DNA of 64,000 bases, taken from Bdellovibrio bacteriovorus. GTDB taxonomy: Bacteria > Bdellovibrionota > Bdellovibrionia > Bdellovibrionales > Bdellovibrionaceae. Made by a program: the position numbers and the translations under genes. The DNA is taken from positions 1,873,184-1,937,183 of the forward strand of contig NZ_LUKE01000001.1 of NCBI RefSeq assembly GCF_001592735.1. The letters run 5' to 3'. The notes below the pieces were generated by a model that did no database searches, had not been told where the DNA came from, and saw only the letters and a program-made list of their open reading frames with translations. This document shows, piece by piece, positions 1 through 64,000 of this stretch. The first letter of the stretch is position 1, and each line of letters opens with the position of its first letter.

Positions 1-49
1 AATATAAGTACTCGTTCCTCCGGGTTGCACCACCGAAGATGAGGATAGG

Positions 50-1459
50 ATGTCTAAAATCTCGGCGATGATGGATACTGGTAAACGCTCTCTGATGAAC
101 TCTCAGACGGCTTTACAAACAGTGGGTCACAATATCGCTAACAAATCGACCGAAGGATTCTCTCGACAAAGAGTCGAGTTGCTTTCCAACGTTCCGATCG
201 GTGAGGGTAATCTTCAGATCGGGATGGGTGCTCGGGCGGGTGTTGTTACGCGAGTGAATAATCCTTGGTTAGAAAAACAAATTCAACGTGAAGGCATGAG
301 CATGGGTTTCACCGATGCCCGTGCGGATGGTTTGTCTCGCGTTGAGCAAATTTACAATGAACAAAACAACAAGGGTTTGAATCAGTACATGACTGATTTC
401 TTTAACTCTTTCCGTGAACTTTCTAATAATCCAGAAAGCTTGGCTTCGCGCACGATGGTGCGTGAATCAGCTGTTGCGTTGACCAAAGATTTCGGTCGCG
501 TGACCGGTCAATTAAGAGCCGTGCAAGATGACTTAGACGGGCAAATCAAAACAACGGTTGAAGAGATCAATCAATTGACCAAGGAACTTGCGTCATTGAA
601 TGAAAAAATTCAAACCGTCGAGATTCAAAAAATCCCGGCCAATGACGAACGCGATCGTCGTGACGTCGTTCTTAAAAAACTAGGTGAAAAAATCGACATC
701 TCTTGGGCGGAAAGCAAAGACGGGATGGTCACGGTGACCGCCGGTCGCACGGCGATCCTGGTTTCAGGTGTGGGCTCTTCAGAGCTTGCCGCAAAAGAAA
801 CAGACAATCGTGATCGCGTCGAAGTTTTCTTTATGGGAACGGCGGGGTCGCCGGCAAATATCACAGATCAAATTACGGGTGGTCGTATTGGTGGTGCCTT
901 AGATGTTCGTGACCATGTTATTGAAGACCTTTTGGGTCACGTCGATAAAATGGCTTACACCTTGGCTAAAGAAGTAAATACGGCGCATATAGAAGGCTTT
1001 GATAAGAACGGTCGCCCTGGCGTGCTGTTCTTTGAGATGCCTGATCAAGTTAAAGGTGCGGCCACGGAAATCGCTTTGAATAAATCGGTTTTCAATGACG
1101 TGGGTCGTATCGCGGCCGGGGCGCAAGCCGGAGCGGCAGGTGATAACACTGTCGCCAACGTGATTTCTTCTTTGCAGTACCGTCAGGTGATGCAAGATGG
1201 AACTGCGACTTTAGATGATTATTACAATACGCAAGTAGGACAAATGGGGGCCGTCACCCAGCGTGCGGTGAAAGCCCAAGAGTCCCAAAAAAACGTGATG
1301 AATCAGTTAAGCAATATCCGTGAAAGCATCAGTGGGGTTTCTTTAGATGAAGAGACAACGAAAATGATCGAATTCCAAAAAACTTATGATGCTTCCGCCC
1401 GACTGATCAAAACGGCAGATGAAATGTTTGATACTGTTCTTAACTTAAAACGACTGTAG
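50..1459 (+). CDS. flgK: Flagellar hook-associated protein 1 FlgK
   Basis: FlgK is the first hook-filament junction protein, exported by the flagellar type III apparatus to the tip of the hook. The N-terminus carries the rod/hook/HAP signature, with GHNIANKSTEGFSRQRVEL at about residues 26-44. The C-terminus ends in the usual heptad-rich helix (MIEFQKTYDASARLIKTADE). At 469 residues it is at the short end for the family, so the surface domains are probably small. A GAGGATAGG ribosome site lies just before the ATG. flgL follows 20 bases downstream, so the two are very probably co-transcribed; any promoter lies left of the window. High confidence. Confidence 0.96.
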   Translation: MSKISAMMDTGKRSLMNSQTALQTVGHNIANKSTEGFSRQRVELLSNVPIGEGNLQIGMGARAGVVTRVNNPWLEKQIQREGMSMGFTDARADGLSRVEQIYNEQNNKGLNQYMTDFFNSFRELSNNPESLASRTMVRESAVALTKDFGRVTGQLRAVQDDLDGQIKTTVEEINQLTKELASLNEKIQTVEIQKIPANDERDRRDVVLKKLGEKIDISWAESKDGMVTVTAGRTAILVSGVGSSELAAKETDNRDRVEVFFMGTAGSPANITDQITGGRIGGALDVRDHVIEDLLGHVDKMAYTLAKEVNTAHIEGFDKNGRPGVLFFEMPDQVKGAATEIALNKSVFNDVGRIAAGAQAGAAGDNTVANVISSLQYRQVMQDGTATLDDYYNTQVGQMGAVTQRAVKAQESQKNVMNQLSNIRESISGVSLDEETTKMIEFQKTYDASARLIKTADEMFDTVLNLKRL

Positions 1460-1479
1460 ATAAGGGATATTAGTACGCA

Positions 1480-2565
1480 ATGAGAATCGCAGATAAAATG
1501 GCTTTCAATCAGGTCAATTCGAACTTGTCGAAGAATCGTTCCGACATGGCCGATTTGCAGAATCAAGCTGCGACTCAAAAGCGTATCAATAAACCTTCCG
1601 ACGATCCTTTAGCTTCGGCCCGTGTTCTTGCGGCTCGTACTGAAGAGCGTGGAAATAATCAATTCATTAAAAATATCAATAACGCGAAATCTTTTTTAGA
1701 GTTCTCTGATCAGTCTCTCGGCGAGCTTTCAGATATCCTAGTTCGCGCGAAGGAATTGGCTGTCAGCCAGTCCAATGATGCCAGCGGTAATGAAGAAAGC
1801 CGTATGGTGACCGCTTCAGAGATCGAACAGATCTACAATCAAGCCGTGCAAATCGGGAATCGTAAGCTGGGTGAAAGATACATCTTTGGTGGTTATAAAA
1901 CCGACAAGATGCCTTTTGATCAAAGTGGCCAGTACAAAGGCGATGACGGTGACATGAAGATCCAAGTTCACAAAGACTCTTTTGTCGCGATGAATGTCGC
2001 AGGCAGTAAGGTCTTTTTGGGTCGTGGTTTGGGTAGCGACGGGATTGCGCGGGCCTCTTATGAGTCGCCGAATAATGTGGAAGAACTTAAGCAGTTCCAG
2101 CAAGACGAAGTCCAGCGTAAGCAATATAATGAAGAGATTGAGGAAAATTACCTTCCCACGCGCGGCCCTGCGTCGGTCGGCAGCGGCTCTCGCACCAAAG
2201 GGCGCCAGGATCCGGTTGAGGGCGGTGGAGGGATCAATATTTTCTCTACGATTCGTGATTTAGAGGTCTCGCTTAAAACCAACGATAAACAAGGGATCCA
2301 AGAAAGCCTTGATACCCTGGATCAAGCCATTTCTCAGGTGGTTTTAGCCCGTTCTGAGGTTGGGTCCAGAGTTATGGCCGTAAATAACACCATGGATTCC
2401 CTGCAAAAGGCGGTCGTGGACAATAAAACGACGGCTTCCCAGCTGGAAGATGCGGATGCATTCCAGGTGATCTCTGATATCAACAAGACGGATTCCACGC
2501 TGAAAGCGACTCTCGAAACGTCGGGTAAGTTAATTCAACCAAGCCTTCTTGACTTTCTAAGATAA
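1480..2565 (+). CDS. flgL: Flagellar hook-associated protein 3 FlgL
   Basis: FlgL is the second junction protein between hook and filament. The first ~90 residues follow the flagellin/FlgL N-terminal pattern (MRIADKMAFNQV, then QKRINKPSDDPLASARVLA, then FLEFSDQSLGELSDILVRAKELA). The C-terminus is again flagellin-like (LDQAISQVVLARSEVGSRVMAVNNT). At 361 residues it is of normal length. A Gly/Ser/Arg-rich linker lies at about residues 228-250 (GPASVGSGSRTKGRQDP). The gene lies directly after flgK and 60 bases before csrA, the same filament-gene and csrA neighbourhood seen in many Firmicutes and spirochaetes. Confidence 0.95.
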   Translation: MRIADKMAFNQVNSNLSKNRSDMADLQNQAATQKRINKPSDDPLASARVLAARTEERGNNQFIKNINNAKSFLEFSDQSLGELSDILVRAKELAVSQSNDASGNEESRMVTASEIEQIYNQAVQIGNRKLGERYIFGGYKTDKMPFDQSGQYKGDDGDMKIQVHKDSFVAMNVAGSKVFLGRGLGSDGIARASYESPNNVEELKQFQQDEVQRKQYNEEIEENYLPTRGPASVGSGSRTKGRQDPVEGGGGINIFSTIRDLEVSLKTNDKQGIQESLDTLDQAISQVVLARSEVGSRVMAVNNTMDSLQKAVVDNKTTASQLEDADAFQVISDINKTDSTLKATLETSGKLIQPSLLDFLR

Positions 2566-2625
2566 AAATAATACCTACAGTTCCGCTTAAAACTACCGAT
2601 AACGACTGCAGCAAAAGGAGTTGTC

Positions 2626-2853
2626 ATGCTGGTTCTCACACGGAAGTTGGGTGAAAGCATCGCTATCGATGACCACATCAAAATCAGAGTAGTACAAATT
2701 AAAGGTAAACAAGTTCGCCTAGGCATTGAAGCGCCTAAGGATACGAAAATTCACCGTGAAGAAGTCTACGCTGCAATTCAAGACCAAAATCAGCAGTCAG
2801 TCTCTGTATCTGCAGATAAAACTCGCAATTTAAGCAAACTTCTAAAGCCATAA
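2626..2853 (+). CDS. csrA: Carbon storage regulator / translational repressor CsrA
   Basis: CsrA is a small RNA-binding homodimer that binds GGA motifs in mRNA leaders and blocks ribosome binding. The sequence opens MLVLTRKLGESIAIDD, the canonical first strand, and contains IKIRVVQIKGKQVRLGIEAPKDTKIHREEVY split over strands 2-5; the RNA-contacting RLGIEAP and HREE segments are present. At 75 residues it is slightly longer than typical, with a polar C-terminal tail. An AAAGGAG ribosome site precedes the ATG. Its neighbour fliW encodes the CsrA antagonist in Bacillus, so this pair probably controls flagellin synthesis here. Confidence 0.97.
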   Translation: MLVLTRKLGESIAIDDHIKIRVVQIKGKQVRLGIEAPKDTKIHREEVYAAIQDQNQQSVSVSADKTRNLSKLLKP

Positions 2854-2862
2854 TGGCTCCAA

Positions 2863-2885
2863 AAAGGCCCCTCCATGGGCCTTTC
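2863..2885 (+). terminator. Hairpin after csrA
   Basis: Perfect 8-bp stem AAAGGCCC / GGGCCTTT with a six-base loop, starting 10 bases after the csrA stop. There is no T-run after it, so it may be a weak terminator or a 3' stabilising stem. A second short stem (TCCGC / GCGGA, loop TTGC) follows at about 2893-2906. Confidence 0.55.
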
Positions 2886-3040
2886 CCAGGTCTTCCGCTT
2901 GCGCGGAGTATCAAGTCGTCTGAATTCATTTGAGTCTCCCTGGATTTAGGTCCAGATTTGTAATTGTACTCACCGGTCTTCCGTCCTTCTGTGTCTAAAC
3001 TAAAGGAAGAAACTGTGAGTTCTTTTGCCCGGGGGGGTTG

Positions 3041-3568
3041 ATGATCATTTCGACATCGCGATTCGGCCAAGTTGAGCTGAAACAAGAAGATGTTCTGACT
3101 TTTGCCGAAGGCCTATTAGGTTTCGCCGATCTTCGTCAGTTTGTTCTTTTGGATGATCCAAACGACGAGATTTTTGCGTGGCTACAATCTTGCGAATCTC
3201 CGCATATCGCTTTCCCCGTGTTAGAGCCAGAGCTGTTTGCTCCTCAATACAAAGCAAATCTAACAAAGAGCGATCTTGAAGCATTGAAAATGACGGCTCA
3301 AGATAAAGCTCGTTATTTCTCTATCGTAACTATTCCTGACGATCCTACTTTGATGACCGCGAACTTAAAAGCGCCGGTCGTGATCAACGTGGCGACTCGT
3401 ACAGCCCGCCAATGCGTTCTTCAAGATAATAACTTGGCGATCCGTGAACCGATCTTTGCAAAGCTTCAACAACGTGTGGTGCAAAATCCAACAGTGGCTT
3501 TGAAAAATCAATCTTCAGGTATCGACGTAGCAACCAAGCTGACATTGGTTAAAGACGCTGAGCTTTAA
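3041..3568 (+). CDS. fliW: Flagellar assembly factor FliW
   Basis: FliW binds flagellin and, when released, binds and antagonises CsrA; this partner switch is established in Bacillus subtilis. The N-terminus has the family pattern (RFGQVELKQEDVLTFAEGLLGFADLRQFVLL) with FAEGLLGF at about residues 22-29. The region with FAWLQS, AFPV and VTIPDDP also matches the family. The C-terminal ~25 residues extend beyond the usual core. The start used is ATG 3041, preceded by a run of G residues; a TTG three bases upstream is also possible. It is separated from csrA by about 190 bases containing two small hairpins, so it may have its own promoter. Confidence 0.93.
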   Translation: MIISTSRFGQVELKQEDVLTFAEGLLGFADLRQFVLLDDPNDEIFAWLQSCESPHIAFPVLEPELFAPQYKANLTKSDLEALKMTAQDKARYFSIVTIPDDPTLMTANLKAPVVINVATRTARQCVLQDNNLAIREPIFAKLQQRVVQNPTVALKNQSSGIDVATKLTLVKDAEL

Positions 3569-3593
3569 TTAGTATTTAAATTTAGAAAATAAA

Positions 3594-3627
3594 AAAGCCC
3601 TCTGAAAAATCAGGGGGCTTTTGTTTT
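3594..3627 (+). terminator. Rho-independent terminator after fliW
   Basis: Stem AAAGCCCTCTGA / TCAGGGGGCTTT with an AAAA loop, followed by TTTTGTTTTT. It also sits at the end of the convergent astacin gene and could serve both strands, because the 5' side is A-rich. Confidence 0.85.
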
Positions 3628-4565
3628 TATGGCAGCTGATAAGCGCGACGAATGCGTGCTTGATCGGAAGGACTTAAGTTACGGCTGGGGCTGATGACCG
3701 CGCCATTTAATAGAGGTTCTAATGTCGTCTGGTTATTACGAGAAAACGCGGACGGCTGATAAATCATGATCGACTCAAAATCAAAGGGCGCTGTTCCGCT
3801 GGCAGTCATGAGCTCTGCGGGAAACAGTTCAAAGTTTCCTTTGGCTGAATCCATAATATTATCCCAAAGAACACGGACGTATTTGTCACGGTCACTGCGA
3901 TTTTGTTCATGAATAAATCCCACCGCGTGCATGATTTCGTGGGCAATTTCAGTAACGCCGCAATTTGGACCAATCCAGATGGGTTGTTTACCACCAACTT
4001 TTCCTAAATAAGATTTGCACCCAGATTCAGCGGTCTGAAAAACCAAAATATCTTCTTCATCCCGATAAGGTGTGAACTGCAGACCGCTATCAACAAAAAG
4101 ACCAAGCGCCGTGATCACACGTTCTGGATTTTTAAGATCACCTTGAATGAAAAATGGAATTCTTCCTCCGGGCCATAGCTGCAGTTGGCTTGCCCTAGAA
4201 ATTCCGGCGCCAATTTGTCCTGGCCCAGCTTCTCCTAGGACGATATCGCCATCAACGACGGCTAGTCCTTCAGGACTGACTTGATAGTGTAATGGGATTT
4301 CGGAAGATTTTTTATTCTTTGGTTCTATTTCAGAATGCTCAAAACTCCCTGTCGCAGATAAGGCAGGTGGTTCTAACTCAGCGTTGATTTTCGGGGGAGT
4401 TGGCGGTGTTGAGGGTGAGGGTGTTGTTGTATGCTTAGTTTCTACGTTGCTATCTTCTGCAAGAGGAGCAGAACTGATGGCTGATTCCTTTTTCCAAAAA
4501 AAGAAAGTAAGGATCAAAATTGCAATAACTGCCGGGAGCATCCAGCGACCAAAACTTTTTGCCAT
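3627..4565 (-). CDS. Astacin-like zinc metalloprotease (M12A), membrane-anchored or exported
   Basis: Probable zinc endopeptidase. The metal site HEIMHAVGFIH, followed by EQNRSDRD, is the full astacin signature (HExxHxxGFxHExxRxDRD) at about residue 210. The Met-turn SIMIY with its conserved Tyr follows about 55 residues later. The N-terminus has one hydrophobic segment (about residues 8-25), so the enzyme is exported or anchored, then a Pro/Thr-rich spacer, then the catalytic domain. The longer frame begins with TTG at 4586; ATG 4565 (MAKSFGRW) is preferred because it places the hydrophobic segment at the N-terminus, but neither has a clear ribosome site. It follows the serine hydrolase on the same strand. 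A role in degrading prey protein is inference. Confidence 0.88.
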   Translation of the reverse strand: MAKSFGRWMLPAVIAILILTFFFWKKESAISSAPLAEDSNVETKHTTTPSPSTPPTPPKINAELEPPALSATGSFEHSEIEPKNKKSSEIPLHYQVSPEGLAVVDGDIVLGEAGPGQIGAGISRASQLQLWPGGRIPFFIQGDLKNPERVITALGLFVDSGLQFTPYRDEEDILVFQTAESGCKSYLGKVGGKQPIWIGPNCGVTEIAHEIMHAVGFIHEQNRSDRDKYVRVLWDNIMDSAKGNFELFPAELMTASGTAPFDFESIMIYQPSAFSRNNQTTLEPLLNGAVISPSRNLSPSDQARIRRAYQLP

Positions 4566-4610
4566 GGATAAACTTATCCACGACAAAAAGATTACGTCAA
4601 CTCATCCAAA

Positions 4611-5555
4611 TTAATCTTTATAACCTGTAAACTCACGGAATAAACCACCCGCTAAGATTGCTGTCGCTTCGTCAGATCCGGAATTAGAAAGAATCGTTAG
4701 ACCATACTGGCGGCCATCCACGTTAAAGATTAACACGTGATTGCGAATCGCAACGTTAATACCTGCCCCCGTTTCAGGATCCACGGTGGATCCATCATAA
4801 GTTCCGGTTTTGCCACCCACGTAAGTGGTACGTGGTAAGTATTTAAGGCCGCGGCTAGCACCTGTGCGGCAAGCGTGCATCACCTTCCAAAGTGTTTCAG
4901 AACCAGGGAAGTCGCCTTTGTAAACACTGTGCAGGTATTCAACGGTTTCAGCCGCGGTGAGTTCGTTTCCATGGATGTTGCCCCAGTAGCCTTGGTATCC
5001 ACGAGTTTTTTCTAAACCCAAACCTTGAGTGAAGTCATTGATGCGTGAACGACCCGTATTGGCGTTGCCATCACCGACTTGAGATTGCAGATTCACCCAA
5101 GCTTCGTTAGATGAAACCACCAACATGTTAGCCATCAGCTGAAGTTGAGAATTGCTGATCGCGCCATTTTGTTTGTTCATCAAGGCGCCACCGACGAATA
5201 TTTTTGAAGATGAAGCCCCAAAGATTTTTCGATTTGAATTTAAGCTTTCACCCAAAACACGGTGAGCATCTAAGTCCATGATCGCCCATTGCACTTTTGA
5301 TTTTGGATTGGTCAAAGTGTCTGCTTTAATTTTCTCGTAACTGGCTTGATGAGCGGCGGTGAACTTGGTGCCGATGCCGCGAGTAAGGCTTAAGCGAACA
5401 CCACTGACGGCGATATTTTGCAACTTGACCCCGTTAGGTAAAGTCGAAAAATTCGCGTCGGTGACGGGATTCGTCGGCATGGCCGCGAAAGTTTGTAGGG
5501 ATGTGAACAAAAAGGTCGCGACAAGTCCGTGACGGACCAGAGATAAGTGGTTCAT
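4611..5555 (-). CDS. Exported serine hydrolase of the beta-lactamase / D,D-peptidase fold
   Basis: All three active-site motifs of the penicillin-recognising fold are present: SSSK at residues 115-118, SSN at 148-150 and KTG at 249-251 (GGKTGTYDG). Spacing and 314-residue size suit the class A beta-lactamase-like family (PF13354 type). A signal peptide covers about residues 1-25 (MNHLSLVRHGLVATFLF, cut near TFAA). The start was set at 5555 because GGAGGAGC lies 6 bases upstream; an ATG at 5570 would put that ribosome site inside the gene. It could be a carboxypeptidase, an endopeptidase or a beta-lactamase; the sequence does not decide. It belongs to a run of exported enzymes on this strand. 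Confidence 0.85.
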   Translation of the reverse strand: MNHLSLVRHGLVATFLFTSLQTFAAMPTNPVTDANFSTLPNGVKLQNIAVSGVRLSLTRGIGTKFTAAHQASYEKIKADTLTNPKSKVQWAIMDLDAHRVLGESLNSNRKIFGASSSKIFVGGALMNKQNGAISNSQLQLMANMLVVSSNEAWVNLQSQVGDGNANTGRSRINDFTQGLGLEKTRGYQGYWGNIHGNELTAAETVEYLHSVYKGDFPGSETLWKVMHACRTGASRGLKYLPRTTYVGGKTGTYDGSTVDPETGAGINVAIRNHVLIFNVDGRQYGLTILSNSGSDEATAILAGGLFREFTGYKD

Positions 5556-5628
5556 TCGAAGCTCCTCCATGAGCAGTGGTGAATGGACGTACTAAAGATT
5601 TATTTATTACTAAATGGTAAATATGACA

Positions 5629-5652
5629 GTGCCAGGCAACAAGGCCTGGCAC
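5629..5652. repeat. REP-like palindrome
   Basis: Perfect 9-bp inverted repeat GTGCCAGGC - AACAAG - GCCTGGCAC between two minus-strand genes. Its arm shares the core GTGCCTGGC with the inverted ends of the RAYT element near 57 kb and with the element at 18.6 kb. It probably acts as an intergenic stem-loop. Confidence 0.75.
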
Positions 5653-5697
5653 GACGGAAGTACAGACTAGAATTTAGAGTGTGTAATGAATGTGAAA

Positions 5698-7254
5698 CTA
5701 GTCTAGGTAAGGACGAGCTTGTTTTAAGTACACTTGGCGTGCCGCTGTGTCTTCGCGATCCACTTTGAATTCTAAGTCCAAAGCGAAATCATCATTTTTG
5801 TCACCCAAGATTGGTTTAAAGTGCAAATGCGCTTTCATCACTTGAAGAGTCAAATCTTTGATTTCTTCGAGTGTAATAACTGGATTTGGATTGTCTTCAG
5901 CCAAGATAGTTTTAGTGTCATCAGCAATGTTTGAATTTTGCATAACGTTCACCTTGTAAAGGCTGACGTTCGTTGGATCTTGGTCATCAACATCGATCAA
6001 TACTTTTTGTGGTTTTACGCCCGCAACTGGATTTGCCACACTGTATTCATTCCCACGCTGAACTTCGATGTAAACACAACGACCGATGCAATTAGCATCG
6101 CGAGGAACGTTTTTCGTGACGACAACACCGTCAGCGTCTTCATTTTGGAAGGACAGATTTACCTGGATCCCCATTTTCACTTCGCTGTGAGGAATGCGGA
6201 AGTACGCGCGTTCGTCAAAGGCACGCAAGTTCCAAACCGAAGCCCAAACCGTGCGCAAAGTTTTTTTCAGCGCTGCACGTTTTTCTTCGATAGAGCGCTC
6301 TTTACCTTTTTTAGTCACGGGATTGTAACCATCAGAATCGTAAAGGCCCGCGCCATTAAAGTTCGGAAGGTCTTCAGAGTTTGTTGAACTGCGAAGTTTC
6401 ATTTTACGCGGGAAACCGGTCTTAGGGTCGCGGATAGTTTCAAAGCGTGCAAGTAATTCGTCGATCAAGGTTTCGCTGACAACGGCCTCTTCACTATTCA
6501 TAAGGTCACGTAAAGCTGCAAGTTTCGTCTCGCGATAGCTCACTTTCGCAACTTTTGTCATTAAAGGGTCTTTAAGAATCGAAGCGATAGCGGCTTTGAT
6601 TTTCGGATTTGTGTCTACGAACTCTTGGTAAAAATAAAATGGAATCGCAAAACCCGGGCGCACAACCGTGCGGTCTGCCGAATTTAATGCTTTTGCTAGC
6701 TCCGCATAATTGGCTGCTTTTGAACCTACGCGAATAGCATCACCTGAACCAAGATCCGCGGCCGCAAAAACATGGTTCGCTGTAAGATCAGAGCGCAAAG
6801 TCACAGGATCTAACTTTTTGCTGTTGTAATATTGAACCGCGGCAGCTTCTGTGGAGGGCTCAAGCAAGATAGAACCATCATCACCCAAAACCATGTGCAC
6901 CCACGAGCCATCTGGATAAGACGCAAAAAGAGGATTTGAAAGTCCCCCTTCAAGAGCAGAAATATCTAAGTTTGGTGTGCGACGTGCGCGAGATTTCAAT
7001 TGAACGTGCGACAACAAAGTTTGTTGTTTTAAAGTGATCGCTCCCGCGGTCACTGACATATCCAGTGGCAACTCACCAAAAACCGGGATTGAGAGGGCGC
7101 TCACCGCTTTGTATTTCGGAGATTCTGAAGTGACGTCTTCAGCGGTTAGGTAAACAAGCTGACCGAATGCTTCACCGGCATTCATGACCTTGGCTTGAGC
7201 GCCTGCAAATGAAGCGGCCACAGTGATTAAGATCGAAAGAACGATGTTTTTCAT
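5698..7254 (-). CDS. Exported dikinase-like protein: PEP/pyruvate-type ATP-grasp domain with upstream His-swivel-like segment
   Basis: A signal peptide (MKNIVLSILITVAASFAGAQA) is followed by two parts. Residues about 165-518 are a PPDK N-terminal ATP-grasp domain: VGSKAANYAEL at 176-186, PGFAIPF at 200-206, RSSTNSEDLP at 288-297 and the closing QARP at 513-516. Residues about 55-105 contain LLSHVQLKSRARRTPN (His83), which resembles the phosphohistidine motif of alpha-glucan water dikinases (LSHVSVRARN). His domain before ATP domain is the glucan dikinase order, not the PEP synthase order, and no PEP-binding domain is present. Location outside the cytoplasm is odd for an ATP user. It lies 8 bases after the preceding secreted-protein gene, probably in one operon. 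The acceptor is unknown. Confidence 0.8.
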   Translation of the reverse strand: MKNIVLSILITVAASFAGAQAKVMNAGEAFGQLVYLTAEDVTSESPKYKAVSALSIPVFGELPLDMSVTAGAITLKQQTLLSHVQLKSRARRTPNLDISALEGGLSNPLFASYPDGSWVHMVLGDDGSILLEPSTEAAAVQYYNSKKLDPVTLRSDLTANHVFAAADLGSGDAIRVGSKAANYAELAKALNSADRTVVRPGFAIPFYFYQEFVDTNPKIKAAIASILKDPLMTKVAKVSYRETKLAALRDLMNSEEAVVSETLIDELLARFETIRDPKTGFPRKMKLRSSTNSEDLPNFNGAGLYDSDGYNPVTKKGKERSIEEKRAALKKTLRTVWASVWNLRAFDERAYFRIPHSEVKMGIQVNLSFQNEDADGVVVTKNVPRDANCIGRCVYIEVQRGNEYSVANPVAGVKPQKVLIDVDDQDPTNVSLYKVNVMQNSNIADDTKTILAEDNPNPVITLEEIKDLTLQVMKAHLHFKPILGDKNDDFALDLEFKVDREDTAARQVYLKQARPYLD

Positions 7255-7262
7255 AGATTCCT

Positions 7263-8633
7263 CTATTTTACTTTCTTCGCGATTAAAGAAGCCGTGTTAA
7301 GGGCTGATGATTTAATAGTGTTATCAATAAAATACTGCATTTTTGGCTCTAAAGAGACCCATTGATCCAAAGCTGGTTGGAAAGCTTGGTTCAAAGTGTC
7401 GTTAGCGATATCGGCAAGATCTGGAATCATCGCCACCGCCGCTGCCGGACTTGCAGAAGCAGCCACTTCAGAAGAAAAATAGTCCCAGTTGTCTTTGATT
7501 AAGAAGCCTTCCACGTAAAGAAGATTCACCACCGCTTGAACCGGTAATTTTGTTTCAAGAACTTTCAAATTGCTAAGTTCTTTATTTAGGTATTGAGAAG
7601 CAGAGCTCAAAAGTAACAAAGCATCTGTTTTCTTATCCGCGGCAATGCCATTTGTTGAAAGTGCTGTGCGAATTTCCGCCAAAGCTTGCGATAAAGCCAA
7701 GCCTCCCTGAGAACTAAAGCCGTTTTTAGCTAAGCCTTCAGCCGCCACTTGTACGTTTGTTGCACCCACTTTTTTCGCTAGATCGGTAATACGTTTTGGG
7801 CCGACGTTAAAGTAGGCGCGTAAGATATCTTGTATCTGAGTCAACGTTCCGCGTGTGCTTGAAGCGTAACGAGGGTAGTTGTTCAAGTAGGTATTGATTT
7901 GGTTGATGACGTCTGGAGAAATCTGGTTATGGATCGTATTGCGAAGCTGATAAAGAGCTTTGACCGCAGAATCTTGATCGCCGTATTGCATTTTCATTGA
8001 ATCATAAAGATTCGCAATCATCGTGCGGGCGCGTTCTAAAGAAGACGCGTCAGCGATGGGGCTTGATTTCGCCAAAACGAACAATGGCAAGAATTGGAAA
8101 TCTTCTGTCACCGCGGTTAAAGCAAAATTAAAGAAGTAATAAGCATATTCTTGTTCAAATTCAGCTCCGCTCACACCGCGAAGAGTGAAAGACGCTGCAT
8201 GTTTGTTATTAGGGAAAAAGGTCACATAGTGACGCTCTAAAACCCAGTGACGAACGATAGATGCTGTTTGTGCGGAAGCTTGCGGGGCGGCCGCTAAAAG
8301 AGCCCCATGGTTTAATACGTAGCTGCCATACTGGTTGCCATAAACGTATTTGCCCATAAGCTCGTAATAGTTCGTGGTAAATAGATTTCCGACATAGAAA
8401 TCATTTTGCGTCGCTAATTCACGTGCCATATCGTTACGGAACGCCGATTGGAATTGGAAAACTCCAGGAGCAACTTCAGATTCACGAATAGGCACACGGC
8501 CTAAAGTCCCTTGCATGTAATTGAGAGAGAAAGGACCTTTATAGGTGTTCTGAATTTTCTTAAAAGTGCCCGCCAGATCTGCTTGGGCATTAAAAGAAAC
8601 TAGCAATAAAACGGCAGCGATAAAATTCTTCAT
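7263..8633 (-). CDS. Exported protein of unknown function
   Basis: No family was recognised. A clear signal peptide (MKNFIAAVLLLVSFNAQADL) leads a 456-residue, largely helical protein rich in Ala, Leu and Gln, with aromatic-rich stretches such as NYYELMGKYVYGNQYGSYVL. It has no cysteines, transmembrane helices or known catalytic motif. It sits between the L,D-transpeptidase gene (1-base gap) and the dikinase-like gene (8-base gap). The near-zero spacing indicates a three-gene operon and a shared process in the periplasm, envelope or prey compartment. A structural partner of its neighbours is the simplest guess. Confidence 0.75.
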   Translation of the reverse strand: MKNFIAAVLLLVSFNAQADLAGTFKKIQNTYKGPFSLNYMQGTLGRVPIRESEVAPGVFQFQSAFRNDMARELATQNDFYVGNLFTTNYYELMGKYVYGNQYGSYVLNHGALLAAAPQASAQTASIVRHWVLERHYVTFFPNNKHAASFTLRGVSGAEFEQEYAYYFFNFALTAVTEDFQFLPLFVLAKSSPIADASSLERARTMIANLYDSMKMQYGDQDSAVKALYQLRNTIHNQISPDVINQINTYLNNYPRYASSTRGTLTQIQDILRAYFNVGPKRITDLAKKVGATNVQVAAEGLAKNGFSSQGGLALSQALAEIRTALSTNGIAADKKTDALLLLSSASQYLNKELSNLKVLETKLPVQAVVNLLYVEGFLIKDNWDYFSSEVAASASPAAAVAMIPDLADIANDTLNQAFQPALDQWVSLEPKMQYFIDNTIKSSALNTASLIAKKVK

Positions 8634-8634
8634 A

Positions 8635-10428
8635 TTATTTCACCAAACTTTTTAATTCTTGATCGAAAGCGGCTTCGCCACATTGTTGTTTATTCGAAGT
8701 CGGAGCACATCCACGAACACGGCCCATAAGGCGCGCGATCAATTTGTTTTGCGGAGTCATCTCGCCGATAGCGTACATTTGTACTTTGTCTTTTTCGTAA
8801 GCTTGTTCGTAAAGTCGGTACTGACCAGGAATTTGTAAACGCGTGCTCACGGATGCCTTTTTAAAGTCTAAGTAAGACGGCAAAGAAATGCGTGGGTTGG
8901 CAAAGACGTATTCTTGTTTTTCATTTAGCGAGAACACATTTTTCGCACCATAAAGGTCGACATAGAAGTCATACTTTTTATCGGCATTGATTTCTAAGCC
9001 TTTACCTTCGCGGCGAGCCGTAGAGTCCGCACCTTGAAGACCGTAAGAGATGAAGTATTCAGTTCCCATGACTTTCAATTCGCCACTGCCATCGATATCA
9101 TAAAGATCGAAGTCTTGCGCGCGGTTACCGAAGAACGAAACTTGAGTCATTTTAGAGTTTTCAACCGGAATGATTTGACGGAATTCCCAAACGCCACCGA
9201 TAGAAAAGCGCAAGCACCCATGAGAAACGCCACCGCGTTTAACCGCCCAATAAGTGTTGTGACCAGGGTTTAAACCCAAAGCTTGCTTAACGGCTTTGCT
9301 TGGATCCCAGAAACGCACCGCGGGATTATGAAATCCATTCCCGATGTCTTGGTAATCCATTTTAGGTGCAAATCCATAGTAGGGCTCATTACGGATATTA
9401 TCGACTTCGCGACCACCTGAACGAGACAGGAATTGCCAAAGACCCGGAGTCGAGAAGGCATTAATGCGGTTGCCGAATTCATCAGACGTTTTTTCTTCAA
9501 CAGAACCTGTTGGGTAAATAGCGGTGAATTCTGGGTAGCTTAGATAACAGCTAGAAGCTGAAGAACACTGCAAAGCTTTTTGCCAGTGGCCTTGGTTGTT
9601 AACGACTTTGAAATCGTACTTAGAACCCGTCACCGCCACAAAAAGATCCAAAGCGGCCATTGTGAATTCATTGTCTGAAGCACCATTGGTCGCTAATGTA
9701 ATGGCTTTCGTTAATTTTGCCATAACGTCAGCACTTGGTTTTTGCGTGTAATTCACGCGACCGAAAAGAAGAGTATTGATCGCGATGATAGTTTCTTGTG
9801 GGTTGCCCGTGATTTTAGCGGCGTTGCCACCAGAAGACTGCTGTACTTGAGTTTTCCATTTCGCGAATTCTTGAGCTAAGTTCAGATTCAAGATGAATAC
9901 GCGGCCTGGGTTTAAAGCTCTCAAGATATTCAAGCTTTTTGCGTAAGTGCTTTCAGCAGATTCAGCACCTTTACTGGCGCGGTCGACAAGGCCTAAAATA
10001 TCATAGTTCGGGGACTCGATGATTTGGTTGTATAAATCCAGCTGCGGCAGAAGTTTTGAGCCTGAAGGATTTACATTCAGTTTAGCACCAGGGCCTTTAG
10101 TAAGAGCTCTGTAAACCTCATAACGCTTTACAAGGTCAAAGGCATAATCGGTCAGGGCTTGGTCGTCCAAAATAACCGAAATACGAGTTTGGTTCCCGCG
10201 GCTGACGCGCACATGGATACGCTCTGGGGCCTGCTGGCGCATCGCAAATCCAGTGTAAAAGGTTGGGTAATAGCCATTGATGGATTTTGCCCCAGGTGAC
10301 CAGCTCGTTCCCCAGACTGGAAGAAGGCTGTTATACTCTTCGATAGTTTTTACGGAAACGCTTTGAGCGACGGCAAAAAGGCTGATCGCGACAACTGCAA
10401 ACGACAACAATACTTTTGTGATTTTCAT
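8635..10428 (-). CDS. L,D-transpeptidase (YkuD-type) exported protein
   Basis: Probable peptidoglycan L,D-transpeptidase or related cysteine enzyme acting outside the inner membrane. The catalytic motif SHGCLR lies at about residues 402-407 (Cys405), with an upstream conserved His in GHNTYWAVKRGGVSHGC. The N-terminus is a signal peptide (MKITKVLLSFAVVAISLFAVAQ). The start was set at ATG 10428, which has AGAGGAC just upstream; the frame extends 7 codons further. At ~597 residues it is much longer than simple YkuD proteins, with a ~280-residue N-terminal region that I cannot assign. First gene of the operon with 8633 and 7254. Bdellovibrio L,D-transpeptidases are known to remodel prey wall; whether this one does is inference. 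Confidence 0.85.
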   Translation of the reverse strand: MKITKVLLSFAVVAISLFAVAQSVSVKTIEEYNSLLPVWGTSWSPGAKSINGYYPTFYTGFAMRQQAPERIHVRVSRGNQTRISVILDDQALTDYAFDLVKRYEVYRALTKGPGAKLNVNPSGSKLLPQLDLYNQIIESPNYDILGLVDRASKGAESAESTYAKSLNILRALNPGRVFILNLNLAQEFAKWKTQVQQSSGGNAAKITGNPQETIIAINTLLFGRVNYTQKPSADVMAKLTKAITLATNGASDNEFTMAALDLFVAVTGSKYDFKVVNNQGHWQKALQCSSASSCYLSYPEFTAIYPTGSVEEKTSDEFGNRINAFSTPGLWQFLSRSGGREVDNIRNEPYYGFAPKMDYQDIGNGFHNPAVRFWDPSKAVKQALGLNPGHNTYWAVKRGGVSHGCLRFSIGGVWEFRQIIPVENSKMTQVSFFGNRAQDFDLYDIDGSGELKVMGTEYFISYGLQGADSTARREGKGLEINADKKYDFYVDLYGAKNVFSLNEKQEYVFANPRISLPSYLDFKKASVSTRLQIPGQYRLYEQAYEKDKVQMYAIGEMTPQNKLIARLMGRVRGCAPTSNKQQCGEAAFDQELKSLVK

Positions 10429-10616
10429 GAAAGTCCTCTGGCTAGTCAAAATTGAGAGGCTCTTTTAACAGCTTTATGTTTTAAGTAAATGGCTTTGTAG
10501 GGAACTGCTCTAATACAAGTAAGAACTTCACTCTCTCTGAGGCCCCAAGTTGAAAAACTACCGTAATGCAAGAATCTAAGTTATTTCATGGATCCGTTTC
10601 TTACTGAGAGGTTTGC

Positions 10617-11165
10617 TTGATCATCCGAATCTTAAGTCTTTGTTTGCTAGTATTGGCTTTTTGTAATGCTGGAACGGCACAGGCGGCTCCCGCTAGGATC
10701 ATAATTCTTCGCCATGCAGAGAAGGTCTCAGACCTTGAAAAGAACCTTTCACCCGAAGGTTATGCGCGGGCGGAAGCCCTGGCAAAATACTTTAGCAGCT
10801 CGGGGTTTTTAAACACATATGGCAAACCAGAGATCTTTTTTGCGGCTTCTCCCAAAGGCAACAGCAGTCTGCGTTCAGTGGAAACGGTCGCCCCGGCGGC
10901 GCAGGTTTTAAAAGTGCCGCTAGATTCTTCGTTTGATAAAGACGACGGCGAAGACCTGATGGAGTATGTTCTAAGAAATACGAAGTTTGATGGGAAAACC
11001 GTTGTTATCTGCTGGAACCGCAAAGGGATTCCTGATCTTTTAAACCCGTTAGAGGGAGACTTCCCTAAACGTTGGAGCGAGAACGTTTTTGACCGCTTCT
11101 GGATTTTAGAGCAGCAAGCGGATCGCAGTTATTACCTCACCAGCATCCCTCAAGATCTTTATTAA
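10617..11165 (+). CDS. Histidine phosphatase family protein, exported
   Basis: A signal peptide (MIIRILSLCLLVLAFCNAGTAQA) is followed by RIIILRHAEK, the phosphohistidine RHG-type motif (here RHAEK) of the histidine phosphatase superfamily. NLSPEGYARAEALAKYF matches the next family block. At 182 residues it is short. A second catalytic His is not obvious; VICWNRKG lies where GH or SHG is usual, so activity is uncertain. The start is TTG 10617 with GAGAGG upstream. It stands alone, convergent with rmuC (overlap of 4 bases). Substrate unknown. Confidence 0.8.
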   Translation: MIIRILSLCLLVLAFCNAGTAQAAPARIIILRHAEKVSDLEKNLSPEGYARAEALAKYFSSSGFLNTYGKPEIFFAASPKGNSSLRSVETVAPAAQVLKVPLDSSFDKDDGEDLMEYVLRNTKFDGKTVVICWNRKGIPDLLNPLEGDFPKRWSENVFDRFWILEQQADRSYYLTSIPQDLY

Positions 11166-12388
11166 TTATTTTCTAGCTGGGGTAAGGACTTTTCGGTTTT
11201 TGCTCCCAGGCGCTTTAGATCTTCAACCTGGTCAATCAGATTACCTCGCCCTTCGCTGACTTTTTTAATCACGTCTTCGTGGGCTTTCTGGGCGGCGCCT
11301 AGTTTTTCTCCCAAATTCTGCAGATCTTTTAAAAGCCCGGCGAATTTTTCGTATAAAAGTCCGCCGCGTTTCGCGATCTCAAGGGCATTCTTTTCTTGGC
11401 GATCTTGTTTCCAAAGGGCCGCGACAGTTCTTAAGGTCGCTAGCAACGTTGTGGGGCTCACAATCGCGATATTACGCTCCCAAGCGTAATTGAAAAGATC
11501 CGGTTTTAATTTAAATGCCAAGGCAAAGGCGGGTTCCAGCGGCATAAATAAAATCACGAAATCAGGCGTGATCAGTTTTTCGGCAGAGTGATATTTCTTT
11601 TCGGAAAGACCATCGATGTGTTTTTTTAAAGCATCTACGTGAAGCTTTCCGGTGCGTTCTAAATCTTCGGGTGTGTTTGAAGAGGCATATTGTTCGTAAG
11701 CGACCAAAGTCATCTTTGCATCGACGATCAAATGTTTTTCATCAGGAAGGTTCACGATCACGTCGGGACGAAGGATTTGTCCATCATCCCCACGCAAATC
11801 CATGTCCGTGCCTTGGATGATGTACTCTTCACCTTTGCGCAATCCTGAGCGTTCTAGAATGTTTTCTAAAATCAGCTCGCCCCAATTTCCTTGGGTTTTA
11901 ACTTCGCCTTTAAGTGCTTTGGTTAAATTTTGAGTTTCGGCGGACATCACTTTGTTCAGCTCCATCATTTTGCTTAATTCCCCGCGCAGCATGCCGCGCT
12001 CCGAACGTTCGGTGGAATAAGTTTCTTCGACCTTTTTTTCGAAGTCTTTGATGCGCTCTTTTAAAGGTTCAAGAACGGAGGCGATGTTTTTATGATTTTG
12101 ATCGGTGAATTTGGCTGATTTTTCTTCAAAAATCTTTTGCGCGGTGACTTCAAATTGGATTTTCATGTTGTCGGCAAGCTTGTCATGCTGCTTGCGGGCT
12201 TCGACCATCAGGTCTTTTTGTTCTTGCAGGCTTTGAGTTAAAAGCTCGTTTTTTAACTGCAAAGAGCTGAGATCGCTTTGCAGCTGACTTTTTTCAGTCG
12301 CCGACTGGGCTTTAAATTTGAAATAAGTGATGATTCCCGCAATCGCCGCACCGGCCACAAAAGCTAAGAAAGAAATCAAAATATCCAT
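11162..12388 (-). CDS. rmuC: DNA recombination protein RmuC
   Basis: The RmuC family limits recombination at inverted repeats and has a nuclease-like core. An N-terminal membrane helix (residues 1-20) precedes a long coiled coil (about 25-130). The conserved core contains GNWGELILENILERSGLRKGEEY, then RPDVIVNLPDEKHLIVDAKM with the PD-(D/E)XK-like D...DAK pattern, then FMPLEPAFALA and NIAIVSPTTLLATLRTVA. At 408 residues it is typical. Single gene, converging on the phosphatase gene. Confidence 0.93.
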   Translation of the reverse strand: MDILISFLAFVAGAAIAGIITYFKFKAQSATEKSQLQSDLSSLQLKNELLTQSLQEQKDLMVEARKQHDKLADNMKIQFEVTAQKIFEEKSAKFTDQNHKNIASVLEPLKERIKDFEKKVEETYSTERSERGMLRGELSKMMELNKVMSAETQNLTKALKGEVKTQGNWGELILENILERSGLRKGEEYIIQGTDMDLRGDDGQILRPDVIVNLPDEKHLIVDAKMTLVAYEQYASSNTPEDLERTGKLHVDALKKHIDGLSEKKYHSAEKLITPDFVILFMPLEPAFALAFKLKPDLFNYAWERNIAIVSPTTLLATLRTVAALWKQDRQEKNALEIAKRGGLLYEKFAGLLKDLQNLGEKLGAAQKAHEDVIKKVSEGRGNLIDQVEDLKRLGAKTEKSLPQLENN

Positions 12389-12536
12389 AGGCCCTCCACA
12401 AAATTCGACTTTAAGGCATTCTAACGCGAATCAGAGAGGTTTTGCCTCTAGAATTTCTTTTGGTCACGAGAAAAGAATCTGATAAAAGAAGAAGGGCCTT
12501 CAGGGGCTTTTAAACTTTCAACAATGCGATGCAAAA

Positions 12537-13418
12537 ATGAATTCTCAAGTCAAAAGTGTGCTTTTAGCGTTCCGTCCGAAAACTCTGACTGCGGCCTTGG
12601 TGCCGTGCCTTGCTGGAACGGCCTTGGTTCGTGCTATCGGTCTTTCATGGGATGGATGGGTTCTTTTTTATGCCTTGATGGCCTCTTTTCTTATCCAAAT
12701 TGGAACGAATCTCGTGAACGATGCGGTGGATTTTAAAAAAGGTGCGGATACGGAAAAACGCATCGGACCTCAACGTATCACGCAAGCCGGGATTATGACG
12801 GCCAATCAGGTGATGTCTTTAGGATCTTTGTGTTTTGCTTTGGCGGTTCTTTGCGGCATTCCGTTAGTGCTAAAAGGCGGAGCGGTGATCGTGGCGATCG
12901 GTATTGCTTCGGTGTTGATGGGTTATGCTTATACGGCAGGTCCATTTCCGTTAGCCTACCTGGGCTTGGGCGATCTTTTTGTCATTTTGTTTTTTGGCTT
13001 GTTGGCGGTCATGGGGATTGTTTACCTGAACGTCGGCGAATGGATGCCGGAAGCTTTTGTCTTGGGATTGCAGATTGGATTTCATGCGACTGTTTTGATT
13101 GCGATCAACAACCTTCGCGATCGCGCGGGTGACGCTTTAGTGAATAAAAAAACTTTGGCCGTGCGCTTTGGGGTGAAGTTCTCGCGTTTTGAAATTGCGG
13201 CTTTGTGTTTCTTGCCGTTTCTTTTAAATATTTACTGGTGGGTCGAGGGATATAAAATCCCGGCGATGGTGTCGTTGTTAGCTTTACCGCTCGCCATCAA
13301 AGTGACTAAGAATGTTTTCACGACAGAACCTAGTGCTTCCTATAACAAATTCTTGGGTCAAGCCGCCGGATTGCATTTGGTGTTTGGTCTGCTGTTGACG
13401 TTGGGATTTGCTTTTTGA
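12537..13418 (+). CDS. menA: 1,4-dihydroxy-2-naphthoate polyprenyltransferase MenA
   Basis: UbiA-superfamily integral membrane enzyme that joins a polyprenyl chain to DHNA, the membrane step of menaquinone synthesis. RPKTLTAALVPCLAGTAL at the N-terminus and NLVNDAVDFKKGADTEKRIGP (the first Asp-rich motif) at about residues 60-80 are MenA-like. The second motif is INNLRDRAGDALVNKKTLAVRFG near residue 190. Several hydrophobic helices follow. It overlaps menC by the TTGA of stop and start, so menA-menC-menE is one operon. Confidence 0.92.
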   Translation: MNSQVKSVLLAFRPKTLTAALVPCLAGTALVRAIGLSWDGWVLFYALMASFLIQIGTNLVNDAVDFKKGADTEKRIGPQRITQAGIMTANQVMSLGSLCFALAVLCGIPLVLKGGAVIVAIGIASVLMGYAYTAGPFPLAYLGLGDLFVILFFGLLAVMGIVYLNVGEWMPEAFVLGLQIGFHATVLIAINNLRDRAGDALVNKKTLAVRFGVKFSRFEIAALCFLPFLLNIYWWVEGYKIPAMVSLLALPLAIKVTKNVFTTEPSASYNKFLGQAAGLHLVFGLLLTLGFAF

Positions 13419-14401
13419 AAGATATTTTCTATTCCTCCTATCAACTAACTCCTCGTCAGTCTTTGAATGCTAAAGTTCAAGGGGCTGGTCGTGAGGGTGT
13501 TTTGTTGATGGTGAGGTGGAATGACGGCCTGGTGGGTTTTGCCGATCTTCATCCTTGGGCTGAGCTGGGTGACCAAAGCCTGGACGAACAATTGCGCATT
13601 TTACGTGAAGGTAAGCTGACAGCGTTATCGCATTCAAGTCTGTGGCTTGCCCGCCGGGATGCCGAGGCTCGCTTTGCTGAAAGAAATCTTTTACCTGAAA
13701 AACCACAGCTAAAAAACAATGCTCTTTTATCTTCGATCATGGACATTGATGGCGATCATTTAAATGCATTAAAGCTGCAAGGCTTTGATACGATCAAGAT
13801 CAAATTAGGCCGAGATTTAAAAAAAGAACTTCATCAGCTGCGCCATTTTGCTGGTACATCATTTCGACTGCGCTTAGATTTTAACAATGTTCTTAGTGAC
13901 AGCGTTTACAAGGACTTCATGTCTGCGGTTCCCGAGGATGTTCGTAAGCAGATTGAGTACGTTGAGGATCCGTTTCCTTACGACGCAAAATCTTGGTCGA
14001 AGGTGCGCCCTTTTGCTCCGTTGGCAATGGATCAAGATCTTGCCCATGTCCTTCATCACACCGATCCGGAGTTTGATGTTATTATTCTAAAGCCAGCAAA
14101 GACCGATGTCGCCGAAGCCGTTCACTTTGCGCAAAAATATAATTGCAAGGTCGCGGTGACCAGTTACATGGATCATCCGGTGGGTGTGATCCATGCGGCG
14201 GCGGTGGCGGCCGAGCTAAAACATGAATACGGCGATATGGTTTTACAATCGGGTTGTTTAACTCAGGCCGCATTTGTTGAAGACGCATTTTCAAAACAAA
14301 TACGGACAGACGGCCCATTTATTTACCCGGTTGCGGGTGACGGTATTGGCTTTGATGAAACTTTGGAGGCGCTGCCATGGCAGAAACTCGCGCGCCTATA
14401 A
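13415..14401 (+). CDS. menC: o-Succinylbenzoate synthase MenC (enolase superfamily)
   Basis: Dehydratase of menaquinone synthesis. Enolase-superfamily signatures in order: lysine pair region IKIKLGRD, metal ligand LRLDFNN, metal ligand EYVEDPF, third ligand LAMDQDLA, and catalytic lysine VIILKPAK. The start is a TTG overlapping the menA stop. At 328 residues it is of normal size. Its end overlaps menE by 25 bases, indicating translational coupling. The enzyme could also act on dipeptides, as some superfamily members do, but flanking menA and menE make MenC the better call. Confidence 0.88.
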   Translation: MKDIFYSSYQLTPRQSLNAKVQGAGREGVLLMVRWNDGLVGFADLHPWAELGDQSLDEQLRILREGKLTALSHSSLWLARRDAEARFAERNLLPEKPQLKNNALLSSIMDIDGDHLNALKLQGFDTIKIKLGRDLKKELHQLRHFAGTSFRLRLDFNNVLSDSVYKDFMSAVPEDVRKQIEYVEDPFPYDAKSWSKVRPFAPLAMDQDLAHVLHHTDPEFDVIILKPAKTDVAEAVHFAQKYNCKVAVTSYMDHPVGVIHAAAVAAELKHEYGDMVLQSGCLTQAAFVEDAFSKQIRTDGPFIYPVAGDGIGFDETLEALPWQKLARL

Positions 14402-15537
14402 ATTTTGAATCAGCGGATAACGAAATTCTGCTCAATCCGCGATTGCCCAAAGCGGATTTTGAAAGTCTTTACAGGCTGGCCTCATGCACGCAAGAGGACC
14501 GATCCTTAAAAGGACATGTCTGGTTTTCCACATCTGGATCCACAGCAGAATCCGCGGCCAGCGTGAAGTTGGTGGCCATCTCAAAAACATCTTTATTGGC
14601 CTCCGCAATGTCAGTTAACAGGCACTTGCAGGTCACTGCTCAAGACAAATGGACCCAAGTTCTGCCGCACTTTCATGTTGGTGGATTTGGAATCGAGGCC
14701 CGCGCTTTTTTAAGTCGGTCCGCGGTGATCCCGGCTCTCAATGAACAACGTTGGGATGCTGAGCATTTTTATAACATCGTTAAAAGCGAGCACTGCACAC
14801 TGTCTGCTTTGGTTCCAACTCAAGTGTATGATTTAGTTTTGGCAGGGTATCGCTGCCCTCAGTCATTAAGAGCCGTCGTCGTCGGCGGGGGTATTTTAGA
14901 AAAAGATCTATTCATGAAAGCCCGAGAATTAGGCTGGCCCGTGCTACCAAGTTACGGGATGACCGAAACGGCCTCGCAAATTGCGACCGCGAGTTTAGAT
15001 TCTTTAAAAGCTTTGGAATATCCCGCGATGAAGCTTTTATCCCATGCCAAGGCACGGACCAATGATGAAGGATTTTTGGAAGTTCAAGCTGAGTCCTTAT
15101 TTACCTGCTACGCCCAGAATCTTTCAGAGGGGCGCTTCACTTGGGACCCGAAAATAGACGGCTGGTTTACGACCGAAGATCAAGGCGAAGTTCACGGTGG
15201 GGTCATCACCGTTCAGGGGCGTAAAAAGGATTATATAAAAATTGGTGGTGAAGCCACAAACATGGCTCGTCTGCGTTCGATTTTAGATCAAGTGGCCTTA
15301 AAGATGGATGCGAGTTGGCCTTTAAAAGTCACGTTGATTGACGTGCCTTCTGACAGGCTGGGCACGGAGGTTCACATGGTCAGCCATCTAAGTCCAGAGC
15401 AGACGGAAAAGTTAATAAACCAGTTTGCAATGGACGTGCTTCCATTTGAAAAACCGCGTAAGATTTATTACGTTGATAAGATTCCCCGCAGCGATCTGGG
15501 GAAAATTTTGTGGTCCGAGTTGAGGAGAAAACTATGA
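14377..15537 (+). CDS. menE: o-Succinylbenzoate-CoA ligase MenE
   Basis: ANL-superfamily adenylating enzyme that makes OSB-CoA for naphthoate ring closure. The P-loop-like motif is WFSTSGSTAES at about residue 48, followed by LPHFHVGGFGIEARAF, the SYGMTETASQIA motif, DQGEVHGGVITVQGRKKDYIKIGGE at the hinge, and a C-terminal catalytic Lys in IPRSDLGKI. At 386 residues it is a short, MenE-sized ligase. Overlaps menC upstream; its stop overlaps the ATG of the next gene. menB, menD, menF and menH are not in this window. Confidence 0.9.
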   Translation: MAETRAPINFESADNEILLNPRLPKADFESLYRLASCTQEDRSLKGHVWFSTSGSTAESAASVKLVAISKTSLLASAMSVNRHLQVTAQDKWTQVLPHFHVGGFGIEARAFLSRSAVIPALNEQRWDAEHFYNIVKSEHCTLSALVPTQVYDLVLAGYRCPQSLRAVVVGGGILEKDLFMKARELGWPVLPSYGMTETASQIATASLDSLKALEYPAMKLLSHAKARTNDEGFLEVQAESLFTCYAQNLSEGRFTWDPKIDGWFTTEDQGEVHGGVITVQGRKKDYIKIGGEATNMARLRSILDQVALKMDASWPLKVTLIDVPSDRLGTEVHMVSHLSPEQTEKLINQFAMDVLPFEKPRKIYYVDKIPRSDLGKILWSELRRKL

Positions 15538-15857
15538 GCATCCAACGTGAAGAAAACCCGTGGTCTGAAGGTATCGTGATGGTTTGCACGAAATGCGCAA
15601 AGTCCATCAGCTCGAAGAGCCTTAAAGAAGAAGGCAATGCCGGAGAAAATCTTAAGACCTATCTTAAGAAGGCTTTTAAAGAAACCGGCGACCTTAAAAA
15701 AATCCGCATTGTTACCTCTAGCTGTTTAGATGTCTGCATCGATGAAACTCAAGCGGTGACCTTTGCGTCGACAGGTGGCGAAACTATCACATTGACGGTG
15801 CACCCGGAAGAAGACCGCAAAGAATTATTGAACCTGCTTCGCGATAAAATCAAATAG
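15534..15857 (+). CDS. Thioredoxin-like [2Fe-2S] ferredoxin-type protein
   Basis: 107-residue protein with cysteine pattern VCTKCAKS near the start and TSSCLDVC about 45 residues later, the CxxC...CxxxC arrangement of NuoE/thioredoxin-like [2Fe-2S] ferredoxins. The C-terminal part (ETITLTVHPEEDRKELLNLL) matches this fold. The start is ATG 15534 with TTGAGGAG upstream, overlapping the menE stop as ATGA; a GTG at 15510 is less likely. It is cotranscribed with the men genes and could serve a redox step, but that role is inference. Confidence 0.72.
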   Translation: MSIQREENPWSEGIVMVCTKCAKSISSKSLKEEGNAGENLKTYLKKAFKETGDLKKIRIVTSSCLDVCIDETQAVTFASTGGETITLTVHPEEDRKELLNLLRDKIK

Positions 15858-15859
15858 CG

Positions 15860-16456
15860 ATGAGTGACTCTACTTGGGCCGCCTACAACACGGGGGAATA
15901 TCCAGCACGTCCTCGCTTGTTAACCACTTTGGACAATTACTGCAAAGAATCCGGTATGGCTTTAGACCTGGGTTGTGGTAGTGGACGTGACACGAAAGAG
16001 TTGTTAAAACGTGGCTGGGCGGTGACTGCGGTTGATAGTGATCTTGGGTCGTTAAAGACCCTTCAAGCTGAAGCTCCCAAAAATAATAAGCTCACTGTCT
16101 TAAATACAAATTTTGAATCGTTGCAGCTTTCTACGAACACTTTCAATCTTATTAATGCCAGTTACGCTCTACCATTTTGTAGACCTCAGAGTTTTTTGAA
16201 TTTCTGGCAGATGATGGTAGCTTCTTTAAGGCCCAACGGAATTGTTTCTTTTGAGCTTTTCGGCATCAACGATGACTGGGCCAAGCTTCCTCGTCCGGCA
16301 AGTACGATGAGTTTTCATTCGCGCACGCAAGTAGATCATTTGTTAAAAGATCTAAAAATAGAAATCTTTAAAGAAGAAGAATTCGAAGGCCCCACCTTTG
16401 ACGCTCCCGATAAACACTGGCATATCTTTTCGTGCATTGTGCGAAAAGACGTTTAG
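15860..16456 (+). CDS. Class I SAM-dependent methyltransferase
   Basis: Contains the SAM-binding motif I LDLGCGSGRDTKEL at about residues 35-48, with a downstream acidic residue in VTAVDSD (motif post-I) and the NLINASYALPF segment at motif II. The sequence resembles TehB/UbiE-like small methyltransferases, 198 residues. It starts 3 bases after the ferredoxin-like gene, so it belongs to the end of the men operon. The substrate is unknown. It is too unlike MenG to make that call safely, though a late menaquinone methylation is an option. Confidence 0.78.
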   Translation: MSDSTWAAYNTGEYPARPRLLTTLDNYCKESGMALDLGCGSGRDTKELLKRGWAVTAVDSDLGSLKTLQAEAPKNNKLTVLNTNFESLQLSTNTFNLINASYALPFCRPQSFLNFWQMMVASLRPNGIVSFELFGINDDWAKLPRPASTMSFHSRTQVDHLLKDLKIEIFKEEEFEGPTFDAPDKHWHIFSCIVRKDV

Positions 16457-16530
16457 GGTGGTCGCGTAATAATTAAAAACTCAATACATTCGTTAACTTG
16501 TGATGATTGAAAAAAATTACGAGGCTTAAT

Positions 16531-16568
16531 TACTACAAACGTAGTTGACAATTACTACGAGCGTAGTA
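16531..16568. promoter_or_regulatory. Two BlaI-type operators overlapping a promoter
   Basis: Two dyads of the TACTAC-N4-GTAGTA class known for BlaI/MecI repressors: TACTACAAACGTAGTT (16531-16546) and TACTACGAGCGTAGTA (16553-16568). A TTGACA (-35) sits at 16545-16550 between them, and a plausible -10 (TAATTT, 16567-16572) overlaps the second. The repressor would therefore cover its own promoter. Transcription would start at about 16579, next to the ATG at 16580. Confidence 0.8.
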
Positions 16569-16579
16569 ATTTCTTCTGC

Positions 16580-16969
16580 ATGGGAAATAAACTTTTAGAA
16601 GTCGGACCTTTAGAAATGGAAGTGCTGGGAATATTAAACTCAGCTTCTGATCTTGGTGTCTCCAATATACAGACCGAATTAAAAAACAATGGCCATGATC
16701 TAGCTTACACCACCGTGATGACGGTGCTTGTTCGTCTATTTAATAAAAATCTTGTCGTTCGTCGTAAAGAAGGCCGACAGTTTCTTTATTCGGTGGCAAA
16801 AAAGAAAGCCCACGCACCTCTTACTATTTTTGAGAAGGTAAAGACATCTCTTTTTGGTTCAGAGAAATTAAAGCCTATTTTGGGACTGCTTGAGTCTGAT
16901 GACGGATTAAGCCGTGAGGAGTTAGAGGCATTAAAAAAAGCTGTGGAAGCAAAGCTAAAAAGGTCTTAG
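16580..16969 (+). CDS. BlaI/MecI-family transcriptional repressor
   Basis: Winged-helix repressor: LEMEVLGILNSASDLGVSNIQ then YTTVMTVLVRLFNKNLVVRRKEGRQF is the family DNA-binding core at residues about 10-70. At 129 residues it is of usual size. In the family the repressor is cut after a signal from an M56 metalloprotease; that gene follows after 3 bases. Two operators of the family type lie in the promoter, so the gene is autoregulated. No ribosome site is visible before the ATG, which fits a leaderless message. Confidence 0.92.
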   Translation: MGNKLLEVGPLEMEVLGILNSASDLGVSNIQTELKNNGHDLAYTTVMTVLVRLFNKNLVVRRKEGRQFLYSVAKKKAHAPLTIFEKVKTSLFGSEKLKPILGLLESDDGLSREELEALKKAVEAKLKRS

Positions 16970-16972
16970 ACG

Positions 16973-18115
16973 ATGGCGCCACTGTTTTTTAATCTTTTAG
17001 TGAATTCTGCATTTTCTCTGGCTTGTGGGCTAGTGATTGTGGGTTTTGCGGTTTGGCTTTTCAGGGTTAAGACCGGTGGTTGGAAGTTGTTTTTATTTTC
17101 TTTGCCTTTTGTGAAGATCGTTTTTGATCTTTTTGCAGGGTTGCCGCGAAACTCGGTTCTTTTGCATGGCATAGATCCTTTTTCTTTGCCTAAGTTTCAT
17201 CAGCTTTTAGAGGTGGGTTTCGGTGTGGGATCTTTTGGTCCAAGTCTAAGTCTTATTTTTTCCGTCAAAGGATTAGATGGGCAAAGATACGCCGCCAGCG
17301 TCGGGGACTACTTGACGATTTGGTTAAATCGCACTTTCGGAGCCGATGCTTTAAATGGTGTTGTGTTCGCTATTTTGAGTATTTCGATCCTACTTATGGT
17401 TCGCAGAATATTTCTGGCATTTAAGTTTGAAAAAGAACGCCGTCGAGATCGAGTGAGTGCCAGCGATATTAAAAGAATCCGCTTGGGATGGCGGAGGGTT
17501 GATATTTATAGTTCTTCCAAGTTCACCGGAACTCCTTTTACAGGGGGAATTTTGCGGCCTTATATATGTATTCCGCAAAAGGCCTTGGAAAAGTTAAATT
17601 CTTCAGAGTTGGAGGCGGTGATGGCTCATGAACTCGCGCATATTCATCACTTTGATTTACCGATGACCATTGCGGTGCAAGTGCTGGGGGATTTATTCTG
17701 GTTCGTTCCCGGATATCGCTGGCTCAGTCGCAAGGTGGATCGCTTGCGAGAGATCGTTGCGGATGAGTGGGCGGTAAAAAGGGGAGCTCAACCGGCACAC
17801 TTAGCGTCAGCTTTAGTGAAGTTAAAAGAAATTCCAGAGACTCCATCTAAATTTATTTTGTATTCTGCTTTCTTTAGGGAGAAGTCCTTATTGAAAACTA
17901 GAGTGCAAAGGCTGTTAGGTGAAAATCCGGAAAAGGAATCCAGATTCGGGTGGAACGTAAAAGCAGTGCGACTGGTCATTGTTATCGGGGTTATCATGAC
18001 TGTTATGTTGGCCACACTCGGAGGCAACCAGACAAATCGCGAGATAAAAAATCCCGACTGGTTTTTGGAACTTATGAAAAAAGCGGGTTTTGAAGTTTTG
18101 ACTCTTAAGAAATAG
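16973..18115 (+). CDS. M56 (BlaR1-like) membrane metalloprotease without penicillin-sensor domain
   Basis: Integral membrane zinc protease. Hydrophobic segments lie at about residues 8-30, 38-55 and 120-140, with a fourth near 325-345. The zinc motif HELAHIHHFD is at about residue 220 and the third ligand motif REIVADEWAVKRG about 40 residues later. True BlaR1 proteins carry a ~250-residue C-terminal beta-lactam sensor; here only ~35 residues follow the last helix. The signal it senses is therefore probably not a beta-lactam bound by this protein. It is cotranscribed with the BlaI-type repressor. Confidence 0.87.
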   Translation: MAPLFFNLLVNSAFSLACGLVIVGFAVWLFRVKTGGWKLFLFSLPFVKIVFDLFAGLPRNSVLLHGIDPFSLPKFHQLLEVGFGVGSFGPSLSLIFSVKGLDGQRYAASVGDYLTIWLNRTFGADALNGVVFAILSISILLMVRRIFLAFKFEKERRRDRVSASDIKRIRLGWRRVDIYSSSKFTGTPFTGGILRPYICIPQKALEKLNSSELEAVMAHELAHIHHFDLPMTIAVQVLGDLFWFVPGYRWLSRKVDRLREIVADEWAVKRGAQPAHLASALVKLKEIPETPSKFILYSAFFREKSLLKTRVQRLLGENPEKESRFGWNVKAVRLVIVIGVIMTVMLATLGGNQTNREIKNPDWFLELMKKAGFEVLTLKK

Positions 18116-18133
18116 TTTTTATTTAACACAAAA

Positions 18134-18149
18134 TACTACATACGTAGTA
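18134..18149. promoter_or_regulatory. BlaI-type operator before the small secreted protein gene
   Basis: TACTACATACGTAGTA, an almost perfect dyad of the same class as the two in front of the repressor gene. It lies between the M56 stop and the ATG at 18165, with an AAGGAG ribosome site after it. It indicates that the downstream gene is a target of the repressor and may have its own transcript. Confidence 0.8.
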
Positions 18150-18164
18150 GAAAAAGGAGTAGAT

Positions 18165-18566
18165 ATGAAAAAAGCAGTTATTATGGGTGTATGTCTTTGG
18201 GCGCTGGTCGGTGTGTCAGAAGCTAAAACAATCCGTGCCATACAATTGCAAAATACGCAGTGGAGTGATTTAGGCAGTTTAGGTGATGTGATCATAGAGT
18301 TTCAAAAAGGTGATGAGCTTCCGGTCCGTGTGAATGCGTCCGGAGATCTTTTAGAGACGTCACGTCCGTCCGTAAGCTATGTCGCAGTTAAAAGAGATTT
18401 CTGGTTAAAGGCTCAAAAGGATAAAATCCAGTTCAGTCTGGATGGAGTTACGTTTAAAGAATTAAATGAATCTCTTCGTGGGTCCATTGAGGCGGGAACG
18501 GGGGCTGATGAAAGTGGCGGTATTGCTAACGCCATCAATATTAACTTCAAGGCCTTTTTAAAATAG
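18165..18566 (+). CDS. Small exported protein, putative BlaI-regulon target
   Basis: 133 residues with a signal peptide (MKKAVIMGVCLWALVGVSEAKT). The mature part is mixed beta (SDLGSLGDVIIEFQKGDELPVRVNA) with no cysteines and no known motif. The family was not recognised. It is downstream of the M56 gene with its own operator and a good ribosome site, so it is likely induced together with, or by, the repressor/protease pair. It may be the output of the circuit or part of the signal it senses. Confidence 0.75.
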   Translation: MKKAVIMGVCLWALVGVSEAKTIRAIQLQNTQWSDLGSLGDVIIEFQKGDELPVRVNASGDLLETSRPSVSYVAVKRDFWLKAQKDKIQFSLDGVTFKELNESLRGSIEAGTGADESGGIANAININFKAFLK

Positions 18567-18587
18567 ATATATTTTAAGTTTGATTCA

Positions 18588-18650
18588 GGGCCAGGTTCTT
18601 TTCGTTTTTTGGGAGCCGACGCTTCCGTAAACAGGGACCTGGCACCTGCT
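18588..18650. repeat. REP-like repeat
   Basis: Intergenic element with outward arms GGGCCAGGTTC (18590-18600) and GGGACCTGGCACC (near 18634-18646), which can pair through CCAGGT/ACCTGG. Reading the minus strand, GGTGCCAGGTCCC resembles the REP ends of the RAYT element at 57 kb. It lies between a plus-strand and a minus-strand gene end and may also act as a stem-loop terminator. Confidence 0.6.
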
Positions 18651-19108
18651 TACTTGCCCCAGCCTTTTTCTGATTCGATTTGTTCGCGCAATTGTTTTTC
18701 AATGCGCTCTGCCGGGATGATTTCTCCGCGACCCACACCGGGGCAGAACGCTTTCACGTCTTTGGCCCATGATTTTGCATTCATCACTTCAGGCCAAAAT
18801 GGCCAAGTACGACATTGCGTGGGACGAGCTTCGTAAGTTCCGCAGCGATTGCCGTTTTTCAAAAACATGCAGTCCGGATTTTTTGGGTCTTCTTTTAAAT
18901 GCCAGATGCCGCCGGTTTTTTCGCAATATTTGCGCGTAAAAGCGGACGTGCTTAAATTAAAATATTTAGCAAAACGCTGGCGGTCTTCTAAATTCAAATA
19001 CACAAATCCGAATTCGCCATGTGAAGTGCAACATTTGCCCGAACCCGTGCATTCAAAACGCACGCCTTCACGCCACCATTCTTTACCTGTGAATTTAAAA
19101 TCTTCCAT
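18650..19108 (-). CDS. YkgJ-family cysteine-cluster protein
   Basis: Small putative metal-binding protein (UPF0153/YkgJ). Cysteine pattern: FECTGSGKCC near residue 18, then KYCEKTGG, DCMFLKNGNRCGTYEARPTQCRTWPFWP and a late FCPG. This CxxxxxCC...C...C...C arrangement is typical and probably holds Fe-S or zinc. At 152 residues it is of normal size. It lies after the REP-like element. The biochemical role of the family is not settled. Confidence 0.85.
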   Translation of the reverse strand: MEDFKFTGKEWWREGVRFECTGSGKCCTSHGEFGFVYLNLEDRQRFAKYFNLSTSAFTRKYCEKTGGIWHLKEDPKNPDCMFLKNGNRCGTYEARPTQCRTWPFWPEVMNAKSWAKDVKAFCPGVGRGEIIPAERIEKQLREQIESEKGWGK

Positions 19109-19139
19109 GGAGGCACCCTAGCAGCTTGAGGTCCAAGAT

Positions 19140-19946
19140 TCAAGTGACATCAAAAAAGTCTAAATTGAAAGAAACAAGCTTTTCCTCTTTAGAGCCCCCG
19201 GCCATTTGATTGTAATCCTTCAAAAAATCCAGGATCCTCAGACGGAATTTTTCATAATCAGACTCGCTCATGGAATACACGCTTGTGAAGTGGATGGTGT
19301 CCCCGGGACGGAGGCGAGCGTCTTCGACGGATTTTTCTCTCCAATTGCGATGGTGCATAGAAAGCGTGGGGGAAGTTGCCGGAACGTGAATATTCCCAGA
19401 AGCCCATTCATAGCGGTTCTTGTTCTGTTTTACCAACCCCCAGGCGACGAGACGATCCAGAGAAGTCATAACATAAGAAATAGGTAATCTTAGAGCTAGA
19501 GCCATCTGATCTGGCTTTTGCATCAGGGGAATACTGCTAAGAATGTGCAAAGCACTTAGCTCCCAAGAAGAAAAGTATTCTGCAGTCATTGTCGAATCGA
19601 CGGCAGAGATTTCTCGCTGTAATTTTTTTTCTAGCTTCAGGGCAATACTTTGCAGAGCCTTAATTTTTGTTAGAGTGTGGGATTTGAATTTTTCATGCGA
19701 AGCTCGTTCATATTCCACCAATAACGTAAAATAAGTCTGAGCATCTGAATCGAAACCCAAGTGTTCCCCCAAGCGAAAAGCCTGCTCGGTATTAAGCTGC
19801 GATCTGCCGGCCAGAACATTAGAAAGATAAGGCCGTTGTACACCTGCGAACTGCGCCAGCTGAGAGATCGAAAAACGCTTTGTCTCGCCGGTGACCAAGC
19901 TTTCTAGGTAATCTGAATATTTAGTAAATTCGTATATTTGCGACAT
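19140..19946 (-). CDS. TIGR02147-type regulator-like protein
   Basis: Resembles the TIGR02147 family, frequent in Fibrobacter and Bdellovibrio. Residues about 8-60 read as a helix-turn-helix (YSDYLESLVTGETKRF, ISQLAQFAGVQRPYLSNVLAGRSQL), followed by helical segments and a second winged-helix-like part (LALRLPISYVMTSLDRLVAWGLVKQNKNRYEW). The start was set at ATG 19946 (MSQIYEF); the upstream ATG 19967 would lie inside a palindrome. No Shine-Dalgarno is visible. It diverges from the exported-protein gene at 20074, a likely target. Confidence 0.78.
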   Translation of the reverse strand: MSQIYEFTKYSDYLESLVTGETKRFSISQLAQFAGVQRPYLSNVLAGRSQLNTEQAFRLGEHLGFDSDAQTYFTLLVEYERASHEKFKSHTLTKIKALQSIALKLEKKLQREISAVDSTMTAEYFSSWELSALHILSSIPLMQKPDQMALALRLPISYVMTSLDRLVAWGLVKQNKNRYEWASGNIHVPATSPTLSMHHRNWREKSVEDARLRPGDTIHFTSVYSMSESDYEKFRLRILDFLKDYNQMAGGSKEEKLVSFNLDFFDVT

Positions 19947-19968
19947 ATGGTAATTAAATATTACCATA
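19946..19968. promoter_or_regulatory. Palindrome over the start of the TIGR02147-type gene
   Basis: Perfect 9-bp inverted repeat TATGGTAAT - TAAAT - ATTACCATA that includes the first base of the start codon. Its position suits an autoregulatory operator for the divergently transcribed regulator. A related half-site (ACGTAATATT) follows at 19971-19980. Confidence 0.6.
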
Positions 19969-20073
19969 ACACGTAATATTTAATAACAAATAACTAACGC
20001 TCTGAATCAAAAGAATAGTAAAACTCCATCCATAGATGAAGTTCAAAAAACAATAAAACGAATGAGGTATAAA

Positions 20074-20811
20074 ATGAAAAAATTAATTTTGGGTCTGGTA
20101 ATTTCTTTGATGGCGTCACAAACTTTTGCGGCCGCTCGCGAATTTAGAGTTCTCACTGGTCACACGAAAGGCGGTCTGGCTTTGGCGTGGGGATTAAAAG
20201 GGCAAGCCATTGATTTTGAAAAAATGGATAAAAAAAGCCACGATGAACAATGGGATTTCTTTTTTAAGAACGAAAAAAATGCGGAAAATTATTTGGTCGA
20301 TCTTAAAACAATGCAGATTTTAGCTGTGGTTAGAGAAGGCTCTGAAGACTCTTTACAAGGAACAATTGCGGAATTTTCGGAAATGATCAACACCAACCAC
20401 AACGACCTGCGATTGGTGTATGACGAGAACTCGAAAATTGGTGTGACGGCGGGTTACGCGAAATGGTTTGGCGGACTAGAAACTATTTTTGCCTTAAAAG
20501 AAAATGCTTATGGACAAAACGAGGTCATCGGTTCGTGTAACCAGGACTGTGAAAACACTATTATCATGCCCGCCATGAAAGCTCAGATGACCAAAGAGCA
20601 AATCAAAGACTTTGAAAGTTATGATGCCCAGAATTCCTTTTATGAAGTTACCACCGATAAAAAGACGGGTCGCATTTTCTGGAAAGTAACTATCACGTCT
20701 GAAACTCCAAAATCAGACAAAGGCACTTCGTACTCGGGCTTGATGACTTTGACTTTCGAGGGCGGAAAATTCAAAGCCGTATTTGGAAAAGTTGTTAAAA
20801 ATAAAAACTAA
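20074..20811 (+). CDS. Exported protein, unknown family (paralogue A)
   Basis: Signal peptide MKKLILGLVISLMASQTFAA, then a single ~220-residue domain. No known family was recognised. The domain recurs as the C-terminal half of the next gene, matching over its whole length, with the blocks SHDEQWDFFF, NYLVDLKTMQILAVVR, GYAKW and FKAVFGKVV nearly identical. One Cys pair (SCNQDCEN) is conserved in both. The start is ATG 20074, with GAGG upstream; ATG 20062 would lengthen it by four residues. Divergent from the TIGR02147-type regulator. Confidence 0.75.
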   Translation: MKKLILGLVISLMASQTFAAAREFRVLTGHTKGGLALAWGLKGQAIDFEKMDKKSHDEQWDFFFKNEKNAENYLVDLKTMQILAVVREGSEDSLQGTIAEFSEMINTNHNDLRLVYDENSKIGVTAGYAKWFGGLETIFALKENAYGQNEVIGSCNQDCENTIIMPAMKAQMTKEQIKDFESYDAQNSFYEVTTDKKTGRIFWKVTITSETPKSDKGTSYSGLMTLTFEGGKFKAVFGKVVKNKN

Positions 20812-20817
20812 ATGAAT

Positions 20818-20841
20818 AAAGGCGGGCTGGTCTCGCCTTTG
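20818..20841 (+). terminator. Hairpin between the two paralogue genes
   Basis: Stem AAAGGCG / CGCCTTT with a ~9-base loop between the stop of the first gene and the ribosome site of the second. It has only a short T content after it, so it may attenuate rather than stop transcription. Confidence 0.5.
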
Positions 20842-20867
20842 CTTAAATAATGTGTACGAGGTAGCTT

Positions 20868-22202
20868 ATGAAACTCAAATTGATTTTATCGCTCATGATG
20901 TTGATCGTGTTTCAGTTTGAGACAGGTCTGGGTGACGAAGTGCGCTCTTTAGGTGGCGGAAATTCGCTCCAGGATCAGTCCACCAAGAAATTCATTAAAG
21001 AATTGAATCAAGAGTCTTCTCGGTATTCGGGCGGAAAAGAATCGCTGCTTAACTCCGAAATCCTACAAAAGAAAGTTTTGGAAGGTCTAAAAAAAGATTT
21101 TAACAGTGAAGAGTTTCTGAACGCCTTGGGTCCCGGTGTTACTGGTGGAGGCGATAGCTGTGAGCAAAAAATTGCTTACAGCTTTTCATTTTTAGCAAGA
21201 CTCGTCGCCAACGGTCGAATTGATTTGGCCAACTACGGAGTTCAAAATCACAACCTTATGCGAAAAATAGAAAGTGTTCAGCTGCGGTTTGGAAGTGGCT
21301 TGAACGTGGGCCGTCCCGTAGAAATGATCAATGTTCCGCCGAATAATTTGATCATTTTAGATCGCAAAATCTGTCAAAATAGTTTTGAACCCCTTTATTA
21401 CTACACACCTCTTTTGTTGCATGAAGTATTGCGCTTGGTGGGTGTCGAAGAAGGCCGTGATTATGCGATTTCCGCAAGTTTTATACCGCTAATCCAAAAA
21501 GAAATCCGCAAGTCTTTGAATCAAGGACGCCGCTTTCGCATTCTTTCAGATTCAGGGACCGACCGCCTGGCATTGGCCTGGGGAGTGAAGGGGCAGATCG
21601 TCGATTTCGAAGCGATGGATGAAAAAAGTCACGACGAACAATGGGATTTCTTTTTTCAAAATGAAGCTAATGTTGAAAATTATCTGGTCGATTTGAAAAC
21701 GATGCAGATTTTAGCTGTTGTTAGAGGTGGGGGTGAAGATCCCCTCCAAGGAGCTATCGCTGAATTTTCAAATTTGATTAACACCAATCACAATCGAATT
21801 GATTTAAAATATGAAGAGAATACAGGGATTGGTATTACAAGTGGCTATGCGAAATGGTGGGGTGGCATGGAAACCATCTTTGCTTTGAAGGAAAATGCCA
21901 TTGGTCAAAAAGAAGTAATAGGTTTTTGCAATGAAAACTGTGAAAACGACATCATCAAGCCAGCAATGTATGCGCAGATGACCAAGGCGCAGATTAAGGA
22001 TTACGAACAATATGGGGCAAACAACACATACTTTCAAACCGCCAGAGACCCAAAGTCGGGCCATGCTATGTGGAAAGTGACGATCACCGGTGAAGTTATC
22101 AAGGGTGATGGATACGTCTCTTATTCAGGATTGATGCGCCTGACTTTTGAAAATGGAAAATTCAAAGCCGTATTTGGGAAAGTCGTTAAGGACAAGCGCT
22201 AA
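20868..22202 (+). CDS. Exported two-domain protein carrying a copy of paralogue A
   Basis: Signal-like N-terminus (MKLKLILSLMMLIVFQFETGLG). Residues about 75-220 form an N-terminal domain with GPGVTGGGDSCEQKIAYSFSF and LLHEVLRLVGVEEGRDYAIS; the last resembles a metallopeptidase-like HE segment but lacks a second His, so enzymatic activity is not supported. Residues about 225-444 are the duplicated domain of the gene upstream. The pair arose by duplication with a domain joined to one copy. Same strand, 57 bases apart. Function unknown. Confidence 0.75.
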   Translation: MKLKLILSLMMLIVFQFETGLGDEVRSLGGGNSLQDQSTKKFIKELNQESSRYSGGKESLLNSEILQKKVLEGLKKDFNSEEFLNALGPGVTGGGDSCEQKIAYSFSFLARLVANGRIDLANYGVQNHNLMRKIESVQLRFGSGLNVGRPVEMINVPPNNLIILDRKICQNSFEPLYYYTPLLLHEVLRLVGVEEGRDYAISASFIPLIQKEIRKSLNQGRRFRILSDSGTDRLALAWGVKGQIVDFEAMDEKSHDEQWDFFFQNEANVENYLVDLKTMQILAVVRGGGEDPLQGAIAEFSNLINTNHNRIDLKYEENTGIGITSGYAKWWGGMETIFALKENAIGQKEVIGFCNENCENDIIKPAMYAQMTKAQIKDYEQYGANNTYFQTARDPKSGHAMWKVTITGEVIKGDGYVSYSGLMRLTFENGKFKAVFGKVVKDKR

Positions 22203-22207
22203 GGAAT

Positions 22208-22624
22208 TTATTCTCTCTGCAGATACGGTTCTAAGCGCGACTTCATAACTGACGGCAGTGGATTTTTTTGCATGGTTTTTCCGTCTAAAACCGAATGTAC
22301 CATTGTTACAGTCGCATGCACTTTGTCGCTTTGGGAAAAGACATAGCTCATTTTAAAGGAAGTCTCACCAAAACTTGCCACGCGCACGGTGACGTCATAG
22401 GTTTCCCCTGGACGAAAAGGAGCCTTAAAATCCCCCTCCGTATGACGAATCGGGATGATGACGTCTCTTTGGCCAAACCATTCTTTGTAGGTGTAACCAG
22501 CGGCAACAATGAACTCCTCGAAAGCGTCATGGGCAAAGGCAAAGATATTCCCGAAAAACATGATTCCGGCGGGGTCGGCTTCTCTAAATGTTAGTGTCTT
22601 TTGGGTGCGGAAAGTTTTATTCAT
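22208..22624 (-). CDS. Hotdog-fold acyl-CoA thioesterase (4HBT family)
   Basis: Thioesterase signature TFREADPAGIMFFGNIFAFAHDAFEEFI at residues about 11-38, with the catalytic Asp in DPAG and the following helix typical of 4HBT. At 138 residues it is of usual size. Substrate cannot be read from sequence. DHNA-CoA hydrolases of menaquinone and phylloquinone synthesis belong to this family, and men and prenyl-chain genes lie nearby, so DHNA-CoA is a reasonable candidate. Convergent with the paralogue pair. Confidence 0.85.
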   Translation of the reverse strand: MNKTFRTQKTLTFREADPAGIMFFGNIFAFAHDAFEEFIVAAGYTYKEWFGQRDVIIPIRHTEGDFKAPFRPGETYDVTVRVASFGETSFKMSYVFSQSDKVHATVTMVHSVLDGKTMQKNPLPSVMKSRLEPYLQRE

Positions 22625-22714
22625 AGAGTCTGGAACTTTAAGCCCGGTCAGCCCTTGACTTCAAGCAGATATATAGAGAATTTAACGGCTTATTAGGCCC
22701 TCCAGGAGTTAAAA

Positions 22715-23674
22715 TTGCAGCGCAGTGTCATTGATCTTAAAGTCTATGATCCAAAAGATTTTCCCGCATATCTGCCAAAGCTGAATAAGCTTTATGATGA
22801 TTTATTTTCTGGCGGAAAAGGTTTTCGCGCAAAATTAATCAAAATGATGGCCACTAATCTGTCTTTGGATCCAAAGGCCGAACTGTTGTTAGCGCAAACC
22901 ATCGAGTTTATTCACAACGCCTCTTTGCTTCATGATGATCTTATCGACCGCTCCCATCTTCGTCGCGGCAAAACCACGGCATGGATGAAGTACACACCTG
23001 AATACGCGGTTCTTGCGGGCGACTATTTGCTTGCACGCGTGATGGTGAATCTTTCTGGTCACGGTAATATCAAGCTGGTGCAATACACGGCCGAAGTGAT
23101 TTCCGATCTGCTTGAAGGCGAATGGCTGCAAGATTCTGTCGTGGGTGATTTCTTTGTCACACTTGAACAGCTGGATCGTATTCATAACTTAAAAACTGCG
23201 AGCTTGTTTAAGTGGTGTATTCGCGCGCCATTTATCGCGCAAGAACGTTATGACGAAGAACTTCATCGCACGTTAGAAGAAATGGGAACACTGTTAGGAC
23301 AGCTGTTCCAGCGCAGTGATGATTTGCTAGATTACGACATCCGCAATGATGAGGGTAAAGCCATCTTGGGAGATTTAAAGTCCGGGTACTTGAATTCTTT
23401 CGGTGCTTACGTGACGAAAGGCAAATCTCGCCAAGAAATCGATGGCATCGTAAAAAGTAAAACTTTAGAAGAGTATTACGCAAGCATCGGTGGCAAAGCG
23501 CAGTTTGATCAAAGACTTTTGGAATTCGATGAAATGAACAAAGGCTTGATCCAAATGTACAACCATCACTTGGAGCGTCTTAAAACTTTCTTAAAGCCCG
23601 GTGAAGAGAAACTGATTGATCAGCTTCGACCACTGACCGAGATCTTGTACTGGAGAAGGAAGCCCTCTTCGTGA
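22715..23674 (+). CDS. Polyprenyl diphosphate synthase
   Basis: Trans-prenyltransferase that builds the long isoprenoid chain for quinones. First Asp motif region NASLLHDDLIDRSHLRRGK (about residues 68-86), preceded by GGKGFRAKL; second Asp motif LFQRSDDLLDY at about residue 198. At 319 residues it is normal for a heptaprenyl/octaprenyl synthase. The start is TTG 22715, with AGGAG upstream. It overlaps the UbiA-type prenyltransferase gene downstream by 4 bases, tying chain synthesis to chain transfer. Confidence 0.9.
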   Translation: MQRSVIDLKVYDPKDFPAYLPKLNKLYDDLFSGGKGFRAKLIKMMATNLSLDPKAELLLAQTIEFIHNASLLHDDLIDRSHLRRGKTTAWMKYTPEYAVLAGDYLLARVMVNLSGHGNIKLVQYTAEVISDLLEGEWLQDSVVGDFFVTLEQLDRIHNLKTASLFKWCIRAPFIAQERYDEELHRTLEEMGTLLGQLFQRSDDLLDYDIRNDEGKAILGDLKSGYLNSFGAYVTKGKSRQEIDGIVKSKTLEEYYASIGGKAQFDQRLLEFDEMNKGLIQMYNHHLERLKTFLKPGEEKLIDQLRPLTEILYWRRKPSS

Positions 23675-24735
23675 GTTCCCTGGTGACACTTTCTAAAAAT
23701 TCACCGGAATTTGAATCTTATTTGCTGGGCACCTTTGATCCAAAAAAGCGAGCTTTGCCGGTGCAGACTTTAAATGTCAACTCCGCATCAGAGACGGTGA
23801 CCTTTCGAGTTGTTGATGTGGATCAAATTGCTCGTCCCTCCGGGTTCAAAGTTTTCTTTCAAGCTTTAAAGATCCGCAGTTATTTTTTGGTTTTGATGCC
23901 ACTGTTTTTGGTATTGATCAAAAATATGACCGAAGGAAATATCTTTGACCCATGGGCCGCATTGTTAGTGGTTGTAGGTTTAAAGTTAGCATTTGCTTCG
24001 GCGAATCTGCGCAATGACTATTTAGATCACATGAAGGGTCTAGATCGTGTGTTGGGTGAAAGTGGCAGCCGCGCCATTCAAAATGGCTGGTTGACCGCGA
24101 CCCAAGTAAAATCATTTTCTAATGTATTTTTGTTCTTAGCACTGCTCTGTGCGATTCCTTTGATTGTAGCATACCCAGAAATTCTGATGGTGGTGGCGTT
24201 TGCTTTGGCCGTGGGTTTGTGGGCGCAGTTTCAAAAGCAGAATTCGTTCAAATACCAAATCGGCGGGGAGCTAGCGATTTTCCTTTTGCTAGGACCATTG
24301 CTCACTTTAGGCGCACAGATGGCCATGGGGGGCGGATTTGATGTCCAAGTCTTGCTGATGGGTGCTTTGTGGGGCTGGGCCGTTTTATTTTTGGTTCACC
24401 TACGAAATTTCCGTAACATCCTGCCAAGCTTGCAAGCCGGTTTTTCAAACACGGTGAACTGGTTGGGCTTTGATAAGGCCCGTCGCTTGTTGGCGCTGTG
24501 GTGGGGACTGCTGGTCGTTTTTAATTTCACTTATTCTTGGGAGTACGCCGACGCTGGCGCGGGAGCCGTCGTTTCTGCCATTTTATTGTTGGCCGCAGTG
24601 CCTTTTGTAAAACGTCTTAAAAGTCTTGCCAGCCCCGTGGGCAGTGAGATGAAGATCGCTTATCGTTCAGGTGTTTATTTATTTTTGTTAGCCATGGGCT
24701 TATGGATTCTTCAGTGTCTTTGGTCACTGATGTAA
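23671..24735 (+). CDS. Second UbiA-family prenyltransferase
   Basis: Integral membrane protein of the UbiA superfamily: KIRSYFLVLMPLFLVL then the Asp-rich region ASANLRNDYLDHMKGLDRVLGE at about residues 108-130, followed by several hydrophobic helices. The second Asp motif appears weak (HLRNFRNILPS instead of DxxxD), so activity may differ from MenA. An unusual ~70-residue soluble N-terminal extension precedes the first helix. The start is GTG 23671. The adjacent polyprenyl synthase suggests a lipid-quinone or related prenyl product. Confidence 0.75.
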   Translation: MSSLVTLSKNSPEFESYLLGTFDPKKRALPVQTLNVNSASETVTFRVVDVDQIARPSGFKVFFQALKIRSYFLVLMPLFLVLIKNMTEGNIFDPWAALLVVVGLKLAFASANLRNDYLDHMKGLDRVLGESGSRAIQNGWLTATQVKSFSNVFLFLALLCAIPLIVAYPEILMVVAFALAVGLWAQFQKQNSFKYQIGGELAIFLLLGPLLTLGAQMAMGGGFDVQVLLMGALWGWAVLFLVHLRNFRNILPSLQAGFSNTVNWLGFDKARRLLALWWGLLVVFNFTYSWEYADAGAGAVVSAILLLAAVPFVKRLKSLASPVGSEMKIAYRSGVYLFLLAMGLWILQCLWSLM

Positions 24736-25469
24736 ATTCTCGAAGTATTTGTGTTTTAAGTACTCCGGACAGTCAGACTGTGGCGCAAGGCCATGCGGAT
24801 TTTTTAAAAGCGCCGTTAAATCCCACCCATCCTGACGATTATTTTTTTAAATTGTATGTCGAAGGTGACAGGCTTTTTGTTAAAGACGCGGAAAACAGAA
24901 AACTTGAAATTGATTTTGATGAAAACCATCTGGATTATCAGCGCAAAGGTCATCGCGGTAAGAACGAATTGATATCCAAAGCGTTGGGCGTCGCCAAAGG
25001 CTCTAAAAATATTTTAGATCTTTCCGTCGGTATGGGAATTGACAGTGTTTTCCTGACTCAGCTGGGATTTTCCGTCATCGGCGTTGAGCGTTCGCCCCTG
25101 TTGTATTTACTCTTAAAAGAAGCTTTTGCAAAAACTCAAAAGCCTGAGCTGCAAAACTATCGGCTGTATTTTTCAGACGCGCTTAAGTTTTTAAAAGATA
25201 ACAAGAATAAGATCGTGGTGGATGCGATATACTTTGATCCGATGTATCCGCATAAAAAGAAGTCTGCACTTCCGAAGCAAGAGATGGTGGTCTTCCGCGA
25301 TCTAGTTGGTCACGATGATGATGCCGCGGAAGTTTTAAAAGAGGCCTTAACGTGGCCCGTTCAGCGCGTGGTTGTGAAAAGGCCTTTGCTTGCTCCCGAA
25401 TTAATGCCGGGAGTCCGTCACGCTTACGAAGGAAAGGTGGTTCGCTATGATACTTATGTGGTTGGGTAG
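24702..25469 (+). CDS. rsmJ: 16S rRNA (guanine1516-N2)-methyltransferase RsmJ
   Basis: SAM methyltransferase that modifies G1516 of 16S rRNA. SAM site ILDLSVGMGIDSVFL and acidic residue in VIGVERSPLL; family hallmark YFDPMYPHKKKSALPKQEM followed by FRDLVGHDDDA is specific to RsmJ. At 255 residues it is of normal length. Overlaps the upstream gene by 34 bases and the downstream one by 23 bases, so it is part of a tight operon. Confidence 0.92.
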   Translation: MDSSVSLVTDVNSRSICVLSTPDSQTVAQGHADFLKAPLNPTHPDDYFFKLYVEGDRLFVKDAENRKLEIDFDENHLDYQRKGHRGKNELISKALGVAKGSKNILDLSVGMGIDSVFLTQLGFSVIGVERSPLLYLLLKEAFAKTQKPELQNYRLYFSDALKFLKDNKNKIVVDAIYFDPMYPHKKKSALPKQEMVVFRDLVGHDDDAAEVLKEALTWPVQRVVVKRPLLAPELMPGVRHAYEGKVVRYDTYVVG

Positions 25470-26607
25470 CTTTGTTTTGATGTTGTGGGGTTTAAATTCT
25501 TTTCAGCAAAACTTTGCGCGTGCCTTTTCTGGTATTCAAAGATCGATTTTAGAAAAAGGTTTTTCTTCGTCCATGGCGACGCTGTTTTTACAAAGTGCGG
25601 CCGTCACTGCGACTGAAGCTTCGCCGTTAAGATCTTTATATACTTCGATGGCGATGTTAAATTTACGTATCTTAGACGCGCGTCCTGCCGTTTTAATGAT
25701 GTGCCTAAGTCCTTTTGCGCTCATCCCGGTATTTCTTTTAGGTCTGCTTTATCTTAATTTTAGCGGATTTTTTATCTTGGGTCTCTGCGTGGTGGCGCTG
25801 TTGCGTTTTGGTAAGCCCAACTATCTGGATGATGCTTTAAAAGTTCTTTTCAGTGTGGGGGTTTTCCTCATTGCTGGTGAAAGTGTTTTAAAAAGCTCTA
25901 GCATTATTCAGACTTACCTTACTCAAAATGACCTGGTATTTTTTTTGGCGGATGGCCGCTTTAGTGCGGTCTTAGTTTTAGTGGCACTAAGCTTTGTGGT
26001 GAGTTTATTAGTACAGACAGAGTTTTGGAGCTTGGCTTTGGCGTTAAGCCTGCTTACCAGTGGGATGCTTTCATTTAATGGCGCCTTGGGAGTTCTTTTG
26101 GGGGAACGTTTGGCAATGGCGATGATTTTTTGGTATCGCACACGCAGCTTAAGTCTGGATTGTCAAAGGCTGGGTCGGCAATATGCTATCTTGGCCTTTA
26201 TTAGTTCTGTCATTGGTTTTTGGATCGCGGGCGAAACGCGCGTATTTTTAAACGTTGGATTTTCATCTGACGTGAGCGCCGTCCAAGAAAAGACGTTTTC
26301 GCTGTTAGTTCTTTTTGGCGTGATGTTAGCGGTTCAGTGGTTTGCCGGAATGATTTGGGGACACTTCGCTGGTAATAAGCAAAACGACGAGATGCAGGAT
26401 GCGAAGTACATAACGGCAGCGTGGATTTATCGCGGCCTTTTAGCCGAAGGACCGAGAGATTGGGCAAAAGACAAAGTGCACAAGCGCCTCAGTGAAATCC
26501 GTTACCACTTAGCGGGAATGCACTCTTTAAAAGAAGGCCAGTTGCCAGCGCACATCCAAGCGCGAATTAAAGACGAAGAACATCAGCTGTCGAATTTGCA
26601 TCTGTAA
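25447..26607 (+). CDS. Membrane protein resembling Na/Pi cotransporter family, degenerate
   Basis: Eight or so hydrophobic segments over residues 1-310, then a ~75-residue charged, helical tail. The start LGSFVLMLWGLNSFQQNFARAF resembles the first helix of NptA/YjbB-type Na/Pi cotransporters, and LFLQSAAVTATEAS sits where these have a QSSSAT motif. The conserved Ser-rich and GANIGTT motifs are otherwise not preserved, so transport is doubtful. Overlaps rsmJ. An unassigned integral membrane protein is the safe description. Confidence 0.6.
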   Translation: MILMWLGSFVLMLWGLNSFQQNFARAFSGIQRSILEKGFSSSMATLFLQSAAVTATEASPLRSLYTSMAMLNLRILDARPAVLMMCLSPFALIPVFLLGLLYLNFSGFFILGLCVVALLRFGKPNYLDDALKVLFSVGVFLIAGESVLKSSSIIQTYLTQNDLVFFLADGRFSAVLVLVALSFVVSLLVQTEFWSLALALSLLTSGMLSFNGALGVLLGERLAMAMIFWYRTRSLSLDCQRLGRQYAILAFISSVIGFWIAGETRVFLNVGFSSDVSAVQEKTFSLLVLFGVMLAVQWFAGMIWGHFAGNKQNDEMQDAKYITAAWIYRGLLAEGPRDWAKDKVHKRLSEIRYHLAGMHSLKEGQLPAHIQARIKDEEHQLSNLHL

Positions 26608-26645
26608 GACCTCGACTCGCCGTAAGGCCAGCGTGTCTTCAGAGA

Positions 26646-26668
26646 GTGACAGCCTTGCGGGCTGTCAC
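26646..26668 (+). terminator. Hairpin after the Na/Pi-like gene
   Basis: Stem GTGACAGCC / GGGCTGTCAC with a TTGC loop in the 75-base gap before the next gene. There is no T-run, so it could be a Rho-dependent or stabilising structure. Confidence 0.5.
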
Positions 26669-26682
26669 TAAAATAAAGCTCC

Positions 26683-27573
26683 ATGGCAGACGAGAGCGAA
26701 TACAAAGAACGAATTTCTGAACTTGAACATGAGTTGGCGGTTAAAGACGCTGAACTTCATCGCTATCGTTTGGAGTTAACAAAGGCCAACACCGCTTTAG
26801 AAAAGCTGATCACGCAGGTGAGTAACGAATTAAAGCTGGCGCAAAATCTGCAAAAACTTTTGTCTCCGACTGAACTTCCCAATGTTCAGGGGTTTGATTT
26901 TAGTACCAAGTTTTTACCGGGATCACGCTCTGGCGGAGATTACTTTGATATTTTTGAGCACGAAGATAAATTGAAATTTGGAATTTTGATTTCAAGTGCG
27001 ACGGGATATTCTTTATCGTCTTTGTTGTTGTCGATCATCATCAAAATTTCCTCACAAATTGAAGCACGCCGGGGCCTAGAGGCTCACAAAGTGGTGGCAC
27101 TTTTAGCTAAAGAGGTCGTACCAAATATCCAAAATGAGGATCGCGCCAGTTTGTTTTATGGAGTCGTCGATCGACGCAGTTACGAGATACAGTATTGCTC
27201 CATCGGAAACATTGATGGCTTTTTACAAGTCTATGGGCAAGAGGGTTTGGTCGAGCTTTTGCCTACGGGTCCGAGTATTTCGAAGGATTTTAACACGGAG
27301 CCTCAAAGTAAAACTATCCAGTTAAATCCGCGCGATCGTATTGTGATTGCGACGGAAGGTTTAAAAATGTCGCAGAACTCTCTAGGTGTCAACTGGGGTG
27401 GACATGGATTATCCGAGTCTATCTTGAGGGCTCCGAAGCAGGGTGTTCACGAACTGCGAAATGAGATTTTGTTTTCGAATGAGAAATACACCGGAAAGAC
27501 AGATCCTGTCAGAGATCAGACCTTGATAGTCACGGAAGTTAAAGACCGAGTCATCAAGCTTGCAAAGACATGA
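26683..27573 (+). CDS. SpoIIE/RsbU-like phosphatase domain protein, probably inactive
   Basis: Residues about 1-60 form a coiled coil (ISELEHELAVKDAELHRYRL), followed by a PP2C/SpoIIE-like domain (about 85-290). The first metal motif GGDYFD is intact at about residue 85. The second, normally GDVxGKG, reads ISSATGYS; the third, normally SDGxxE, reads ATEGLKMS; both lose their Asp. The last, usually DDxT, reads RDQT. With most metal ligands gone, dephosphorylation is unlikely; a binding or scaffold role in partner switching is inference. Start ATG 26683 has GCTCC only, so no strong ribosome site. Confidence 0.78.
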   Translation: MADESEYKERISELEHELAVKDAELHRYRLELTKANTALEKLITQVSNELKLAQNLQKLLSPTELPNVQGFDFSTKFLPGSRSGGDYFDIFEHEDKLKFGILISSATGYSLSSLLLSIIIKISSQIEARRGLEAHKVVALLAKEVVPNIQNEDRASLFYGVVDRRSYEIQYCSIGNIDGFLQVYGQEGLVELLPTGPSISKDFNTEPQSKTIQLNPRDRIVIATEGLKMSQNSLGVNWGGHGLSESILRAPKQGVHELRNEILFSNEKYTGKTDPVRDQTLIVTEVKDRVIKLAKT

Positions 27574-27643
27574 TTCGCGTGACTTCCGGGAATGAATTTG
27601 GTTAATACTAAAATGTTATTTTACCGTCAGAAAGGATACGACA

Positions 27644-28783
27644 ATGGCTGAAATCAATATTTATGAAGGCGCTTTGGATAAGGGTCTTGAAGGTGTAGTC
27701 GCTTGTACTACGAAAGTTTCTTTTATCGTGGGAGATCACTTAAATTTCCGTGGTTACACGATTGATGATTTAGCGGCCAACTCAACGTTTGAAGAAGTCA
27801 CTTATCTTCTTTGGAACGACAAGCTGCCCACAGCAGCGGAATTAGAAAAGTTCTCTAAAGAGCTTCACAACGAAATGGCGTTAAGCCCCGATTTTATCAA
27901 GGTTCTAAAAGGTATTCCGACGGACGTTCACCCGATGGGTTGGTTGCGCACGGCGGTCTCTTTGATGGCTCACTGGGATAAAGATGCGAATGACATGTCG
28001 GCTGAAGCAAACCTTCGCAAGTCAGTTCGTTTGACGGCGAAAATGACTACTTTGCTGTGTGCATTTGATGCCATTCGCAAAGGCAAAGAGCCTGTCACTC
28101 CAAAAACGGATAAATCCATCGCTTGGAACATGATGTACATGTTAGGTGGCGGGGTTGAGCCTAAGGCTGAGCACGTCAAAGTTATGGATACATGTTTGAT
28201 CTTGCACGCGGATCATGAATTGAACTGTTCTGCTTTTGCAACGCGCGTAACTGCGTCTTCATTGTCGGATCTTCATTCAGCGATCGTTTCGGCGATTGGC
28301 GCCTTAAAAGGACCTTTGCACGGTGGTGCGAATGAGCAAGTGATCTTGATGTTGCAGAAGATCGGCAACATGGACAAAGCCCAACAATTCGTTAAAGACG
28401 CTTTGAATGCGAAAGAAAAAGTCATGGGTATCGGTCACCGCGTTTACAAAAACGGCGACCCTCGTGCACGCATCTTGCGTGGCATGTCTGATAAATTAAC
28501 TAAAGACGCAGGTATGCACCACATGTACGAAATGTCGACGTTGATCGATGATACTATGTACAAAGAAAAAGGTTTGATGCCGAATGTGGATTTCTATTCA
28601 GCGACGGTTTATTTCTCTATGGGTATTCCGACTGATTTATTCACGCCCATCTTTGCGGCGTCTCGTATTTCGGGATGGTGTGCGCATGCGTTTGAACAGT
28701 ATGCGAACAACCGTATTTACCGCCCGCGCGGTAAATGGGCTGGAAAAGAGGGATTGAAGTGGGTCCCGGCCTCTCAACGCTAA
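27644..28783 (+). CDS. gltA: Citrate synthase
   Basis: Catalyses citrate formation from acetyl-CoA and oxaloacetate, the entry of the TCA cycle. Conserved blocks: GDHLNFRGYTIDDLA, DHELNCSAFATRV (His ligand), GPLHGGANEQV (catalytic His), GIGHRVYKNGDPRA (His and Arg) and DFYSATVYFSMGIPTDLFTPIF with the catalytic Asp. At 379 residues it is of the short, Bacillus-like or methylcitrate-synthase-like type. An AGAAAGGA ribosome site precedes the ATG. A strong terminator follows, so it is a monocistronic unit. Confidence 0.95.
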   Translation: MAEINIYEGALDKGLEGVVACTTKVSFIVGDHLNFRGYTIDDLAANSTFEEVTYLLWNDKLPTAAELEKFSKELHNEMALSPDFIKVLKGIPTDVHPMGWLRTAVSLMAHWDKDANDMSAEANLRKSVRLTAKMTTLLCAFDAIRKGKEPVTPKTDKSIAWNMMYMLGGGVEPKAEHVKVMDTCLILHADHELNCSAFATRVTASSLSDLHSAIVSAIGALKGPLHGGANEQVILMLQKIGNMDKAQQFVKDALNAKEKVMGIGHRVYKNGDPRARILRGMSDKLTKDAGMHHMYEMSTLIDDTMYKEKGLMPNVDFYSATVYFSMGIPTDLFTPIFAASRISGWCAHAFEQYANNRIYRPRGKWAGKEGLKWVPASQR

Positions 28784-28809
28784 TTGTTAGCAATTAGAGC
28801 TAAATTTAG

Positions 28810-28846
28810 AAGCCTCTTCGTTTTTTTCGAGGGGGCTTTTTTTTAG
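28810..28846 (+). terminator. Rho-independent terminator after citrate synthase
   Basis: Eleven-pair stem AAGCCTCTTCG / CGAGGGGGCTT (two G-U pairs) with a T-rich loop, then TTTTTTTT. Confidence 0.9.
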
Positions 28847-28933
28847 TATTTTTACTCTGTCTTGCGAGCGGTCAAAATTTTCATTTTTTACTCGATGTTT
28901 GACCCTGGCGCCGATGTTCGTTAGTTGTTTTCT

Positions 28934-29998
28934 ATGACGAAAATCAATACAACCCTGACGAAAAATCCGAAAAATTTACCTCCGTCTGACAAGCTGGGAT
29001 TTGGGCAGTATTTCACGGACCATATGTTCGTGGCTAAATATCGCGAAGGTCAGGGATGGTATGACGCCGAGATCTTACCCTACAGTCCGTTGGCTTTGGA
29101 TCCCGCTGCTTCCGTATTTCATTATGGACAAGCTCTTTTTGAAGGTATGAAGGCGTTCCGCCAAGATAGCGGAGAAATCGTATTTTTCCGTCCTGAATTT
29201 AACTATGACCGTCTTTGTGAAGGGGCGGCTCGTCTTTGCCTGGAAGCTCCGCCAAAAGAGCTTTTCATGGAAGGTCTGAAAAAACTTGTTGAGGCCGATG
29301 AGCGTTGGATTCCGAACGGTCCCAACACATCTCTTTACATCCGCCCGACATTGATTGGTTCTGAGGGTTTCTTGGGCGTGCGTCCTTCGCATGAAACCAT
29401 TTTCTTTATTATTTTATCTCCCGTGGGTTCTTATTATGCCGAAGGCGCTAAGCCCGTTCGCATTTGGGCAGAGGAAACTTACCTGCGCGCGGCTCCTGGT
29501 GGATTGGGGGCGGTGAAGGCCGGTGCCAATTATGCTTCAAGCTTAAAGGCAGCGTTGGCGGCCCGCCAAAAAGGTTACGCGCAGGTTTTATGGTTGGACG
29601 TTGAACATCAAGGAATCGAAGAAGTCGGCACCATGAATGTGTTCTTTGTGATGGATAAAGAAATCGTCACGCCCGCGCTTAATGGAAGCATCTTAGCCGG
29701 TGGAACGCGTGGATCGGTGATTCAGTATCTAAAATCTAAAAATCTGCCGATTGTTGAAAGAAAAATCACCATCACGGAAGTGATTGAAAAAATCAAAAGC
29801 GGGGAGCTTAAAGAAGCTTTCGGCACGGGGACTGCCGCCGTAGTGTCGCCTATCGGAGTGATTCACTACCAAGGTAAAGACTGGGACATCAATAAGGGTG
29901 AAACCGGCCCACTTAGCACTCAAATATTTACAGAAATTACATCTATCCAGCGCGGCACAAAGGCCGACCCATTTAACTGGATAACAAAACTGAAATGA
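28934..29998 (+). CDS. ilvE: Branched-chain amino acid aminotransferase
   Basis: PLP fold-type IV aminotransferase that transfers amino groups to and from Leu, Ile and Val. Blocks: FGQYFTDHMFVAKYREGQGWYDAEI, FHYGQALFEGMKAFR, SLYIRPTLIGSE, the PLP lysine region AAPGGLGAVKAGANYASSLKA, and EEVGTMNVFFV then FGTGTAAVVSPIG, all characteristic of the large (eukaryotic-like, ~355 residue) IlvE class. ATG 28934 is preferred over the in-frame TTG at 28925. No clear ribosome site is seen. A terminator follows. Confidence 0.94.
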   Translation: MTKINTTLTKNPKNLPPSDKLGFGQYFTDHMFVAKYREGQGWYDAEILPYSPLALDPAASVFHYGQALFEGMKAFRQDSGEIVFFRPEFNYDRLCEGAARLCLEAPPKELFMEGLKKLVEADERWIPNGPNTSLYIRPTLIGSEGFLGVRPSHETIFFIILSPVGSYYAEGAKPVRIWAEETYLRAAPGGLGAVKAGANYASSLKAALAARQKGYAQVLWLDVEHQGIEEVGTMNVFFVMDKEIVTPALNGSILAGGTRGSVIQYLKSKNLPIVERKITITEVIEKIKSGELKEAFGTGTAAVVSPIGVIHYQGKDWDINKGETGPLSTQIFTEITSIQRGTKADPFNWITKLK

Positions 29999-30004
29999 TG
30001 AAAT

Positions 30005-30033
30005 GCGATTCCACAGGGGATCGCTTTTTTTTT
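30005..30033 (+). terminator. Rho-independent terminator after ilvE
   Basis: Stem GCGATTCC / GGGGATCGC with a short ACA loop, followed directly by nine T residues. Confidence 0.9.
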
Positions 30034-30090
30034 GGAGTTTGTGAGCTCTGTCTTCTAATCTCGTTCTGACATCTTTAGAACGGAGGGGAC

Positions 30091-31608
30091 ATGGGCCGTG
30101 TAGGACTCATTTTTTTTATTTTGGCGTCTCAAATTTTTTTTCTGAATGCTCAAGCACAGTCTAAGCAAGCGGAGTATCTAGCGGTTCTTGAAGAGCTGAG
30201 CGTGCCCGATATGCGGAATACTTTTTATTATGCCGCTGAACATGGCATCAACGTCAAAAGCTACTGGACGGATGCGATGGAATCCACATTTCAACGTGAT
30301 CCTAACGGACGCGAACTTCGAGAGCGCACCAAGCTGAATTACCTGCGCCTTTTAACTCAAATGAATGCCGGATTGGTGGACCCATCAACGATGGGTGAAG
30401 ATGTACGTATCTCTGCAAAATCATTTCTTACCGCGGACCAATTGCGGGTCGTGATGATGGCGCAAGGCAGATCGGCGCAAGGATTATTAGAAAACTTTGC
30501 GCCCCGCAATCCACCGTACCTGGGTCTGAAAGAAGCCTATCGTCGGATGGTAGGATTTTGTAATGCCGGTCAATGGAATGTGCTTCCACGGGTGAATAAA
30601 AGCTTGCGTGTCGGTGTTCAGGATTCTTCGGTGGGGGCGATTAAAACTCGCTTAAGACAGTTTGGTTATGCGATCACTTCAATTGATAATGTCTATGACA
30701 AGGCGACGGAAGCGGCGATTCGTGATGTGCAGTGGAACTTGCGCTTTAAACCGGATGGCGTGGTTTCTCCGGGTGGAAAGACTTTGGCTTACTTGAACAC
30801 AGGGTGTGTCGAGCGTTTGCGCCAAATTCGAATTGATATGGATAAAATGCGTTGGTTCCCGCAAAATTTCGAACCCCGTCATATCTTTGTGAATTTAGCC
30901 ATGTCCTATTTAAATCTGGTTGATCCCGAACAAGGGGTGAATACAAGCATGCGCACGATCAATGGACGTTCGCAACGTAAATCACCCACCATGATTGATA
31001 AGATTGTTTATGTTGTTATCAATCCATTCTGGGTGGTGCCGCCCACAATCTTCCGCGAGGATAAGCTTGCGGATATTCGCGGAATGGATCCCTATCAGAT
31101 CGATCAGTATTTCGCGCGCAATAATTACGAGGTTTGGAATGCCGCTTTCACCCGTAAGTACATCCCATCTAGTATTGATTGGTGGAGCTTGCGGCCTGAG
31201 GATGACAAGCTGTTATATATCCGACAACGACCCAGTTTGAAAAATGCCTTGGGTGGATTGAAATTCATGATGACCAATGGGTTTGCTATTTACCTACATG
31301 ATACCAACCAGCGCGAACTTTTTGTTGAGCCGGATCGATTATTAAGCTCGGGCTGCGTGCGTGTAGAAAGACCTTTAGATCTGGCCGAGACATTGTTAGC
31401 CGGAACAGAGTGGGATCGCACGAAAATCCAAGCGACCATGGCAAAACCTGGCGAAGTCATGAAAACAGACACTGATGCACGTTTGAAAAAGGCGATGCCG
31501 GTTTATATGGTGTTCTTAACTTCGCAAATGAGTTCTGACGGTGTTTTACGTTTCGCTGAAGACACGTATGCTCAGTCAGGCAGAATGTTACAAAGAGGGG
31601 CTTGGTAG
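30091..31608 (+). CDS. L,D-transpeptidase with peptidoglycan-binding domain (YcbB-like)
   Basis: A signal peptide (MGRVGLIFFILASQIFFLNAQAQ) is followed by a helical region, then a peptidoglycan-binding domain (VGAIKTRLRQFGYAI...ATEAAIRDVQWNLRFKPDG, about residues 175-225), then the LDT domain (about 245-450). The catalytic motif is SSGCVRVE at about residue 427, preceded by AIYLHDTN, the usual His. IVYVVINPFWVVPPTI is the YcbB-type hallmark. At 505 residues it suits the YcbB class. It stands alone. Known family role: making 3-3 peptidoglycan cross-links. Confidence 0.9.
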   Translation: MGRVGLIFFILASQIFFLNAQAQSKQAEYLAVLEELSVPDMRNTFYYAAEHGINVKSYWTDAMESTFQRDPNGRELRERTKLNYLRLLTQMNAGLVDPSTMGEDVRISAKSFLTADQLRVVMMAQGRSAQGLLENFAPRNPPYLGLKEAYRRMVGFCNAGQWNVLPRVNKSLRVGVQDSSVGAIKTRLRQFGYAITSIDNVYDKATEAAIRDVQWNLRFKPDGVVSPGGKTLAYLNTGCVERLRQIRIDMDKMRWFPQNFEPRHIFVNLAMSYLNLVDPEQGVNTSMRTINGRSQRKSPTMIDKIVYVVINPFWVVPPTIFREDKLADIRGMDPYQIDQYFARNNYEVWNAAFTRKYIPSSIDWWSLRPEDDKLLYIRQRPSLKNALGGLKFMMTNGFAIYLHDTNQRELFVEPDRLLSSGCVRVERPLDLAETLLAGTEWDRTKIQATMAKPGEVMKTDTDARLKKAMPVYMVFLTSQMSSDGVLRFAEDTYAQSGRMLQRGAW

Positions 31609-31613
31609 CCCTT

Positions 31614-33062
31614 CTATCTTCCTAGCAAATAAGACGTCGATGTTGTTGTTGAGGGAATGGTGCTTAAGCCCGTTCCCAACGTCGAGCTGTAATAGCTTCC
31701 GGGAATAACTGAAAGCCCTGAGTTGTAGCCATAGGCGGAGTTCGAATATCCCAAATAACCACCATAATATCCGCTGTTACCATATTGAATCTGCTGCATT
31801 CGATACATCAAAGTGCTCATCTCTTGTTGTAACGAAGACATGGCTTGATAGCGCTGCATTTGTTGTTGGTATTGCTGTTGATAATTGTTGTAGCCATTCA
31901 GGCCCCAAGGTCCCATGCCTGAATTAAACATGCCTCCGCCTAACATGTTGTTGCCGTACATCGACATGCCATATGGATTTCCCCACATGCCGTAACCGTT
32001 CATGCCGCCGTAAGGTCCCGCCATGCCATACATGCCACCATTCATTCCTGCACAACCAAAACCTCCGGAACCCATACCGCCAGCCATGCTGCCGTAAATT
32101 CCAGAACCGCCGCCACCCATTGCTTGCCCCAAACCAGTGCCAATAGCGCCTAAACCATAACCGTACCCTTGAGCTGCATAAGGATCCGTGGGCCAACCAA
32201 GATTGGCGTTGTTTTCTGTGATCATTTTATTGGTTTGATAGCCGGCGTAAATTGAAGCTAGTCCCACGCCGACATTGCCTAAAACAGAAGCCCAATTAGT
32301 TTGTGGTTGTACGGTCGCTTGGCCATTCGACTTTGCCATACATTCAAGGCACACACCACCTTCGGTTTGTTCTTTTCTGTCAGCGAGAGCGTCTTTGCGG
32401 GCGTCGGAGAGTTCAGACTTTGCTTGTTTTAAGTCTTCTTGCAGGTCTTCGATTTCACCTTGAATCTTTTCTGCTAACCCATAGTTTTTGCGATATTCGG
32501 TTAAACCCTTTTTACAAGTCTGTGCATTGCGAATACCACCAGAACGACCTTGAACTTGCGGGTCGGTACAGACGCTGGCATTGATAGAACCCGGCTTGCT
32601 AGAATCACAAAAGCGATTCCATTGTTCGGCAGAAAAAGATTGAACGCTCAGGATATTGGCTTCGGCAATTTCTTTTCCGCCTTCGGTTCCGCCAGCTTCG
32701 ACATCACCAGCTTGAGCCGATGGATGTCCTTTGTATTGGGCACAACGACGTGAATTTTCAATATGCTCAAAAATAAAATCGGAATATTCGCCGGAAATAC
32801 TTTTTTCGATATCACTGTGCGATCGCTTGACTTGCGCATCGACTTTTTTCTTCTCTGATTTTTTGTCTTTGATTTGTTCTTGAATTTCTTTGATGCGCTC
32901 GCGAGCCTCGCGGGTCGCATCATCTTCGCTAACGGCACCTTGTGCCACTTGAGTAGGGTATGAGCAGCCTTGCATTCCGCCGTACATGCCGGTACCCCAC
33001 ATTTGGCCCCAGGCACTGGAGCTGGCTAGTATCGAAAAAATCAACAGCGTTCGCGAAAGCAT
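31614..33062 (-). CDS. Exported Gly/Met/Tyr-rich protein
   Basis: Signal peptide MLSRTLLIFSILASSSAWGQ, then three parts: a charged helical region (about residues 45-230, with a coiled coil RERIKEIQEQIKDKKSEKK), a short Cys pair CLECMAK, and a long low-complexity C-terminus rich in Gly, Met, Tyr, Asn and Gln (GGMYGMAGPYGGMNGYGM, then YQQQYQQQMQRYQAMSS). The composition suggests a surface or adhesive structural protein. No catalytic motif. The start is ATG 33062 with AAAGGTGG upstream. Family not recognised. Confidence 0.75.
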   Translation of the reverse strand: MLSRTLLIFSILASSSAWGQMWGTGMYGGMQGCSYPTQVAQGAVSEDDATREARERIKEIQEQIKDKKSEKKKVDAQVKRSHSDIEKSISGEYSDFIFEHIENSRRCAQYKGHPSAQAGDVEAGGTEGGKEIAEANILSVQSFSAEQWNRFCDSSKPGSINASVCTDPQVQGRSGGIRNAQTCKKGLTEYRKNYGLAEKIQGEIEDLQEDLKQAKSELSDARKDALADRKEQTEGGVCLECMAKSNGQATVQPQTNWASVLGNVGVGLASIYAGYQTNKMITENNANLGWPTDPYAAQGYGYGLGAIGTGLGQAMGGGGSGIYGSMAGGMGSGGFGCAGMNGGMYGMAGPYGGMNGYGMWGNPYGMSMYGNNMLGGGMFNSGMGPWGLNGYNNYQQQYQQQMQRYQAMSSLQQEMSTLMYRMQQIQYGNSGYYGGYLGYSNSAYGYNSGLSVIPGSYYSSTLGTGLSTIPSTTTSTSYLLGR

Positions 33063-33126
33063 AAAACCACCTTTTGATGATTTCATGCTATCCAGACACT
33101 ATGGAGCCAATGTGGATCTTGGGATA

Positions 33127-34524
33127 TTAGGACTTTTTGATCGAAAATGAGACACGGGCACCTAAAATGCGACCGTCCTTTAAGATATTTTCAGCTTTGA
33201 TATCACCGCCATGAAGCTGAGCGATCTCCTTCATAAGAACAGAGCCGATGCCTACAGAAATTCTTTGGTTGTCCTGACTTTTTACCAAAACACGAGTCGC
33301 CTTTTTATGGCCGAATTCCGTAAGACCTTTTTCGCTAAATCCCGGGCCATCATCGGTCAAGGACACTTTTAAAAATTCACCTTCTTCGTGCAAATCTATT
33401 TTTAGACGTTGTTTCGTGAAAGAGGCTGAATTCTCCATGGCATTGCGAAGAAGTCGGTCGATCAATTGCCCTGAGCCGCGCAGACCGAAAGAGAGCCCCT
33501 CACTGCTAAAATCAAACTTAAGCTGAGGATAGCGCTGTCTAAAGACCAAGACTTGATCAGCGATCTTTTCGCGTAAATCCAGAACTTCCGTTCCTAGCGA
33601 GTACTGAGGTTCAGTGATTTGCGCTAAAAACAAAAGATCTTCAACAAGTTTTCCAAAGTATTCCACCTCGGAAAAACTAAGATCTATGATTTCTTGTCTT
33701 TGGTTTTCTTGCAGTCTGGGTCCGGCGGTTTGCAAGGTCTCTAAAAAGGTTCGTAAAGAAGTTAATGGAGTTCTTAGATCGTGGGCCAAGTCTTGTAAAA
33801 GCTGGCGACGAGCTTGGTCCGATTTGCGCAGCTGTTCAACCATATGCTCAAGGTCACCGGCCATTTGATTAAAGGCTCCGACGAGCGGTGCCAGCTCATC
33901 AAATTTCTTTTTTTGCGGCATGCGTGCACTTAGGTTTCCTTCACGCATACGATTTAAGACTTCAACGGCTTCGTCAGAGCGACCTTGATATTTGGAAAAC
34001 TGATAAAACAAGGCCAGACCGATGGAAATTAAAATACAGGCCACCATCGAAATTAAGGTGACCATCGGGCCGCGCGGAGGTTTGCCACCGCCCGGAGGCT
34101 TTAGAATACTGTATAAGAACACGCCTGGTTTGGTGGTCTCAGAAATTACCACGGGTGGGCTAGACATAGTCGGATCATGAAATTGAATGGAGCGATCTTC
34201 TTGGATTTTTTTAAGCTGATCCAAAGAGAGGGGAGTATCTAAAATCTTTTTCCCAGAAATCAGGCTAAGACCCTGGGCATCCATCAGATCATTTTCAGGC
34301 ATCTGATTCTCTTGGGCGAAAGCATTTAACTTGGGAAGTGCCTTAACGGGATCTTCATCGAAAGTTTTTAAAAGTATGCGATGCATATTCGCGGGGCCCA
34401 GAAACATCCGGTCCCGCTCAAAACTAGTTAAGATCCAAGAAGTTGAAATGGCTAAAAAGACTGAAAACAGAATGATAGAAGCAAAAATCACATAGTTCTT
34501 ACGAAAAAGTGATTTTTGGATCAT
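33127..34524 (-). CDS. Sensor histidine kinase
   Basis: Inner-membrane two-component kinase. Helix 1 at about residues 12-33, periplasmic region of ~120 residues, helix 2 near 155-172, HAMP-like linker about 175-225, HisKA with QDLAHDLRTPLTSLRTF (phospho-His at about 246), and HATPase with N-box LLRNAMENSASF and DDGPGFSEKG. A Gly/Pro-rich loop (KPPGGGKPPRGP) precedes helix 2. It overlaps the response regulator gene by 4 bases (ATGA), so the two are a pair. The signal is unknown. Confidence 0.92.
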   Translation of the reverse strand: MIQKSLFRKNYVIFASIILFSVFLAISTSWILTSFERDRMFLGPANMHRILLKTFDEDPVKALPKLNAFAQENQMPENDLMDAQGLSLISGKKILDTPLSLDQLKKIQEDRSIQFHDPTMSSPPVVISETTKPGVFLYSILKPPGGGKPPRGPMVTLISMVACILISIGLALFYQFSKYQGRSDEAVEVLNRMREGNLSARMPQKKKFDELAPLVGAFNQMAGDLEHMVEQLRKSDQARRQLLQDLAHDLRTPLTSLRTFLETLQTAGPRLQENQRQEIIDLSFSEVEYFGKLVEDLLFLAQITEPQYSLGTEVLDLREKIADQVLVFRQRYPQLKFDFSSEGLSFGLRGSGQLIDRLLRNAMENSASFTKQRLKIDLHEEGEFLKVSLTDDGPGFSEKGLTEFGHKKATRVLVKSQDNQRISVGIGSVLMKEIAQLHGGDIKAENILKDGRILGARVSFSIKKS

Positions 34525-35201
34525 ACCGCCCGCTCAAGTCGATAACCCTGTCCGTAAACAGAGTTGATCTTGACTTCTTTCACACCATTTTTTTGCAACT
34601 TTGCGCGAATATGACTGATGTGCGAATCGACGGTGCGATCATAAATCTCATCGCCGGACGCCAAACGATCCATCAATTGTTCGCGAGTCAAAATAGTTTC
34701 AGGCTGTTCAAAGAACACCGTCAGGATTTCAAATTCACGGCGATTTAAGCTGATAAGGGCTTCGCCATTTTTAAGGATCTGCTGATTTTTAATCAAGGTA
34801 AGTCCAGCAAAGCGCACTAAATCTAGCGTCGCCTTTTTATCAGAAAGTTGATTTTTAATACGTGCGATCATTTCTTTATTGCTAAAAGGCTTACGAATGT
34901 AATCGTTAGCCCCTTCATCAAATCCGCGCACGACACTTTCTTCATCGGTCCTAGCCGTTAAAAATATCACCGGATTTTTATGTTCTTGGCTGCGCAACCA
35001 TTGGCAGAACTCATAGCCGTCCCCGTCCGGAAGATTGACATCCAAGATAAACAAATCCGTGCCAGCCGTAGAGGCCGCTAGTTTGCGACGAGCATCGGCG
35101 AGGGATTGGGCCCATTCCACTTTATAGGACTCTAGTTCCAACTGAAGTTGAATTGCTTTTCCTACAATAGGGTCGTCTTCTAGTAAAAAAATGTTCGTCA
35201 T
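34521..35201 (-). CDS. OmpR-family response regulator
   Basis: Receiver domain at residues 1-120 with LLEDDP, phospho-Asp in LFILDVNLPDGDGY, TAR at the switch and KPF; then a winged-helix DNA-binding domain (about 128-226) with LNRREFEILTVFFEQPETILTREQL and DRTVDSHISHIRAKL. 226 residues. The kinase gene follows on the same strand with an ATGA overlap. Targets unknown. Confidence 0.93.
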   Translation of the reverse strand: MTNIFLLEDDPIVGKAIQLQLELESYKVEWAQSLADARRKLAASTAGTDLFILDVNLPDGDGYEFCQWLRSQEHKNPVIFLTARTDEESVVRGFDEGANDYIRKPFSNKEMIARIKNQLSDKKATLDLVRFAGLTLIKNQQILKNGEALISLNRREFEILTVFFEQPETILTREQLMDRLASGDEIYDRTVDSHISHIRAKLQKNGVKEVKINSVYGQGYRLERAV

Positions 35202-35321
35202 AAAATTAGCCTACCATGTCAAGATTAGTTCGTTAGGTCTATTGTTAATAGGAAGTGTTGGGCAATTATGGAAAACTCAACTATCGTCATGAATTGATAC
35301 ATCCCATTAGGAGAATGAAAT

Positions 35322-35720
35322 ATGGCCTCAGTTTTTACTAAAATTATCAGCGGCGAATTGCCTAGTTATAAAATCTATGAAGACGATAAAATCATTTCTT
35401 TTTTAAGTATTGATCCGGTGAATTTAGGACACACTTTGGTTGTCTGCAAAGAAGAAATCAATCATTGGACCGAAGTTCCGGCGGATACTTATGCGCATCT
35501 TCATAAGGTTTCTCAAAAAATCGGCAAAGCGGTGCTTAAAGCGACCGGCTCACCACGTGTGGGACAGATTGTTGCCGGCTTTGAAGTTCCGCATTATCAC
35601 CTCCATCTCATCCCAGCTTGGTCCATTCCAGATTTGGATTTTAAGCGCGCCCAACGCCGAAGTGAGACAGAGATGAAAGAGGTCCAGGAAAAAATTGTGA
35701 AAGCTTTATCGGCAATTTAA
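35322..35720 (+). CDS. HIT-family nucleotide hydrolase/transferase
   Basis: HIT motif HYHLHLIPAW (HxHxHxx) at about residue 91, preceded by FTKIISGELPSYKIYEDD, the N-terminal hallmark of HinT/HIT proteins. At 132 residues it is standard. Acts on nucleoside phosphoramidates or dinucleoside polyphosphates; the substrate is not readable. AGGAG ribosome site upstream; single gene. Confidence 0.92.
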   Translation: MASVFTKIISGELPSYKIYEDDKIISFLSIDPVNLGHTLVVCKEEINHWTEVPADTYAHLHKVSQKIGKAVLKATGSPRVGQIVAGFEVPHYHLHLIPAWSIPDLDFKRAQRRSETEMKEVQEKIVKALSAI

Positions 35721-35839
35721 ATTCTCATTTTGATTTCTAACATTTTTTGGAACTAGACCACGTCCCATCTGGCGAAGATATTGTGACTATAGTAATATCA
35801 GGTAAAGCTTCTATCGGAGCTGGAGAGGAGGTGGTGCTT

Positions 35840-35887
35840 ATGGTTCAAAACTGTGACATAACCATGGCGGAGGTGGCGGCTTCTTAG
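35840..35887 (+). CDS. Possible 15-codon leader peptide
   Basis: ATG 35840 reads MVQNCDITMAEVAAS then TAG. It is preceded by AGGAGGT (35826-35832), a perfect anti-Shine-Dalgarno match at 7-base spacing. The stop overlaps the CGGCT/AGCCG hairpin. It may be translated within the structured RNA, or the purine run may serve the RNA itself. Confidence 0.35.
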   Translation: MVQNCDITMAEVAAS

Positions 35888-35926
35888 CCGACATACTTTC
35901 GCCTAGGATTCGAAAGAATCATATTC

Positions 35927-35960
35927 AAAGAGCGACCGAAAGGTCGCTCTTTCCTTTTTC
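35927..35960 (+). terminator. Strong terminator of the candidate RNA
   Basis: Eleven-bp perfect stem (AAAGAGCGACC with GGTCGCTCTTT) and GAAA tetraloop, followed by CCTTTTTC. Confidence 0.88.
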
Positions 35961-36046
35961 TAAATGACTTACCAAAAGTCGAGTTTTCTTGAGAATCGTC
36001 CCCAAACTCACGTTCCTTAATCTAGGTCCGGATGTTGAATTCGTAA

Positions 36047-36074
36047 CTAAGTTAAATCCCTGAAATACCGATAA
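36047..36074 (+). promoter_or_regulatory. Sigma-28 (FliA)-type promoter of cheA
   Basis: CTAAGTTA (36047-36054), 12-base spacer, ACCGATAA (36067-36074), close to the FliA consensus TAAAGTTT-N11-GCCGATAA. The -10 ends 8 bases before the ATG at 36083, so the transcript would have little or no leader. Confidence 0.6.
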
Positions 36075-36082
36075 ATTTTTGT

Positions 36083-37816
36083 ATGTCTGAAAAAAAATCT
36101 GAATTGGAAAATGCATTCGAGGACTCGGCATTCATCGACTTTGAACAGGTCGAAGAAGTCTCGCGTGTATTTTATGAAGAGTCCAAAGAAGTTCTGGAAG
36201 ACCTTGATACTTTGATTTTAAAACTGGAATCAAATCCTACGGACTCAGAGCTTATCAATGTTCTTTTTAGAAAAGTTCATACTCTTAAAGGCAGTGTCGG
36301 CGCGGTTCCTGGTGGGCAACTTTTAGGCTCTGTCGCCCATGAGTTTGAAGCGTTGTTAAATCGTATCAAGCGTGATTCATTACCGGTGACTACGGACTGT
36401 GTCGATATCTTCTTAAAAAGTTCGCGCATTCTAAAGGTTTTGGCGGAAAGCTTGCGCGATAAGCGTGAGGTTTTTCCGGAAGAGCTCAGTGAGGCTATTG
36501 AGCTTATCACTCGTTATGGCGGTTTTACTTTTGATGCGTCCCATGTGCCTACTCAGCGCTTAGTTCGCCCACCGCCCACATCTTCGGAACCTAATGAAGA
36601 ACAAGGCATGTGGCTCTCAGCCGCGCAAATGAACGAGTTCTTGCGTATTTCCGGGGAGCTTTTAGTTTTAAAAAACTTCTTTCAAATGATGAATCAGACG
36701 GTGAACTTCCGGGTCGAGCCGGAGCTATTTGAAAGACGTCAGACCGATTTTTCTCAAAACCTCAATAAGCTTTGCGACCAGTTTCAGCAACAAGTGCAAA
36801 CCGTTCGTAAAGAAAAAGCCGATGACAGCTTTCAAGGGCTTCATGTCTTGGTTCGCCAAGCATCGACGGAGCTCAATAAAAACGTTCAACTTGAAGTTGT
36901 GGGCGGAGAGATGCTTATCGATAAAGGTTTGGGCCAAGACATCTATGATGCCTTAGTGCACGTCGCCCGAAACTCGATTGATCACGGGATCGAGGACCAA
37001 TTTGAAAGAGCCTTGGCTGGAAAATCATCCATCGGTAAATTGACGCTAGAAATTTCTGAAAGCAATAACGTCATACATTTATTCTTTGGCGATGATGGTA
37101 AAGGTTTAGACAAAGAGCGCATCTTACAAAAAGCCATCAAGTCCGCATTAGTAACACAGGAAGAATCCTTAAAACTGACGGAAGAGCAGATTTATAATTT
37201 TATTTTTGAAGCCGGATTTTCAACCAAAGATAAAGTCACAACCATGTCAGGCCGAGGGGTCGGGATGGACGTGGTCCACAATATGGTGAAACGTTACAAC
37301 GGCAAGATTCGTGTCGAAAATAAAATCGGTGAAGGGGCCGGATTCCGTATGGAAATCCCCGTGCCTCAACATATCATGGTGGAAACAGCTTTATTGTGCA
37401 GTTGGAATGGCCATCGTTTGGCTGTGCCTCTTGCCTCCGTGGCTCATATTACTTCATGTTCGGGGTTGCAATTAAATACGGTGAACCACCTTCGTTTCAC
37501 GCAATTTAGTGGAATGACTGTCCCCCTGATGTCTTATGCCGAAGCCTTAAATAACAAGACCGATGTTCCCGAAACCCAAATTCGTCAGTCGTCGGCTTTA
37601 TTTATTAGAGTCAAAGATGCCGTAGTGGGTTTGGTTGTGGACCGTATCGAAGCGCAAACGGATCTAGTGGTGAAAGGCTTTGGCGATATTATGCAAGGTC
37701 AAAAAGGTTTTAAAGGTATTTCGATTTTAGCGGACGAAAAAGTGACCTATGTTTTAGAGCCCGAAGAGTTTGCTGCAATGATTTATCAGATTTCGGTTGA
37801 GGAGATGGCAGCGTGA
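36083..37816 (+). CDS. cheA: Chemotaxis histidine kinase CheA
   Basis: Cytoplasmic kinase of the chemoreceptor array. Hpt domain with phospho-His66 in VHTLKGSVGA (residues about 25-125); dimerisation helices about 180-260; ATPase with N-box DALVHVARNSIDHGIE, FFGDDGKGLD and SGRGVGMDVV; C-terminal CheW-like domain (about 430-577). A separate CheY-binding P2 domain is not visible, and 577 residues is short for CheA, so phosphotransfer may go directly to a receiver. First gene of the cheA - cheW-like - cheD/B operon. No ribosome site before the ATG. Confidence 0.93.
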   Translation: MSEKKSELENAFEDSAFIDFEQVEEVSRVFYEESKEVLEDLDTLILKLESNPTDSELINVLFRKVHTLKGSVGAVPGGQLLGSVAHEFEALLNRIKRDSLPVTTDCVDIFLKSSRILKVLAESLRDKREVFPEELSEAIELITRYGGFTFDASHVPTQRLVRPPPTSSEPNEEQGMWLSAAQMNEFLRISGELLVLKNFFQMMNQTVNFRVEPELFERRQTDFSQNLNKLCDQFQQQVQTVRKEKADDSFQGLHVLVRQASTELNKNVQLEVVGGEMLIDKGLGQDIYDALVHVARNSIDHGIEDQFERALAGKSSIGKLTLEISESNNVIHLFFGDDGKGLDKERILQKAIKSALVTQEESLKLTEEQIYNFIFEAGFSTKDKVTTMSGRGVGMDVVHNMVKRYNGKIRVENKIGEGAGFRMEIPVPQHIMVETALLCSWNGHRLAVPLASVAHITSCSGLQLNTVNHLRFTQFSGMTVPLMSYAEALNNKTDVPETQIRQSSALFIRVKDAVVGLVVDRIEAQTDLVVKGFGDIMQGQKGFKGISILADEKVTYVLEPEEFAAMIYQISVEEMAA

Positions 37817-38577
37817 GCGACTTTTTCAGTGATGATTTTACGGCCGAGCTGAAATCCTACTTTCTGAACTCGGTTATTTCCGGCACAGAAAACTTTATTG
37901 ATTTAGTGGACGCGAAGATTTGGAAGCGCATCCGCAATGAATCAGCCGAACAATCTTTGGCTTGGAGTGTGGATGCGAAAACCAATGAGTTTCATTTTCT
38001 AGCCACTTGGCTTGAAGAGTTTGATGCTCGTACCAAAGACCTTGCAGAACCTGCAGACTTAATTAAAGCCTTACAGGCCTTAAAAGAATATGCTTCCGCA
38101 TTACTGATCGAAAAAACGGACTCCATGGATTTAGCGCGCAAATTTTCTGAAGTCGCGCAGAATTCTCATGAAGTCATTTTTCTTCATTGTAAGTCCGGCC
38201 CGCAAGAGTTTGCCGTACCATTATTAAACGTCATCGAGATCAGTGCCCATTTACCAATATTTGGAATGCCAGAGAAGAAATTTGGTATTTTGGGAGTGGT
38301 TCCCTTTCGCGGGGATGCTTTGCCGGTAATCAACTTGCAAGATCATGGGTTTAAGCCTGTGGGGACAGAAAACGTATTTTACCTGGTGTGTGAACAGTCA
38401 GGGAATCGCTTTTGCCTTCAAGTGACGGGGACGGAAGATCTTTTGAATCTTAAAGAGTCAGATCTGCAAGAGGTTCAAGAGACGAATATCCTTCCGGCGA
38501 ATCATTTAATTACTAAGTTTTTTATCCATGAGTTACGCAGCATTATGATTTTAGATTTGGAAAAATTGGTGGCCTAA
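37813..38577 (+). CDS. CheW-domain protein
   Basis: Residues about 125-250 form a CheW domain (EVIFLHCKSGPQEFAVPLLNVIEI, then GILGVVPFRGDALPVINL). The first ~120 residues are a helical extension of unknown role that ordinary CheW lacks. The start is GTG 37813, overlapping the cheA stop by 4 bases; the end overlaps the next ATG by one base. It probably couples CheA to receptors in the array or forms an alternative coupler. Confidence 0.88.
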   Translation: MSDFFSDDFTAELKSYFLNSVISGTENFIDLVDAKIWKRIRNESAEQSLAWSVDAKTNEFHFLATWLEEFDARTKDLAEPADLIKALQALKEYASALLIEKTDSMDLARKFSEVAQNSHEVIFLHCKSGPQEFAVPLLNVIEISAHLPIFGMPEKKFGILGVVPFRGDALPVINLQDHGFKPVGTENVFYLVCEQSGNRFCLQVTGTEDLLNLKESDLQEVQETNILPANHLITKFFIHELRSIMILDLEKLVA

Positions 38578-40133
38578 TGAACACACATTATCTGTTCCCC
38601 GGTAAGCTTGCGGCCTTTAAAGAAGAAACCGTTATTTCAACTTTGTTGGGCTCTTGCGTGGCGGTGGCGTTGCATGATCCCACCGCAAAAGTGGGCGGTC
38701 TTAATCACTATCTTTTGCCAGAAGGGGCGCCCGACGAAAGAGAAAATGCGCGTTACGGAATCTGCGCGATTCCGCAATTAATCGAAGAATGCGTGCGCCT
38801 GGGTGCGCAGCGCAGTCGGTTGCAGGCAAAAATCTATGGTGGTGGTAACGTCATTAGCGTGTCAGGCCTAGGTGACGGTATCGGAAAAAGAAATATTGAT
38901 TTGGCAGAACAGCTTTTGCGCGAATTTAACATTCCAATCATTGAAAGAAATGTGGCCGGTGAGTCGGCGCGCACAATTAAATTAAACACTGCAAATTTCA
39001 ACGTGATTCACAATCAGTCTGGCACTTCCAGTGCGGATAAGCCCGTGGATGTGTCCGGATTTAAACCCTTAAGTATCGCAAAAAATGTCAAAGTCTTGGT
39101 GGTAGATGACTCTGCCACGGTTAGAACTTTATTCACCAGCATCTTTACTAAAAGTGGTCTTGAAGTCGTGGGTGCCGCGGCCGATGCTTATCAAGCTCGC
39201 GAATTGATTCTTTCTAAAAAACCCGACGTTATGACTTTAGATATCGAAATGCCAAAAATGTCAGGCGTGATGTTCTTAGAAAAGCTTATGAAGCATCACC
39301 CAATTCCGGTCGTGATGGTGTCTTCACTGGCTAGCACGGGTGAAGCCGCGTTAAAGTCTTTAGATCTTGGGGCGATTGAATTCGTTCATAAGCCTTCGCA
39401 ATTTGATCCCGCAGTTTTAAAAGATCTTGCCGGAATGCTGGTTGAAAAAGTCAAAGCCGCGGCTTCCGTAAATATCGTTAAAAAACTTAAAGAAGCCCCG
39501 GCTATCATTGAAACTAGAACAACCACGGTGTCTTCAACTTTAAAGCGAGCTGCGGAATTAAAAGTTATCGTTGTCGGTGGCAATGCCGGCAGTGCCGATG
39601 CCTTGGAAAAATTTGTGAAAGGTTTAGCCGCCGATACGCCACCTGTTGTCGTGTCTTGCAGTACGGTCGCAAACTTTGTCCAAGCCTATATCAGCAAGAT
39701 AAAAGTGGGATCTAAGGTAACACCGGTGGTTGCCAAAGACGGCGAGTTCTTAAAAATGGGTCACGTCTATTTTATTCCGGCAGAACATCACGGTAAAGTT
39801 TTGACCGGCGGTCATGGCCCCATGTTGCAAGTTCAAAAAGGAGCTCCCGTCGCTTCTCAGCTGCCTTCTAGCAACGTGCTATTTCAGTCAGCGGCGCAAA
39901 GTTACTCGCGCGGGGTTTACGCAGTTCTTTTGGGGGGCTTCGGTTCTGATGGCGTGGAAGGCCTGATCGAAGTTCAGAAAAAAGGCGGCGCCAGCGTGGT
40001 GCAACATCCTGAGGAAGCGCAGTTTCCTTACGGCCCACAAAAGGCCATTGAATTGGGTGTCGCCGATGAAATTCTGAAGGCGGATAGTCTGGCGGGACAT
40101 CTGATGCAATACCGCAACCAAAACTTATACTAA
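38577..40133 (+). CDS. Fusion of CheD, receiver and CheB-like methylesterase (esterase site lost)
   Basis: Residues 1-~160 are CheD, the receptor glutamine deamidase, with TLLGSC (Cys27) and NHYLLP (His44) at the positions of the known catalytic Cys/His. Residues about 175-300 are a receiver with VVDDSA, phospho-Asp in MTLDIEMPKMSG, MVSSLA and HKPS intact. Residues about 325-518 are CheB-like: the active-site GASTGG is GGNAGS and the QHMP segment is SCST, so catalytic Ser and His are both lost; GSDGVEGL keeps the Asp. It would deamidate receptors under receiver control but not demethylate them. Last gene of the operon. Confidence 0.9.
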   Translation: MNTHYLFPGKLAAFKEETVISTLLGSCVAVALHDPTAKVGGLNHYLLPEGAPDERENARYGICAIPQLIEECVRLGAQRSRLQAKIYGGGNVISVSGLGDGIGKRNIDLAEQLLREFNIPIIERNVAGESARTIKLNTANFNVIHNQSGTSSADKPVDVSGFKPLSIAKNVKVLVVDDSATVRTLFTSIFTKSGLEVVGAAADAYQARELILSKKPDVMTLDIEMPKMSGVMFLEKLMKHHPIPVVMVSSLASTGEAALKSLDLGAIEFVHKPSQFDPAVLKDLAGMLVEKVKAAASVNIVKKLKEAPAIIETRTTTVSSTLKRAAELKVIVVGGNAGSADALEKFVKGLAADTPPVVVSCSTVANFVQAYISKIKVGSKVTPVVAKDGEFLKMGHVYFIPAEHHGKVLTGGHGPMLQVQKGAPVASQLPSSNVLFQSAAQSYSRGVYAVLLGGFGSDGVEGLIEVQKKGGASVVQHPEEAQFPYGPQKAIELGVADEILKADSLAGHLMQYRNQNLY

Positions 40134-40178
40134 GTCGGCTTTTGAAAAGCCTTGAGTTAGGTGGTATGGTTCCATTCG

Positions 40179-41555
40179 ATGGAATTTCTTAATTTTATTT
40201 CTAGTTCATTTGTAGCTGGTTCTGAGGGAAAAACTTTTTCTAAGGTTTCTCCTTTTGATGGAGCTGTCTTGGGTTCTGTTGTTGATTCGGGAGCTTTTGA
40301 TTTTATTACGGCTTTGCAGGGAGCTAAGAAGGCGGCGACTACTTTTAAGAATTCTTCTTTCCTCGAAAGAGCTGATTTTTTAGATAAAATGGCTCAGCAC
40401 TTGTCGCAGCATTCGGCGGAAATTTCTTACCAAGAAGCTCTTCATCAGGGGCTTGCGTCGGCTTTTGTTCGCGAAGCTAGTGTGGCTTCTTCTGTTGGCT
40501 TGCTTCAAGCTATCGCTCAAGATTTGCGTTCTTTTTCTTCGACCACGGAAATTCCTTCACCGGTGGGTGTCATTGGTATTATTACTCCTTGGTCTTGCTC
40601 TTTAAAGCTTGTGATGGAACGTTTAGCTCCGGCACTTGCTGCGGGTAATGCTGTTATTATCAAGGTTTCCGAGCATTCTCCTATCACGGCTAAGATTGTG
40701 GGCGAGGCCGTCGTGGCTTGTGGTCTGCCGGCGGGAGTCGTGCAGATCTTGCAAGGAAAAAGCGAAGTGGCAGAGTTGATTGCCAGTCACCCGGGGATTC
40801 GCGCTGTTTCTGCAGTAGGACGTCCCGCGACGGTTGAATCTATTGCTAAGGCCAGTGTCGCGCAATTAAAAAAAGTTCAGCTCAGCGGAGGCGCTAAGAA
40901 TGCTTTGATAGTTTTGGCGGATGCTGATTATGAAAATCATATGGCAGAGATTTTAAAGCCGTTTTTAATGGGCCAGGGACAGATGTGTTGGAACACGTCT
41001 CGTCTATTCATTCCTGAATCGCTGGCCCCCGCATTTATGGAAAAGGCGAAAAGTTATATTCAAAACTTGCAGCCGTTAAAAAATCCCGAAGGTTCTGAAA
41101 TGTGGACGCCGCTTATTTCTGCTGACCGAGTGGAAGAGTTAAAATCCACTGCGCAAACCGGAGTGCAAGAGCATGGAAAGCTTGTGGCGGGTGGTGACGT
41201 GGCGGCAGGAAACTTTATACGTCCGGTTCTAATGCAAGATCTTCCGCAATGTAGCGTTTTTCAACAAGATGAAGTTGCAGGCCCTTTGATTTTGGTGACG
41301 CCGGTAAAATATCAGCACGAAGCCGTAAAATGGGCCAATACTTCTTATCTGGCCCATTCCGCCGTGGTCTGGGGTTCGCCGGAAAAAACATTGAAGGTTT
41401 CCGGCCAATTGGAAGTTTCTTATGTGTGGTCAAACTCTTGGATTGATGCAAAGACACCGACCATCTTAGGACAAAAGCAGTCTAGTTTCGGTCTGCCGGA
41501 CATGTCTTGGCGGGGCGATTTTTATTCAGATGTAAAAAAATTGGCAGGGGCGTAA
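40179..41555 (+). CDS. Aldehyde dehydrogenase family protein
   Basis: NAD(P)-dependent aldehyde dehydrogenase fold. Blocks: SPVGVIGIITPWSCSLKLVMERLAPALAAGNAVIIK for the Rossmann part (about residues 120-155), catalytic Cys in GQGQMCWNTSR, and IIRPV-like NFIRPVLM near the C-terminus. The general-base Glu block (ELGGK) reads LSGGAKNA, as in methylmalonate-semialdehyde dehydrogenases (NMGAKNH), so hydrolysis may be replaced by CoA transfer. ATG 40179 is chosen; GTG 40161 would add six residues. Substrate unknown. 459 residues. Confidence 0.82.
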   Translation: MEFLNFISSSFVAGSEGKTFSKVSPFDGAVLGSVVDSGAFDFITALQGAKKAATTFKNSSFLERADFLDKMAQHLSQHSAEISYQEALHQGLASAFVREASVASSVGLLQAIAQDLRSFSSTTEIPSPVGVIGIITPWSCSLKLVMERLAPALAAGNAVIIKVSEHSPITAKIVGEAVVACGLPAGVVQILQGKSEVAELIASHPGIRAVSAVGRPATVESIAKASVAQLKKVQLSGGAKNALIVLADADYENHMAEILKPFLMGQGQMCWNTSRLFIPESLAPAFMEKAKSYIQNLQPLKNPEGSEMWTPLISADRVEELKSTAQTGVQEHGKLVAGGDVAAGNFIRPVLMQDLPQCSVFQQDEVAGPLILVTPVKYQHEAVKWANTSYLAHSAVVWGSPEKTLKVSGQLEVSYVWSNSWIDAKTPTILGQKQSSFGLPDMSWRGDFYSDVKKLAGA

Positions 41556-41604
41556 AAACGACAGAATTCTGACGAAAACCCCTGTTAAAAATTTGACGCC
41601 GGTC

Positions 41605-41811
41605 TTAGTTCAATGCGTGGGTTTTCGTGCGTGTTTTGACTTCACAATGAGGGCAAAAGGCTTCTTCTTTAATTTCTAAAATTCCGCGATCGGCAATATG
41701 CTTAAGCTCTAAGACCGTGCCGCAAAGTATGCAATTGTTTTGGGAAATTATAAACTCGCGGTGTTTGGTAGAGTCCGCTTTCTCGAAATAATTGACCTTG
41801 TTGTAATCCAT
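41605..41811 (-). CDS. Small zinc-ribbon-like protein
   Basis: 68 residues with two CxxC pairs: NNCILCGTVLEL and FCPHCEVKTR, spaced about 27 residues, a pattern for one zinc. The start is ATG 41811 (MDYNKV), 8 bases after AAAGGATGAG; longer forms begin at 41844. The C-terminus is basic. No family was recognised; it may be a nucleic-acid-binding or regulatory small protein. Confidence 0.6.
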   Translation of the reverse strand: MDYNKVNYFEKADSTKHREFIISQNNCILCGTVLELKHIADRGILEIKEEAFCPHCEVKTRTKTHALN

Positions 41812-41969
41812 CAGTTGTCTCATCCTTTGAGTGCTCACATCCATAAGATGACGGCTTCATGCCTTGAGCATAAGAGTGCTTATGCAAAAGCCGTTCACAG
41901 ATTTAAGTCCGGAGTTCGAACGTAAAACCGTAAAAACCTGACCGCTATCTATGGTTTAGAAATTGATAA

Positions 41970-41990
41970 ACCCCTCCACGCCTAGGGGGT
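41970..41990 (+). promoter_or_regulatory. Hairpin covering the ribosome site of the collagen-like lipoprotein
   Basis: ACCCCT (41970-41975), eight-base loop, AGGGGGT (41984-41990), which is also the ribosome site of the ATG at 41995. The stem would hide it until opened by a protein, RNA or temperature. Confidence 0.5.
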
Positions 41991-41994
41991 ATTT

Positions 41995-42892
41995 ATGAAA
42001 AAAACATTATTACTGTTATGTGCACTGGCGAGTCTCAGCGCTTGCGTGGAAATCAAAGATCCAAATCAAGAAACTAAAAATGAACCGGAAAACGTGAAGC
42101 CTGTCGTCCTTCAGCAAAGGGCCGAGTTGGTGGTCGATAAGGACATTTATTTTTTTGAAGGAGATTTTTTAACTAAAGAAGAATTTATTAAAATGGAGAG
42201 AGAGCCTTCACTCGCTAAGGACCACACAGTTCAGCTAGATTATTTGCAAATAGAAAAAGGCGCAGTCCTTTATACTTTGGGACAGAACCTTCGCTTAGAA
42301 GTAAAAGAGCTGTCTTCAAATGGCAAAATCGAAACTTTTCCTGAAGGAGCACAGGCGCCTTTGGATATCGAAGGGCGAAGTGGGGGGATCTTTTACATGA
42401 TCGTGGATCAAGGCGAAGGATTTTTAGAAATCACCATGAGAGGCCAGCAGGGTGGAAACGGAAGTGATGGGGCAGAGCCTGATGCTGCGCTAGTCGGCGA
42501 GCCCGGAAAACTCATACAATGCAAAGGGTGTAGCGAAGTCGAAGTTCTTAAAACCTGGTTAGGTGGTAAAGGAAAACGCGGATATCCCGGTGCGGATGGG
42601 AAAACGGGGGGCTCGTCAGGATCCTTAAAGTTCACGATCAAAAGTTACGATCACTTTGTCATGGTACCGCATAAATATGGGGGACGCGGAGGCAATAAAG
42701 GACGGGGAAATCCACGCGGTGGTGACCCAGGTCCCCCAGCACCTGTTGGGTTGGGTTACCTTCAGAGCAACACTCGATACCCGGAGCTTTATAAAACTTA
42801 TGATCGATACGGAGGTCCAGGAGCCGACGGAGTGGATGGTAAAGAAGGAACGGTAGATAATGGGGTCTACGACGACAAAGGCCAAAGACTCC

Positions 42893-42900
<8 letters not shown>
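41995..42900 (+). CDS. Gly-rich collagen-like lipoprotein
   Basis: Lipoprotein signal: MKKTLLLLCALASLSAC with lipobox LSAC (Cys17). The mature part (about residues 30-140) is mixed; residues about 145-290 contain Gly-rich blocks, including GNGSDGAEPDA, GGKGKRGYPGADGKTGG, GGRGGNKGRGNPRGGDPGPP and GGPGADGVDG, suggesting collagen-like turns. One Cys pair (CKGC). Probably at the outer membrane surface. Function unknown. Its translation start lies in a hairpin. Confidence 0.78.
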
Positions 42901-43312
<412 letters not shown>

Positions 43313-43382
43313 ATCTTCTTATCGGAAGGTGATTTTCAAAAATGGCCGTTCTTAACCGAATCTAAACGTCTATTGCAAAGGT

Positions 43383-44474
43383 TTAATCCAGGTAGCTGGT
43401 TTTTAGTTTCTGCTCTTCGCTGTGCTTCTCTAGACCTAAGTGAATGAGTTTCGTAATCAGATCGCGATAACCCAAACCTGAGGCTTCCCACATCTTAGGA
43501 TACATTGAAATCTTCGTAAATCCCGGGATGGTGTTGATTTCGTTAACGTAAAAATCTCCGTTTTTACGTAAGAAAAAGTCCACGCGAGTAAGGCCGTCAC
43601 AGCCCATCACCTGATAGGTTTTCTTAGCTAAAGTTTGCAATTTTTGAAGCGCTTCTGATGTCATCTCTGCCGGAATTTTTAACAAAGCGCCATTATCATC
43701 GATGTACTTGGCTTCATAAGAATAAAACTCATGCTGCGGAATAATTTCACCAGGAAGAGACGCTTGCGGTTCGCGATTGTGACCCATCACCGAACATTCA
43801 ATTTCGCGACCTTCAATAAATTCTTCGGCTAAAACTTTGGTATCGAATTGGAAAGAGTCTTTTAAGCCCTTTTCAAAGTCTTCCACTGTTTTAATTTTAT
43901 GAACGCCCACCGAAGAGCCCGCGTTTGCCGGCTTAATGAAAAACGGAGAGCCCAGCTTGTTGACGACGTCTTGGTAAGATGTGTTTTTATACGGCGTCAG
44001 TAACATGTAACGTGCATTGGGAATCTGTGCTTCGGTGAAAAGTCTTTTCATGATTTCTTTGTCCATGCCCGCAGCAGAGGACCAAACGCCACAACCGACA
44101 AAAGCCAGCTGCACCATTTTGAAAAGACCTTGAATAGTTCCGTCTTCACCCATGGTGCCGTGCAAGATCGGGAAGGCGGCATCGACATTTGTTTTACTTT
44201 GATTTTGCAATGAATAAAGAACCGGTTTTCCTTCTAAGGAAATCAAGGCAACAGGTTCTGCTTGTGGTGGTAACGCTTTATCGACAATCTTTGTGGCTTG
44301 TGAAAAAACGGCGTCGGACGGGAAGCGATACCAGCTGCCTTCTTTGCTGATACCAATAAGGATTGGTGAAAAAAGATTTTTATCTAAAGCGTCAGCGACA
44401 TTCTTTGCAGATCGCAAAGACACTTCGTGTTCTGCTGATTTACCACCAAAAATAAGTGCAACGTTCTTTTTCAT
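43383..44474 (-). CDS. ddl: D-alanine-D-alanine ligase
   Basis: ATP-grasp enzyme making the D-Ala-D-Ala end of peptidoglycan stem peptides. [16 protein letters not shown] (N-terminal), [52 protein letters not shown] near the C-terminus, all Ddl hallmarks. At 363 residues it suits the long (VanA-like DdlA) size. It is 9 bases after elbB, so cotranscribed. Confidence 0.95.
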
Positions 44475-44483
44475 TTTAATTCC

Positions 44484-45137
44484 TTATGCCCATTCTACAA
44501 GTTCGTGAACCAAGCCAAAAATACCCGCGAAGACTTCATTGGGCCGAGCATCGTCATACATATAAGCGGGGGTGGTCACAATTTTGGTTTCACGATCAGA
44601 GATATAATCATCCACCGGACATTCTTCATGAACGGCACCGGCCTTTTGCAATTCCGCGATCGTCGCCGGATCGTTGCCGATAGTTAAAGTCGGTTTTTTA
44701 TCGCCTAATACTTTTGCTAATAAGACAGGAGCGATACAGATGGCCGCAATGGGTTTGCTTGCGTTGTAAAAATCTAAAATCACGCGACGGACTTCAGGGT
44801 TCACGTCACACTTCGCCCCTTTTTCGGCCCAGTTGCAAAGATTTTTAGCGGCGCCATAGCCACCAGGAAATGCCAGGCCATCAAAGTCTTTTTCTTGCAG
44901 CAGGTTGAGGTTTTGAACGTGTCCGCGAGCAATGCGCGCGGACTCCTGTAAAACAGAGCGTTTCGCCGAAGTCGCTTCGCCCTTAAGATGATTGACCTCG
45001 GAAAGTTCGATATCGGGAGCAAAACAAGTGACCTTTGCACCTGCCTGACTAAGGGCAATCAATAGGCTGACGGCCTCTGTGATTTCACTGCCATCAAGAT
45101 ATCCGGCTCCGGAAAGAACCACGGCAATTTTTTTCAT
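44484..45137 (-). CDS. elbB: ElbB-type DJ-1/PfpI protein (glyoxalase-like)
   Basis: DJ-1/PfpI-fold protein close to ElbB: VVLSGAGYLDGSEITEAVSLLIALSQAG, FPGGYGAAKNLCNWA, nucleophile elbow AAICIAPVLLAK with the reactive Cys, and VDDYISDRETKIVTTPAYM. 217 residues. Described for E. coli as a glyoxalase/amidase-like enzyme; historically named after isoprenoid synthesis. First gene of the elbB-ddl unit. Confidence 0.92.
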   Translation of the reverse strand: MKKIAVVLSGAGYLDGSEITEAVSLLIALSQAGAKVTCFAPDIELSEVNHLKGEATSAKRSVLQESARIARGHVQNLNLLQEKDFDGLAFPGGYGAAKNLCNWAEKGAKCDVNPEVRRVILDFYNASKPIAAICIAPVLLAKVLGDKKPTLTIGNDPATIAELQKAGAVHEECPVDDYISDRETKIVTTPAYMYDDARPNEVFAGIFGLVHELVEWA

Positions 45138-45173
45138 AAAACCTCCCGAAAGAGGTTTTAGACTACTGTGATT

Positions 45174-46103
45174 TTAAGGAGTTGGCAACGGGGCCGGTTT
45201 ATAATTTGTTAGACTATTGCAGTTATTCACTAAGACCTTGCGGCCGTTCATTGGATCACTCGGGTTCGCTGTTTTGATCGTGACCAACTGACGAATACAG
45301 AAATCTGTCAGACGTGCCATGAATGGCAATTCCGGAGTGAAGGTCGCCCAGAAACTGGCGCGTAAAGTCTCCGTTAAGCTGCCTTTTTTATAAGTTTGAA
45401 TAAGATCAAACGACAGAGTTTTAGTGAGCCATTTACAATCTTTGTATCCGCCGCAATTGGGTTGGTCCATGACCGCTTGAGGAACTGCGCGCATGATTTC
45501 TTCAGACTTTAAATTTACGCATTTTCGTTCGCAACTGTCATAACCCTCTTTGACACAGGCCGCTTGTTCTTCCTCATCATTGAAACAAGTGCTTGCCAGA
45601 TAACCGGCTCTTTCAAAACCAAGAATCATATTTGAGTCGTCAGAAAGAGTGTGAATGCTTTTTTGTTTTAAGCCAGCAGTTTGTACTTCCAAAGATTGAT
45701 TGTCCGCCACCGCGGCAGAGCATGCTCCACGGCAATAACCACGTTGAGCTTCTTTAGTGGATTGAGGCGTTTGTTCTTCACCGCGCATCATATCAAACTG
45801 ATAGTTAAATTTATAACGGGTGATCTTGGCCCCATTTTGATCAGAGTCCACACGCTCTTTCACCGTGATGCCTTCACGCAAAGTAAAGAACGGATTCGGA
45901 TTGGTTTCCACTTTTTGAGTGGTTTCGAAGGCCGCAAATTCATTTACATTCAATGCAAACGGATCCGCTGTGCCCCATAATTCTGAAACTGACTCTAAAA
46001 CTGCTTCGGGTGTTGTATCGACGTCTTCAGATTCTGGTGCTTTCACGCAAGAAAGCATGCCGCCCATTACAAGCAGCGCTAATAAGGTGTTTTTTAAATT
46101 CAT
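45174..46103 (-). CDS. Lipoprotein of unknown function
   Basis: Signal and lipobox MNLKNTLLALLVMGGMLSC (Cys19). About eight further cysteines, several in CSAAV, STCFNDEEEQAAC, DSCERKC and NCGGYKDCK contexts, suggest disulphides in an exported domain. The start is ATG 46103, overlapping the upstream GNAT stop as ATGA; the frame extends eight codons further. Family not recognised. Translationally coupled to the acetyltransferase gene. Confidence 0.75.
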   Translation of the reverse strand: MNLKNTLLALLVMGGMLSCVKAPESEDVDTTPEAVLESVSELWGTADPFALNVNEFAAFETTQKVETNPNPFFTLREGITVKERVDSDQNGAKITRYKFNYQFDMMRGEEQTPQSTKEAQRGYCRGACSAAVADNQSLEVQTAGLKQKSIHTLSDDSNMILGFERAGYLASTCFNDEEEQAACVKEGYDSCERKCVNLKSEEIMRAVPQAVMDQPNCGGYKDCKWLTKTLSFDLIQTYKKGSLTETLRASFWATFTPELPFMARLTDFCIRQLVTIKTANPSDPMNGRKVLVNNCNSLTNYKPAPLPTP

Positions 46104-47191
46104 ATAGAGTCCCAGCCCCAAATCCACAGGGGTAACGGTAAGATTTTTTCTAATTTGTCTAATGTTTCGGGCTTAAACATATCCATGGCGCGATAGTCCA
46201 CCGGACCAAACAACAAGCGAACCATGTCGGTTTCTTTATTGATGGTGTAAAGATCCGTTCCAATACCGAAAACATATTGAGTCGGATGTTTTTCCAAAAC
46301 AATATCGGCCACTCCTTCGGCGCGGAAAGCGCGTTTGATTTTTGCCGACAACTGATCAAAGTTCACAAGCTTAATCATGCCCAAAAAGCCGTGATTTTTG
46401 GTCACAGGCAATTTTTCAAGTTGTTGAATCAAATTAGTGGCGTGCCGAGGGCAAATCACCGTGACGGGTTGACCTTTTTGCATGCGAATAAAACTAAATA
46501 ACGCCATTAATTTAGAAACCGAACCACCCCATTCATGCAGATAGCCTCCTAAATCAATGCCTTTTCCTTCAATCGCATAAGCCGCCAGTTGACCATTAGA
46601 CTCCCAAGCGGTGTAGACCTTGGTTTGCGGAATCGAAAGAAATTTTTTGGTTTCTTCAATAGTGCGAACCGAGTTGATCGAGTGAGAGGAATAAAGACGA
46701 TAAATCGCGTCTGGTGATACGCGAGGGTCCGTCGAAAAGCGCAGGCCTTCGTTATTGGCTTCAAATTCTTCTTCGATGACGAAGCTCACTTCGTTGCCCG
46801 CAAGTTCAAAGCCCATGCGGCGGTAGAAATCAAAAAGGTCCGTCCAAAGAATCGCGATATCACATGACTGTTCCGTCGCCATTTTTAAGCAGTCTTTGAC
46901 GATTTGGGTGCTTAAGCCCTGCCCCCGGTGTTCGTCATGGGTCACAACGGATCCAATGGCGCCCACTTTAAAAATAACGTGAGGAGACTTAATAATCAGA
47001 GGCTTTAATACTGCATGCGAAAGGACTTTGCCCTCATCGGCGATAATACGCATATTGTGCAAGTTGTTGCGGTTAAAGGCGGTTGGATACTCAGCGGCAA
47101 TAGACCAAGGGGCCTCATTGCGCAGTTTTTGGTTCAAAAATTCAAGAACGTGAGGCAATTCTGCTTCATTGGGGGAACGAGGTCCTTCCAT
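46100..47191 (-). CDS. GNAT-family N-acetyltransferase
   Basis: The GNAT core lies at residues about 1-150: VGAIGSVVTHDEHRGQGLSTQIVKDCL (acetyl-CoA binding, RGQGLS) and LWTDLFDFYRRMGFELAG (motif B). The ~200-residue C-terminal part is unassigned, and the whole resembles Eis-like two-domain acetyltransferases. It is coupled to the downstream lipoprotein gene. Substrate unknown. ATG 47191. Confidence 0.82.
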   Translation of the reverse strand: MEGPRSPNEAELPHVLEFLNQKLRNEAPWSIAAEYPTAFNRNNLHNMRIIADEGKVLSHAVLKPLIIKSPHVIFKVGAIGSVVTHDEHRGQGLSTQIVKDCLKMATEQSCDIAILWTDLFDFYRRMGFELAGNEVSFVIEEEFEANNEGLRFSTDPRVSPDAIYRLYSSHSINSVRTIEETKKFLSIPQTKVYTAWESNGQLAAYAIEGKGIDLGGYLHEWGGSVSKLMALFSFIRMQKGQPVTVICPRHATNLIQQLEKLPVTKNHGFLGMIKLVNFDQLSAKIKRAFRAEGVADIVLEKHPTQYVFGIGTDLYTINKETDMVRLLFGPVDYRAMDMFKPETLDKLEKILPLPLWIWGWDSI

Positions 47192-47355
47192 GAACTCTCC
47201 TTTAAAGTCTTTCGACCTGATTTTCAGTATAGCCGGGATGGGGAGGGGACCCCAGCTTTTGACAAACCAGGGCCTGAAAAATGCGACCCAAGTCCGGAAG
47301 GAAGTTTGACATCAGGGGCAAAAGTTTTATATTAAGGGCCTTTAGGAGCACCCCC

Positions 47356-47589
47356 ATGGCAGATAAAAGTCAGAGCTGGAAAGACAACAAGCCCGGTAAA
47401 ATGTTCGTCGATCAATCTTGTATTGCTTGCGACGCTTGCGTTTTAACCGCGCCTAATAACTTTCACATGCATGATGAAGACGGCCATGCCTTCGTCGCTA
47501 AACAACCTTCTTCCCCTGAAGAAGAAGAATTGTGCAAAGAGGCGATGGAGGGTTGTCCAGTAGAAGCGATAGGCAATGACGGCGAATAA
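47356..47589 (+). CDS. Ferredoxin, single [4Fe-4S]/[3Fe-4S]
   Basis: Small electron-transfer protein: SCIACDACVLTAPNNF gives CxxCxxC, and EGCPVEAIG gives the last Cys-Pro. 77 residues. The start is ATG 47356, with AGGAG seven bases upstream; a longer frame begins at 47281 without support. It overlaps nth by 14 bases. Partner not evident; it could serve the Fe-S enzyme Nth only as neighbour, not as proven partner. Confidence 0.88.
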   Translation: MADKSQSWKDNKPGKMFVDQSCIACDACVLTAPNNFHMHDEDGHAFVAKQPSSPEEEELCKEAMEGCPVEAIGNDGE

Positions 47590-48265
47590 GCCCGTCAAAA
47601 AAGTCGCAAAAAAAGTTCCTGCTAAAAAGGTAAAGCCCAAGCCAGCGCCTCTTTTAGAGACCCTTGCTTTATTTAAAAAATACTACCCTGATGCGCACTG
47701 CGCTTTGGATTTTACTAATCCTTACGAGCTCTTAGTGGCCACCGTGTTGTCCGCTCAGTGCACTGATGAGCGCGTTAATAAAGTCACCCCTGCTTTGTTT
47801 AAAAAATATGGCACTCCTCAAAAAATGGCAAAAGCCCCCATTGAAGACATCGAAGAATTGATTCGTTCGACCGGTTTTTTCAAAAACAAAGCCAAGAGCT
47901 TAAAGACCGCCGCCATTGATTTGGTTGAAAAATACGAAGGCGAAATCCCACAGGAGCTCGGGCCTTTGGTCGAGCTTCCAGGCGTGGGACGTAAAACTGC
48001 CAACGTCGTTTTGGGAAATGCCTTTGGGATCGCTAGCGGCATCGTTGTCGATACTCATGTCACTCGTTTAAGCAACCGCTTGGGATGGGTGCGTGGTGAA
48101 AACGCGGTGGTTATTGAAAGGGAACTGAATCCCCAGGTTCCCCAGGAAGATTGGGTGATGTTTTCTCATTATCTGATCTCACATGGTCGAGCTGTCTGTA
48201 AGGCGAGAAAACCTGCGTGCAGTCACTGCTTTTTAGAGGAGACTTGCCCCAAGATAGGTGTCTAG
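47576..48265 (+). CDS. nth: Endonuclease III
   Basis: DNA glycosylase/AP lyase for oxidised pyrimidines. A Lys/Ala/Pro-rich N-terminal tail (AKKVPAKKVKPKP, about residues 10-25) precedes the HhH-GPD core: ATVLSAQCTDERVN, LPGVGRKTANVVL with catalytic Lys in GRKTA, VVDTHVTRLSNRL with catalytic Asp, and the Fe-S loop CKARKPACSHCFLEETC (Cx6Cx2Cx5C). 229 residues; the tail is unusual. It overlaps the ferredoxin gene. Confidence 0.95.
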   Translation: MTANKPVKKVAKKVPAKKVKPKPAPLLETLALFKKYYPDAHCALDFTNPYELLVATVLSAQCTDERVNKVTPALFKKYGTPQKMAKAPIEDIEELIRSTGFFKNKAKSLKTAAIDLVEKYEGEIPQELGPLVELPGVGRKTANVVLGNAFGIASGIVVDTHVTRLSNRLGWVRGENAVVIERELNPQVPQEDWVMFSHYLISHGRAVCKARKPACSHCFLEETCPKIGV

Positions 48266-48279
48266 GCCACAATGATCCC

Positions 48280-48762
48280 ATGCTGGTTTCATTCTTTGAG
48301 AGCGTTAAATACGTTGGTCACCTTCTGCCGATTTCTTTTTTAAGAATCTTCTTAGGTTATTATTATTTAGAACAAGCTTTGAATAAATATAAAGGTGATT
48401 TTTTAAGTCGCCCGCGTATCGCGGACCAAATTGCAGAATGGCTTCCGGCCAGTCACGCGCCGAATTGGTTTAAGATCTTTGCTTCAAGCCAAATGATCCC
48501 GCATTGGCAAACGGTGGCCTTTATTATTTTAGGCTTAGAGTTTGCGATCGCTATTTCTTATATCATTGGGTATGTGGTTCGCCCGGTGGCGATGTTGGGA
48601 ATCTTGCTTTGCGTGACCATGCTCTTTATCTCGGGCCCGGCGTCTGAAGATTTGTATAAAACATTTCTAGCCACGCATGTGATTTTAGCTTGGGTGGGGG
48701 CGGGACGTTGCCTGGGTATAGATTATTATTTCTTTAAGCGTCGCCGTGGATTGTGGTGGTAG
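48280..48762 (+). CDS. DoxX-like membrane protein
   Basis: Four hydrophobic segments over 160 residues; LRIFLGYYYLEQALNKY and the C-terminal YYFFKRRRG are DoxX/SURF4-like. ATG 48280 (MLVSFFES); a longer frame starts at 48217 within nth. It is followed 3 bases later by the thiB-like gene, so it may share the operon. Function of the family is not settled. Confidence 0.72.
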   Translation: MLVSFFESVKYVGHLLPISFLRIFLGYYYLEQALNKYKGDFLSRPRIADQIAEWLPASHAPNWFKIFASSQMIPHWQTVAFIILGLEFAIAISYIIGYVVRPVAMLGILLCVTMLFISGPASEDLYKTFLATHVILAWVGAGRCLGIDYYFFKRRRGLWW

Positions 48763-48765
48763 TAA

Positions 48766-49806
48766 ATGAAGCACTTTATCTTTTTTATCACCGTGGTCTT
48801 TGTCGGTCTTTTTTTAGCTCTGCTGAATCGTAACGAAAAAGGTTTTAATTCAGGATCGGTCACGACTTTACGTGTTTTCGGGTATGCGTCTTTCACCGGT
48901 CGCTGGGGTGCGGGCCCGCTTTTAAAAGAGCATTTTGAGAAAACTTGTAAATGCAAAGTGGAGTTTATCGAAGGCAGTGATTCCGGCATCCTACTTCAGC
49001 GTCTAAAAATCGAAGGTGAAAGCTTAGGCGCAGATCTGGTGGTGGGCCTTGATCAGTTTGATCTTTCAAAGGCCGTGTCTGAACAGTCGTGGCGGAAACT
49101 GAACATAGGCGATATGCCAGTTTATGATTCCGTGAAGCCGGCATTATCAAACAGCTTTTTTGTTCCTTACGACTGGGGCGCTTTAACCTTTGTGGCTCGT
49201 CGTAACGATGCGGGCAGACACCCTTCAAAACTCGATGACTTATTAGATCCTGTTTATGCAAAACAAATTGCTTTGCAAGATCCTCGTACAAGTTCTCCGG
49301 GAATGCAGTTCTTATACTGGGTTATTCGCAGCAAGGGTGAAGACGCTGGTTTTGAATTTCTAAAAAAGATGATGAACCAAGCCCACAGTTTTTCACCGAC
49401 ATGGTCGACAGCCTATGGCTTATTCACTAACAAACAGGCTTCTTTGGTTTATTCTTACGTGACTTCGCCGCTGTATCATTTGGTGGAAGACAAAGATAAA
49501 AACTTTGTGGCTTTGCCATTTGTGGAGCCATCACCGGTTCAATTTGAATTTGTGGGTATTCCAGAATTCTGCCGCCATTGCGATTTAGCCGAACAATTCG
49601 TGAACTTGATGCTGTCGCCCGAAGGGCAAAAGATCATCATGGAAAAAAACTATATGTTCCCGGTGATGAAGGGGGTTATGGAAGGCACTCCATTTGAATC
49701 GGCAATGACCGTTAAGACCATGGATGAAGTGGAGATGCTTTCTACGTCCGAAGTGGACCGGTTGCTGAAAAGATGGACCGAAATTCGTCGAGGCGAAGTC
49801 AATTGA
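48766..49806 (+). CDS. thiB: Thiamine-type ABC transporter substrate-binding protein (ThiB-like)
   Basis: Periplasmic binding protein. An N-terminal hydrophobic segment is followed by TLRVFGYASFTGRWGAGPLLKEHFE and KVEFIEGSD, then LKIEGESLGADLVVGLDQFDL, the ThiB family pattern. Later: VPYDWGALTFV, DPRTSSPG. 346 residues. It overlaps the permease gene start (TTGA) and is first of a thiB-thiP-thiQ set. Substrate could be thiamine or a related base; no TPP riboswitch is visible upstream. Confidence 0.85.
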   Translation: MKHFIFFITVVFVGLFLALLNRNEKGFNSGSVTTLRVFGYASFTGRWGAGPLLKEHFEKTCKCKVEFIEGSDSGILLQRLKIEGESLGADLVVGLDQFDLSKAVSEQSWRKLNIGDMPVYDSVKPALSNSFFVPYDWGALTFVARRNDAGRHPSKLDDLLDPVYAKQIALQDPRTSSPGMQFLYWVIRSKGEDAGFEFLKKMMNQAHSFSPTWSTAYGLFTNKQASLVYSYVTSPLYHLVEDKDKNFVALPFVEPSPVQFEFVGIPEFCRHCDLAEQFVNLMLSPEGQKIIMEKNYMFPVMKGVMEGTPFESAMTVKTMDEVEMLSTSEVDRLLKRWTEIRRGEVN

Positions 49807-51257
49807 ATCTAAGAAGTCTTTTGCGTCTTAGTTTGGTTTTGTTTTTACTTTTCCCATTTTTGTTTCTATTTTCTCAATTTCAAATTTCGCAAATGCCTAA
49901 CGCTGAAGAGTTGCGTTGGGCTTTCAAGAACAGTTTCACGCAAAGTTTTTTTTCGGCTCTGTTTTCTTTGATATTTGGATTGTGGGCAGCGTTGGGCTTG
50001 GTTTCGTTACGTCATGGATCCTGGCGAAAAGCGGCTGAGATTTTATGTCTCATCCCGAATTTTTTGCCACCTCTTTTTAGTTTGCTCGCGATTTTAAACG
50101 CGGTGGATTTTTTTCCCATGGGGCTTGCAGGGATTATCTTTGTTCATACGGCGATCAACTTTGGATTGGTGGCTGTATTATTGGCGCGGACACTGGAGTC
50201 ACGTATCGGGCATGTCATTGAACTTGCTTACGTCGAAGGTGCTTCGCGGCACATGATCTGGTTTCAGGTTCTGATCCCGATGCTGCGGAAAGAGCTTTTA
50301 TATTTAGGACTTTTTGTATTCATTATTTGTTTTGGTAGTTTTTCGGTTCCTTTGATTGTCGGTGGCGGAATGGGAACGACGGTCGAAGTTTTAATTTATG
50401 AAAAAATCAGATTATCCGCTGAATGGGGCGAAGCTATTGTGCTAGCCTTTCTGCAATCGCTTTTTATTTTCGCGGTTTCTTTTATCGTTGGCAAAGGGGC
50501 GGTGCCGCCGGCCTCGCGCGAGGCCTCTTTGAAAGCCGTGGCCATGCCTTCAGGGGTGGTGTTTTTAGCTTTATGCGGGCTGTTTTATTTTTACGGTTAT
50601 GGCCAAGGTGTTTTAAATGGGCTGATGAAGTTTGAAAGATTTGCGGGGATGGGGCCGGACATCTTAAAAGCTTTTGGTGGCAGCGTGTTTTTGGGAATGA
50701 CGGCGGGGATTTTTTCTTACGTTGCCTTGATGTTGATTGCTTATTGTTGGCCAAAATGGTGGTTTGAAAAATTCTTAGCGGGATATGTGGCACCTTCGAC
50801 GTCGCTGGCGTGTTTTAGTTTTTTGATTCTGACACCCAATGAAGGGTTTTATCCTTATATTAAAATTCCGATCGCTTTGGTTTTGTTAAGCCTGAATGGT
50901 CTTTTCCGTATGGGATGGGACAGTTCATTGCATGCCTTAGAACAGCAGATTCGTGTCGCTTACACAATGGGGGCTTCTCACGCGATGATTTTTAAGGAAA
51001 TTCTTTTTCCGCAAATTTCTGAAAAGGCCGGCGTGCTAGCTGGTATCGCTGCAGTGTGGACTTGCGGCGATTTTGCGGTGTCTAGAATTTTAGCTCATAA
51101 AGAAGTGAGTATCGCAATGATGACAGACTCTTTGATGTCGGGATATCGTTTAGATCAAGCCACGGCGGTGAGTGTTTTAATTATCTTGGCGGGGGCGGTT
51201 TGTTACTGCGCATGCAAAGGGGGAAGCTATGTCTTACGTCGAAAATTTGAAGCGTAA
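49803..51257 (+). CDS. thiP: ABC transporter permease (ThiP-like)
   Basis: About 11-12 hydrophobic helices with two permease (EAA-type) motifs: AYVEGASRHMIWFQVLIPML near residue 140 and AYTMGASHAMIFKEILFPQI near residue 390, typical of a fused pair of permease modules as in ThiP. 484 residues. The start is likely TTG 49803, overlapping the thiB stop, though ATG 49773 is in frame. thiQ overlaps its end. Confidence 0.84.
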   Translation: MNLRSLLRLSLVLFLLFPFLFLFSQFQISQMPNAEELRWAFKNSFTQSFFSALFSLIFGLWAALGLVSLRHGSWRKAAEILCLIPNFLPPLFSLLAILNAVDFFPMGLAGIIFVHTAINFGLVAVLLARTLESRIGHVIELAYVEGASRHMIWFQVLIPMLRKELLYLGLFVFIICFGSFSVPLIVGGGMGTTVEVLIYEKIRLSAEWGEAIVLAFLQSLFIFAVSFIVGKGAVPPASREASLKAVAMPSGVVFLALCGLFYFYGYGQGVLNGLMKFERFAGMGPDILKAFGGSVFLGMTAGIFSYVALMLIAYCWPKWWFEKFLAGYVAPSTSLACFSFLILTPNEGFYPYIKIPIALVLLSLNGLFRMGWDSSLHALEQQIRVAYTMGASHAMIFKEILFPQISEKAGVLAGIAAVWTCGDFAVSRILAHKEVSIAMMTDSLMSGYRLDQATAVSVLIILAGAVCYCACKGGSYVLRRKFEA

Positions 51258-51891
51258 CTATTTTCGCCCCAACAGCAAGCATGAACTTGAATTTGTTTTA
51301 GATATTCCTCGGTGGGAAATCCTGGATAAAGGTGTCACCGTCTTGTGGGGGCCATCAGGTTCAGGTAAGACCTCGGTGTTTCGTATTTTGTTGGGGTTAG
51401 AGGATTGCCCGGGCCTGGTGTGGAACTTTAAAGGGGAGGATCTGGCGAAATTAAAAACTCCAGATCGTCGCATGGGTGTCGTCTTTCAAACCTTAGATCT
51501 TTTTCCGCATATGTCAGCTCGAGAAAATATTCTGTTCGCGGCTCGCGCACGCAAGGTTGAAAATGCCAAGGCTCAAGCTCGGCTAAAACATTTGATTGAA
51601 GTTTTGCAAATGAGTTCATTTATTGATCGCAAATCCGCGATTTTGTCTGGCGGGGAAAAGCAGCGCGTGGCCTTGGCTCGCGCTTTAATGGGGGAGCCGC
51701 GGTTGCTGCTGTTAGACGAACCGTTTTCTGCCCTAGATCAAGAACTGCGCGATGAAAGTCGACGCTTGGTGAAATCTGTGATTGATGCTGAAAATATTCC
51801 CACCGTCTTAGTGACTCATGATCAAAAGGACGTAGAAGTTTTAGCAACCAAGGTTTCGGAAATTAAAAACGGACGTTTGATTACGGATTAG
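51229..51891 (+). CDS. thiQ: ABC transporter ATPase (ThiQ-like)
   Basis: ATP-binding subunit: Walker A GPSGSGKTS, Q-loop VFQTLDLFPHM, signature LSGGEKQRVALARAL, Walker B LLLLDEPFSALD and the H-loop VLVTHD. 220 residues. Overlaps the permease gene by 29 bases. Completes the thiB-thiP-thiQ set. Confidence 0.92.
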   Translation: MSYVENLKRNYFRPNSKHELEFVLDIPRWEILDKGVTVLWGPSGSGKTSVFRILLGLEDCPGLVWNFKGEDLAKLKTPDRRMGVVFQTLDLFPHMSARENILFAARARKVENAKAQARLKHLIEVLQMSSFIDRKSAILSGGEKQRVALARALMGEPRLLLLDEPFSALDQELRDESRRLVKSVIDAENIPTVLVTHDQKDVEVLATKVSEIKNGRLITD

Positions 51892-51897
51892 ATCAAA

Positions 51898-54609
51898 TCA
51901 AATTGTATACCGTTGAATCATCTCTAAAAGAGCTGTTTTCTTAATAGGCTTTGTGACGTGCTCCGTACATCCCGCATCTAAAGATTTTTGAACGTCTTCA
52001 GCCATCGCGTTGGCGCTGACCGCAATAATTGGAATCGCCTTGCGACTATGGATTTTTTCCCACTGTCTGATTTTTTGGGTCGCGGCATATCCATCCATCA
52101 CGGGCATCTGAATATCCATCAAAATCATATCGTAAGGATTGGCCAGGGCTTTATTGACCGCCTCAAGTCCGTTTTCAGCTTGCTCTACTTCAAATGGCAA
52201 ACGTTTTAGGTAAGTCATTAAAAGGAAGCGGTTGTCTTCGGTATCATCGACGATCAAGATGCGGGCGTTGTGCGCCAGGACGGCATCAGTTTTCGGTGCT
52301 TCGGGTTGTTGGGTTTGCGTGTTCTCAACTTCTTGGGTTTCAGCTGGCGTATAGGGAAGGGTGAAGAAGAATGTACTTCCCCGACCTTCTTCACTTTGGA
52401 ACCAGATGCGCCCGCCCATAAGTTCAACCAAGTTTTTAGAAATTGTGAGGCCTAAACCGCTGCCACCAAATTTACGGGTGATAGAGCTGTCGGCCTGAAC
52501 AAAGTTTTGGAATAAAAGATGCTGCTTATCTTTTGGAATTCCGGTACCGCTATCTTGGATTGCAAAGCGCACATGGCGTTTGTCGGCAGAATCAAACTCT
52601 AAGGCCACGGCAATTTCACCGTTATTAGTGAACTTGATCGCATTTCCAATCAAGTTAAAAAGAATTTGGCGCAGACGAGTGGGATCACCGATCACCACGT
52701 GATTGCCCCGGTCATCCAAATTAATGCGTAAATGGAAACGCAGATCTTTTTCGGCGGCTTTTTGTTGTAAGATTTCACAGATATTTTTGGTCGTTGTATC
52801 TAAGTCAAAAGCGATTTTTTCTAAACGCACTTCGCGAGCTTCGATTTTAGAAATATCCAAAATATCATTGATCAACGCTAAAAGATTTTCTCCAGCATTG
52901 GCGCAAACATTGACCAGCTGTTCTTGTTCGGGCTTCAGGTCTGATTCTGCTAGAATATCTGTGATTCCGATAATGGCATTGAGCGGAGTACGGATCTCAT
53001 GACTCATTCTAGCTAAAAATTCGGACTTGGCCTGGGAAGCTTTAACGGCTTGTTCACGGGCCTCAATGAGGGCTTGTTCGGCATTGATACGTTCAGTGAT
53101 GTCGGTACAAACGAAAACAAACGTAAGGTCTTTGGTGGTGCGATTGGGGAGGGCCGCCCAGTTCATCAAGATCGGGATGCGGCGGCCTTCACTGTTTACT
53201 ATTTCCGCTTCGATACTGTGGCGTGTCTGCAGCAACCAGTTGTAGTTATTGAAATCCGGGGTGGCGTGAATCAAGGTTTTCAAATCAATATGTGCCAGCT
53301 GACTGTAAGAGATACCCAAAAGTTTTAAGGCTGCCTCATTGGCTTGCGAAATCGCGTAAGAGCTCTGGCGCCAGTCGTCGTGCGGATTGATTTTAACGAT
53401 GAAAAGGAAGGCTTTGATTGATTGGATAACACTGTCTAGGAACTCCTTAGACACGGTGGTGGTTTCTAAGCGATCGGCCAGCTGATTGTACTTGCTGACC
53501 AAAAGACCGATTTCGTCTTTGGATTGATAGTTGATTTTTTGGGTCAGATTGCTGGTGCCCAGTTTTTCTAAACGATCCGTCAAAAGCTGAATGGGTTCGA
53601 CCACTTTTCCGGTAGCGGCAAAAGTGGCAAAGAAGAACAAGATAAAGATCAAAACCGCCGCGGCACTCGAAGCAATCGCGATACGATCTAAAACGGCGAA
53701 AGCCTCGTTTTCATCAAGCTTCGTTTGGATATACCAAAGCTCTCCGTTAGGCAGATAAATTTTTCCGATAGAGCGAATGACTTTCTGATTGCGATAGTCG
53801 ATCCCAAGCTCTCGCACCTCGCTCATGTTTTCGATCTTTTTAATATCTTCATCACCGCGATTCGGCGAAAGGATATCGGCATCTTGTCCCGGCGTTCCGG
53901 CCACATTGCCCTCGACGCGGAAACGACCGGTGTTACGCAAACTCCAGTCTTCGCCATAAATAAGAGTTTCCCCGGTTTGCCCCATGCCATGAGTGGCCCA
54001 GGCAAAATTATCACTGGTGATGCGGTCAATTTCTGAAATGGAAATTTTTAACAAGATCACACCGACAATGGTGGCATGACGATAAATCGGGGCTGCGACA
54101 TAACCGGTGGCCGAGTTCGGGCTGATCGGGTCTTTGTCAAAGTCTAGGAACAGGGTTGAACCCTCTTGCGCCTTCATACCCCAGTTAAACAGGTCGCGAA
54201 TTTTATTGGCGCTGGGGATGTCTGAAAAAATTGAAGCACCGTCTTCAACATCTTTGCGGGTGCTATAAACGATGACGCCCTTATTGGTGATCAAGGACAT
54301 GTCATAGATGTTGAAGTCTAAAACATAATTGTCCAAGAGACGACGAAAGTCGTGATACTTTTCGATCTTTTTATCAAAGATCATATCATCGGTCAGTTCG
54401 TGGGAAGAAATCAGGTTGATGGCTGTTTGGAGGTCGCGAAAATAGTTTTCAATCGCAGTGGTCTTGCTGATACGAATTTGCGTCAACCGTTCATAAGTAC
54501 TGTCGATCACCGTGGATTCCACAATTTTTAACCCGATCAAGGCAACCACGAAAGTCGCCAGGAAGACGGAGATAAGATTAAAAAGAAAAATACGTAATCG
54601 TAAAGTCAT
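51898..54609 (-). CDS. Hybrid sensor histidine kinase/response regulator
   Basis: Large membrane sensor. Order: helix 1 (about residues 7-28), ~280-residue extracytoplasmic sensing domain (Cache-like; YDMSLITNKGVIVYSTRKD), helix 2 (about 310-335), HAMP (about 335-390), PAS (about 400-515), HisKA with MSHEIRTPLNAIIGITDIL, HATPase with NLIGNAIKFTNNG and DSGTGIPKDK, GGSGLGLTIS, and a C-terminal receiver (about 780-900) with ILIVDDTEDNR and MILMDIQMPVMDGY. 903 residues. Single gene, opposite to thiQ. The receiver resembles the stand-alone regulator at 42.9 kb. Confidence 0.93.
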   Translation of the reverse strand: MTLRLRIFLFNLISVFLATFVVALIGLKIVESTVIDSTYERLTQIRISKTTAIENYFRDLQTAINLISSHELTDDMIFDKKIEKYHDFRRLLDNYVLDFNIYDMSLITNKGVIVYSTRKDVEDGASIFSDIPSANKIRDLFNWGMKAQEGSTLFLDFDKDPISPNSATGYVAAPIYRHATIVGVILLKISISEIDRITSDNFAWATHGMGQTGETLIYGEDWSLRNTGRFRVEGNVAGTPGQDADILSPNRGDEDIKKIENMSEVRELGIDYRNQKVIRSIGKIYLPNGELWYIQTKLDENEAFAVLDRIAIASSAAAVLIFILFFFATFAATGKVVEPIQLLTDRLEKLGTSNLTQKINYQSKDEIGLLVSKYNQLADRLETTTVSKEFLDSVIQSIKAFLFIVKINPHDDWRQSSYAISQANEAALKLLGISYSQLAHIDLKTLIHATPDFNNYNWLLQTRHSIEAEIVNSEGRRIPILMNWAALPNRTTKDLTFVFVCTDITERINAEQALIEAREQAVKASQAKSEFLARMSHEIRTPLNAIIGITDILAESDLKPEQEQLVNVCANAGENLLALINDILDISKIEAREVRLEKIAFDLDTTTKNICEILQQKAAEKDLRFHLRINLDDRGNHVVIGDPTRLRQILFNLIGNAIKFTNNGEIAVALEFDSADKRHVRFAIQDSGTGIPKDKQHLLFQNFVQADSSITRKFGGSGLGLTISKNLVELMGGRIWFQSEEGRGSTFFFTLPYTPAETQEVENTQTQQPEAPKTDAVLAHNARILIVDDTEDNRFLLMTYLKRLPFEVEQAENGLEAVNKALANPYDMILMDIQMPVMDGYAATQKIRQWEKIHSRKAIPIIAVSANAMAEDVQKSLDAGCTEHVTKPIKKTALLEMIQRYTI

Positions 54610-54860
54610 TGTGTCCCGGTGTGATTTAAGTGATAGCGTATCGCTTTCCCTCGGGCAATGAGTAGTTCGGATAGAGAGCGAATTTTCGACTTTTGCCCTT
54701 GGACTTTTTTGGGTTTTTTATTACAGAAAGCCAATAAACAAACGTTTAAAATTTTGACAACTCTGCAAGAGTTGCAAGAAATGTTGTAATTTGCCTAGGC
54801 GCCAAGCTAAAAACAGCCTGCTCTGCTATAACTGGGAGCTACTTGAGTGGGGTTTTTAGG

Positions 54861-55574
54861 ATGAGTATTTTGAACATTCACCGTCTTATGAGCATGATTG
54901 CGGTTTGTGCCGCGGCGGTGGGCCTGGTTTCGTGTGCGGCTTCAAAATCCTCTGACGGTCTTGCTTTGAATCCGACCATCTACTACAAGCCCACAATTCA
55001 TCAAAGTGAGTCCAAGTGCGCCAGTACAGAGACGCGCGATTTGGTGTCTGTTGAGGGGAAAAGACTGATAACACTTTGCCAAAAAGACTATGACAACTGC
55101 CTTTTGCAGGGCTCTTGCTTTGTCGACGATGGTAAAGAGATTGTCTCTTTCAATTATCATTCGACCAAAGAGGGCGTGCCCCGGTTTATGGTGGTTGATA
55201 CGACGAAGTGCCCTTACGGCTATGGCGTTCGGGGAATTTGTTTGGATCCATACTTTTCGGTGGCCGCAGATTTAAGCGTTTATGATGTGGGTGAGGTTTT
55301 ATTCATTCCTCGTCTTGTAGGAGCTGAATTGCCGACCGGTGAAGTGCATGACGGTTACGTGATTGTGCGTGATGCGGGGGGCGCCATCAAAGGGGCTAAC
55401 CGCTTGGATTTTTTCACTGGTTTTTTTGACCATCGACAAAAAGCAAACACCTTAGCTCGCCTGGGTTTTGGTGATCCTAAAAATCGCTTTGAATTTCGCC
55501 GTGCCTCCAGTGATGAACGGGCTTTGGTGCAAGAACAGCGCGGGTATCCTGGGCTGAAACCCTCAAATCGCTAA
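54861..55574 (+). CDS. 3D-domain lipoprotein
   Basis: Lipoprotein signal ending in LVSC (LVSCAASKSS). The C-terminal ~120 residues carry the 3D domain of MltA-like proteins: VAADLSVYDVGEVLFIP, DGYVIVRDAGGAIKGANRLDFFTGF, the Asp residues being the domain hallmark. Several Cys (CASTE, CQKDYDNCLLQGSC, CPYGYGVRGIC) suggest disulphides. ATG 54861 is used; TTG 54843 adds six residues. A peptidoglycan- or murein-associated role is likely; lytic activity is not proven. Confidence 0.8.
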   Translation: MSILNIHRLMSMIAVCAAAVGLVSCAASKSSDGLALNPTIYYKPTIHQSESKCASTETRDLVSVEGKRLITLCQKDYDNCLLQGSCFVDDGKEIVSFNYHSTKEGVPRFMVVDTTKCPYGYGVRGICLDPYFSVAADLSVYDVGEVLFIPRLVGAELPTGEVHDGYVIVRDAGGAIKGANRLDFFTGFFDHRQKANTLARLGFGDPKNRFEFRRASSDERALVQEQRGYPGLKPSNR

Positions 55575-55733
55575 AAATTCTGATTTCTGTGTAACATAAC
55601 CCTTGTAATGATTGGCTTTTTTAGCCCTTGGTCTAGCTTTACCTAGACCTTTGTACAGAAATTTTTTAGCCCTTAATATCCAGTCATTTCAACTAGTAAG
55701 CGAAGTCGGTTTAAAAAACCTAGACCTTCGCCC

Positions 55734-55760
55734 TAAAGTTTCTAGACCATGGTCCGAAGA
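55734..55760 (+). promoter_or_regulatory. Sigma-28-type promoter of flagellin 1
   Basis: TAAAGTTT (55734-55741), exact -35 of the FliA class, 11-base spacer, then TCCGAAGA, 5 of 8 matching GCCGATAA. About 310 bases separate it from the flagellin ATG. Confidence 0.55.
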
Positions 55761-56056
55761 GTTTGTTGTTACTTGTTGGGTTGTTTGTGAACGATAAACT
55801 TCTGATCAGGACGAAAGTCTGCCTCAAAGAAATCTCCTCACAAATTCCTCCGCAAAGAGATGAATGGGCCTCGGACGACGGACAGTCACCCGGAAGCCAA
55901 GGTTCCATTCGCCTCTTAATTTTTTGATTCATTTTTTGGTTACGAAAAACAAAAAACTGATCGCAGTACGTTAGCGGATCTGAATAGTTCTAAAGGCAAG
56001 TGGTGCTGCCTTGGTTCTGGTTCTTTCCATGAAAACTAGCGGACGGCGGTTTTAAT

Positions 56057-56066
56057 CCCTGGAGGG
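56057..56066 (+). promoter_or_regulatory. Possible CsrA-binding hairpin at the flagellin 1 start
   Basis: CCC - TGGA - GGG, a short stem that shows GGA in its loop and overlaps the ribosome site of ATG 56072. This is the layout bound by CsrA in other bacteria; csrA and fliW are in this window. Confidence 0.5.
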
Positions 56067-56071
56067 TTCTT

Positions 56072-56896
56072 ATGGGCTTAAGAATTGCTACTAACACCGC
56101 ATCTATCGCAGCACAACGCGTGCTATCTAAACAACAAAAGAGAGCAGAGCATTCAGCGCAAGCTTTAGCGTCTGGTTCTCGTATCGTAAACGCCGCCGAC
56201 GACGCAGCCGGATTGGCGATTTCAGAAAACTTTAAGGGACAGCTAAAAGGTATCGCGGCTGCCCGAAACAACGCCAACAATGCGATTTCTTTCTCGCAAG
56301 TCGGTGAGGGTGGTCTGAATGAAGTTTCAAATATTTTGGTTCGTCTCAGAGAGCTGGGAGTACAAGCCGCGTCTGATACCGTAGGTGAAACAGAGCGTGG
56401 ATTCTTGAACAACGAGGCACAACAGTTGGTTCAAGAGGCGGATCGTATCGCGAAGACCACGCAATTTGGTAATACAAAACTTCTTGATGGCAGTGGCGGA
56501 AAATTAGAATTCCACGTCGGGCCAGCAGGGGGAAAAGAGAATATTATCTCGTTTGATTTTGATGCTGATGCCACGACAAGCTCTTTGGGGATTGATGGGT
56601 TATCGATCGCCGATAAGGGCGATGCTCGTGACACTTTAGGGGCGGTGGATGAAGCCATCCAAAAAGTGGGTGCGTTGCGCGCCAACTTCGGGGCGATGCA
56701 ATCGCGCTTAGAATCAACGGTCAGTAACTTAGATGTGTCCTATGAAAACTTGTCAGCGGCAAACTCTCGTATTCGTGATACTGATATCGCGAAAGAGACG
56801 TCAGAAATGGCCTCTGCCAACATCTTGCAAAACACGGCGGTATCGGTTTTGGCTCAAGCCAACCAATTGCCTAACGTGGCTTTGAAACTAGTATAA
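56072..56896 (+). CDS. fliC: Flagellin 1
   Basis: 274-residue flagellin with only the D0/D1 parts: N-terminal MGLRIATNTASIAAQRVLSK, the ALASGSRIVNAADDAAGLAISENFKGQLKGI block and SNILVRLRELGVQAASDTVGETER; C-terminal SNLDVSYENLSAANSRIRDTDIAKET and a hydrophobic end (LAQANQLPNVALKLV). The middle is short, so no D2/D3. A paralogue of flagellin 2. Downstream hairpin at 57018-57041. Confidence 0.95.
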   Translation: MGLRIATNTASIAAQRVLSKQQKRAEHSAQALASGSRIVNAADDAAGLAISENFKGQLKGIAAARNNANNAISFSQVGEGGLNEVSNILVRLRELGVQAASDTVGETERGFLNNEAQQLVQEADRIAKTTQFGNTKLLDGSGGKLEFHVGPAGGKENIISFDFDADATTSSLGIDGLSIADKGDARDTLGAVDEAIQKVGALRANFGAMQSRLESTVSNLDVSYENLSAANSRIRDTDIAKETSEMASANILQNTAVSVLAQANQLPNVALKLV

Positions 56897-57017
56897 GTAA
56901 TTAAATAAAGTTCTAAAAGATTCATCATTCTTACGAATGTCGGAGGGGGCCTGTTCTGGGATACGGCCTCCTGCGGAATGAGGGGTCGCCCACATATACT
57001 CCTCGTTGTTAAGCCCA

Positions 57018-57041
57018 CCCTGGGGCCATCCGGCCCCAGGG
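57018..57041 (+). terminator. Terminator-like hairpin after flagellin 1
   Basis: Perfect 10-bp stem CCCTGGGGCC - ATCC - GGCCCCAGGG, followed by ATTTT. It lies 120 bases after the stop and just before the RAYT element. Confidence 0.75.
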
Positions 57042-57050
57042 ATTTTAGAA

Positions 57051-57950
57051 GGTGCCTGGCTCCTTTTTTGGACCCATATGCATCATTCCGGGTTTCGGAC
57101 AACGAAGATCACCAGATCCCAACCTCTCGTCAGCCAGGCTCTGCTTAGTTTTTGCTTCGCAGACTTACATGCCTCGTCCTCTTTTTATTAATCACACTGA
57201 TCTTCCATACCACATCACCGCTAGATGCATTAATCGCGATTGGTTTTCGTTGGACAAAGATTTTGTTTGGGATGTGATGACTCGGCATCTTTATTTTCTT
57301 CATATCGGTTTCAATATCAAAGTTCACGCCTTCGTTCTCATGAGCAACCACTTTCATATGATCGCGCGTTCTCCCGATGCAAACTTAAGTGCGGCGATGA
57401 AATACTTCATGCAGGAAACCAGTCGAGAAATCACTTATACCAGTGACCGAATCAACATGACTTATGGTGGGAGATTTCATCGCTCGCTTCTGTCTAGCCC
57501 CCTCTATTATCTTCATGCCTATAAATATCTTTATCGAAATCCAGTGATGGCGGGACTTTGTTCACGCGTCGAAGATTATAAATACTCTTCCATGCCAGCG
57601 TTGCTTGGCGAACGTTGGTTGGATGTTCCGATTTCCGAAGATCACAACTGGGAAAGTCTTCATTCTAGGGCCGAGACTTTACTTTGGCTCAACAAGGCGC
57701 CGCTTTTAGAGAATGCCGAACTGGTGCGGCGAGCACTTAGAAAATCTGTGTTCAAACTTACTCGGGTTGAAAAACGTTTATCGTCTCTCGAAGAGCATCC
57801 TCTTTAATAGTTCTTCGTCTAGCCTTGCTTTTCATTCACAAGATTGAAGTCTTAAGACTAATGCCTTGGTGCATTTCCGTTCAGTCTTTTTCATAACTCC
57901 TACAACTTCAGGACTTGACGCAGGTCGGTCCGAAAAAAGAGCCAGGCACC
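57051..57950 (+). mobile_element. RAYT element with inverted REP ends
   Basis: 900-base unit bounded by 24-base ends in inverted orientation. The left end (57051-57074) starts GGTGCCTGGCTC and ends GGACC; the right end (57927-57950) is its reverse complement with 22 of 24 positions equal. It encloses a Y1-type transposase gene and lies between the flagellin genes. This is the layout of REP-associated tyrosine transposases with their cognate REP sequences. Confidence 0.8.
57169..57807 (+). CDS. REP-associated tyrosine transposase (Y1, IS200-like)
   Basis: 212-residue single-domain Y1 transposase: MPRPLFINHTDLPYHITARCINRDWF start, metal motif MSNHFHMIAR (HFH at 61-63), and the tyrosine segment YYLHAYKYLYRNPVMAGL near 113-130. 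This N-terminus and the NPV motif are typical of RAYT proteins, which act on REP hairpins. ATG 57169 has no clear ribosome site. The gene looks intact. Confidence 0.85.
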   Translation: MPRPLFINHTDLPYHITARCINRDWFSLDKDFVWDVMTRHLYFLHIGFNIKVHAFVLMSNHFHMIARSPDANLSAAMKYFMQETSREITYTSDRINMTYGGRFHRSLLSSPLYYLHAYKYLYRNPVMAGLCSRVEDYKYSSMPALLGERWLDVPISEDHNWESLHSRAETLLWLNKAPLLENAELVRRALRKSVFKLTRVEKRLSSLEEHPL

Positions 57951-58250
57951 TTTTCCGGGGCTTTGGTCTGGGTTTTTCCGGGGTTTTGGGCTGGTTTTCA
58001 GGATTTTGGTCTAGGTTTTGTTGGGCTTTGGTCCAGTTCTGCTGGACGCGACTAAAGCCTTCACAGACCTCGCCGAAAGGTATGTCACAAGCAACGACGG
58101 AACTTGAAGTTGAAGTTCTCGAGAGACGCAAATGTAGTGACTGACAAATGCGGATCGCCTGAGAGAGCCAGACCAAAAGGGAAGTCCAACAAGTAACAAT
58201 CGACCTGACCTAAGTAGGTATAAGGCGGGTCCATATAATGGAGGTCCCAG
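57808..58250 (+). other. 443-base gap: RAYT end, G-rich tract, flagellin 2 promoter and leader
   Basis: No gene is supported. It contains the right REP end (57927-57950), a G/T-rich imperfect repeat tract (57951-58036) with four G-runs in 57957-57990, the sigma-28-type promoter at 58053-58079, and a ~165-base leader with ACCTA-AG-TAGGT and a stem TCCAT-ATA-ATGGA (58230-58242) overlapping the ribosome site. Confidence 0.6.
58053..58079 (+). promoter_or_regulatory. Sigma-28-type promoter of flagellin 2
   Basis: TAAAGCCT (58053-58060), 11-base spacer, GCCGAAAG (58072-58079), matching the FliA promoter layout TAAAGTTT-N11-GCCGATAA with the core TAAAG and GCCGA intact. Start of transcription would be near 58087, giving a ~165-base leader. 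Confidence 0.75.
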
Positions 58251-59084
58251 ATGGGAATCAGAATTTCTACGAACATGTCCGCTATCAACGCTCAAAGAAC
58301 TATGCAAACTTCGCAGCGTTCAATCGGTAAATCCATGGAGCAATTGTCTTCTGGATCACGTATCAATAAAGCCGCGGACGACGCTGCAGGTTTAGCGATC
58401 TCTGAGAACTTGAAATCGCAAATCCGCTCACTAAGCCAAGCTGGCCGTAATGCCAACGACGGTATCTCAATGGTACAAACTGCAGAGGGTGGTTTGAACG
58501 AAATCTCTAACATCTTAACTCGTATGCGTGAGTTGGGTGTTCAAGCAGCTTCTGATACAGTCGGTGAGACTGAGCGCGGAATGTTGGATAAAGAGGTTCA
58601 ACAATTGAAAGCGGAATCACAACGTATCACTCAAACAACTCGTTTCGGTACAACGAAACTTCTTGATGGTTCTGGTGACAAGTTTGACTTCCAAGTTGGT
58701 ATCAACAATGACCCTGAATCAGATAGAATTTCTTTCAACGCGGGTGAAACTGACGCAACAATCTCTAGCTTGGGTATCGATGGTTTCGATTTCTCAACTA
58801 AAGAGGGTGCTCAAGAAGCTCTTGCGATGGTAGATAAAGCGCAAACGCAAGTGAATGGTTTCCGTGCAAATCTGGGTGCCCTTCAAAATCGTTTGACTTC
58901 AACTGTTGATAACTTAGGTGTTCAACACGAGAATATCTCTGCTGCAAACTCTCGTATCCGTGACACTGATATCGCGGCGGCCTCTGCTGAAACAACTCGT
59001 AACCAAGTATTGTTACAAGCAAATACTTCGGTTCTTTCTCAAGCTAATCAGTTGCCTAACTTGGCAATGAAATTGATCGGTTAA
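58251..59084 (+). CDS. fliC: Flagellin 2
   Basis: 277 residues, D0/D1-only flagellin: MGIRISTNMSAINAQRTMQTSQ start, QLSSGSRINKAADDAAGLAISENLK, SNILTRMRELGVQAASDTVGETERG; C-terminal LGVQHENISAANSRIRDTDIA and QLPNLAMKLIG. It is close to flagellin 1 but divergent in the first helix and the middle. A GGAGG ribosome site precedes the ATG, partly in a stem. Confidence 0.95.
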   Translation: MGIRISTNMSAINAQRTMQTSQRSIGKSMEQLSSGSRINKAADDAAGLAISENLKSQIRSLSQAGRNANDGISMVQTAEGGLNEISNILTRMRELGVQAASDTVGETERGMLDKEVQQLKAESQRITQTTRFGTTKLLDGSGDKFDFQVGINNDPESDRISFNAGETDATISSLGIDGFDFSTKEGAQEALAMVDKAQTQVNGFRANLGALQNRLTSTVDNLGVQHENISAANSRIRDTDIAAASAETTRNQVLLQANTSVLSQANQLPNLAMKLIG

Positions 59085-59103
59085 TTGTAACTACAACGGC
59101 GAA

Positions 59104-59132
59104 TCTTCAGGGGAGTGAAAACTCCCTCTGAA
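59104..59132 (+). terminator. Hairpin after flagellin 2
   Basis: Stem CTTCAGGGGAGT - GAAA - ACTCCCTCTGAAG, about 12 pairs with a small mismatch, 20 bases after the stop; no T-run. A second stem, CCCACGAAGA - GAAA - TCTTCGTGGG, lies at 59240-59263. Either could end or protect the flagellin message. Confidence 0.6.
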
Positions 59133-59320
59133 GAGGGTGTCCTCAGTGTAGATTTCTCGAACTCGAGAACTTGATTTAAGAATACATATAAAAAGTTTGA
59201 TCTGAGGGGATACCTCCGTTTCCTCTCGGTACCAACCTACCCACGAAGAGAAATCTTCGTGGGGTACTTAAGGTTCAATGAGAAAATAAATGGAGGAGAC
59301 GCCCGACCTCAGACCGGGAT

Positions 59321-59348
59321 TTAAGTTTGTACATGAATGAGCCGATAA
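59321..59348 (+). promoter_or_regulatory. Sigma-28-type promoter of the flaG-fliD-fliS unit
   Basis: TTAAGTTT (59321-59328), 12-base spacer, GCCGATAA (59341-59348), the exact FliA -10 consensus. It ends 9 bases before the ATG at 59358, so the message would be leaderless or nearly so. Confidence 0.75.
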
Positions 59349-59357
59349 AGCGAATGT

Positions 59358-59738
59358 ATGAACATAAAAGGATTTATCTCTAACATAATTCCCAATAACG
59401 ACGTGCGAAGCGTCGACAATATTGGGAAGACGATTAAGTCCGATTCTACCCACGATCGCGATGCGAATGGGCAAGAGGCTTATCAGCAACAAAACCAAGG
59501 CGAACAACACCCGCCGATGAGTGATGAGCAGTTAGAGAAAGCGATGGAGCACCTTCGAAAGCTCTCGGCAACGAAGGAACATAAGTGGACCATCGAACTT
59601 GAAGTGAAAGACGATTTAAAGTTTGTCTTAGTCAAAGACAACCTCGGCACGATCATTCGCCGTATTCCTGAAGCCGATTTATGGACTCTTCCCTCGGACG
59701 ACTCGCCTCGAGGACAGCTTCTTAAGCGTTCTGCTTAA
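59358..59738 (+). CDS. flaG: FlaG-like protein
   Basis: 126 residues. The C-terminal part, KWTIELEVKDDLKFVLVKDNLGTIIRRIPEADLWTL, is FlaG-like (beta strands with a V-D/N-x-x-G-x-I-R-x-I-P pattern). The N-terminal ~60 residues are Gln/Asp-rich and unlike known FlaG. The position between flagellin and fliD supports FlaG. It has no visible ribosome site. FlaG influences filament length in some species. Confidence 0.72.
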   Translation: MNIKGFISNIIPNNDVRSVDNIGKTIKSDSTHDRDANGQEAYQQQNQGEQHPPMSDEQLEKAMEHLRKLSATKEHKWTIELEVKDDLKFVLVKDNLGTIIRRIPEADLWTLPSDDSPRGQLLKRSA

Positions 59739-59792
59739 ATTAATAAAGCTCTCTGCTTTTATTTCCTAGATCCAAGTCCTGAAAAATACCCC

Positions 59793-59862
59793 TCCGTCAA
59801 AACCGCTGCGTCCTGTATTGCTTATGGGCTCTAAAAGCCGCACCCCTAGGCCTTTTGACGGA
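59793..59862. repeat. Long-range inverted repeat between flaG and fliD
   Basis: TCCGTCAAAA (59793-59802) and TTTTGACGGA (59853-59862) are perfect 10-bp complements, with 50 bases between, including GGCT/AGCC-type pairing. It may form one large stem-loop in the flaG-fliD transcript or be a protein-binding dyad. Confidence 0.55.
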
Positions 59863-59909
59863 CATTTAATTGACTCACGATTGCCGTTTCGTTTTGACAC
59901 AATGAATTC

Positions 59910-61280
59910 ATGGCAGGAATCAGAATTACAGGGATGGCCTCTGGGCTCCCTCCAAACATTGTGGATCAGTTGATGGATGCGGAACGCATTCCTGTGAAGC
60001 AAATGGAGGCGCAACGAGGAAAGCAAGAGGACAAGTTGAAACTTGTCAGCGAGCTTGAAACCAAAGTTTCTGACATCACCAAAAACTTAGGTGAGCTGAC
60101 TTCAGCCGGTGGTTTCATTGATAAAAAATTTACGAGCGGTGATGAAAACGTCGTGCAAGGGACCGTGGACCCACAGACGGCAGTTCCCGGGGATTATTCG
60201 ATCGAAGTGATTAGCTTGGCGCAAAAGCCTTCAGCCATATCGAACGGTTTTCCAGATAAAAATGAAACCCAAATTGGTACGGGCTATATCAAGTTCGATA
60301 CGCCTGAGGGAGAAAAAGAAGTTTACATCAACGGCAATACTTCCACTTTGGAAGGGGTTGCTAAGCAGATTAATAATGCGGGTTTAAATTTGAAAGCCCA
60401 GGTTCTTGAAGACCGCAAAGATGCAGATAAGCCGTTTAAGCTTTTAGTGTCGGGCTTAGGCACAGGTAAGGACCAACAGGTCACGTTCCCCAAGATTTAT
60501 CTTTTGGATGGTGACCAAGATATGTATTTCGATGAGTCTCGTAAGGCCCAAAACGCCAAGGTTAAAGTTGACGGATTTGAAATTGAACTTCCGGATAACA
60601 AATCCACTGATTTGATTCCGGGTGTGACTTTGGATTTTAAATCGGCATCGCCGGGTCGCGAGATTCGTATGTCGGTCAAAGAAAACTTAGAAGTTATTAG
60701 CGGCAAGGTAAAAAGCTTTGTTGATTCTTACAATGCGGCGCTGGAGTTCATCCAGAAGCAAAGTAAGTTGCAAGCTGGAAACGGAAAAAATCCGCAGTTA
60801 GGCCCATTGGGTGGCGACGGGATGATCCGCACGATTGAAAGTGCGTTGCGCCGTACCGTCTTGAATCCGCAGATGGGAGTGGAATCTCCAATTCGCCGGA
60901 TTTCAGAATTAGGTATCGAGTTCAACCGTAACGGTACGTTGAATTTTAGCCAGGATAAATTCAACAAGGTGTTGAATTCAAATCCGGCTGGGGTGGCGGC
61001 ATTTTTCCGTGGAGATGGGTTCAACACGGGATTTGTAACGACCGTGAAAAAAGAGATCGGTGGATTGTTAAATGGTCAGTTTGGAACAATCTCGAATCGC
61101 AAACGTGGTTTAGAGGATCGTATCAAGCAGGTCAATAATCGTATAGAGAACAAGGAAAGACAGCTTGAAAGAAAAGAAGACAGCTTAAGAAGAAAGTTTT
61201 CGGATCTTGAGCAAAAGATGTCAGCGATGCAAGCGCAGCAAGCAAAGTTTGCGGCGATGGCCCAGGGGCCACAGGGTTAA
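59910..61280 (+). CDS. fliD: Flagellar filament cap FliD
   Basis: Cap protein and hook-associated protein 2. N-terminal RITGMASGLPPNIVDQLMDAERIPVKQME, with the MASGL segment; middle GDYSIEVISLAQ; C-terminal SFVDSYNAALEFIQKQ and a long coiled coil LEDRIKQVNNRIENKERQLER before the end. 456 residues, normal for a small-filament species. ATG 59910 with weak ribosome site. Followed by fliS. Confidence 0.93.
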   Translation: MAGIRITGMASGLPPNIVDQLMDAERIPVKQMEAQRGKQEDKLKLVSELETKVSDITKNLGELTSAGGFIDKKFTSGDENVVQGTVDPQTAVPGDYSIEVISLAQKPSAISNGFPDKNETQIGTGYIKFDTPEGEKEVYINGNTSTLEGVAKQINNAGLNLKAQVLEDRKDADKPFKLLVSGLGTGKDQQVTFPKIYLLDGDQDMYFDESRKAQNAKVKVDGFEIELPDNKSTDLIPGVTLDFKSASPGREIRMSVKENLEVISGKVKSFVDSYNAALEFIQKQSKLQAGNGKNPQLGPLGGDGMIRTIESALRRTVLNPQMGVESPIRRISELGIEFNRNGTLNFSQDKFNKVLNSNPAGVAAFFRGDGFNTGFVTTVKKEIGGLLNGQFGTISNRKRGLEDRIKQVNNRIENKERQLERKEDSLRRKFSDLEQKMSAMQAQQAKFAAMAQGPQG

Positions 61281-61333
61281 ATTAGAATTTAGATTTTAGA
61301 CAGGACGTTTAAAACAAGAGCGGTAGGGGAATT

Positions 61334-61729
61334 ATGAACAAAAATGCGTATCAGAAGTACAAAACGACGTCAGTTCAGAGTGCCAGCAGAGAAAAAATCC
61401 TGTTGATGCTTTATGAAGGCGCCATCAAGTTTACGAAGCTTGCCATTAAAGCTATCGAAGAAAAGAAGATTGCGGACCGAGGAGTCAACATCGGGCGCGC
61501 TTTTGATATCATTATGGAGCTTAATAATACTCTCGATCACAAGGTGGGTGGTGATATCGCGACTCAGCTTGAGCAGCTTTATATGTTCATGATGGAACAG
61601 TACACGAAAGCCAACATCAGTGGCACCGTGGAACCTCTGCAAGCCAATTTGAAACTTCTCAACACTCTTTATGATGGTTGGGTTCAAGCAGTTGAAAAAA
61701 TTAAAACAGACGACAAAAAAGCCGGCTAA
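61334..61729 (+). CDS. fliS: Flagellin chaperone FliS
   Basis: Cytoplasmic chaperone that binds the flagellin C-terminus. NAYQKYKTTSVQSASREKILLMLYEGAIKFTKLA at residues 3-36 is the FliS hallmark. 131 residues, all-helical. A GTAGGGG ribosome site precedes the ATG. Third gene of the flaG-fliD-fliS unit. Confidence 0.94.
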   Translation: MNKNAYQKYKTTSVQSASREKILLMLYEGAIKFTKLAIKAIEEKKIADRGVNIGRAFDIIMELNNTLDHKVGGDIATQLEQLYMFMMEQYTKANISGTVEPLQANLKLLNTLYDGWVQAVEKIKTDDKKAG

Positions 61730-61752
61730 TAATTCATTACAAAGGGAAAACC

Positions 61753-62178
61753 ATGACTAGAATTGTCACGTTGCTAAACGAAAAGAACCATTACTTAGAA
61801 AAGTTCTACTCTTTGAATGAAGTTGAGTTGGTAAACTTCGCTCAAGGTCAATTTGATAACATTGAGCACTTTTATCAAACTCGTGAGCGTATTTTGGACG
61901 TTCTTAAGTACGTAGATGCGCAAGTCGAAAAAGCTCATAATGATATCGACATGGTGGCAGAGGTTGACGCCAATGCACGCCAAGAAATCAAAGAAGCTTT
62001 AAGAATCAAAGATGAATATGTAACACGTATCATTGAACAGGACATCCAAGTCTTGGCATGTATCGAGATGGCGAAAAACTCGATCATCAAAGAGCTTCAA
62101 GAAGTCCGTCGCGGCCGTAAAGCGGTGGGTGGATACAAAACCAAAACGTTTAACAATCGTTTAAACGAAGAAGCATAA
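61753..62178 (+). CDS. FliT-like flagellar chaperone candidate
   Basis: 141 residues, almost entirely helical (LNEKNHYLEKFYSLNEVELVNFAQ, then RERILDVLKYVDAQVEKAHNDID), with a polar basic C-terminus. The pattern and place directly after fliS are those of FliT or FlgN-type export chaperones. Sequence identity to FliT is not secure; position is the main ground. A GGGAAA site precedes the ATG. Confidence 0.6.
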   Translation: MTRIVTLLNEKNHYLEKFYSLNEVELVNFAQGQFDNIEHFYQTRERILDVLKYVDAQVEKAHNDIDMVAEVDANARQEIKEALRIKDEYVTRIIEQDIQVLACIEMAKNSIIKELQEVRRGRKAVGGYKTKTFNNRLNEEA

Positions 62179-62190
62179 TTTTATTTATAT

Positions 62191-62223
62191 TTTCCCGGAC
62201 TATACTACCGATGGTCCGGGAAA
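62191..62223. terminator. Hairpin after the FliT-like gene
   Basis: Stem TTTCCCGGAC / GTCCGGGAAA with a ~13-base loop. The plus strand shows A-runs rather than T-runs after it, so termination is uncertain. Confidence 0.55.
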
Positions 62224-62374
62224 AAATTTCCTGCCGAAACTTTGACGGCCGCATTTGGCAAACAGTCAAAGACACTGTCCTTAAACACTTCAGATCAAAT
62301 AAAACTTCAAGCCGAGTCTTGGCATCTGTGTTGCTCTAGAAATCTTCATCAAAATTTCTAGGAGTGAAATTCAG

Positions 62375-63424
62375 ATGATCGATAATCAGTTCGTGCCAAA
62401 GTCTAGCGAAGTTTCAGGATCAATAGCCGGGGAATCCAATACCACCGCCGAGTCCAGAGGACGTATCTATTTTGATACCCTGCAAGCTCTTGCGGAGTTC
62501 GATGCTGAAGCACAACAAGAAGATATCGTAATATCTGAAGATCCTCGCGTGGCTACCTATCAACGTAATGCCCAAGTTTTGATGAAGCATAAGGAATATC
62601 CTTTAGCACTTAATCTGTTAAGACAGGCTAGTAATATCGACTCTAAAAACCCTGTCACATTGGGTTTGCTGGTGGTGGCTCTTGAAAGTTCGCAACGAAT
62701 TGATGAGGCTCTTTTGGTTTCTAGAGCGCTTTCAAAAATCGATTATGGCTTTGAAAGTATGTGTAAATACGCAACGACCTTATACAAATTAGGTAAGGAT
62801 CAAGAGGCTTTGGATAAATATTACGAAGCTTTGGCGGTGCTGACCCAGGAAAATTCTTTGTTATTTGAAGTGTATAAGAACATGGGGAATATTTTCGTCA
62901 GACAGGGCGATTTTGACGGGGCGGAAGAGTACTATAATAAGGCCTACACCTTAAACCCAGAGTCCGACATTTTGTTAGTTAACCTAGGAACGCTTGAAGT
63001 TCAGCGCAATGACTTTGATAAATCCGTTTATTGCTTCCGTCGCGCAATTGAAATCAATGCCGATAACGACAAGGCTTGGGTCGGATTGGCAATGGTTCAT
63101 AACCACATCGGTGATGCGGAATTAGCGTGGGCCAATATCGAAAGAGCCTTAGATATTAATCCCAAAAATCGCACTGCGGTTCACTTAGCCTCTAACTGGG
63201 GAGTGCGTGATCAGCAACCGGGCCGGGCCATCGAAGCCCTGCAAAACTATCTTTCGTCCGTTGAACAAGATGAAGACATGTCTTTGGTTTTGATCAATTT
63301 GTTCTGTATGCAGGGCCAATTTAACGAAGCTTTGATGGAAATCGAAAGAGTTCTTTTATGGAACCCTTCGCACCAAGAGGTTCGAGAGTTGAAACGTAAA
63401 CTTCAAGGTTCGAAGGCGGCTTAA
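62375..63424 (+). CDS. TPR-repeat protein
   Basis: 349 residues with at least six tetratricopeptide repeats from about residue 60 to 330: ATTLYKLGKDQEALDKYYEAL, YKNMGNIFVRQGDFDGAEEYYNKAYTLNP, WVGLAMVHNHIGDAELAWANIERALDINP. The first ~60 residues are acidic and disordered. No signal peptide. It lies between the filament genes and a Maf-like gene, so a role in flagellin modification or assembly is possible but not shown. AGGAG ribosome site. Confidence 0.85.
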   Translation: MIDNQFVPKSSEVSGSIAGESNTTAESRGRIYFDTLQALAEFDAEAQQEDIVISEDPRVATYQRNAQVLMKHKEYPLALNLLRQASNIDSKNPVTLGLLVVALESSQRIDEALLVSRALSKIDYGFESMCKYATTLYKLGKDQEALDKYYEALAVLTQENSLLFEVYKNMGNIFVRQGDFDGAEEYYNKAYTLNPESDILLVNLGTLEVQRNDFDKSVYCFRRAIEINADNDKAWVGLAMVHNHIGDAELAWANIERALDINPKNRTAVHLASNWGVRDQQPGRAIEALQNYLSSVEQDEDMSLVLINLFCMQGQFNEALMEIERVLLWNPSHQEVRELKRKLQGSKAA

Positions 63425-63425
63425 G

Positions 63426-64000
63426 ATGTCAGCAATTACATTTTCAGAAAATCATGAAGGCAGCCTGATTTCTTTTGAGGCGGGTGAACCCCTGGTTTCT
63501 TTGCGTGATCCCCAAGGCGAAGGCTTGAAATGGGCTTATTCATTAGGAGCGATGCCGACCAAACACGTAGTGGTCGTGGGGTTGGGCTCGGGGTTTCATG
63601 TGGCGGCACTGGCCGACGTGGATCCGAACTTAACTATCACGGTGATTGAAAATCGTGATGCCCTGTTAAGAGTTTTCTGGTCGCAATTTCCGGAATTGGA
63701 AAATCGCGTGGAAGTGATTAGTTTGCAAAATGCCCAAGATATTTTCAAAACGGCGTTTTTTACCGAAGTGGTGGCAGAAGCGCCATACATTTTGTCATTT
63801 GTTGATTGCTGGGGCCAGCAATCGGCGTTCTTCACCGAAGTTTTTGCGCACCTTAGCGGCCGCTCTTTAGAGTCGATCAAATATCACTTTGAAGAATTTG
63901 GGATCAATATCAAAGCAGCTTTTTTAAAAAACAAAGATCTTATGTCTTTGAAAGATGTTTTCCCGGCGATTGAGAGTTCCGAGGTTGCCGAGAGTAAAAA
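63426..64000 (+). CDS. Partial gene: Maf/DUF115-like protein, cut by the window end
   Basis: ATG 63426 opens a frame without a stop to the window end, 191 codons. It starts one base after the TPR gene stop. The sequence contains HVVVVGLGSGFHVAALADVDPN and TVIENRDAL, like the Rossmann-type start of Maf (motility accessory factor) glycosyltransferases that modify flagellin. Position next to the flagellin cluster fits. Only the N-terminal part is seen, so the family call is tentative. Confidence 0.5.
   Translation, partial: MSAITFSENHEGSLISFEAGEPLVSLRDPQGEGLKWAYSLGAMPTKHVVVVGLGSGFHVAALADVDPNLTITVIENRDALLRVFWSQFPELENRVEVISLQNAQDIFKTAFFTEVVAEAPYILSFVDCWGQQSAFFTEVFAHLSGRSLESIKYHFEEFGINIKAAFLKNKDLMSLKDVFPAIESSEVAESK

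Follow-up and report, generated by a model that had tools for sequence, protein, structure and literature searches.

What is encoded by the strongly folded stretch that separates a HIT-family gene (35322–35720) from cheA in Bdellovibrio bacteriovorus? In the analyzed window (64,000 nt of the genome), a preliminary description had placed an unassigned structured RNA of about 180 nt with at least five hairpins at 35775–35960. Folding of this segment gave −73.1 kcal/mol compared with −47.1 ± 3.8 in shuffles (z −6.8), and none of 200 shuffles was as stable. BLAST of whole genomes located the conserved block, which occurs as one copy in most Bdellovibrio genomes, and placed its start at approximately 35805, not 35775. 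The first stem (approximately 35777–35799) is the promoter region with a −10-like box, TAATAT (35793–35798; this and all features below are on the + strand); 6 nt separate the box from 35805, and relatives have a conserved TANNNT box at the same distance from the start site. Since this stem holds the −10 box, lies outside the conserved block and is followed by a stem whose first base is the mapped start of the transcript in strain HD100, we consider the first "hairpin" to be the promoter, absent from the RNA itself. A shared upstream motif, AAAWCTRGWCC, was also considered and rejected (7 occurrences in the window versus 8.4 expected).

The structured RNA thus stands, with a later start and a length of about 155 nt (35805–35959, supported by covariance-model matches), and it has four stems (P1–P4) plus a terminator. 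The 11-bp stem at the 3' end was confirmed as an intrinsic terminator, with a GAAA loop and a U-rich tail (35927–35959, hairpin 35927–35952), and a script detected a terminator in 65 of 91 homologues. In four loci (L004, L013, L016 and L023), a sub-hairpin (GATGAGCACCGGAAACGGATCC-like) was inserted in the terminator hairpin. GAAA tetraloops, to which attention had been drawn, are indeed present in the terminator and in P4, a small hairpin (GATTC-GAAA-GAATC, 35907–35920); however, both P4 and the GAAA loops are confined to the genus.

A transcript from this locus has been reported previously. APsRNA2 of B. bacteriovorus HD100 (535,188–535,321, + strand, 134 nt; Karunker et al. 2013, Table 2, PMC3627812) was described as a non-coding RNA with homologues only within B. 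bacteriovorus, and was 43-fold up in attack phase (RPKM 8,869 versus 204 in growth phase). In the HD100-like genome G006, our match covered 535188–535337 and began at the published start; AAGCTTCTATTGG begins at position 535188, which corresponds to 35805 of the window. The coordinate frame was checked with merRNA, whose published coordinates hold a c-di-GMP-I riboswitch in G006, in agreement with PMC3627812. The published end (535,321), an estimate from coverage, falls within the terminator, which we take as the genetic end. Judged by the correspondence of the start base, the window RNA is the orthologue of APsRNA2, with which it also shares the location before cheA. The label "unassigned" holds with respect to Rfam, but the transcript itself was already on record, though neither as a family nor as translated. 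Another HD100 transcript, APsRNA6 (L033), contains AGGTGGTGGTTATGAATACGG close to the 5' end, which could plausibly serve as SD and start codon, and this RNA may likewise be an mRNA instead of being non-coding.

A search of the window against Rfam at curated thresholds gave no family above the gathering threshold, and a permissive search gave only terminator-like chance matches (the best sub-threshold ones were to MicX), in agreement with the earlier impression that no known RNA class could be recognized. A first covariance model (R1), built on 21 sequences from the genus plus a single one from the family (22 in total), matched 50 of 66 genomes in the family and 59 of 141 in the order. A second model (R2) matched 85 of 144 genomes in the class and 95 of 369 in the phylum, with one copy each; one genome was used per species and model E-values are rough. 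These matches point to an RNA of ancient origin that is present as one copy in much of the phylum Bdellovibrionota. Occurrence outside the phylum was addressed by a pattern scan of 84,980 species, in which 23 records were detected; 20 of these were of the Bdellovibrionales type, and the 3 others had weak or no scores with the model. When 18 RNA-negative genomes were searched again under relaxed settings, only marginal matches appeared; in these genomes the RNA is absent or has diverged past recognition. It was not found in three Bdellovibrio genomes (G013, G003 and G004), nor in any of the six sampled genomes of a sister genus (g6). A Saprospiraceae MAG contig binned to another phylum (L123, 7156–7288) gave a weak R2 match of 20 bits, which may reflect chance or a misbinned contig.

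The preliminary description had missed a 15-codon ORF (MVQNCDITMAEVAAS, with an ATG start and a TAG stop, 35840–35887) and the AGAGGAGGTGGTG sequence that precedes it. The latter (SD1, 35824–35836) is complementary over 12 nt, including G-U pairs, to the 16S 3' end GGATCACCTCCTTT, which was taken from the window genome itself. Pairing of 10–14 nt was present in 91 of 92 homologues. By comparison, ORFs of at least 200 aa in the window reached at most 9 on a generous count, and SD1 has the longest 16S pairing among the eight HD100 AP RNAs, the others having at most 8. SD1 is located 6–8 nt from the start codon, which itself lies inside P2. Against efficient use of SD1, it is predicted to be only partly accessible in the full-length RNA (0.31 unpaired), compared with 0.65 in the nascent RNA. 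A conserved partner of SD1 in the 3' tail or the P3 strand, in the style of toxin mRNAs, was looked for and rejected; the partners were mixed and none was consistent.

In nearly all homologues, a purine-rich SD precedes a start codon and a closed frame. Among the 92 sequences, 82 start with ATG, 9 with TTG and 1 with GTG, and they stop with TAG (52), TAA (38) or TGA (2). The mini-ORF normally spans 12–21 codons (11–21 by the automatic rule, with one 1-codon miscall) and changes in length by whole codons, while closure at codon 12–21 occurred by chance in 22% of shuffled sequences. A conserved closed ORF with an SD in a stand-alone RNA is also what is expected of dual-function or peptide-coding sRNAs.

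Of the stems flanking and overlapping this ORF, P1 and P3 are strongly supported by compensatory base changes in relatives, which had been proposed as a check. In an alignment of 79 homologues, which was guided by R2 and whose fit to the model leans towards structure, 93.9% of cells were paired compared with 77.1 ± 0.7 in shuffles and 32–51% when slid, and 176 double-sided changes were observed versus 50 in shuffles. Both this effect size and the cases that can be read by hand go far beyond what alignment bias would be expected to produce. For example, GGCGGAGGU/ACCUUCGCC is replaced by GAUGGAGGU/ACUUUCCAUC in L091, and L104 has a 15-bp helix of different sequence. P1, the 5'-terminal hairpin (AGCTTC-TATC-GGAGCT, 35806–35821), had double-sided changes in all 6 pairs and was 93% paired in the 79 sequences. 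P3, the core helix GGCGGAGGT/ACTTTCGCC around the stop codon (35866–35903), had double-sided changes in 8 of 9 pairs and was about 95% paired. In P2 (35834–35865), the start codon and the spacer before it are paired to ORF codons 7–9 (ATGGTT/AACCAT); this hairpin recurs in distant homologues with a new sequence in each clade, such as GCCCATG/CATGGGC, GGGA/TCCC and GTACTATG/ATAGTAC; its single-sequence significance is weak, with 36% of sequences at or below 5%.

The 5' strand of P3 contains a second SD-like sequence, GGAGGTG (SD2, 35869–35875), with 11 nt between the end of its core and the stop codon. An SD2-like core was present in 89 of 92 homologues, three having no recognizable SD2, and the spacing to the stop codon was exactly 11 nt in 73 of the 89. 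When the stop codon is in the A site, SD2 lies 8 nt from the P-site codon, which is also the commonest spacing between SD1 and the start codon. About ten loci have SD2 shifted to a different frame (GGA-GGN rather than NNG-GAG-GTG), and this persistence of GGAGG across frames argues that SD2 is conserved as RNA. Pairing in P3 alone explains part of this conservation. Within the helix, the G residues of the SD2 strand are nearly fixed and the partner alternates between U and C (in column 97, GU 54 and GC 23).

On these grounds, we propose, with a probability of roughly one half, that the locus encodes a stand-alone small RNA that is both folded and translated, and that its conserved function would be the act of translation and not the peptide. 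The promoter, P1, SD1, start codon, closed ORF, SD2, P3, terminator and stand-alone gene are each shown by sequence and comparison, and selection on translation rather than on its product is suggested by a peptide whose conservation goes no further than the RNA elements require. SD1 would recruit 30S subunits strongly, and translation would then open P2 and P3. The terminating ribosome may be held at the stop codon by pairing of SD2 with 16S rRNA, as by a clamp, and ribosome occupancy would keep P3 open, thereby setting the stability of the RNA or freeing the 3' strand of P3. A more tentative, though possible, generalization is a phylum-wide RNA class kept for being translated, without a conserved product, in which twin SDs at start and stop codons would hold the ribosome on the frame of 15 codons and thereby change how the RNA itself is folded.

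The alternative that survives best is an ordinary small-protein mRNA, in which the 15-residue peptide would be functional and the RNA folds would only protect or regulate it. Peptide-coding sRNAs are common (surveyed in PMC5521070), and the C-terminal DITKAEV-x-A-S is well kept within the family. However, the kept residues coincide with the strands of P2 and P3 and with SD2, and E is replaced by G where RNA pairing allows it. The 92 loci encode 89 distinct peptides, and beyond the family these are nearly unrelated, as seen for MANFGPSTEVRFP, MLCDYLTGGTLPRGGSL and MNSYSHRQPSSVIGRSRS. We regard this reading as unlikely. Within the genus, codons 3–6 varied at all three codon positions with a slight third-position excess (180 versus 156 and 125), which leaves room for some peptide constraint, and selection on the peptide may be acting weakly there. 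A type I toxin mRNA was also considered and rejected by inspection, as the peptides are polar, of 12–21 residues, and not hydrophobic or membrane-spanning.

A base-pairing (dual-function) sRNA is somewhat less probable still. Here mRNAs would be bound by the 3' strand of P3, which is C/U-rich, or by loop sequences, possibly only once P3 has been opened by a ribosome, and both the stand-alone gene with its own terminator and the resemblance of this strand (CCUUCGCC) to an anti-SD sequence would fit. On the other hand, the strand alternates freely between C and U, and the only unpaired segment conserved across the phylum is SD1. Much more doubtful is a stoichiometric decoy, by which 30S subunits would be sequestered in attack-phase cells that are not growing. 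Such a role would agree with the near-perfect complementarity of SD1 to the 16S tail and with the attack-phase expression in HD100, but a decoy has no need of a stop codon in a fixed place. In addition, APsRNA2 amounts to about 0.9% of tmRNA by RPKM, which makes it too scarce to titrate ribosomes in bulk; merRNA, with an attack-phase RPKM of 2,038,479, is only 2-fold above tmRNA (PMC3627812).

That the RNA acts on the next gene, cheA in the window, as a leader peptide or attenuator is suggested by the sequence of structured mini-ORF and terminator and by the presence of cheA as the next gene on the same strand in most Bdellovibrio. The short ORF, strong SD and presumed remodeling of flanking hairpins by translation also recall leader peptides and uORFs of the trpL, mgtL and orn34/speF type; the RNA differs from these in having its own terminator and neither a conserved downstream gene nor conserved sensing codons. 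A σ28 (FliA)-like promoter of cheA (TAAGTTAA-N11-ACCGATAA, 36048–36074), conserved in most Bdellovibrio, follows the terminator. Different genera have different genes after the RNA, and in 26 of the 74 loci from outside Bdellovibrio the next gene lies antisense; across the loci examined, no downstream partner was retained within one transcription unit. This variation argues that the RNA is not a cheA leader but a stand-alone gene, leaving the attenuator very improbable; a leader-type riboswitch had been judged less likely from the outset, and both the separate cheA promoter and the changing neighbour bear this out. Much of the remaining family has the order HIT protein, RNA, aldehyde dehydrogenase (gene names were read off translations and not from a family search), and neighbours vary farther out. 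The order with the dehydrogenase appears to be the older arrangement of the family, with cheA taking the place of the dehydrogenase in Bdellovibrio. As to the suggested link to motility, expression of the homologue in HD100 is specific to attack phase (PMC3627812) and cheA adjoins the RNA in most Bdellovibrio, whereas outside the genus the neighbours are aldehyde dehydrogenase or unrelated genes.

The least probable reading, a CsrA-binding RNA, had been raised by the csrA gene within the window (G000:C1:1875809) and by several GGA triplets, which are indeed present in the window copy, but it finds no support since GGA occurs at chance level (2.79 per RNA versus 2.60 in shuffles of the 92 homologues) and SD1 lacks GGA in 23 of 92, with GGGGG in place of GGAGG. 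The conserved GGAs are those of the mini-ORF SD and of the paired strand of P3, where SD2 is in a stem and not a loop, and several above-chance GGA motifs in hairpin loops were not found among the 92 homologues. CsrB/RsmX/RsmY sponges are likewise G-rich structured sRNAs in genomes with csrA, but their repeated GGA hairpin loops are missing here and the rsmX model (RF02144) scored 12.8 bits, far below its cut-off of 56. CsrA was present in each of the 106 good genomes of the class, irrespective of whether they have the RNA.

In SgrS/SgrT and RNAIII/hld, the peptide and/or the pairing seed is conserved. The RNA described here works like these and other peptide-coding sRNAs (PMC5521070) in being small and stand-alone and in carrying a short ORF that is probably translated, and differs in that neither peptide nor seed is conserved, while the SDs, start and stop codons and helices are. 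Minigenes, in which a very short ORF traps ribosomes or tRNAs (compare PMC8708949), share the tiny ORF and very strong SD; in contrast, the present ORF has 12–21 codons and lies inside a conserved structure in a single conserved chromosomal gene. The mini-ORF is absent from the paper that described the transcript (PMC3627812), and an orphan predator transcript regarded as non-coding and strain-specific becomes a single-copy family with covarying helices, a conserved mini-ORF and homologues across much of Bdellovibrionota. The family also offers a starting point for experiments on post-transcriptional control in predatory bacteria, a subject that is still poorly understood. If selection keeps translation itself and the product is irrelevant, a free-standing RNA would here be sensing or using ribosomes in an unusual manner.
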